Positions 1-25,565 of a stretch of 25,565 bases of DNA are shown one piece after another. The notes under the pieces are model-generated. The model was not told where the DNA came from, made no database searches, and was given only the letters and a program-made list of their open reading frames with translations. This stretch comes from a virus. Position numbers and translations under genes: made by a program. The number at the start of each line of letters is the position of its first letter. Position 1 is the stretch's first letter. The stretch covers positions 1-25,565 of the IMG/VR virus record IMGVR_UViG_3300022934_000159; one strand, given 5' to 3'.

Positions 1-192
1 CCCAACGATGGCGCGGATTTAGCGCACGTTGCAAGGGCTTTGTATGTTGGTGGCACTGGCAATATCAAGATTGATACCCCAAACGGTGATACGGTTACAT
101 TCAACTCCGTTCCGGTCGGTATCTTCCCGGTCAGAGCAAACAGAGTTTACAGCACCGGCACAACTGCAACTAACATTGTGGCGTTGTACTAA
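1..192 (+). CDS. Spike-base-like protein (GTA Rcc01079 family), C-terminal part
   Basis: This is the 3' end of a gene whose start lies before the window; 63 residues are visible. The reading contains DLAHVARALYVGG, a GDTVTFNSVPVG strand pair and the ending TGTTATNIVALY. From memory these match the C-terminus of the small beta-structured spike-base proteins of Rhodobacter-type gene transfer agents and related phages, which sit at the distal tail near the fibre attachment point. The stop codon overlaps the next ATG by one base, so the downstream propeller-like gene is probably translationally coupled and part of the same tail tip. The family call rests on the fragment only; function in this virion is inferred. 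Confidence 0.65.
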   Translation, partial: PNDGADLAHVARALYVGGTGNIKIDTPNGDTVTFNSVPVGIFPVRANRVYSTGTTATNIVALY

Positions 193-1115
193 TGCAGATT
201 GGGATTAGCACATCAATTTCTCAACTTAGAGTTGGTGCTGCTGCTGGCCCTCCTTGGCTAATTGATGGTGGCGTTTGGAATGATGCGGGTATTTGGGATG
301 ATACCGCAACTTGGGATGATGGGCCAATTACTTGGACAAATCCTGATCTAACGACTGCATCTTATGATAGTGTTTCATTAAGTGTAGCTTCACAATCTAC
401 CTTGCCAGCGGGGGGTGCATTTAGCACAGATGGCACAAAGTTTTATGTAGTTAATTTGCTGTCGCCTGTTATTTATCAATATAATTTAAGTACAGCTTGG
501 GACTTAACGAGCGCTTCTTATTCTCAAAACAAGGATATAAGTTCAACCTGCCCCGGAGCCTTTCATATAAGATTTAAAGATGATGGAACAAGACTATTTG
601 TTTCTGATGGTGCTTCACCAGCTAGAGTTTTTGAATGGGATTTAAGTACAGCTTGGGATATAACTACAGCAACACATAATGCAGTAACTCTTACTGTAAA
701 CTCGCAAGATTCAACGCCACTTGGTCTTGAGTTTAATTATGGTGGAACAAAGTTGTATATAGTTGGTGATAGCAGTGACTCAATTTATCAATATGACTTA
801 ACTTCTGCTTATGATTTGTCTACAGCCAGCTATGCGTCGAAATCGTTTAGTGTTGGCACTCAAGATGCCACGCCAAGAGCAATGGCAATAAATCCAGATA
901 GTGATAAAATATGGGTATTGGGCGAAACAAACGATACTGTATTCCAGTACAGCCTAAGCACTGCGGGAGACATTTCCACAGCATCATATGATAGTGTGAG
1001 CTTTAGCGTTGTAACTCAAGAGAACAATCCGTTTGACATTTTGTTAAAATCAGATGGTTCAAAGATGTATATACTAGGTGCGCAAAATGATTCACTATTC
1101 CAATACTCAGTATAG
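192..1115 (+). CDS. Five-repeat beta-propeller-like tail protein
   Basis: 307 aa. After an N-terminal segment rich in W and D (residues about 1-52, including GVWNDAGIWDD and ATWDDG), the protein holds five tandem repeats of about 50 residues starting near 53, 105, 157, 209 and 261. Each runs [LI][TS][TS]A[ST]Y..., then a G/D-turn followed by KxYxxG or similar, then xxYxYxLSTAxD. The pattern of four short strands per repeat is typical of beta-propeller blades, so a five-bladed (or open) propeller is likely. It begins on the last base of the spike-base stop codon and precedes the fibre gene, which suggests a receptor-binding or tail-tip role. There is no strong Shine-Dalgarno site, consistent with coupling. 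No enzyme motif is seen. Confidence 0.75.
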   Translation: MQIGISTSISQLRVGAAAGPPWLIDGGVWNDAGIWDDTATWDDGPITWTNPDLTTASYDSVSLSVASQSTLPAGGAFSTDGTKFYVVNLLSPVIYQYNLSTAWDLTSASYSQNKDISSTCPGAFHIRFKDDGTRLFVSDGASPARVFEWDLSTAWDITTATHNAVTLTVNSQDSTPLGLEFNYGGTKLYIVGDSSDSIYQYDLTSAYDLSTASYASKSFSVGTQDATPRAMAINPDSDKIWVLGETNDTVFQYSLSTAGDISTASYDSVSFSVVTQENNPFDILLKSDGSKMYILGAQNDSLFQYSV

Positions 1116-1125
1116 GAGCTAAGAG

Positions 1126-2382
1126 ATGGGTACATTTAATGATGGCGATAGCGGCTCTTCGATCCGAACAAAGCTAAACACCGCCATACAAAAGACAGAA
1201 GGCACAAGCGCAATCAGCACGATTGACGTTAATGGTGGTGCTATTGATGGTGTAACAATCGGTACTAACTCTGCCGTTACTGACCTTCGTGTTGATAACA
1301 TCAAGGTCGATGGCAACACCATTTCAAGCACAGATACCAATGGCGATGTTATTATTGATCCGAATGGCACTGGTAATGTTAAGCTTGGTAACTTTGAGTT
1401 TGACGCAGATCAGACAGTTGGCTCTGGTCAAGATAACTATGTTTTAACTTACGATCATTCTTCTACCAGCATTAGCTTAGAGGCTGCTGCTGGCGGTGGC
1501 GGTAGCGGTGCTGCTTTATATGATGCAAATGAAAGCAGTCCTTCAGCGCAGCCAAGCGCTACAGGCGCAAATGCAATTGCTATTGGTGATAGTACATCTT
1601 CTGCTGGTGCGCGGTCTTTTGGTGCGGGTGATGGTGCAATAATTGGAAGTAGTGGCACATCAGCTATAGCGTTGGGTACTTCTTATGCTAATGGCACAGA
1701 CAGTTTTGCGGCGGCTATAGGTAATTCTTCCGTTAGTTTAGGTGCTACAGGCAGTCAGTCCATTGCTATAGGTTATTATGCAAAAGCAAGTGGAGGTAAT
1801 CATCCACTTGCATTAGGCGGTAATACATCTGCTACTTCTAGTTATGCTGCTGCAATTGGTGGAGGTAACACCGGAAATGAAGCATCAGAGCAGGGTGCTT
1901 TTGCTTTCGGAAGAAGGGCAAAATCAAATATACGTGGGAAATACGCATTTGCTAATAATGGATTTTCAGCAGCTGGCGATGGTCAAGCGGGTATGTATAT
2001 ACTTCTTGCAGATACTACAGATGCAACTGCAACGGTGCTTACAACCGACAACAGTACGGCAGGGTTTACTGATCAAATTATCTTACGTAACGACAACTCT
2101 GCCTTTGCCTTTCACGGCACTATCGTAGCAAGAGAAAGTGCAACAGATGGTACTGATTGTGCAGCATGGAAGATAGAAGGATTAATTCGCAGAGAAGCTA
2201 ATGCAGGCACAACTACCTTGGTAAACTCTGCAACAACAGTTTTAGACAATACTCCATCTTGGGGCATGGCTTTATCTGCTGACACTACAAACGGTGGCCT
2301 CAAGATCGAAGTCACAGGTGCAGCATCAACCAACATTCGCTGGGTTGCTAATATCTCAACTTCAGAAGTTACTTACGCCTAA
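1126..2382 (+). CDS. YadA-head-like trimeric tail fibre
   Basis: 418 aa, preceded by GGAG seven bases before ATG. Residues about 45-122 hold short repeated beta motifs (VDNIKVDGNTIS, DVIIDPNGTGNV). A Gly/Ser linker at 122-129 follows. Residues about 147-267 carry repeated xAIAIG, SIAIGYYAKASG and FAFGRRAKS units, the left-handed beta-roll repeat known from YadA-type trimeric adhesin heads. The C-terminal domain (about 286-418) contains FAFHGTIVARESATDG and a SWGMALSADTTNGGLKIEV-like stretch, a domain I recall from fibres of marine cyanophages and pelagiphages. The likely role is a trimeric receptor-binding fibre. It sits between the propeller-like protein and other fibre-module genes. Confidence 0.8.
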   Translation: MGTFNDGDSGSSIRTKLNTAIQKTEGTSAISTIDVNGGAIDGVTIGTNSAVTDLRVDNIKVDGNTISSTDTNGDVIIDPNGTGNVKLGNFEFDADQTVGSGQDNYVLTYDHSSTSISLEAAAGGGGSGAALYDANESSPSAQPSATGANAIAIGDSTSSAGARSFGAGDGAIIGSSGTSAIALGTSYANGTDSFAAAIGNSSVSLGATGSQSIAIGYYAKASGGNHPLALGGNTSATSSYAAAIGGGNTGNEASEQGAFAFGRRAKSNIRGKYAFANNGFSAAGDGQAGMYILLADTTDATATVLTTDNSTAGFTDQIILRNDNSAFAFHGTIVARESATDGTDCAAWKIEGLIRREANAGTTTLVNSATTVLDNTPSWGMALSADTTNGGLKIEVTGAASTNIRWVANISTSEVTYA

Positions 2383-2393
2383 AGGAGAAACAG

Positions 2394-2693
2394 ATGGCGC
2401 TTTTACTTAATATCTCTGAATCAAATAGTGAGTATGGAATAGCGTTTTCTGGTGCTTACTATCGCATTTTAACAGCTAGTGTTCAACGTGAAAACAGTGG
2501 CGGTCACTTCGTAATGATTAACTTGGGTGCTTATGCAACAAGCTCACCAACAAACGGTACCAGAGAAATAGACTTCAAAAGATTTTATGGACCTTTATCT
2601 GAAATTGAAGCTAAGTCTGGCGATGATTTTCTTAGCAAGTGTTATAACTGGTTAAAAGATCAATCAGATTTCTTAGGCGCTTCTGACTCATAG
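2394..2693 (+). CDS. Hypothetical protein in fibre module
   Basis: 99 aa, with a clear AAGGAG site before ATG. The sequence begins MALLLNISESNSEYGIAFSGAYY and includes REIDFKRFYGPLSEIEAKSGDDFLSKCYNWLK. It has no transmembrane segment and no catalytic motif that I recognise. I recall similar short proteins beside fibre genes of marine phages, where a baseplate or tail-tip subunit or a fibre accessory role would fit. The context of the neighbouring fibre genes, 11 bases after the YadA-like fibre and 9 before the next, is the only functional clue. Confidence 0.7.
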   Translation: MALLLNISESNSEYGIAFSGAYYRILTASVQRENSGGHFVMINLGAYATSSPTNGTREIDFKRFYGPLSEIEAKSGDDFLSKCYNWLKDQSDFLGASDS

Positions 2694-2702
2694 GAGTAGA
2701 AT

Positions 2703-3263
2703 ATGGCACTTACAATAAACCATGAAACAAATGACATAAGCGCTACTTCTGGCAGTGTTACACTTGACGGTTCTGCTGTTGGCGGTGGTGGTTCTCTTAA
2801 TCATATATCTACTCAGACGGTTACATCTTCAACAGCTAGTGTTACATTTAGTAGTGTAAGCGGTTATGATTATTATAAAATCTTTTTTAGTGGCGATCTT
2901 ACAGCTGGCGGTGGTAGTTTAAAAATGCGCTTTCTTGATGGTGGAACTGAAATATCGTCGGGATATCGGACAGGCATTCATAGAACTGGGGGTGGAGTTC
3001 TTAGTGGTAGTGCTTCTGAGTTACACATTACTGATGTAAGTTCAAGAGGCCAAATAATTGCAGAAATTAGTATTGGCGCTAATACATCATATCCTAGAAT
3101 GCTTGCACTGCACTACTCAGAGGAAAGTGGTAACCAATCTTTTGGAAGAAGTGGGGGAATACCGAGTGCTTCAGTAACAAATCTAAATGGATTTAAAATA
3201 TTTCCTACCAGTGGAACAATTAGTTCTGCAAAAATTTCTCTATACGGAGTAAGCCAATCATGA
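2703..3263 (+). CDS. Fibre or tip protein with beta-rich receptor-type domain
   Basis: 186 aa, preceded by AGGAG. Residues 1-30 resemble the short N-terminal beta region of marine phage fibre proteins (MALTINHETNDISATSG, then a GGGGS linker near 27-31). From about residue 35 a single beta-rich domain follows (STASVTFSSVSGYDYYKIFF, then alternating strands and Gly/Ser turns). This domain resembles the receptor-binding ends found on several marine phage fibres. The last codons overlap the next ATG by four bases. Probably a second fibre or a tip subunit, giving a virion with more than one adhesin; the exact partner is unknown. Confidence 0.65.
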   Translation: MALTINHETNDISATSGSVTLDGSAVGGGGSLNHISTQTVTSSTASVTFSSVSGYDYYKIFFSGDLTAGGGSLKMRFLDGGTEISSGYRTGIHRTGGGVLSGSASELHITDVSSRGQIIAEISIGANTSYPRMLALHYSEESGNQSFGRSGGIPSASVTNLNGFKIFPTSGTISSAKISLYGVSQS

Positions 3264-3499
3264 AAAAGATGGTCGATGGTAATCTTATTGATTTAACTGG
3301 TGATGAACTAGCTGAATATAATGCAATGGTTTCTGCGGCTGAAATTGATAGAGCGGCTAATGGATATAAGATTGAAAGAGAAACCGCTTATCCATCTATC
3401 CAAGAACAGCTTGATATGCAGTATTGGGATACTGTGAACGGCACAACAACTTGGCGTGATGCTATTGCAAAAGTAAAAGCAGATCATCCAAAGCCATAG
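3260..3499 (+). CDS. Small fibre-module protein with YPSIQEQLDMQYWD motif
   Basis: 79 aa. The start ATGA overlaps the previous stop. The key feature is the YPSIQEQLDMQYWD stretch at about residues 44-57, preceded by an ERE helix. Related motifs (YPS...QLD..Y) occur in XkdW-like and fibre-assembly-type small proteins encoded next to tail fibre genes in many phages, which I take as a hint for a fibre chaperone or tail-associated peptide. The first half (MKKMVDGNLIDLTGDELAEYN) is acidic and likely helical. It has no membrane segment. Function is inferred from motif and position only. Confidence 0.65.
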   Translation: MKKMVDGNLIDLTGDELAEYNAMVSAAEIDRAANGYKIERETAYPSIQEQLDMQYWDTVNGTTTWRDAIAKVKADHPKP

Positions 3500-3506
3500 G
3501 TGAAAC

Positions 3507-3689
3507 ATGAGCAAACAAACAGCAGCAAGCGCCCATGAAAGGATAGATGGGATTGAGCCAAGAATAGCAAAGCTAGAAGCTGAGTTATCTACGCTTCAAC
3601 GCAGTGTTCAACGTGTAGAGAATATCTTAATTGGTACGGCTGCATCGGTAATTGGTTTACTGATTACGGTACTAATGAGAATGGGATGA
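3507..3689 (+). CDS. Small coiled-coil protein with C-terminal membrane anchor
   Basis: 60 aa. Residues 8-42 form an amphipathic heptad-like helix (IDGIEPRIAKLEAELSTLQ...VENIL) and residues 42-57 are hydrophobic (IGTAASVIGLLITVL), ending in a short basic tail. This layout, soluble helix then one transmembrane helix, matches XhlA-type hemolysin/holin-accessory proteins of phages. It opens the lysis and membrane cluster that runs to the endopeptidase at 5335. The last four bases overlap the start of the next small gene (ATGA). Assignment to lysis is inferred from layout and neighbours. Confidence 0.65.
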   Translation: MSKQTAASAHERIDGIEPRIAKLEAELSTLQRSVQRVENILIGTAASVIGLLITVLMRMG

Positions 3690-3853
3690 CATGCGTTCTG
3701 GTCGCAGTATTGTGGGGCCAGAGTTTTTCTTTCGGATTATATAAAGTTTGTGCATATGATTGTGGTCAAGAAAGACCCAGCCATATTTGGTATGATAAGG
3801 CATATATAGCGCTTCCTAATTACAACTGCCCAGCGAGGTTCTATGCAACATGA
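3686..3853 (+). CDS. 55-aa cysteine-containing, possibly exported protein
   Basis: This short frame begins in an ATGA overlap with the preceding stop and ends in another overlap with the next start (ATGATAG at 3850), so it fits the spacing of its neighbours exactly. The product starts MTCVLVAVLWGQSFSF, a short hydrophobic stretch that could be a signal peptide or signal anchor. It then has CAYDCG and a further cysteine near residue 49 (NYNCPARF). No lipobox is obvious. In a lysis cluster this could be a small periplasmic or spanin-like subunit, but similarity to known spanins is not evident. Coding status rests on the double start/stop overlap. Confidence 0.55.
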   Translation: MTCVLVAVLWGQSFSFGLYKVCAYDCGQERPSHIWYDKAYIALPNYNCPARFYAT

Positions 3854-4317
3854 TAGACCCAGTGACCGCGATAGCAGGGGCAACAGCAGCATTTAATTTT
3901 TTAAAGAAGGGCGTTCAAGTTGGGCGCGATCTTCAAGACATGGGCCAACAGCTACAGCAGTGGGCTGGTTGCATGGCAGAGCTAGATCAAGCTGAGAAAA
4001 TGTCAGAAAGGCCACCTTGGTATAAGGCTTTAGGCGGCGGCACTCAGGCTCAGGCTATGGAAGTTTTCTTGGCAAGAAAGAAAGCGCAGCAAATGCGTGA
4101 TGAATTACGGACAATCATTAGTCATCCTGCTATTCTTGGCCCTTCTCATTGGCAAGAGTTTCTTAGAATAGAAGCTGAGATTAGAAAGCAAAAGCGAGAG
4201 CATGAGTTTCGTCGTATGGAAATTAAGCAAACTATTATTGAGTGGGCTGCCGGTATTCTTTTATTTATTGTTTTGATGGGCGGTCTTGTTGGATTCGTAT
4301 GGTTGGCTAATGCTTGA
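3850..4317 (+). CDS. Membrane-associated helical protein of marine phages
   Basis: 155 aa. The N-terminus (MIDPVTAIAGATAAFNFLKKGVQ) is an amphipathic or weakly hydrophobic helix. The middle, residues about 30-125, is charged and mostly helical (GRDLQDMGQQLQQW, AEIRKQKREHEFRRMEIKQ). Residues about 132-153 are a clear transmembrane helix (AGILLFIVLMGGLVGFVWLA). I recall MIDPVTA... proteins with this shape near lysis or fibre genes of marine phages, with no assigned function. Its start overlaps the previous stop and its end overlaps the next start, so it belongs to the same translationally coupled cluster. It could be a holin-associated or virion membrane protein. Confidence 0.7.
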   Translation: MIDPVTAIAGATAAFNFLKKGVQVGRDLQDMGQQLQQWAGCMAELDQAEKMSERPPWYKALGGGTQAQAMEVFLARKKAQQMRDELRTIISHPAILGPSHWQEFLRIEAEIRKQKREHEFRRMEIKQTIIEWAAGILLFIVLMGGLVGFVWLANA

Positions 4318-4540
4318 TCCAGTAGGCAATCTCCCTTTCGCCGTAGAGGCCCAGAGAAGCCGTGAGAGCATCGAAAACCATCAGGCGCAGCAACAGGTGC
4401 AAGTAGAACATAACCGCGCCCACAAGCTCTCTAAGGCGCTTGAGAGACAACAACTTGATTTAATGCTGAGTTATGATAAGTTTGGCGCGTCCAATAGTGG
4501 ACTTCAACCTCAAGGCCAGATCGTAGATATGGAGGTCTGA
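4310..4540 (+). CDS. Hypothetical helical protein
   Basis: 76 aa from ATG at 4310. A longer reading from TTG at 4286 exists, but the ATG gives an eight-base overlap with the upstream stop, in keeping with the neighbours, and starts MLDPVGNLPF like the MIDPVTA start of the gene before it. Residues about 12-55 are a charged helix rich in Q, R and E (RSRESIENHQAQQQVQVEHN...). It has no membrane segment and no motif I can name. The upstream gene and this one may have arisen as partners acting together; that is inference from the adjacent, similar N-termini. Confidence 0.6.
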   Translation: MLDPVGNLPFAVEAQRSRESIENHQAQQQVQVEHNRAHKLSKALERQQLDLMLSYDKFGASNSGLQPQGQIVDMEV

Positions 4541-4798
4541 ATGGTACAAATCACAGCAAAATATATTGACAGTCTCAAGGTACTTCCGCGCTTAATGATG
4601 CTGGCAGTGACCGTCTTAACTTATCAAGCGGTGCATTGGTTTATGTCATTACCTGATCCATCGGTTGCTCAATCAGGATTGGTGTCTGTGTGCATGGGTG
4701 CGCTTACTGGTTGCTTTGGTATCTGGATGGGCAAGGAATCCAAGACGACTGTAACTTCTGACAAGGTTGTTCACGAGGAAAAGTATGACAACCGTTGA
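4541..4798 (+). CDS. Holin-like two-TM membrane protein
   Basis: 85 aa. Two hydrophobic segments are visible, about residues 15-36 (LPRLMMLAVTVLTYQAVHWFM) and 44-64 (SGLVSVCMGALTGCFGIWMG), joined by a short loop with SLPDPSV. A polar, charged C-terminal tail (KESKTTVTSDKVVHEEKYDNR) follows. Size, two helices and a hydrophilic tail match class II phage holins, which open the inner membrane at lysis. It begins one base after the preceding stop and lies 0.5 kb before the endopeptidase. A second, GTA-type holin candidate lies at 4880, so one of the two may be an antiholin or accessory protein. Confidence 0.6.
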   Translation: MVQITAKYIDSLKVLPRLMMLAVTVLTYQAVHWFMSLPDPSVAQSGLVSVCMGALTGCFGIWMGKESKTTVTSDKVVHEEKYDNR

Positions 4799-4883
4799 GG
4801 ATTTCATGGTGTATCTGATGGTCAGGGCGCTTGAGTTTTTACTCAATACCAAGATGAGTTTATATGGAATGGTGATGGTATGA
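4785..4883 (+). CDS. 32-aa Met-rich linker ORF
   Basis: This tiny frame starts at ATGACAACC inside the end of the holin-like gene (14-base overlap) and stops in an ATGA overlap with the next start at 4880. The product (MTTVEDFMVYLMVRALEF..., ending in MVMV) has five methionines besides the start and is largely hydrophobic from residue 7 on. It may be a genuine small membrane peptide, or simply a leader that carries ribosomes from the holin-like gene to the GTA-type holin. The double overlap argues that it is translated; no function can be assigned. Confidence 0.45.
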   Translation: MTTVEDFMVYLMVRALEFLLNTKMSLYGMVMV

Positions 4884-5338
4884 TTACACTTCTTGGAAGT
4901 CTGCTAGGGTTTGGTACATCATTTCTGCCAGAGGTTTTGAATTACTTCAAAGCGGGTCAAGAACATAAACACAATCTTGAGCGGATGCAGCTTGAGATGG
5001 ATATGATGACGAAGCGGAATGAGTTGCAGCTTAATATCATGGATAAGCAAGCAGAGATTAAAGAAACAGAAGGTTTATATAAGCATGACAGTATTGATGC
5101 AGGTTGGTTCATTAATGGACTTAGAGGGTCTGTCCGTCCTGTCATTACTTACGTTTTCTTTGCTCTTTTTGTTGCCATTAAAGTAACAGCTTTGATTGCT
5201 TTAATGGACGCTGGAAATGACTTAGGGCGCTCTCTTTCGTTGATATGGGACGATGCTACATCTGGACTGTTCGCTGCTATAATCAGCTTCTGGTTTGGGG
5301 GTAGGGCTGTAGGCAAATATATGAAGGTGAAACCATGA
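4880..5338 (+). CDS. GTA-type 3TM holin
   Basis: 152 aa. An N-terminal hydrophobic helix (ITLLGSLLGFGTSFLPEVL, residues 2-20) is followed by a long charged coiled-coil-like region (about 25-75). After RP at about 86-87 come two transmembrane helices (VITYVFFALFVAIKVTALIALM and SGLFAAIISFWFGGRAVGK). The conserved ending FWFGGRA matches the family known as holin of three TMs for gene-transfer-agent release. Its expected role is to permeabilise the inner membrane and release the endopeptidase encoded next. Start and stop overlap both neighbours by four bases. Confidence 0.8.
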   Translation: MITLLGSLLGFGTSFLPEVLNYFKAGQEHKHNLERMQLEMDMMTKRNELQLNIMDKQAEIKETEGLYKHDSIDAGWFINGLRGSVRPVITYVFFALFVAIKVTALIALMDAGNDLGRSLSLIWDDATSGLFAAIISFWFGGRAVGKYMKVKP

Positions 5339-5793
5339 GTTATAAACTAGGAAAGCGCAGCTTAGAAAAGCTGGAAGGTGTTGATGAGCGGATGGCGGCT
5401 GTTGTTCGCTATGCTATTTCTGTGACCAAGCAAGACTTCTCTGTGATCTGTGGGCTGAGAACCATCGAAGAGCAACGTGCATTGGTTGCCAAGGGCGCTA
5501 GTCAAACCATGAAAAGCAAACATCTTGACGGATTGGCTGTTGATCTTATGGCATATGTCGATGGTCAGGGTGGCCGCTGGGAATTAAATCTGTATGACGA
5601 GATTGCAGACGCAATGGCCGAGGGCGCAAGGGCTGTTGATGTCGGTGTGGTCTGGGGGGCAGCATGGACGGTTCCAAATATTGCCCATTGGCAAGGCAGC
5701 ATGGAAGGGGCCATGAATGATTACATCGATACTCGTCGCGGCCAAGGACGCAGACCTTTTATTGATGCTCCACATTTTGAATTGGTGGTCTGA
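5335..5793 (+). CDS. M15 peptidase endolysin (L-alanyl-D-glutamate or D-Ala-type endopeptidase)
   Basis: 152 aa, about the full length of single-domain phage M15 endolysins. The zinc-site motif SKHLDGLAVD lies at residues 61-70 (H63, D70 as ligands) and the third ligand is in DAPHFEL at 144-150 (H147, with D144 as probable catalytic acid region). ICGLRTIEEQ at 38-47 matches the substrate-side strand and helix of VanY/M15C enzymes. It hydrolyses peptide bonds in peptidoglycan cross-links or stems. There is no signal peptide, so it depends on a holin; the GTA-type holin gene overlaps its start by four bases. The residue roles are family knowledge, not tested here. Confidence 0.88.
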   Translation: MSYKLGKRSLEKLEGVDERMAAVVRYAISVTKQDFSVICGLRTIEEQRALVAKGASQTMKSKHLDGLAVDLMAYVDGQGGRWELNLYDEIADAMAEGARAVDVGVVWGAAWTVPNIAHWQGSMEGAMNDYIDTRRGQGRRPFIDAPHFELVV

Positions 5794-5978
5794 TGAAGCG
5801 TAAGTTTGCACCCGTTCCCAAGGATAAAAAGTCTGGCATTCCCAAGAAGTACGTGAAGGGATCGAAAGATCCTGATGCAACCCGGCGTGAGATTCTACGC
5901 ACCAGGGCGTTGTATCGTATGGGTAAGCTTACACCGGAGATGATGGATAAGATCAGCAAGCAACGGAGCAAGCGGTAA
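5793..5978 (+). CDS. Small basic phage protein (KLTPEMMDKISKQRSK family)
   Basis: 61 aa with a large excess of K and R. It begins with a short basic segment containing GIPKKYVKG, then a helix REILRTRALYRMGKLTPEMMDKISKQRSKR. I recall this C-terminal KLTPxMMDxISKQR signature from small proteins of cyanophages and other marine phages, function unknown. It starts on the last base of the endopeptidase stop (TGATG) and its stop overlaps the next ATG by one base. First of four small basic proteins in a row, which suggests DNA-binding or virion-packaged peptides rather than lysis proteins. Confidence 0.7.
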   Translation: MKRKFAPVPKDKKSGIPKKYVKGSKDPDATRREILRTRALYRMGKLTPEMMDKISKQRSKR

Positions 5979-6184
5979 TGGCAAAGTTTAGCGGCATACC
6001 TGGGGCAGATCGGTTTAGCTCTGCGACCTTGAATAAAGTTTATAAGCGCGGTCTTGGTGCTTATTACAGTAGCGGTTCCCGGCCAAAGGTATCGGCTCAT
6101 CAATGGGCGATGGGGCGTGTAAAGTCTTTTGTGTCTGGTAAGGGTGGCGCAAGAAAAGCTGATAAAGATTTATTGAAAGGATAG
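5978..6184 (+). CDS. Small basic protein of DUF5824/5872-like type
   Basis: 68 aa. Residues about 18-60 read VYKRGLGAYYSSGSRPKVS, then HQWAMGRVKSFVSGKGGARKADKDLL. This is a short domain that recurs in many phage genomes, alone or at the end of bigger proteins; I connect it, from memory and loosely, to DUF5824/DUF5872-type families of unknown function. Conserved G, RP, W and RVKSF positions imply a folded domain rather than a random basic tail. Coupled by a one-base overlap to the gene before it. Confidence 0.65.
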   Translation: MAKFSGIPGADRFSSATLNKVYKRGLGAYYSSGSRPKVSAHQWAMGRVKSFVSGKGGARKADKDLLKG

Positions 6185-6188
6185 CAGA

Positions 6189-6317
6189 ATGCCATATGAA
6201 AAGTATTCTCCCAAGCAAAAGAGATTGGCGGCGATGGCCGGTGATCGTAAGAAGATAACGGCGGCGGATCTCAAGGCTGTTGCTAAGAAGCGTATGCTGA
6301 AGAAAGGAAAAGCATAA
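6189..6317 (+). CDS. 42-aa basic protein
   Basis: Too short for most ORF cut-offs, but it starts four bases after the preceding stop, and its stop codon shares one base with the next ATG (TAATG at 6315-6319). The product begins MPYEKYSPKQKRLAAMAGDRKKI and ends in a K-rich helix (ADLKAVAKKRMLKKGKA). It belongs with its neighbours in composition and spacing. Function unknown; nucleic-acid contact is plausible from charge alone. Confidence 0.6.
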   Translation: MPYEKYSPKQKRLAAMAGDRKKITAADLKAVAKKRMLKKGKA

Positions 6318-6442
6318 TGCCCTACGGTAAAGGTACATATGGTTCTAAAGTTGGCAGACCGTCAAAGGCTGACAAGATGAACCCGACTTTAAAACAGATG
6401 GCTATGAAAAAAATGAAGGCAAAAAAGAAAAAGACCGCTTGA
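6317..6442 (+). CDS. 41-aa MPYGKGTYGS-type basic protein
   Basis: The product starts MPYGKGTYGSKVGRPSK, a signature I recognise from tiny proteins of cyanophages and pelagiphages, and ends in a lysine run (MKKMKAKKKKTA). It starts on the last base of the previous stop. Its lysine codons lie on the template for the U-rich tail of a leftward terminator hairpin, whose 5' arm begins inside this gene. Last rightward gene before the convergent boundary. Function unknown. Confidence 0.65.
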   Translation: MPYGKGTYGSKVGRPSKADKMNPTLKQMAMKKMKAKKKKTA

Positions 6443-6454
6443 AGTTACGGTCTT
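6421..6454. terminator. Bidirectional hairpin terminator at convergent gene ends
   Basis: A 7-bp perfect stem (6431-6437 pairing with 6448-6454) with a 10-base loop separates the rightward late genes from the leftward early operon. Read leftward, the stem is followed by TTTCTTTTTT (complement of 6421-6430), a textbook U-tract. Read rightward, it is followed by the weaker AATTTGCTTTATT. The rightward 5' arm lies within the last codons of the 41-aa gene. Confidence 0.7.
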
Positions 6455-6473
6455 AATTTGCTTTATTCGCTTC

Positions 6474-6558
6474 GAGGGTGACATTCCATCAACAAGCTTT
6501 TTGTGTAAACTGCTCCACGGGGTTTGTGGTTTTGTTACTCGCAGTAACCGTCACCCTC
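6474..6558. repeat. 9-bp inverted repeat flanking the intergenic gap
   Basis: GAGGGTGAC at 6474-6482 is the exact inverse complement of GTCACCCTC at 6550-6558; the second arm reaches into the stop codon of the leftward 60-aa gene. Inside the 67-base loop lies a smaller hairpin, GTTACT/AGTAAC at 6534-6548 with a 3-base loop. The leftward transcript could fold this as a 3' structure just before the terminator. Its role is unknown; it could stabilise the mRNA end or be a protein site. Confidence 0.4.
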
Positions 6559-6739
6559 ACGACTTATCTTCTACGCGCAGACTGCGCAAAAACTTTTCCA
6601 ATTCTTTTCGCGCTCTCCATAAATTCTGTTGCACGTTAGGATGTTTTGTACCGGTGCGAAGATAGGCTTGGAGACAGCGTTCTTCCTCCCGCTTTAGATG
6701 ACGTAAAAGTGCGTGATCTTGGGATGTGAGTTTTAGCAT
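6557..6739 (-). CDS. Hypothetical 60-aa helical protein, last leftward gene
   Basis: The product, MLKLTSQDHALLRHLKREEE..., is strongly charged and predicted helical across most of its length, with HPNVQQNLWRARKELEKFL in the second half. No motif I can name. It overlaps the end of the preceding leftward frame (6636-6836) by 104 bases in a different frame, so the two cannot both be under ordinary constraint in the shared part. A stop codon lies two codons upstream of its ATG, so this start is the only likely one. Terminates about 100 bases before the hairpin terminator. Confidence 0.55.
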   Translation of the reverse strand: MLKLTSQDHALLRHLKREEERCLQAYLRTGTKHPNVQQNLWRARKELEKFLRSLRVEDKS

Positions 6740-6836
6740 TCTCTATCTCTCTGCGCATGTAACATTCTGCACACATTGTATCGTGGTCGGATTTTACCAG
6801 AGCATCCCTGTCGCAGTACATACATTTTTCAATCAT
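6636..6836 (-). CDS. Small four-cysteine (Zn-ribbon-like) protein
   Basis: 66 aa. The N-terminal half has CMYCDRDALVKSDHDTMCAEC, two CxxC pairs 15 residues apart, a typical small zinc-ribbon spacing. From about residue 35 the frame runs over the next gene (6557-6739), and its Ser/Arg-rich tail (SSKAGGRTLSPSLSSHRYK) has a composition less like a folded protein. The start ATG overlaps the preceding stop by four bases, which supports translation. The zinc-binding half is probably real; the tail may be tolerated readthrough of an overlapping gene. Confidence 0.5.
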   Translation of the reverse strand: MIEKCMYCDRDALVKSDHDTMCAECYMRREIENAKTHIPRSRTFTSSKAGGRTLSPSLSSHRYKTS

Positions 6837-7066
6837 GGTCTTGCCCTTGGTCTAAGTACGGATGAAACAACGTCTGTTTCCACGCAGGTCATAAAGATGT
6901 CATTGCCGTACAGCTTTACGATATGATCGTAGATCGGATCAGCCAATCCTTGATCCATTACTTGCTGGCAGTGGCTCTCTGAAGCGTAGACAATGCTTGC
7001 AAGTGGCGCTGCCTGATATGCTGCCATTTCATAGTCAATCATTAACACAGTGAAAAACTCAATCAT
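6833..7066 (-). CDS. Hypothetical 77-aa protein
   Basis: I chose the ATG at 7066 (MIEFFTVLMIDYEMAAYQ) over the in-frame ATG at 7081, because GGAG lies eight bases upstream of 7066 and this leaves the small eight-base overlap usual in this operon. The sequence continues SIVYASESHCQQVMDQG and DHIVKLYGNDIFMTC. It could be a small alpha/beta protein; the hydrophobic start is not long enough for a sure membrane helix. No family recognised. Ends in an ATGA-type overlap with the zinc-ribbon gene. Confidence 0.55.
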   Translation of the reverse strand: MIEFFTVLMIDYEMAAYQAAPLASIVYASESHCQQVMDQGLADPIYDHIVKLYGNDIFMTCVETDVVSSVLRPRARP

Positions 7067-7415
7067 CCTTGCGTCTCCCATCTTTGAATTTGATCTTGTG
7101 ATGCCGGGCTACACTATCAACTGAGTTCCAAGTAACGCCCATTGCTTGTGCTGTTTGCATCTTTGTTAATCCCTGACGCGCATATGATTCATATTCTTCC
7201 GGGCTGAAGCCTCTGCGCCCGCCGTTGGTATCTTTGAACAGCGGCCAATCCAGAGAATAACGCTCCGCCATGCTTGAGATTGAGGTTGTTGCTTTGCCCA
7301 GAACCATTGCCGCTTGTGATCGGCTCATTCTTTTATCAATCATTTCTTGCAGCAACGCGGCGCGTTTTGTGTGCATATCTTGGGTTATGCTTGCCCATCT
7401 CTCTTGCCAGTTCAT
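7059..7415 (-). CDS. Double helix-turn-helix DNA-binding protein
   Basis: 118 aa. Two helix-turn-helix-like segments are visible: residues about 31-58 (SRSQAAMVLGKATTSISSMAERY) and about 82-108 (LTKMQTAQAMGVTWNSVDSVARHHKI). Both have the A/G-x-x-x-hydrophobic-G-V/K-T turn pattern of short phage and GcrA-like DNA-binding domains. The product ends in a basic tail. It may regulate phage genes or bind DNA in recombination, as it follows the annealing-protein gene with a four-base overlap. The HTH call is by eye. Confidence 0.65.
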   Translation of the reverse strand: MNWQERWASITQDMHTKRAALLQEMIDKRMSRSQAAMVLGKATTSISSMAERYSLDWPLFKDTNGGRRGFSPEEYESYARQGLTKMQTAQAMGVTWNSVDSVARHHKIKFKDGRRKDD

Positions 7416-8113
7416 TGTGATTGTAACCTGAATGTTTTCTCAACCTGCTTCATGCTTTCATCAGACAGCATATCGATGTGCGCGAAGTTGGCTTCCCACA
7501 GTTCCTCAAACTGTTTCTTTGATCTTTTCTGCGCTCCGTATGACCGGGCAAGATTGATAACTGCCTCGCGGTATTCTTCATCCGTCTGGCATTTCTGTTT
7601 CTCTTGGCCGTTGTGGTAGTACACTGTCCAAGGTGCCGCTTGTGATATCTCTGTTTCATGTGAAACATTCTCCGGCTCAAGAGGTTGAACGCTGATATCC
7701 GGCGCGGCTTTCTGTTCTTCCATTGCCTTTTCTTTCCGGGAAACTGCCGCGATTTCATTAGCACTTGCGTAAGATCCACCATGCAAACCAAGTGACGCCA
7801 GGGCGCGACCGATCGCAGACGTTTCACAGTTTTCTAGCGCCGATGTTTTGTTGACGTTGCTGGAACCTCTGATCTCCTCGGCCATACCGCTTCCGATGGT
7901 TTGACCTTTGTGTGTTACGATAGCCTTCACAACGACACGCTTCCCATCGTCCACCAATATCTCGGTATCGATCCCCATATGCTCACCAAAGGCCATACGG
8001 AATTGTTCAACGCGAACAAAAACCTCTGTGTATTTCTTGCCTCCGCGCTGGGTGACGCCGTGCGTTCTGTTCAGATCGTTCACGGCTTTCATTGCATCAA
8101 TTAGATTACTCAT
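7412..8113 (-). CDS. Erf/Rad52-type single-strand annealing protein (putative)
   Basis: 233 aa. Residues 1-125 show the layout of Erf/Sak-type phage recombinases: a strand-rich core with TEILVDDGKRVVVKAIVTHK, then KTSALENCETSAIGRALASLG (89-109) and YASANEIAAV. The E-T-S-A-x-G-R-A-L signature is shared by Erf family members that anneal single-stranded DNA. A variable linker (130-165) and a C-terminal helical region with WTVYYHNGQEK and RSKKQFEELW follow. Expected partners are the RusA resolvase (12297) and Gp157-family protein (8408). No exonuclease gene is recognisable nearby. The family call rests on the signature only. Confidence 0.6.
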   Translation of the reverse strand: MSNLIDAMKAVNDLNRTHGVTQRGGKKYTEVFVRVEQFRMAFGEHMGIDTEILVDDGKRVVVKAIVTHKGQTIGSGMAEEIRGSSNVNKTSALENCETSAIGRALASLGLHGGSYASANEIAAVSRKEKAMEEQKAAPDISVQPLEPENVSHETEISQAAPWTVYYHNGQEKQKCQTDEEYREAVINLARSYGAQKRSKKQFEELWEANFAHIDMLSDESMKQVEKTFRLQSQ

Positions 8114-8411
8114 TTTGTTTTCCTCGTGCTGTTTTCATTCCGTAGCTGGCTTGACAACCCGCTCCCCAAACGCGGTTTGCTTTCGTTAATAAAATTTGAC
8201 AACCAGGAGGGCATTGCTTCCCATTGTTGCGCTTTCTTGGGTGTCCAGTTAATTCCCGATACTTGCAAGTAACTGTTATTGGTATTTCCTTTTTAGCCTC
8301 GGCAAGCTGATGAACCATGCTATCAAATATCTCTTCGTATGCCTGTAGCCTTGCGACTTTAAAGCTGAGATACTCTATTTCTTTTTCAAGCTTAGCTATT
8401 GTCTCGTTCAT
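8106..8411 (-). CDS. Coiled-coil protein with C-terminal Cys motif
   Basis: 101 aa. Residues 1-43 are a clear heptad-like coiled coil (IAKLEKEIEYLSFKVARLQAYEEIF...). The second half is basic with three spaced cysteines after ITVTCKYREL (CPPGC and GAGC). It could bind zinc or nucleic acid. The start overlaps the stop of the Gp157-family gene by four bases, and its stop overlaps the annealing-protein start, so all three are translationally coupled. I do not recognise the family. Confidence 0.6.
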   Translation of the reverse strand: MNETIAKLEKEIEYLSFKVARLQAYEEIFDSMVHQLAEAKKEIPITVTCKYRELTGHPRKRNNGKQCPPGCQILLTKANRVWGAGCQASYGMKTARGKQNE

Positions 8412-8893
8412 TTTATTCTCACTGTCACGCTGGGGTTACCAACTTCTACGGTTGCACCGGGAACAAACTCACCGGCCTCTAATTGTTGTTTGATTGCTGT
8501 CAGATCCGGTGTTTCTGTGATCCTCATAAGCTGAGAAGGTATCTCGCTCGGATCTTCAATGACAACTTTCTGTCTGGGTTTGGTGCGCGAGACTGTACCG
8601 AGCGGATGATCTGCTTTCTTTACGCCCATAGCGTCCAGCAAATGCCCTATGACTTGCGTTGTGGCGTCTGCTCTGGCATCATATCGCTTTGCGCGTTCCG
8701 TGTACTGTGCGGCCATCTCCTTGGCTGCTTGCTGGCTTGCCTTGGCCCACTGTCTTTGCTCAATCAGCTTGCCCAAGACGTCCATTGCGTCTGTCTCACC
8801 GTCCAGTGTGTCCAGAAGCGTGTCCTCATCATCGCCGCATATCTCCCGGATACTGTCGGCCATGCGTTTAATTTCTTCAAAGTTGACGTACAT
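8408..8893 (-). CDS. Siphovirus Gp157-family protein
   Basis: 161 aa. It shows the family pattern well: an acidic start with LLDTLDGETDAMDVLGKLIEQ, a helical coiled coil (ASQQAAKEMAAQYTERAKRYDARADA), then GHLLDAMGVKKADHPLGTVSRTKPRQKVVIEDPSEIP and TPDLTAIKQQLEAGEFVPGA near the end. Gp157-like proteins occur in early operons of many phages, with proposed but poorly settled roles in resistance to host exonuclease or phage-phage exclusion. The start is backed by the strong GGAAGG site shared by several genes of this operon. Confidence 0.8.
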   Translation of the reverse strand: MYVNFEEIKRMADSIREICGDDEDTLLDTLDGETDAMDVLGKLIEQRQWAKASQQAAKEMAAQYTERAKRYDARADATTQVIGHLLDAMGVKKADHPLGTVSRTKPRQKVVIEDPSEIPSQLMRITETPDLTAIKQQLEAGEFVPGATVEVGNPSVTVRIK

Positions 8894-8906
8894 TTTCCTT
8901 CCTTTT

Positions 8907-9086
8907 TTACAGCATTAAATTTACACTGAATGTGCGAAGCCCGGTGCAGGTGCTTATGTTATCGCTGGTCCCATACTGCCTCAAGGAGAACAGCGCACTG
9001 AGTACCTGCAATCTCCTCCCTGACACGCGCCGGGCCACCTTATGCGCCGTTGTGTTTTTGTTCTCCTGTTCCCCGCAGCGGCGCAT
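8907..9086 (-). CDS. 59-aa protein with winged-helix-like segment
   Basis: A short frame fills the gap between the 114-aa gene and the Gp157 gene. Its product (MRRCGEQENKNTTAHKVARR..., then LQVLSALFSLRQYGTSDNISTCTGL) resembles small phage winged-helix proteins of the pattern 'VLxALxxxGxTDxEIxxxTGLxxxTxRxRR', but it ends just after the recognition-helix position, lacking the usual wing. The stop falls immediately before the Gp157 ribosome site, and the start is 13 bases from the upstream stop. The Shine-Dalgarno match (GGGTG further upstream) is weak. It may be a shortened remnant; the tight fit to the gap argues for translation. Confidence 0.45.
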   Translation of the reverse strand: MRRCGEQENKNTTAHKVARRVSGRRLQVLSALFSLRQYGTSDNISTCTGLRTFSVNLML

Positions 9087-9098
9087 CTTTTTTGCACC

Positions 9099-9443
9099 CT
9101 AATCAAAATCTTCTGGCCCCAACTCAGGCAGGTTTCTTGCAAGCTGCAACTCGCTCGGCTGCGATCTTAGACGAAAGAAGCCAAGATGTTCTGGATATAT
9201 ATCCATGAACCACCGGGCATAGAGTGCGCTGAAGTTGTTATTTATCTTAAACGTAGACCTTCCTTCGTCGTCTGCCTGGTCTGTTTCCCACCGAATCCGC
9301 TCAAAGACTCCCTTTGCGGAATAGTTATTGAACCCACGCCCGATTACCTCGGACGTGAATTTTACAAAATACTCCCAAACTTTGGGGTTTTCCTTGTGAA
9401 ACTGGATTGCAGCTTCTTCGATCTCTTCGTATCGGGTTTTCAT
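9099..9443 (-). CDS. Conserved phage protein (GFNNYSAKGVFERIRWET family)
   Basis: 114 aa. I recognise the block WEYFVKFTSEVIGRGFNNY followed by FERIRWETDQAD and KINNNFSALYARWFMDIYPEH as a recurring phage and prophage family. It has no assigned function and lies typically in early or replication regions. The fold looks alpha-helical with conserved aromatic and basic residues; no catalytic motif is obvious. The start overlaps the previous stop by four bases (ATGA), so it is coupled to the 174-aa gene. Confidence 0.75.
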   Translation of the reverse strand: MKTRYEEIEEAAIQFHKENPKVWEYFVKFTSEVIGRGFNNYSAKGVFERIRWETDQADDEGRSTFKINNNFSALYARWFMDIYPEHLGFFRLRSQPSELQLARNLPELGPEDFD

Positions 9444-9964
9444 GCTGCGTCCTCCTGATCGCCTCGCAACTTTGAGGCTATCTCTTCAATTGGCTGTAGG
9501 TCTACACCGAAAGCCTCGGCGCATCCACGATACCGACTGAGCCAACGGGTCAAATCCGCTGCGGCTTGCCGCCTTAATTCAGCCCTTGATGTCTCATCTT
9601 CTGGGTTATATGGAACATAGCCGCCGCCCTTACGTCTGTTTGACATTGGGCTGATGAAGGCTGGCGCTTCATAGCTGATAACTGTCGCAAGCTTGCTGAC
9701 GTCTACCTTTTCAACAGGTGGGATGTGAATTTGTATCCGCAATCCGCTGACCAATTGACGAGCCAAAGCCATACGATATTGACGCGCTGCTTCTTTGTCG
9801 CCGGTTCCAAAGAACCTTTCATAGCAAGGATGGTCTGGTTTATCTTCAAGCCATTCTGTAAACTCATCAACCTTGAACATATTGCGCCGAGTTTCTGTGA
9901 GGTAGCTATCGACTATCTCTTGACGCTCATCCTTGTTCCATATTCTGTCTATTCTTTCTTCCAT
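9440..9964 (-). CDS. Hypothetical 174-aa early protein
   Basis: Preceded by a strong GGAAGG site, the first coding sequence after the pentamer-repeat array. The product has a helical, charged N-terminal half (KVDEFTEWLEDKPDHPCYERFFG), a middle segment with IHIPPVEKVDVSKLATVISYEAPAFIS that may be a beta region, a GGGYVPYNPEDETSRAELRRQ linker and a C-terminal helix (TRWLSRYRGCAEAFG). I recall proteins of this shape in alphaproteobacterial prophages. Function unknown. Its leader contains the 290-bp repeat, so expression may be affected by it. Confidence 0.65.
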   Translation of the reverse strand: MEERIDRIWNKDERQEIVDSYLTETRRNMFKVDEFTEWLEDKPDHPCYERFFGTGDKEAARQYRMALARQLVSGLRIQIHIPPVEKVDVSKLATVISYEAPAFISPMSNRRKGGGYVPYNPEDETSRAELRRQAAADLTRWLSRYRGCAEAFGVDLQPIEEIASKLRGDQEDAA

Positions 9965-10031
9965 TTTTCTTCCTTCCTTTTGTTGGATGGTGAGGGATCA
10001 GCACGACCCCCCACCTTGGTTTAAGCTTCGC

Positions 10032-10321
10032 TTGCCACACCGGACCGCATCACACCGGGCCGCGCCACGCCGGACCCCGACCGCCACGCCAGACCTATCC
10101 CTACCTTGCCCCGCCACGCCTTGCCTTGACCGCCTTGCCTGAACGGACCTAACCGGACCAAGCCTTGCCCCGCCAAGCCGGACCAAACCTTGACCGCCTG
10201 ACCAAACCACATCTTGCGAAACCATACCCCGCCACGAAATACCGAGCCGAGCCACGACCGCCTTGCCTTGAACCGCCCTGCCTGGCCAAACCACGCCCCG
10301 CCTGGACCGCCTTGCCTTACC
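10032..10321. repeat. 290-bp array of 59 degenerate 5-bp units (NNNCC; GGNNN on mRNA strand)
   Basis: Read on the + strand from 10032, the sequence divides without remainder into 59 units: 54 pentamers and 5 tetramers. 48 of the 54 pentamers end in CC, usually as NNGCC or NNACC. All five tetramers end in GA and are followed by CCGCC, so each phase slip has the same form, GACCGCC. On the minus strand, which is the transcribed strand here, this reads GGYNN repeated. It fills most of the 417-base gap between two leftward genes. Frames stay open through it in several readings because the unit lacks stops; a 5-bp period is not a coding period. Bases 9965-10031 and 10322-10381 on either side show nothing recognisable beyond the ribosome site at 9965-9980. 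Confidence 0.9.
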
Positions 10322-10381
10322 GTGTCGTTCAGGTGAATAACGGCAAAATGTCCACCTGTATTGCTTGCCAATAACATCTCC

Positions 10382-11149
10382 TTATGCTGCCATTCTGCGG
10401 GCGCGTTCTTCGTCCAAGAAGCCCATTAACTCTGCTGTCATTTCATCCGCATACTCTGGATAATCCAACGCATACTTTTGTTCTTCCATTCCAAACTTGG
10501 TAATGCGTTTCCAATCGTCCTTGTAATCTTTCCAATTGGGCAACTCTTCGCCGGTTACTGTAAAGCAACCATATGCTCCGCGTCCCTTCTCTTGTCGAAA
10601 GTCTCCAAGCCCAATGATAGAACCCGCATTCTGTAGAAGAGTGAAAACATCTGAGGCTGAAAGCGTAGGCATGACAAACTTGATGTCAATCTCTGCGCAC
10701 CATTCCGGCAAGTAAGCCCTCGTTCGCATGTCTGGCGTCTTGTTTATGTTTGCCATTCGTACCGTGTCGATCTTCAGATATGGCTTGCCATAGATTTCTG
10801 TCTGCAATTGTGGCAGAAACAAAAGGCGCTGTGCGTTTGTTCTTGCAACTCCCTTTGTTTCAATGGCCGCTGTAGACATTGCTTGTTTGATTGCCGCCGG
10901 GGGAAAATACAGGTGCGTGTTCCCATGGCTTTTTTTATACACGGAATCCCGAAACTCTTCTTCTGGATTGTGTTTTATCTCGCGCTTTTCCGCTGTGGTT
11001 TTTGGCGTACCGCCTATGAGCAAATCGCGCTTGGCTTTAATGCTCATTGAATTGTAGTAAAATGGGGTTGCTCCGATAAGTCGCAACTTTATTTCACCAT
11101 GTTTTAGCGCGGTAACTAACGCGCCTTCCGTGGACTTTTTAACTGGCAT
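10382..11149 (-). CDS. Phage-family protein with GLGDFRxEKGRGAYGCF motif, function unknown
   Basis: 255 aa from ATG at 11149, chosen over the in-frame ATG at 11176 because AGGAAGG lies six bases upstream of it. The body contains LRLIGATPFYYNSMSIK (about 22-38), NPEEEFRDSVYK, a FPPAAIKQAMSTAAIETKG segment (82-100) and, at 178-196, the signature GIGDFR-like GLGDFRQEKGRGAYGCF. I recall this pattern (substrate-like N-terminal strand, 'FP..A.K.A' helix, C-terminal G-x-G-D-F/W-R..G.YG..F) from a family of phage and prophage proteins. The glycine-rich ending faintly recalls RAMP/Cas7-type ferredoxin folds, but I cannot confirm that. Placed among recombination genes, a nucleic-acid role is plausible. 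Confidence 0.6.
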   Translation of the reverse strand: MPVKKSTEGALVTALKHGEIKLRLIGATPFYYNSMSIKAKRDLLIGGTPKTTAEKREIKHNPEEEFRDSVYKKSHGNTHLYFPPAAIKQAMSTAAIETKGVARTNAQRLLFLPQLQTEIYGKPYLKIDTVRMANINKTPDMRTRAYLPEWCAEIDIKFVMPTLSASDVFTLLQNAGSIIGLGDFRQEKGRGAYGCFTVTGEELPNWKDYKDDWKRITKFGMEEQKYALDYPEYADEMTAELMGFLDEERARRMAA

Positions 11150-11309
11150 TTTTTCCTTCCTTTCTGTCAGTTTCAATTTCTCCGCTTCCCTTACAGATCA
11201 AACAATCATCCCACTTTGTATCGATATACCCGATATCCCGTGTGAAGCTTTGGGGCCGGGGGATTTCGTATTCAACCTGGCCGTCCCCGTCACAGTATGG
11301 GCAGATCAT
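11139..11309 (-). CDS. Small DnaJ-type zinc-finger protein
   Basis: 56 aa from ATG at 11309. The residues encoded upstream in the same frame belong to the neighbouring gene region, and GGGG lies ten bases before this ATG. The product starts MICPYCDGDGQVEYE and has DDCLICKGSGEIE near residue 36: two CxxCxGxG motifs, the repeat of DnaJ-type zinc fingers. Many phage early operons carry such short single-pair fingers; they may bind a protein or nucleic acid partner. It ends inside the start region of the 255-aa gene (11-base overlap). Confidence 0.7.
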   Translation of the reverse strand: MICPYCDGDGQVEYEIPRPQSFTRDIGYIDTKWDDCLICKGSGEIETDRKEGKNAS

Positions 11310-11395
11310 TGCAAGATCCCCGCAATCACCATGCAACCGTAAAAGATTGCAAATAAACAAACCGCACCCACTACATCACCGATAAAGTCTTTCAT
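11306..11395 (-). CDS. 29-aa transmembrane peptide
   Basis: Short frame with a strong AAGGGGGG ribosome site seven bases before ATG. The product is MKDFIGDVVGAVCLFAIFYG plus CMVIAGILQ, essentially one transmembrane helix. It fits between the stop of the 190-aa gene and the zinc-finger gene, overlapping the latter's start by four bases (ATGA). Tiny early membrane peptides of phages often act on the host envelope or on superinfecting phages, but no function is visible here. Confidence 0.6.
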   Translation of the reverse strand: MKDFIGDVVGAVCLFAIFYGCMVIAGILQ

Positions 11396-11408
11396 TGCTG
11401 CGCCCCCC

Positions 11409-11981
11409 TTATGCGTACCAGCTACGATACATTGATGAACCATCCCAAGGATAGGCATATTCGCAGCTTGAAATTCTGATTGAATTTGTATGATTGGCTT
11501 TGGCACGCCACCGAGCAACACCCTTGCGATCAGGATTGGCCGTGACTGTATCTGCCATGCCGTGACTGTATTCGCTGTGCTCGACTGTATCAGAACCGAT
11601 TGAGCAATATTCAATCATGGTCTTTCCAATTAAATCTGTAACTTGATAAAAGCTAACGTTTGTTTGATCGTAGCCCCAAGAGCTAACAAGGATATCACCA
11701 ACCTTCAATGTATGCGGCTGCTTGCGCTGCTCGCGCTCTTTAGACTTGCGTTCTTCGGATGCTTTAACGCTTTCGATCTGGTCCTTGATGCGCTGCTCCA
11801 TGCGTTCTTTGCTTTGAAAACGAAAGTGCCAAGTTGGTTTTTTAGCGCGACCAACAAAGCATTGCGCATATGATACGCCGTCTTTTTCATAGACATAGAA
11901 CACAACAGGCAGATCTTTAGGCTGCACTTTGGTTGCGCCTGGCTTGATGTAAAAGTCGCGGTTGATGTTTGACATTCTCAT
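11409..11981 (-). CDS. First gene of leftward operon, hypothetical (SSWGYDQTNVxFYQV family)
   Basis: 190 aa from ATG at 11981, selected for AGGAAGG nine bases upstream; a longer frame begins at 12008. Sections visible: a strand-rich N-terminal part (LPVVFYVYEKDGVSYAQCF), a charged helix (about 65-98, KERMEQRIKDQIESVKASEE...), and a conserved LKVGDILVSSWGYDQTNVSF block (about 100-120) followed by YQV and GKTMIEY. I recall the latter as a small SH3- or KOW-like barrel in phage and plasmid proteins of unknown role. It lies directly behind the leftward promoter and so is expressed first. Confidence 0.65.
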   Translation of the reverse strand: MRMSNINRDFYIKPGATKVQPKDLPVVFYVYEKDGVSYAQCFVGRAKKPTWHFRFQSKERMEQRIKDQIESVKASEERKSKEREQRKQPHTLKVGDILVSSWGYDQTNVSFYQVTDLIGKTMIEYCSIGSDTVEHSEYSHGMADTVTANPDRKGVARWRAKANHTNSIRISSCEYAYPWDGSSMYRSWYA

Positions 11982-12020
11982 TTGCTTTATCCTTCCTGTA
12001 AAAAACAAATCACAACTTGC

Positions 12021-12048
12021 AATATAAAGATATCTCTAATAGTGTCAA
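12021..12048 (-). promoter_or_regulatory. Leftward sigma70-type promoter of the early operon
   Basis: On the minus strand TTGACA (12048-12043) is followed after 16 bases by TATATT (12026-12021), close to consensus. It sits 40 bases upstream of the first leftward gene with its AGGAAGG site. All leftward genes to 6557 overlap or lie close together, and I see no second clear promoter in them apart from possible effects of the pentamer array. The two GATATC palindromes frame and enter this promoter. Confidence 0.75.
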
Positions 12049-12057
12049 GCGATATCG
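12028..12057. promoter_or_regulatory. Twin palindromes, candidate operator
   Basis: AGATATCT (12028-12035) and CGATATCG (12050-12057) are perfect 8-bp palindromes sharing GATATC, with centres 22 bp apart, about two helical turns, so proteins would bind on the same DNA face. The first lies between the -10 and -35 of the leftward promoter, the second just upstream of its -35. The adjacent RHH gene starts 20 bases to the right, making its product the natural ligand. Binding is inferred. Confidence 0.5.
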
Positions 12058-12076
12058 GAAAGAAAAAGGAAAAAAA

Positions 12077-12304
12077 ATGTCAAAAAAACGCTTAGTTGCT
12101 GAAAACATTGTAGTTTTTCACACTCGAATGCCCGCAGAAACAAAGGAAAAGTTGGATCTTTATGCAGATAAGATGGGCGAAAGTGCGGCCAGGGTCTTAT
12201 CAAATCTGGTCGATCAACATTTGCCAAGCACAAAACCGGCGGTCACTTTTACAGAAAATGATGAGCAAGTTGACCTTGAAACATGGCTAAGAAACCATGA
12301 GTAA
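12077..12304 (+). CDS. Ribbon-helix-helix-type regulator
   Basis: 75 aa from ATG at 12077 (a frame from TTG at 12017 would run back through the promoter and is unlikely). Residues 10-50 read NIVVFHTRMPAETKEKLDLY, then ADKMGESAARVLSNLVDQHL: one beta strand, helix, turn, helix, the Arc/MetJ/CopG pattern. The tail (residues 55-75) is acidic. RHH dimers insert paired strands into the major groove at short palindromes. The divergent position and the twin GATATC palindromes next door suggest control of the leftward promoter and of its own gene. It overlaps the RusA gene by eight bases. Confidence 0.7.
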   Translation: MSKKRLVAENIVVFHTRMPAETKEKLDLYADKMGESAARVLSNLVDQHLPSTKPAVTFTENDEQVDLETWLRNHE

Positions 12305-12722
12305 AAGCATACACAAGGTAAGTTTCTGGTTGGCTGACACACCGATCGGCAAGGGTCGCCCACGGTTTACCAGAACCGGGCGCGTATTCACGCCAAAGAA
12401 AACGAAAGACTTTGAGCTAAAGATCGCGGCCAAGGCATCGGATGAAATGGTGTCTCTGGGGATTGATCCGTTCACGGTTCCGTGCAAGGTTTACATCTTG
12501 GCACAGTTCCCGATTCCTAAATCATGGCCTAAGAAGCGCGTAGAGGCCGCCACACGAGGGGAAGTGGTTCCCGGCAAGCCGGACATCGATAATGTGGCAA
12601 AGCTCGTCCTGGACGCTCTCAACGGCGTTTGCTTTGAAGATGATAAGCTGGTTCAGACGTTAAAGATCACCAAGAAGTACGGCCAGCCGTTGTTGTTGGT
12701 GCAAGTGGAGGCAGAAACATGA
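12297..12722 (+). CDS. rusA: RusA-type Holliday junction resolvase
   Basis: 141 aa, a usual length. The RusA signature is complete: GKGRPRFTRTGRVFTP (18-33), PGKPDIDNVAKLVLDALNG (92-110) with D96, D98 and D106 as the metal-binding acidic residues, and FEDDKLV (113-119). The enzyme cuts four-way DNA junctions and would resolve recombination or replication intermediates before packaging. It lies between the regulator and the replication initiator, with overlaps of eight and four bases, so the three are co-expressed with the 30-aa membrane peptide. Confidence 0.9.
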   Translation: MSKSIHKVSFWLADTPIGKGRPRFTRTGRVFTPKKTKDFELKIAAKASDEMVSLGIDPFTVPCKVYILAQFPIPKSWPKKRVEAATRGEVVPGKPDIDNVAKLVLDALNGVCFEDDKLVQTLKITKKYGQPLLLVQVEAET

Positions 12723-12811
12723 GAACAACAAAACAAGACAAGCTGTGCATTGCAGCGGCCATTGTGTTGACCGTGGTTGCAATCATCGCAATCAGTATGG
12801 GGCTGATATGA
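12719..12811 (+). CDS. 30-aa transmembrane peptide
   Basis: Frame starting in an ATGA overlap with the RusA stop and ending in an ATGA overlap with the initiator start at 12808. The product, MRTTKQDKLCIAAAIVLT then VVAIIAISMGLI, is a short basic head with one transmembrane helix. The double overlap supports translation. Its counterpart across the regulatory hub is the 29-aa peptide at 11306. Function unknown. Confidence 0.55.
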   Translation: MRTTKQDKLCIAAAIVLTVVAIIAISMGLI

Positions 12812-13662
12812 AACCGGTAACGATCAGGGCAAAGGATCTGAGAAAGTTTGCCATACTTCCAATCAAGGCAATCACAGATCCCCAGATAACGCGCACAAGC
12901 GCTCTTTCTGTGCTGGCGGCTCTCTGTTCTTATTGCGACGAAACGGGCTGTACATTCGTCTCACAGGCAAGACTTGCAAGCGATCTCGGTATCTCTCGGC
13001 AAGCAGTCAACAAGCAGCTTAGAAAACTGAGAGACTTAGAATACATTGTAAGAGCCAAGCGGCGTTATAAAGGACAAACAACCACCACATACAAGGTCAT
13101 TTATGACGATGTAAAAACAGAAGAGGAAGCACTTGCAAATCTATCACCGGCAGAGCGTATCGGCCTAGAAGAACGCAGAGAAAAGTTGCGTCAACAGATG
13201 GAAAAGAAGCCAGCAGAAGTCATCAATTTGCCTGTGGATAACTCTGTGGATAAGTCCAACGTGTCAACCTCAGAAGTTTCACAGGGTGCAACCTCAGAAG
13301 TTTCACCCCCTGAAACCCCAGAAGTTTCACTAAACAGACCATTTAACAGTATATATAACAGTATAAGTGATGTCAGTAGACAATGTTGTTCTTTGTTTTT
13401 AAGAATTGCTGAAAGTTATGGAACACCTAGACAGGTCAACGACAGAGATTATCAGGTCATGGAATCTTGGGTCAAGGATGGGCTGACAGTGGAGATTTGG
13501 GGCGATATCCTCAAAGGCCATGCGAAATGGTGCCATGATAACCGCCGGGATTACCCGCGAGGGCTGGCTTGGTTCACAGTTCCGGTGCAAAAGAAGCTGG
13601 GAAGCGCACCAAAACGCGGTAAGAATACAATCGGAGCGGTAGTAAAAAAGCTAAGACCTTGA
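12808..13662 (+). CDS. Winged-helix replication initiator (lambda O-like in organisation)
   Basis: 284 aa from ATG at 12808; the longer frame from 12745 would overlay the 30-aa peptide and is rejected. Residues about 30-98 form a winged helix (LSVLAALCSYCDETGCTFVSQ, then ARLASDLGISRQAVNKQLRKLRDLEYI and a basic wing). Residues about 105-135 are a charged helix. Residues 141-190 are a low-complexity linker (VDNSVDKS, then three xxEVSxxx repeats) encoded by the DnaA boxes and iterons of a putative origin. The C-terminal part (about 195-284) has CCSLFLRIAESYG and a WGDILKGHAKWC block with a basic end, perhaps for helicase-loader contact. DNA binding and origin-in-gene layout match lambda O and similar initiators; sequence relation to O is not claimed. 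Confidence 0.75.
   Translation: MKPVTIRAKDLRKFAILPIKAITDPQITRTSALSVLAALCSYCDETGCTFVSQARLASDLGISRQAVNKQLRKLRDLEYIVRAKRRYKGQTTTTYKVIYDDVKTEEEALANLSPAERIGLEERREKLRQQMEKKPAEVINLPVDNSVDKSNVSTSEVSQGATSEVSPPETPEVSLNRPFNSIYNSISDVSRQCCSLFLRIAESYGTPRQVNDRDYQVMESWVKDGLTVEIWGDILKGHAKWCHDNRRDYPRGLAWFTVPVQKKLGSAPKRGKNTIGAVVKKLRP
13233..13368 (+). other. Candidate replication origin inside the initiator gene
   Basis: Three elements follow in order. (a) Two perfect DnaA boxes, TTATCCACA on the minus strand, at 13233-13241 and 13245-13253. (b) Three direct repeats with core CAGAAGTTTCAC at 13271-13282, 13295-13306 and 13319-13330, exactly 24 bp apart; the first two are identical over 18 bp (13265-13282, 13289-13306). 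(c) An AT-rich stretch at 13331-13368 with two TAACAGTATA repeats (13344-13353, 13356-13365). The order of DnaA boxes, iterons and AT-rich unwinding element is the textbook layout of iteron origins, and lambda places its origin in the O gene in the same way. Confidence 0.75.
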
Positions 13663-13700
13663 TAATAAACGATAAGTCATTTAACATAATACGTATTATG
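13659..13700 (+). promoter_or_regulatory. Possible rightward promoter with 16-bp palindrome
   Basis: TTGATA at 13659-13664, 17 bases, then TAACAT at 13682-13687 would serve as -35 and -10. The palindrome CATAATACGTATTATG (13685-13700), perfect over 16 bp, covers the expected -10 and start region, as an operator would. It has no T-run after it, so it is not a standard terminator. It lies directly after the initiator stop codon. The promoter is moderate by sequence and the operator role is inferred. Confidence 0.4.
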
Positions 13701-13732
13701 CGCTGTAATCGATTTAGGTGCGGTAATTTCAG

Positions 13733-13777
13733 GCACGGCCAGCGCATCGCAAGCATTTTCGCAGCACGGCCAGCGCA
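13733..13777 (+). repeat. Direct repeat GCACGGCCAGCGCA x2 before the packaging genes
   Basis: Two exact 14-bp copies at 13733-13746 and 13764-13777, 31 bp apart, followed by a GCGCA/TGCGC hairpin (13773-13786) and by a C-rich run at 13793-13816 (G-rich on the minus strand). The stretch lies in the 246-bp gap ahead of the SSB-tail and terminase genes. Repeats near a small terminase gene can mark a cos or pac site, but nothing here proves it. Confidence 0.5.
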
Positions 13778-13908
13778 CGTTTGCGCACGACCGACCCCCT
13801 TGCCCCCCACCCCCGCCGCTATAGCTGCATACCCTCACAAAAATATTTTCTGGTTTTTTTCTGGATTGTGTGCCATACCTATTTTTATCAATTAGGAAGG
13901 ATTGAGTT

Positions 13909-14148
13909 ATGAAGAAGATGTATCGAGTTGTTCAGGGACAGAAGCGGCGGAATGATCCTGAGAAGAAGGATTGGGTCAGGTTGGGTATTGCGTTTAGTGA
14001 CAGTGGTGGAACGAGGGTAAAGTTGAATGCTTTGCCATTGCCTGATGAGAATGGTGAGATTTGGTTAAACTTGTTTGAGGATGAGCCTAAATCTGGTGGT
14101 CAACAGATGCAAAGGTCTTCTCAGACAGAAGATGCTATACCGTTCTGA
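13909..14148 (+). CDS. Small protein with SSB-like acidic C-terminal tip
   Basis: 79 aa, with AGGAAGG 11 bases upstream. A short strand-rich body (MYRVVQGQKR..., DWVRLGIAFSDSGGTRVKLNAL, GEIWLNLFEDE) is followed by a Gln/Ser-rich linker and the ending TEDAIPF. The last residues match the acid-IPF tip by which bacterial SSB recruits its partner proteins. The body is too short for a full OB-fold SSB, though a minimal barrel is possible. It may be a phage ssDNA-binding protein or a mimic that competes for SSB partners. It precedes the terminase genes, with its stop overlapping the next start by one base. Confidence 0.55.
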   Translation: MKKMYRVVQGQKRRNDPEKKDWVRLGIAFSDSGGTRVKLNALPLPDENGEIWLNLFEDEPKSGGQQMQRSSQTEDAIPF

Positions 14149-14561
14149 TGGCGAGAACGCGTCAGACTCCGATTGGTAGATTTGGCGGGGTACGTTTAGC
14201 ACAGCGGCGTATTCGGACCAGTGAGACGTTGGAGAATAACAAGGAAGCGGTTGCCCAAGAGTTAATTGCTCTTGGGACCACTTCGATAACAGAGATTATA
14301 AATCTTGATGGTTCTATGCGTCCGTTGGATGAGATACCTGATTATGCTTTGAGGGCGATAAAGAAGATTGTTCCGATGCCAGATGGTCGTGTATCGATTG
14401 AGCTGCATGACAAGGTAAGTGTTTTGCGTATCTTGGCGAAGGCTGCGGGTTTCTTAGATAATCCTGAGAAAGAGAACGATAAGCCATCGATTGTTGGGAT
14501 TAATATGCGTGGACCGGCGGCAACGACAGAGTATGCTGAGGTGGTGGATGATGAAAAATGA
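14148..14561 (+). CDS. terS: Terminase small subunit
   Basis: 137 aa. A basic N-terminal part (MARTRQTPIGRFGGVRLAQRR) that could bind DNA is followed by a helical core with EIPDYALRAIKKIVPMPDGR and SIELHDKVSVLRILAKAAGFLDNPEK, a pattern I associate with small terminase subunits of podoviruses. It stands immediately before the large subunit, overlapping it by four bases. Its role is to recognise phage DNA at the packaging site and deliver it to the motor. Position carries much of the weight. Confidence 0.8.
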   Translation: MARTRQTPIGRFGGVRLAQRRIRTSETLENNKEAVAQELIALGTTSITEIINLDGSMRPLDEIPDYALRAIKKIVPMPDGRVSIELHDKVSVLRILAKAAGFLDNPEKENDKPSIVGINMRGPAATTEYAEVVDDEK

Positions 14562-16078
14562 GCGCGATACCCAGCCTTGATTTAAACTTTGAGAACAGTC
14601 CGACTGTTTGGAAGTTTCTGCATGACGATAGCTTTGTTCGGGGATTGATGGGTCCGGTTGGATCTGGGAAGTCTTACGGGTGTGCGGCTGAGATTATGTT
14701 ACGGGCGGTACGTCAAAGGCCGAGTCCCAGAGATGGGATCAGATATTCTCGGTTTGTGATTGTTAGAAATACTTATCCTGAATTGAGAACAACGACGATT
14801 AAGACTTGGCAAGAGTTGTTTCCAGAGGATGTTTGGGGTGGTATGCGCTGGCAACCGCCTATTTCGCACCATATTCGGATTCCGACGAGAGAGGATATTC
14901 CGGGCATTGATTGCGAAGTGATCTTCATGGCTCTTTCTTCTCCGCAAGATGTACGGAAGCTATTGTCATTGGAGCTTACGGGTGCTTGGGTCAATGAGGC
15001 AAGGGAGCTGCCAAAGGCTGTTATTGATGGCTTGACACACAGGGTCGGGAGATATCCTACAAAAGCAGATGGTTCTCCGACGTGGTACGGTATTTGGATG
15101 GACACCAACCCGCCTGACAATGACCATTGGTGGCATGAGCTGGCAGAGAAAAACCCGATTGGTGGTGCATATCCGTGGACGTTCTTCAGACAACCCGGCG
15201 GTGTTTTGGCAGTGGATGGGAAAGATGTTCCTGAGAATCCAGAGGCGCAGGGCCATGTGTTTTCTGGGGGCAAGTGGTGGAAAACCAACGAGGATGCGGA
15301 GAATAGAAACAATCTGCCGCCCGGATATTATCAACAGCTTCTCGGCGGAAAGAATGCGGATTGGATCAGGTGCTACGCGCAGGGAATGTATACGTTTGTG
15401 CAAGAGGGGCGTCCGGTCTGGCCAGAGTATGACGATGAATTGATGAGCGGGGATGTTGAGGTTGATCCGTATTATCCAATGCAGATCGGCGTTGACTTTG
15501 GATTAACACCGGCAGCGATCTTTGGGCAGAGAACGCAAGCAGGGGCGTGGCGGATCTGCGATGAGCTTGTGACGTTTGACATGGGCCTTGAGCGGTTTGG
15601 TCAAGAAATGATGGCACTGATTGCTCAGAAATATTCTAAGCATGATATTCTGATCTGGGGCGATCCAGCGGGGAATAAACGGGATGAGATTTACGAGGTT
15701 ACAGCCTTTGACCATCTCAGATCACTTGGTTTCAAAGCACAACCAACAGAAAGCAATGCGTTTCAAGTCAGACGAGAGGCTGGGGCAAGTCCTATGGGGC
15801 GGCTAATAAATGGCAAGCCTGGGCTGATGGTGGACAAGAAATGCCTGAGATTGCGCAAATCTCTAAGCGGTGGGTACTTTTTCAAGCGTCAAAGCATGGG
15901 CGCTGGGCAAGATCGATTTAAAGATACGCCGGTGAAAAACGATCATTCACACTGCGGGGATGCGTTTGGGTATCTTATGCTGGGTGGTGGTGAACAACGC
16001 CGGTTGCGCAGGGGAAGCTATGGTAATTCCTTCGCAGCACAAAGCTATTCTGCGGAAACGGAATTTAACGTGTTCTGA
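14558..16078 (+). CDS. terL: Terminase large subunit
   Basis: 506 aa. ATPase part: Walker A GPVGSGKS at 32-39, RNTYPELRTTT at 70-80 and GAWVNEA at 142-148 (Walker B region with the catalytic E). Nuclease part: acidic residues in GVDFGLT (311-317), IWGDPAGNKRDE (366-377) and DHSHCGDAFGYL (462-473), the RNase H-like fold used to cut concatemers. The length and the nuclease motifs fit the lineage of T7-like and related podoviruses with a T7-type portal. It moves DNA into the capsid through the portal encoded at 17627. Stop overlaps the next ATG by one base. Confidence 0.93.
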   Translation: MSAIPSLDLNFENSPTVWKFLHDDSFVRGLMGPVGSGKSYGCAAEIMLRAVRQRPSPRDGIRYSRFVIVRNTYPELRTTTIKTWQELFPEDVWGGMRWQPPISHHIRIPTREDIPGIDCEVIFMALSSPQDVRKLLSLELTGAWVNEARELPKAVIDGLTHRVGRYPTKADGSPTWYGIWMDTNPPDNDHWWHELAEKNPIGGAYPWTFFRQPGGVLAVDGKDVPENPEAQGHVFSGGKWWKTNEDAENRNNLPPGYYQQLLGGKNADWIRCYAQGMYTFVQEGRPVWPEYDDELMSGDVEVDPYYPMQIGVDFGLTPAAIFGQRTQAGAWRICDELVTFDMGLERFGQEMMALIAQKYSKHDILIWGDPAGNKRDEIYEVTAFDHLRSLGFKAQPTESNAFQVRREAGASPMGRLINGKPGLMVDKKCLRLRKSLSGGYFFKRQSMGAGQDRFKDTPVKNDHSHCGDAFGYLMLGGGEQRRLRRGSYGNSFAAQSYSAETEFNVF

Positions 16079-16560
16079 TGGGACTGATCCAGTTACCAAC
16101 CTTTCAAATGCGAACCGATGAGCAAATCGTTCCGCTCACACTCAGCCATGTTTATAATATTAAGCTGGGGCCGCACGAAGAGGAATACGCCAGACATATA
16201 CCGCACTACAGAGATTATGTTTGGGATTATTCTGTGCTAGGCTGGTCATGGACCGCTATCGGGCGCGGCAAGGTCGTTGCTATCTTCGGAGTAAGGGATA
16301 TATGGCCCGGTTTGGTCGAAGCTTGGTTTATTCCGGGCGAGGGCTTGGATCGTCACGCAAGGTCAACTTTGATCGGTGCAAGGGCGCTTTTGCGTGAAGT
16401 GATGTCTGATACAGATATCAGACGTATGCAAATCTTCGTAAAAGTGGACAATACCCGCGCATTAAGGTTTGCTAAGGCACTACATTTTGAGGTAGAGTGC
16501 ATATTAAGAAAGTTTGGCCCAGAGGGGGCTGACTATTATGCGATGGCGAGGTTTGAGTAA
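16078..16560 (+). CDS. GNAT-like protein related to T7 gp13 (internal virion protein A type)
   Basis: 160 aa. It begins RTDEQIVPLTLSHVYNI and has WSWTAIGRGKVVAIFGVRDIW, an acetyltransferase-type strand pair, with MQIFVKVDNTRALRFAKALHFEVE near the end, the usual GNAT beta-bulge/helix ending. Phage proteins of this kind, including T7 gp13, sit between the terminase and portal or near them and are needed for virion assembly; acetyl transfer has not been shown for most. It directly follows the terminase with a one-base overlap, which matches several podovirus genomes. Confidence 0.7.
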   Translation: MGLIQLPTFQMRTDEQIVPLTLSHVYNIKLGPHEEEYARHIPHYRDYVWDYSVLGWSWTAIGRGKVVAIFGVRDIWPGLVEAWFIPGEGLDRHARSTLIGARALLREVMSDTDIRRMQIFVKVDNTRALRFAKALHFEVECILRKFGPEGADYYAMARFE

Positions 16561-16808
16561 TGTCTGGATTATTCGGGGGTGGACGCAGAAGGGGGCCAAG
16601 TGCCGAAGAAGTAGCTGCTCAACAGAAAGCAACGGAGGCGCAAGAACGGGCTGAAGAACGCGCCACATCTCAAGAGCGCAAAGAAATGCAAGATGTTCAA
16701 GCAAGAAGAAGATTACTTCGTCGCGGTGGTTTTAGGTTATTGTTTTCTCCGACACGACAAGAAGGCCCAGGATCCCCAATGACTAGAAAGTTAGGCGGGG
16801 GATCTTGA
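16560..16808 (+). CDS. Small glycine- and arginine-rich structural-region protein
   Basis: 82 aa. The ends are glycine-rich (MSGLFGGGRRRG and TRKLGGGS) and the middle is a charged helix (AEEVAAQQKATEAQERAEER...), then RRRLLRRGGFRLLF. Podoviruses often carry such a MxGLFGGG...RRR...GFRxLL protein next to the portal, possibly a minor virion component. No motif gives a reaction. It starts on the last base of the previous stop. Confidence 0.6.
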   Translation: MSGLFGGGRRRGPSAEEVAAQQKATEAQERAEERATSQERKEMQDVQARRRLLRRGGFRLLFSPTRQEGPGSPMTRKLGGGS

Positions 16809-16809
16809 T

Positions 16810-17154
16810 ATGCCGAAGGGCGGGACTCAGCCATTAAAGGCACAAGCAAAAAAAGAAACGCTTGGATCTGATATTCGCATGGGTCTTGGCCTTGAACCAA
16901 AGTCACCAAGCTTTCGGGCGCGTTCTGCAATAACTCGAAAAAAACACGAAGAAATGCTAGAGCGATCAAGAAGAAACGAAAAGAAGCGCGAGAAGCGGAG
17001 AAGTAAACGCCCATCTGCGCAAATGCTTTTCGAGCAAGAAAAAGCCGCAAAACTGTCAGAAGAACGGGCCGAAGGACAAAAGAAGCGTAAGGCGTTTGAA
17101 AAGGCTCAAGGCGAAAGATACGCTCGTCGTCGCCGGTTGCTAATGAATATCTGA
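16810..17154 (+). CDS. Lys/Arg-rich protein in packaging region
   Basis: 114 aa and extremely basic, with long charged helices (KKHEEMLERSRRNEKKREKRRSK and EERAEGQKKRKAFEKAQGERYARRRRLL). A short N-terminal region is not helical (MPKGGTQPLKAQ). It has no obvious globular core. It follows the 82-aa protein after one base. Basic proteins placed between terminase and portal could be packaged with DNA or bind RNA; I see no family evidence. Confidence 0.55.
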   Translation: MPKGGTQPLKAQAKKETLGSDIRMGLGLEPKSPSFRARSAITRKKHEEMLERSRRNEKKREKRRSKRPSAQMLFEQEKAAKLSEERAEGQKKRKAFEKAQGERYARRRRLLMNI

Positions 17155-17165
17155 TAGGAAGCAGT

Positions 17166-17375
17166 ATGACAAAAATCAAAGAAGATTCTCGCGTTTACCA
17201 AAAAGCTGATCCCCAGCCAAAACGCGCAAGAAATGAAAAGGGGCAGTTGATGTCAGATGATCCATCTACCCCAGACGTGAATGAAGCTTGGGAAGGCGGG
17301 AAGGCTCCAAAGAAAAAAGCTGCCCCAAAGAAAAAGGCAACAAGTAGTGGTAAAAAAAGCGTATCAAAATCCTAA
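17166..17375 (+). CDS. Small basic, low-complexity protein
   Basis: 69 aa. The first two thirds are polar (DSRVYQKADPQPKRARNEKG, SDDPSTPDVNEAW) and the end is an AKK repeat (KAPKKKAAPKKKATSSGKK) like the tails of histone H1 or bacterial HU-type nucleoid proteins. Such tails bind nucleic acid without order. A GGAAGC site lies a few bases upstream. The start of the next gene lies inside its 3' end. Confidence 0.55.
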   Translation: MTKIKEDSRVYQKADPQPKRARNEKGQLMSDDPSTPDVNEAWEGGKAPKKKAAPKKKATSSGKKSVSKS

Positions 17376-17634
17376 AGGCGGATTGAACGCTGCCGGTCGC
17401 GCTTACTTCAAGCGCAAAGAGGGATCTAATTTAAAAGCCCCCGTTAAATCCGGCGACAATCCCCGCAGAGCGTCCTTCCTGGCTCGAATGGCGGGGAACC
17501 CCGGGCCGGATCGTGACAGCAAGGGCCGACCGACACGGAAATTGTTGGCGCTCCGCGCCTGGGGCGCTTCATCTACAGCGGATGCCAAGCGTAAAGCTGC
17601 CGCTATAAGCAAGAGGAACAAGGCAAATGCCTAA
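17347..17634 (+). CDS. DUF6321-like basic protein
   Basis: 95 aa if started at GTG 17347 (VVKKAYQNPKGGLNAAGRAYF); an ATG at 17281 exists but would add a stretch that is out of family and overlap the previous gene by 95 bases. The block GGLNAAGRAYFKRKEGSNLKAP then SFLARMAGNPGPDRDSKGRPTRKLLALRAW matches small proteins I know from cyanophages as DUF6321 (GLTAAGRRxYN..TGSNLKPPV...R..FCARM.G). Function is unknown. It overlaps the portal start by eight bases, so it is coupled with it. Confidence 0.65.
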   Translation: MVKKAYQNPKGGLNAAGRAYFKRKEGSNLKAPVKSGDNPRRASFLARMAGNPGPDRDSKGRPTRKLLALRAWGASSTADAKRKAAAISKRNKANA

Positions 17635-19183
17635 GCTATCAACGAGAGAAGTCATTGCGCGAGAGGCAAAAGCACAAGCTCGCAAAGATGAATGGCGTAC
17701 AATCTACGAAGATTGCTATGAATTTGCCCTGCCGCAACGAAACTTATACAACGGCTATTACGAAGGCAAAACGCCCGGCAAAGGCAAGATGCAGCGTGTA
17801 TTTGATTCCACGGCTATGTCCTCAACCAAGCGTTTCGCCAACAGACTTCAATCCGGGTTGTTCCCCCCTAATCGGCATTGGTGCCGTTTAGAACCCGGCT
17901 CGGCTGTACCTGAGCAAGATCAGCCAAGAGCGCAGCAAATACTTGATGCCTACGTTGATATTATGTTCGATCAGCTACGTCAGACAAGTTTTGATCTGGC
18001 TATGGGAGAGTTTTTGCTGGATCTTTGCGTGGGTACGGCGGTTATGATGGTAACTCCGGGCGATGAAGTTACCCCCATCCGCTTTCTTGCGATACCACAA
18101 TACCTAGTGGCCATTGAGGAGGGCGCATATGGCATGGTTGATAACGTCTATCGCAAGCTGCGTATCAAGGCGGAATCAATCACAAGAGAGTTCCCAGACG
18201 TTCAGATCACAACAGAATTGCAAGATGCAATAGATCGCCGTGGTTCTGAAGAGCTTGATCTGTTTGATGCGGTTATCTTCGATCAGGAGACAGGCCGATA
18301 TCATTATCACGTTATTTGGCCAGCCAAGGCACAAGAGATTGTTTATCGTGAAATGCCATCCAGCCCCTTCATTGTTGCCCGGTTCAGCAAAACAGCGGGT
18401 GAAATATACGGGCGTGGTCCTTTGGTTGATGCAATCGCAGATATCAAAACGCTAAACAAAACTTTGGAGCTTGTTCTCAAGAATGCAAGCTTGTCTATTT
18501 CAGGCGTATATCTCGCCGCAGATGACGGTGTTCTGAATCCTCAGAGCATCAAAATACAACCTGGCGCGATCATTCCCGTTGCTCGAAACGGTGGTCCGCA
18601 AGGTGCGTCCCTAGCCCCTCTGCCCAAGGCTGGGGACTTTAACACAAGCCAGATCGTTATTCAGGATCTCAGAGTAAACATCAAAAAGATCTTGATGGAC
18701 GATACGCTCCCGCCCGATACTATGTCTGCGCGATCTGCTACAGAGATAGCACAGCGTCAACGTGAGTTAGCTTCTAATCTTGGATCGGCATTTGGCCGCT
18801 TGATGACCGAGATTATGACGCCTTTGGTTTCGCGCATCCTATTCGTTCTGGACCGTCAGGGCTTGATTAATATGCCCCTCAAGGTCAATGGTGTGCAGAT
18901 CAAAGTCACGCCGGTATCGCCTCTTGCCGAGGCTCCCAAGATGGAAGAGGTCAATCAGCTTCTCAGCTTTATGCAGATTGCCAATTCTATGGGGCCAATG
19001 GGGCAAGCAATTATTAATGTCCCAGAAAGTATTTCGTTCATTGCGGAAAAAATGGGAATCGATCAACGTGTATTAAATACACCGGAAGAGCAACAAATGA
19101 TGATGCAGCAAATGCAGCAAGCTATGATAGAACAGCAGCAACCTATGCCCACTGATGAAACAGTAGCAGAGGCCATGCAATGA
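17627..19183 (+). CDS. Portal (T7-type head-to-tail connector)
   Basis: 518 aa, near the size of T7 gp8-like portals. Recognisable blocks: EWRTIYEDCYEFALPQRN at about 22-39, VFDSTAMSSTKRFANRLQSGLFPP at 58-81, and YGRGPLVDAIADIKTLNKTLEL at about 263-284. SARSATEIAQRQRELASNLG lies near 369-388. The end is Gln/Met-rich (EEQQMMMQQMQQAMIE), as in many podovirus connectors. Twelve copies form the channel through which the terminase drives DNA and to which the tail tubular proteins attach. It lies before Bbp19-like and scaffold genes. Confidence 0.9.
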   Translation: MPKLSTREVIAREAKAQARKDEWRTIYEDCYEFALPQRNLYNGYYEGKTPGKGKMQRVFDSTAMSSTKRFANRLQSGLFPPNRHWCRLEPGSAVPEQDQPRAQQILDAYVDIMFDQLRQTSFDLAMGEFLLDLCVGTAVMMVTPGDEVTPIRFLAIPQYLVAIEEGAYGMVDNVYRKLRIKAESITREFPDVQITTELQDAIDRRGSEELDLFDAVIFDQETGRYHYHVIWPAKAQEIVYREMPSSPFIVARFSKTAGEIYGRGPLVDAIADIKTLNKTLELVLKNASLSISGVYLAADDGVLNPQSIKIQPGAIIPVARNGGPQGASLAPLPKAGDFNTSQIVIQDLRVNIKKILMDDTLPPDTMSARSATEIAQRQRELASNLGSAFGRLMTEIMTPLVSRILFVLDRQGLINMPLKVNGVQIKVTPVSPLAEAPKMEEVNQLLSFMQIANSMGPMGQAIINVPESISFIAEKMGIDQRVLNTPEEQQMMMQQMQQAMIEQQQPMPTDETVAEAMQ

Positions 19184-19437
19184 GTTCGCCAGACGGTTGG
19201 GAAGGAATAAGTCAAGCGTTTGTCGAGCCGCCAAAGGCGGATGATCTGGACATACTTTATGGACGGGTCTTTAAATCTGAGGAAGGTCAGAAGGTGTTAC
19301 ATCACCTGAGACAGATAACTATAGAACAACCATCCTGGTATCCAGGCGAAGATCCTAGTCACGGCTTTGTAAGAACAGGCATGACTGAGCTTGTACGCCT
19401 GATTGAACGCAGGGTGGGAAGGAGCAATAATGTCTGA
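19180..19437 (+). CDS. Bbp19-like small virion-region protein
   Basis: 85 aa. The pattern YGRVFKSEEGQKVLHHLRQITIEQPSW, then a GFVRTGMTELVRLIERRV ending, matches the short Bbp19-like proteins between portal and scaffold in many podoviruses (F.T..G..VL..L...T...P........A..R.G...L...I). It begins in a four-base overlap with the portal stop and overlaps the scaffold start by eight bases. Probably a minor morphogenesis component; the role is not settled. Confidence 0.7.
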   Translation: MSSPDGWEGISQAFVEPPKADDLDILYGRVFKSEEGQKVLHHLRQITIEQPSWYPGEDPSHGFVRTGMTELVRLIERRVGRSNNV

Positions 19438-20197
19438 ACAAGCAGAAGCAATTGAAGTCTCTGAGGAGGCTCCTCTGGTTAATTTTCAAAAGCCAGAAGA
19501 ACAGCCGCAAGAACAAGAACAACCGTTTCAATTACGGCCAGAAGAAAATGAAGAGGTTGATATTGATGATGGTGAACCGCTGGAACGTCCTGACTTTTAT
19601 CCAGAAAAGTTTTGGGATGATGATGGCCCTGATGTTGAGAAGTTGGCAAAAAGCTATGCAGAGCTTGAAAAGGCTTTTAAGGCAGGTAAACACAAAGCGC
19701 CGGATGGTGATTATGACACTAAAGATCTGGTGGATAAGGGTTTGGACTTGGAAGATCCTTCAGTCCAGGTATTTCAAGATTGGTCTAAAAAATATGGCAT
19801 CTCGCAACAAGCTTTTGAAGAGCTTGCGGGGCAAGTCCTAGAGTTTTCTCAAGGTAGCCAAGAGGCCATAGAATATGATAGTCAACAGGAAATGCAGAAG
19901 CTTGGCGAGCGAGGCCAAGAAAAAATTGCGTATCTTGAGCGTCATATCACTCGTGCATCATTGACAAACTCAGAGCGCGAGGCTTTGGCCTACAGTCTGA
20001 ACAGTGCCGATGCAATCAATGCAATGACCAAGTTTATTCAGGGTTATACGAACGAAGGCATACCGACAACGCCGGTTGTGGACACACCTGAAATGACCAG
20101 AGAAGATCTTGCTTCAGCGATTGCAGACCCACGTTGGCAGACCGATGCAGCATGGCGAACAAAGATTGAAAAGCAATGGGCGGCGGCAAATAGCTAG
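19430..20197 (+). CDS. Capsid assembly scaffolding protein
   Basis: 255 aa from ATG at 19430, where GGAAGGAG gives a strong ribosome site; an in-frame start at 19403 is upstream of it. The protein is acidic, rich in E, Q and D, with an unstructured N-terminus and FYPEKFWDDDGPDVEKLAKSYAELEKAF in residues about 58-85, then mainly helices. The wording 'PEKFW...VEKLAKSYxELEKxF' is common to podovirus scaffold proteins, which guide the major capsid protein into the prohead. The capsid gene follows after 176 bases. Confidence 0.8.
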   Translation: MSEQAEAIEVSEEAPLVNFQKPEEQPQEQEQPFQLRPEENEEVDIDDGEPLERPDFYPEKFWDDDGPDVEKLAKSYAELEKAFKAGKHKAPDGDYDTKDLVDKGLDLEDPSVQVFQDWSKKYGISQQAFEELAGQVLEFSQGSQEAIEYDSQQEMQKLGERGQEKIAYLERHITRASLTNSEREALAYSLNSADAINAMTKFIQGYTNEGIPTTPVVDTPEMTREDLASAIADPRWQTDAAWRTKIEKQWAAANS

Positions 20198-20373
20198 ATT
20201 TTGTTGCAATTACTACATTTTGCGTGTATAGGCAGATTAAGGGCTAACCGCTGCGCGGCCCCTTGATGTGGTAATCCACTGGTGGGCGCGGCCACTTTCG
20301 CGCAAGCGACTGCCCGGTTTACATCGGCTAACAGTAAGCGTTTTGAGTTGAAACCTAATAGGAGGCTTCTGCT
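20198..20373 (+). promoter_or_regulatory. Leader before the capsid gene, possible promoter
   Basis: TTGCAA at 20204-20209 and TATAGG at 20227-20232, 17 bases apart, could be a promoter that boosts capsid expression. Downstream are two GCGCGGCC copies (20253-20260 and 20286-20293), a small GTGG/CCAC hairpin at 20268-20279 and a GGAGG ribosome site at 20362-20366. I see no open frame or terminator in it. The promoter call is tentative. Confidence 0.35.
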
Positions 20374-21207
20374 ATGGCGCAGAGTATTACTAATGCCTTT
20401 GTAACGCTTTTCGATGAGGAAGTTAAACAGGCATACCAAGGCGAAGCGTTGCTTCGCGGCACAATGCGGACACGTACCGGTGTCCAGGGTAACACAGTAA
20501 AGTTCCCCAAAATCGGTAAAGGTGTTGCAACAGTTCGTGTTCCACAAACTGACGTAACTCCATTGAACGTAACCTATAGCCAGGTTACCGCCACAATGTC
20601 TGATTATATCGCAGCAGAATATTCAGACATCTTCCATCAATCACACGTCAACTTTGATGAGCGCCGTGAATTGGTGCAGGTTGTTTCAAAAGCGATTGCT
20701 CGCCGTATGGACCAGCTTTGCATTGATGCACTTGATGCGGCTGCATCTCCATCAACTGTTGCGACATCTGTGGGTGGTGCGTCTTCAAACATGAACATCG
20801 AAAAACTTCGTGCGGCTGCGAAAGCACTGAACGATAACAACGTACCAGCCGAAGGTCGTCACTTGCTGATGCACTCTTCTCAGCTTGACGCGCTGCTCGG
20901 TGAAACAGAAGTTACTTCAAGCGACTTTGCTTCCGTAAAAGCACTTGTTCGCGGCGAGATCTCTTCGTTCATGGGCTTCAACATTATCACAATGGGTGAT
21001 CGTGATGAAGGCGGTGTTCCTAAGCCATCAACCCGTACATGCTTTGCTTGGCATCAAGACAGCATGGGTTATGCTGAAAGCATCTCTCAGAAGTCAGAAG
21101 TAAACTACATCCCAGAGAAAACATCGTTCCTTGTAAGTTCTATGTTCTCTGCTGGATCGGTTGCGATTGACGACGAGGGCATCGTTAAAATTAGCTGTAC
21201 TGAATAA
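20374..21207 (+). CDS. Major capsid protein
   Basis: 277 aa, started by a strong GGAGG site. It begins MAQSITNAFVTLFDEEVKQAYQ and holds RTRTGVQGNTVKFPKIGKG, then DYIAAEYSDIFHQSHVNFDER, a typical capsid N-arm and E-loop region. FASVKALVRGEISSFMGFNIITMGDRDEGG and SEVNYIPEKTSFLVSSMFSAGSVAIDDEGIV near the end match HK97-fold capsid subunits from podoviruses of marine and proteobacterial hosts. It forms the icosahedral head with the scaffold before it and the decoration-like protein after it. Confidence 0.88.
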   Translation: MAQSITNAFVTLFDEEVKQAYQGEALLRGTMRTRTGVQGNTVKFPKIGKGVATVRVPQTDVTPLNVTYSQVTATMSDYIAAEYSDIFHQSHVNFDERRELVQVVSKAIARRMDQLCIDALDAAASPSTVATSVGGASSNMNIEKLRAAAKALNDNNVPAEGRHLLMHSSQLDALLGETEVTSSDFASVKALVRGEISSFMGFNIITMGDRDEGGVPKPSTRTCFAWHQDSMGYAESISQKSEVNYIPEKTSFLVSSMFSAGSVAIDDEGIVKISCTE

Positions 21208-21219
21208 GGAGACTGAAAT

Positions 21220-21498
21220 ATGGCTTATTCATCAACTGGTTTTGGAACCGGGGGTCCATCCAAAAAAGGTAATGCTCCTTGTATTTATACATATCAAACC
21301 GCTGATACGATAGCGACTGTAAACACAGAAGGCTATTTCAACGACTTGTCAGATACTCTGGCGGTTGGCGATTTGATTTATGTTGTGTCATCTACTGGCG
21401 GCACTCGCGTAAGCACACTTACGCAAGTTCTGTCCAATACTGGCGGTGTTGTTGACGTTGCAGACGGTACGACACTGGCCGCAACGGACGGTGACTAA
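21220..21498 (+). CDS. Small head decoration or virion protein
   Basis: 92 aa. It starts MAYSSTGFGTGGPSKKGNAP and continues TYQTADTIATVNTEGYFNDL, then DTLAVGDLIYVV, with a strand-rich, Gly/Thr-rich second half. I recall proteins with this MxYSxxGF.TGG..SKKGNAP start directly after capsid genes in podoviruses; they are thought to be capsid-associated. No Cys and no enzyme motif. The stop is followed by a G/C-rich hairpin. Confidence 0.7.
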   Translation: MAYSSTGFGTGGPSKKGNAPCIYTYQTADTIATVNTEGYFNDLSDTLAVGDLIYVVSSTGGTRVSTLTQVLSNTGGVVDVADGTTLAATDGD

Positions 21499-21507
21499 TT
21501 ATCCCCT

Positions 21508-21530
21508 GGGGGGCTGGGCAACTGGCCCCC
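21508..21530 (+). terminator. G/C hairpin after the capsid genes
   Basis: GGGGGC (21509-21514) pairs with GCCCCC (21525-21530) over a 10-base loop. Only a weak TTCAAACTCTT follows, so it may be a partial terminator or an mRNA stabiliser that keeps capsid mRNA abundant relative to the tail genes. Such structures are common after capsid genes; efficiency cannot be read from sequence. Confidence 0.5.
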
Positions 21531-21552
21531 TTCAAACTCTTGGAGGGCTATA

Positions 21553-22170
21553 ATGGCAACTGGCGATACTGATGTAACAATTTGCTCTGATGCCCTTGTC
21601 CTTCTTGGCGCGGCTGCAATTACATCTCTGACAGATGGAAGTGATACAGCGGACGCTTGTAATAGACTTTATCCAGATCTTAAAAACCATCTTCTGACAG
21701 TCTATCCTTGGAGTTGGAGTCTTAAAAAAGTCCAACTTAGCAAGAATGTAACGGCTCCCGTCAACGAATGGGATAATGCTTTTGACTTCCCAGCGGATCT
21801 TATTGGAAGCCCGATTGCTGTTTTTGATAGCAGCGCAAGCGGTACACGCCCAAGACGATATGGATGGGAAATATATGGCACTCAGTTATTTACTAACCTA
21901 GATACCATTTACATTGATTATCAGGCAACGGTAACAGAGGCTAATATGCCAGCTTATTTCGTGCGGTTCTTGCGCGTAGCATTGGCTTCAGAGATTGCAA
22001 TTACCGTAACCGATCAAGCAACAAAAGCGGATTACTTTCGTGCGCAAGCATATGGTTCACCGGGTGAATCTGGTCGTGGCGGGTTACTGCGTGAGGCCAT
22101 GAACATCGATGGGCGTGGTCAAGGTACGCAAATTGTGGAGGACTATTCTCTTATTCAGGCGAGGTACTGA
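21553..22170 (+). CDS. Tail tubular protein A (T7 gp11-like)
   Basis: 205 aa. It contains DVTICSDALVLLGAAAITSL near the start, then CNRLYPDLKNHLLTVYPWSWS and KNVTAPVNEWDNAFDFPADL, the standard TTPA sequence of gatekeeper proteins that form the adaptor ring below the portal. EANMPAYFVRFLRVALASEIAI follows, then AKADYF and a variable end. A GGAGGG ribosome site precedes it. It overlaps the next gene by one base, matching the A-B pair order of T7-like tails. Confidence 0.88.
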   Translation: MATGDTDVTICSDALVLLGAAAITSLTDGSDTADACNRLYPDLKNHLLTVYPWSWSLKKVQLSKNVTAPVNEWDNAFDFPADLIGSPIAVFDSSASGTRPRRYGWEIYGTQLFTNLDTIYIDYQATVTEANMPAYFVRFLRVALASEIAITVTDQATKADYFRAQAYGSPGESGRGGLLREAMNIDGRGQGTQIVEDYSLIQARY

Positions 22171-24731
22171 TGAGAATTACGCAATATCAATCTAACTTTT
22201 CTACCGGAGAAATAGATCCTCTTCTACGGGCCAGAACAGATCTTCAGCAATATCAAAATGCTTTAGAAGAAGCGACAAATGTTGTTGTACAGCCTCAAGG
22301 CGGTATTCGGAGACGAGATGGCTTAGAGTTTGTTTATAATTTTGGCCAAAGTTTTACAGAATTTAAATTAATTCCTTTTGAGTTTAGTACAACTGATACC
22401 TATTTGTTGGTCATGGTTGTTGGTCGTATCTATGTTTTTAAAGATAATGATTTGCAATATAATATAAATAATAGCGGTAATGATTATATTACAGCTTCGG
22501 ATATTACTGCCGCAATGCTTGATGAGATTCAATATACGCAAGCTGTGGATACCCTAATTCTTTGCCATGAAGATCTTCAAACAAAACGCCTTGTTCGTAG
22601 TAGTGATAGGGGGTGGACGCTTGAGAACCTGCCTCTAACTAATTTGCCACAATATGCTTATGCGCTTGATGAGCATTCTCCTAATTTTACGATTACGCCC
22701 AGCGCGACTACTGGCAATATTACAATTACTGCATCCTCTGTAACTACTGATAGCGGAGTGGCCCAAGCTGGTGGCGCAAGTACAATTACTTTAAAATCAG
22801 CTTCATCATATACATCCGACGATGACCCAAATGGTATGTGGATAACGCTTACAGCCGGAACGGGTTCGGGGCAAGAAAGATATATTTCAGATTATGTTGG
22901 ATCAACAAAGGTTGCAACTGTCTATCCCGCTTGGACAACACAACCAGATAGCTCAACCCATTATAAGGTTGCAGCATTTGCGGCGTCTGCGGCTAATAAT
23001 TATGCTCAAATTGAAAACACTTTTGGCCGTGTAAAGTATATTGAGTATGTCAGTGATACCGTAATGAATGCTGTTGTTGAGGTTCCGTTCTTTGACACAA
23101 GCGGTGTTGTTGCGGGTAATTGGATCGGTGAATTTGGCTATGAGGATGTTTGGTCAAGCACTAGAGGTTGGCCAAGATCGGCAACTTTTCACGAAGGCCG
23201 GTTATACTTTGGTGGCTCTAAGTCCAGACCGAATACTGTCTGGGGTTCTCGCGTTATTGATTATTTTAACTTTGACTCCCATACCGGGCTTGATGATGAG
23301 GCTGTTGAAACAACGATCAACACAAATCAACTGAATGCAATTGTAAATATTGTATCTGGTGCAGATCTTCGCATATTAACAACGGCCAGTGAATTTATCG
23401 TTGTTCAATCTGAGGATAATCCGATAACGCCAAACAACTTTTTGGTGCGGCCACAAACTCGGCTTGGATCAAAGCCAGGCGTCCCAACAGTAGATTTGAA
23501 TGGTGCAACTATTTTTGTGCAACGACAGGGACAATCTATTAATGCTTTCCAATTTGGAAACAATACATCTTCTTATCAGGTCCAGAATATCTCTTTGCTT
23601 TCTTCGCATTTATTAAAAAATCCAAGTGATATTGCTGTAAGAAGATCGGCGTCAACCGATGAATCTGATCGCTTATTTGTTGTTAATAGCGATGACGGAT
23701 CAATGGCTGTCTATTCCATTCTCACTGGACAGAATGTCATTGCGCCCAGCAAATTTACAACTAATGGTGAATTTATTGCGGTTGCGGTTGAGGGTTCTAA
23801 TGTATTTGTAATTGTAAAAAGAACAGTTAATACAGATCCGTTTAGTGGGGGTAATCCTCTACATGATAGAATTAGGTATTATTTAGAAGTATTTAATCAG
23901 AACTTTACTTTAGATTCTGTTGTTTCTGGCAATGTGCCTCCGTCTAATAATATACAAGTGGACCACCTTCCGGGTGTGAACATTGAAGAAATAGTTGATG
24001 ATAATTGGAATGGATTTGCTCTTCCCGCTTTTGCTGCGGCTGGTAATGATGATGATGCTATATACACGCTTAAAACAGGCGTTACTTCTGGAATTTTAAC
24101 ATTAGATGGTGCAGATGTTTCATCTGGTGTTGCTAGTTATTTTCAAATAACCAGACCAGTTTACATTGAATATTCAAGTACGGCTGGAACTGGTGCGAAT
24201 GTTTATATCCAAGGCACCGATGTTTATGATGATGTTCGGCTTGAGACAGTTACACTTGCAGCGGGTACAACTACGGGCGAATCTGTCACAAAATGGAAAA
24301 CTGTCACGCAAATATCTCAAGATATGACAGATGCAACAAGAACATTAAAAATCGGCTGGCAAACAGATACATGGTTTCAAAGGGTTTTATCGGAAACACC
24401 AACAACTTCATATCAATTGGGACTTGATTATGATGTGCAAGTAAAGACCATGCCTACTGAGCCAACCTTATCTTCTGGATCTTTGCATGGCATGAAAAAA
24501 AGAATTGTCCAAGTTGATGCTCTCGTATATGAAACAAAAGATTTAAAGATTAATAATCAAACTATTAACTTTACTCTTAGTGGCGCATCCGATCCTTCAG
24601 AATATACTGGCTTAAAAACAGCACATGGTATTTTGGGATATAACAATTCTGGTCAAATTACATTGACACAAGCGGGTCCATTGCCGATGACGGTTTTGGG
24701 TCTGGAATATAAACTTAGTACGGGGTCTTGA
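22170..24731 (+). CDS. Tail tubular protein B (T7 gp12-like nozzle)
   Basis: 853 aa, the usual size range of phage nozzles. The start MRITQYQSNFSTGEIDPLLR and RTDLQQYQNALEEATNVVV with GGIRRRDGLEFV (about 44-55) are diagnostic of this family. GRLYFGGSKSRPNTVWGSR occurs at about 341-359, then IVNIVSGADLRILTTASEFIV, typical for the propeller core. The C-terminal quarter is beta-rich (YKLSTGS end). Six copies form the nozzle of the short tail that continues into the fibre and spike module at the left end of the window. Two bases lie between it and the next start. Confidence 0.9.
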   Translation: MRITQYQSNFSTGEIDPLLRARTDLQQYQNALEEATNVVVQPQGGIRRRDGLEFVYNFGQSFTEFKLIPFEFSTTDTYLLVMVVGRIYVFKDNDLQYNINNSGNDYITASDITAAMLDEIQYTQAVDTLILCHEDLQTKRLVRSSDRGWTLENLPLTNLPQYAYALDEHSPNFTITPSATTGNITITASSVTTDSGVAQAGGASTITLKSASSYTSDDDPNGMWITLTAGTGSGQERYISDYVGSTKVATVYPAWTTQPDSSTHYKVAAFAASAANNYAQIENTFGRVKYIEYVSDTVMNAVVEVPFFDTSGVVAGNWIGEFGYEDVWSSTRGWPRSATFHEGRLYFGGSKSRPNTVWGSRVIDYFNFDSHTGLDDEAVETTINTNQLNAIVNIVSGADLRILTTASEFIVVQSEDNPITPNNFLVRPQTRLGSKPGVPTVDLNGATIFVQRQGQSINAFQFGNNTSSYQVQNISLLSSHLLKNPSDIAVRRSASTDESDRLFVVNSDDGSMAVYSILTGQNVIAPSKFTTNGEFIAVAVEGSNVFVIVKRTVNTDPFSGGNPLHDRIRYYLEVFNQNFTLDSVVSGNVPPSNNIQVDHLPGVNIEEIVDDNWNGFALPAFAAAGNDDDAIYTLKTGVTSGILTLDGADVSSGVASYFQITRPVYIEYSSTAGTGANVYIQGTDVYDDVRLETVTLAAGTTTGESVTKWKTVTQISQDMTDATRTLKIGWQTDTWFQRVLSETPTTSYQLGLDYDVQVKTMPTEPTLSSGSLHGMKKRIVQVDALVYETKDLKINNQTINFTLSGASDPSEYTGLKTAHGILGYNNSGQITLTQAGPLPMTVLGLEYKLSTGS

Positions 24732-24732
24732 T

Positions 24733-25182
24733 ATGGCGGGAGTAGCATCTGCACCTTTAATGTTGGCTTCATCGGCCATAAGTGCAATTGGCCAAATGAG
24801 AGCCGGTCAAGCACAGCGTGAAATGTATGAACAACAAGCGGCACAGGCAAAGTTGCGTGGCCGGGCTGAAGCAATTGCTTATAAACAAAAGGGCGCTGAT
24901 GCTCTACGCAATCTAAATGAGACACTATCTGCTATTATTGCAAGAACCGCTGCTGGTTTTGGTGATCCCACATCTGGATCTGCGGCAACATTGCAAAGAT
25001 TTGCAATGGGTGAGGGCGTAAGAGAGTTTAACATTGCAGCTGACAATGCAGCTATGGCTCTTGGTCAGGCAAGCGAACAGGCTGGTATTTACAAACAGGC
25101 TGGTCAAGCGGCACAATTAAACTCATATGTGCAAGCTGCTGGTACATTTGGTCAAGCAGCATACAGATATGGGCAACTTTAA
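24733..25182 (+). CDS. Internal virion protein (T7 gp14-like)
   Basis: 149 aa. It begins with a hydrophobic, small-residue stretch (GVASAPLMLASSAISAIGQM) and then is helical and rich in A, Q and R (QMRAGQAQREMYEQQAAQAKLRGRAEAI, DALRNLNETLSAIIARTAAGFGDPTSGS). The NLNETLxxxxARTAAxGxDPxSGS block matches small internal proteins of podoviruses that are ejected first and form an outer-membrane pore, as T7 gp14 does. It stands between nozzle and further internal proteins, as expected. Confidence 0.75.
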   Translation: MAGVASAPLMLASSAISAIGQMRAGQAQREMYEQQAAQAKLRGRAEAIAYKQKGADALRNLNETLSAIIARTAAGFGDPTSGSAATLQRFAMGEGVREFNIAADNAAMALGQASEQAGIYKQAGQAAQLNSYVQAAGTFGQAAYRYGQL

Positions 25183-25192
25183 AGGTTAAGAT

Positions 25193-25565
25193 ATGGCTAG
25201 GCTTCCTCGATATCAGCGCATTGGCTTAACAGCCCGTCAACCAGTTTCATTGGATTTTGCGGCTGCGCGTGAAGAAGCAAGACTTGGCCAAACAATTTCT
25301 CAGCAACTTGACCGTATGTCTGAGTTTGCCTTTAGACGTGCCGCAGAAGAGGCTGAGAGGCGCGGAGAGGAGCGTGTACGCGAGGAAGGGGCTTTGCCTA
25401 CACTAGAGGCCATACGCGAGCGAGGTGGCCCCAGAGGGATTGCAGAGCGTGCTGCGGTAGAGGCGGCAAATAGAATTGCTGTTGTTGAGATTGAAACTCT
25501 TGCCAAGCAAGATATGCAGAACCTTATTCGTGAGGCGGATAAAAACAATATGCCTCTTTCTGCGT
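25193..25565 (+). CDS. Internal virion protein, N-terminal part (cut by window end)
   Basis: 124 codons visible from ATG at 25193; no stop before the end. MARLPRYQRIGLTARQPVSLDFAAARE opens the protein, followed by a long charged helix (QTISQQLDRMSEFAFRRAAEEAERRGE...) and EAANRIAVVEIETLAKQDMQ. This start is common to large (hundreds of residues) internal or tail-associated proteins in podoviruses of this lineage, which are ejected to span the periplasm. The rest is outside the window. Confidence 0.7.
   Translation, partial: MARLPRYQRIGLTARQPVSLDFAAAREEARLGQTISQQLDRMSEFAFRRAAEEAERRGEERVREEGALPTLEAIRERGGPRGIAERAAVEAANRIAVVEIETLAKQDMQNLIREADKNNMPLSA

Follow-up and report, generated by a model that had tools for sequence, protein, structure and literature searches.

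A probable VIPR locus of an uncultured virus carries abutting guides, two of which match major capsid genes of presumed marine competitors

Introduction

The closest described relative of the locus reported here is VIPR, which combines a phage-borne RAMP protein (Vipr) with vrRNAs composed of alternating GGY and NN (2026 preprint, PMC13142463). Vipr is reported to bind the GGY scaffold of the vrRNA, the NN letters pair with double-stranded DNA and leave out one target base in each unit, as shown for SUSP1, and the SUSP1 system silences from either strand (PMC13142463). The guide region of each vrRNA comprises 9-16 GGY/NN units, every vrRNA of type II (SUSP1-like) VIPR has a structured 3' tail, and staggered arrays with overlapping vrRNAs have also been named (PMC13142463). 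VIPR systems are sorted there into seven types, with accessory genes designated vap1-6. A second point of comparison is class 1 CRISPR-Cas, characterized by direct repeats and spacers together with several cas genes.

Here we analyse a 25,565-nt stretch of viral DNA (IMG/VR record IMGVR_UViG_3300022934_000159, positions 1 to 25,565; hereafter the window). The locus that it contains is a member of the VIPR kind: a RAMP-type Vipr with a G-loop is encoded beside an array of GGY/NN units and, as judged by sequence, guides 2 and 3 have one-skip targets that lie in competing elements and not in the phage itself. That this is a phage-encoded VIPR locus with five guides, which would silence the capsid genes of competitors, we regard as highly probable.

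Results

Anatomy of the array

The array occupies window positions 10032-10321 on the minus strand and comprises 59 units, namely 54 pentamers and 5 four-base units. GG starts 48/54 pentamers, the third letter is a pyrimidine in 53/54, and the full GGY is present in 47/54. GG pairs at a 5-base distance number 38, compared with 14.6 +/- 3.2 (maximum 27) in 2000 dinucleotide-preserving shuffles, and the next-best 290-bp stretch elsewhere in the window holds 7. The initial annotation had arrived at the same 59 units, 54 pentamers and 48 retained GG/CC, counts that proved exact on re-segmentation, and was right that GG and its 5-base spacing are held while the other letters vary, that the stretch represents neither coding sequence nor duplication, and that the transcribed strand matters. 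Its proposal that the stretch divides exactly into NNNCC did not hold, as a fixed phase keeps CC in only 15/60 units and five of the units are tetramers.

These tetramers read TCNN after GGCGG or, in YNNGG phase, represent a CGGT insert, and are spaced 49, 64, 64 and 49 nt apart along the array. By breaking the unit phase they set off three leader units and divide the remainder into five blocks, each 49 or 64 nt long; the CGGT frame breaks are guide boundaries and the array consists of five guides, each of 9-12 pentamers plus one 4-base unit, with no bases between them except CGGT in our segmentation. The leader units GGTAA GGCAA GGCGG (10307..10321, minus strand, as are all guides) also start the arrays of two relatives, L004 and L006. 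Guide 1 (10258..10306) reads CA GG GT TT CA AG GG (then AA AA GG); guide 2 (10194..10257) reads GT TC TC AT GT GG AT TT AA GT TT and matches an HK97-type major capsid gene; guide 3 (10130..10193) reads AA TT CC TT GG AA TT CC TA CC and matches GYGNLPNGNF codons of an HMO-2011-type capsid gene; guide 4 (10081..10129) reads AA AA GT GG AA AG TA CT GT; and guide 5, the last (10032..10080), is the low-complexity series GG CC GT GC CC GT GC CC GT. CRISPR-type repeat units were sought in the array and none was found, and an Rfam search returned no match. The concern that the array might be an assembly artefact is removed, and its reality confirmed, since independent contigs from many metagenomes carry similar arrays in the matching place and on the matching strand.

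A leader hairpin with a conserved stem lies 5' of the array (10330..10358, minus strand), with compensatory changes in 3/10 pairs among 8 relatives. Past the last guide there is one hairpin only (9989..10015, minus strand), with an 11-bp stem (z -2.5) and, among the relatives compared, compensatory changes in 2/11 pairs and 0 broken pairs. A candidate promoter, TTGACA-16-TATATT (12021..12048, minus strand), is located upstream of the minus-strand genes and has 11/12 consensus letters, the number of such sites being not above that in shuffles.

Vipr and neighbouring genes

Directly upstream of the array and on the same strand lies vipr (10382..11149, minus strand), whose 255-aa product is identified through profile and fold matches as a RAMP protein (Cas7/Csm3-like) with the G-loop GLGDFRQEKGRG; the G-loop pattern GLGD-R-EKG is conserved. 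Compared with the SUSP1 Vipr chain (PDB 36pp), the single sequence gave a weak match (E 0.0079) and a 27-member profile gave E 2.9e-5, while hhalign against the SUSP1-type Vipr of phage Alf5 returned a probability of 95.5 (E 1.4e-8). The AF2 model of the protein (pLDDT 84, pTM 0.80) retrieved Csm3/Cas7 structures as all of its top Foldseek matches (E 5e-6), and VIA comparison with Csm3/Cas7 yielded Z 9.9 over 153 residues, Csm3 being the closest fold. This 255-aa RAMP-fold gene is the partner of the array, rather than the annealing-protein genes that the initial annotation had mentioned beside it. Annealing-protein genes had been counted near the array; two downstream same-strand regions, window 9099-9443 and 7412-8113, have PHROG matches of unknown function only and none in Pfam.

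On the other side of the array, a 174-aa gene (9440..9964, minus strand) has a homologue downstream of vipr in most loci and is probably the vipr accessory gene, vap. The AF2 model of the putative Vap (pLDDT 79, pTM 0.42) had no significant match in a fold search of the PDB; an HTH-like fold was considered and dropped, with weak rows only (Z under 3). Comparison with the SUSP1-type accessory protein revealed no similarity, and Pfam and PADLOC searches returned nothing for the product of either vipr or the putative vap. In a 42%-identical clade the accessory gene directly follows vipr, and looser arrays lie downstream of the accessory gene in L036 and L039. The accessory gene of L026 (2995-3840) has an array on either flank, in contrast to the window with its one array.

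Guide targets and decoding

Guide 3 was searched against viral contigs as nine NN with a one-base skip, equivalent to 18 fixed bases, and gave at least 120 exact matches. Control searches of the same collection gave 0 with no skip, 0 with a two-base skip and 6 with the NN order reversed. All matches carry the preceding NN and none the last NNs, which consequently look like a 3' handle. The matches lie antisense near the beginning of a ~357-aa ORF, where they cover the GYGNLPNGNF codons; this ORF encodes a major head protein (phrog_267, E 1.6e-63) nearest to the coat proteins of HMO-2011-type Roseobacter and SAR116 phages, and among isolates the agreement is 20/20 in CRP-345, 19/20 in HMO-2011 and 18/20 in CRP-1. 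With a one-base skip the core of guide 2 gave 36 exact matches, of which 31 extend to the NN before the core and, in most of these, to the TT after it; these 31 extended matches fall in one homologous ~415-aa ORF, an HK97-type major head protein (phrog_10).

Matches inside one gene family are not mutually independent, and the matches of guide 3 are homologous and count as one site; independence was therefore examined separately in a blind test. Target contigs were fetched solely with window guides 2 and 3, and were then compared with 82 other guides from sister arrays, from which close variants of guides 2 and 3 had been removed. At a one-base skip, 8/82 guides agreed with the target contigs in all 18 letters or in all but one, compared with 0/82 at each of skips 0, 2 and 3 and 0/492 permuted guides. 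The matching guides fall at other sites, some of them in the same capsid genes and some in an upstream gene. The base passed over is the wobble base of the codon in nearly all targeted places. Together these comparisons support a reading in which the NN letters would specify DNA targets with a one-base skip.

Most of the decoded guides, guides 2 and 3 of the window among them, run antisense to the gene that they target; those of L015/L016 and L028 run in the sense direction. The sense guides at L015 2757 and L016 912 target an unnamed gene that lies just upstream of the HMO-2011-type coat gene, e.g. CRP-9 gp53.

Within the phage's own genome the best self match was 15/22 for guide 2 and 14/20 for guide 3, its own capsid gene being a different family member (phrog_3437), and no targets were found within the 61 vipr-bearing loci and the window. 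Sequence matches thus support the view that guides 2 and 3 would be aimed at the major capsid genes of marine phages that compete with this one, and not at self. Metagenomes common to vipr-bearing and target contigs amounted to 11/66 and 3/24, compared with 2/75 for the guide-5 pattern, a sharing that fits co-occurrence and is confounded by habitat.

Candidate targets of the remaining guides were not retained. Matches of guide 1 were not above permuted controls, and guide 4 had 0 exact matches. Guide 5 had at least 120 matches, yet its next NN (AA) fits only 3/206, and since its pattern also encodes collagen-like repeats no target is claimed. For guide 2, a search of 85,000 bacterial and archaeal genomes yielded 2 Streptococcus matches, about the chance expectation, and hence neither a prophage target nor a clue to the host.

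The family across phages and guide turnover

Relatives of Vipr are encoded in 61 IMG/VR loci. Downstream of vipr and on its strand, close relatives have a GGYNN array, and none was detected on the opposite strand, so that the consistent strand and gene neighbourhood that the initial annotation had proposed to look for across phages are indeed found. A tally of 1665 family units has G at position 1 in 97% of them, G (73%) or T (19%) at position 2 and a pyrimidine at position 3 in 94%, with positions 4 and 5 nearly free. GGCGG precedes the frame break in 136/197 cases in the family arrays, and guides across the family contain 6-18 NN.

Comparison of phages with identical Vipr (L004, L006, L007 and L019) revealed that their middle guides differ, while first and last guides are common to one another or to the window; guides therefore turn over between such phages much like CRISPR spacers. 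An unrelated sequence in this gap among related phages had been named as grounds for rejecting a function, and guides are indeed exchanged, but only inside a conserved scaffold. Where a guide is common to several arrays, the differences, in the few cases available, mostly affect scaffold letters: relative to the window, L006 has two changed scaffold bases in guide 2, and L004 has one in guide 5 as well as, in guide 3, one changed NN base (TG for TA) and a longer 5' part. For guide 5 the NN letters are identical in the window and L004-L006, and scaffold letters alone change. Guide turnover in L004-L007 and L019 was seen without any Cas1-like gene.

Among isolates, Methylophilales phage MEP301 is nearest by its terminase (67% identity); its annotation contains no vipr-like gene, and it is absent from the vipr search matches.

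Discussion

In the mechanism that we propose, vipr and the array would probably be transcribed together from the minus strand, and the array RNA would be cut at the CGGT frame breaks into guides. By analogy with SUSP1, Vipr subunits would occupy the GGY scaffold and leave the NN letters accessible; as both this analogy and the target matches suggest, these letters would pair with double-stranded target DNA with one base skipped per unit. Guides 2 and 3 would thereby read codon positions 1 and 2 of the major capsid genes of two other phage groups, as their sequences match, and binding may silence capsid expression of a co-infecting competitor in a shared host. On the basis of the relatives of both target groups, this host is probably an alphaproteobacterium. 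We count against this reading that three of five guides (1, 4 and 5) have no assigned target, that the internal guides are without the structured 3' tail of SUSP1 vrRNAs, and that the putative Vap is without similarity to the SUSP1-type accessory protein.

An alternative in which the array RNA acts on capsid mRNA rather than DNA, binding or cleaving transcripts in the manner of type III Csm3, draws on the antisense orientation that prevails among the decoded guides and is shared by guides 2 and 3 of the window, and on a Vipr fold that is nearest to Csm3, an RNA-targeting RAMP. We consider it unlikely, given that the L015/L016 and L028 guides run sense and that the target bound by the SUSP1 relative is double-stranded DNA, which it silences whichever strand is addressed (PMC13142463).

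Explanations that deny the array a guide function fare worse. GG recurs every 5 bases on the transcribed strand, which would suit a structural element forming two-layer G-quadruplexes, pacing ribosomes or serving as a recombination hot spot, as initially suggested; these roles are not needed, and they leave unexplained the frame breaks, the targets decodable with a strict one-base skip, the conserved RAMP neighbour, and why shared guides retain their NN letters when the scaffold around them changes, such that we consider a structural element very improbable. Even less credible, to the point of being nearly negligible, is a functionless satellite repeat that arose by slippage and then decayed: its units would be degenerate and its arrays would differ between near-identical phages, as is seen, but variation in the 1665 family units is confined to particular positions, with G at position 1 and the pyrimidine at position 3 held and positions 4 and 5 nearly free, and the targets can be decoded. 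Closest among the earlier suggestions was a ladder of protein or sRNA sites: protein sites on RNA agree with GGY as the scaffold that Vipr reportedly binds (PMC13142463), but the information in the variable letters, which would constitute a gapped guide, was missed.

With the SUSP1 system (PMC13142463; PDB 36pp; Alf5-type locus L357) the VIPR locus of the window shares a phage-borne RAMP, and same-strand noncoding GGY/NN arrays, with a candidate accessory gene next door, together with an apparent one-base-skip decoding in which the wobble base is skipped and competing phages are the targets. Unlike in SUSP1, guides abut with the CGGT break alone between them and lack individual 3' tails, the array as a whole has a hairpin on each side, Vipr has 255 aa and is thus larger than the SUSP1 type (about 200 aa), the putative accessory protein is unrelated, and most targets decoded so far belong to marine phages and are their major capsid genes. 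Type II VIPR has a structured 3' tail on each vrRNA, and the locus is not filed there because only CGGT separates its guides and one hairpin follows the last. With the Csm3/Cas7 proteins of class 1 CRISPR-Cas the locus has in common a RAMP fold with a G-loop, a multi-guide array and turnover between close relatives, but it differs in having no palindromic repeats or spacers, a single RAMP gene in place of several cas genes, a noncontiguous guide, and a phage-borne location. We tentatively suggest, as a possibility somewhat short of an even chance, that the locus represents a VIPR subtype in abundant marine phages that is tail-less relative to the described type II, punctuated only by the one-base CGGT frame break, subject to Cas1-free CRISPR-like turnover and aimed mainly at capsid genes of co-circulating phages, with guides written in a YNNGG code from gapped target sequence.

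These findings support a one-base-skip reading of the gapped GGY/NN code from natural sequences, in phages unrelated to SUSP1, and name real targets in the major capsid genes of an HK97-type group and of HMO-2011-type phages, the latter described as dominant in the sea (PMC9038755). They suggest that uncultured marine phages fight one another with programmable silencers. Guide turnover between near-identical phages makes the origin of new guides testable, which would provide a link to adaptive immunity.

Related genes also occur outside this group. GU169904.1 (Staphylococcus phage SA1) encodes a stretch that shows 100% identity with the Vipr of SUSP1 type from enteric phages, and the stated Staphylococcus host looks doubtful. 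In isolate phages of Gordonia, Mycobacterium and Pseudomonas, vipr relatives are annotated as hypothetical and similar GG-spaced arrays adjoin those inspected; among these loci (L064-L067, from Gordonia, Pseudomonas LESphi2 and Mycobacterium phages), the arrays of LESphi2 are interrupted by hairpin-like tails.
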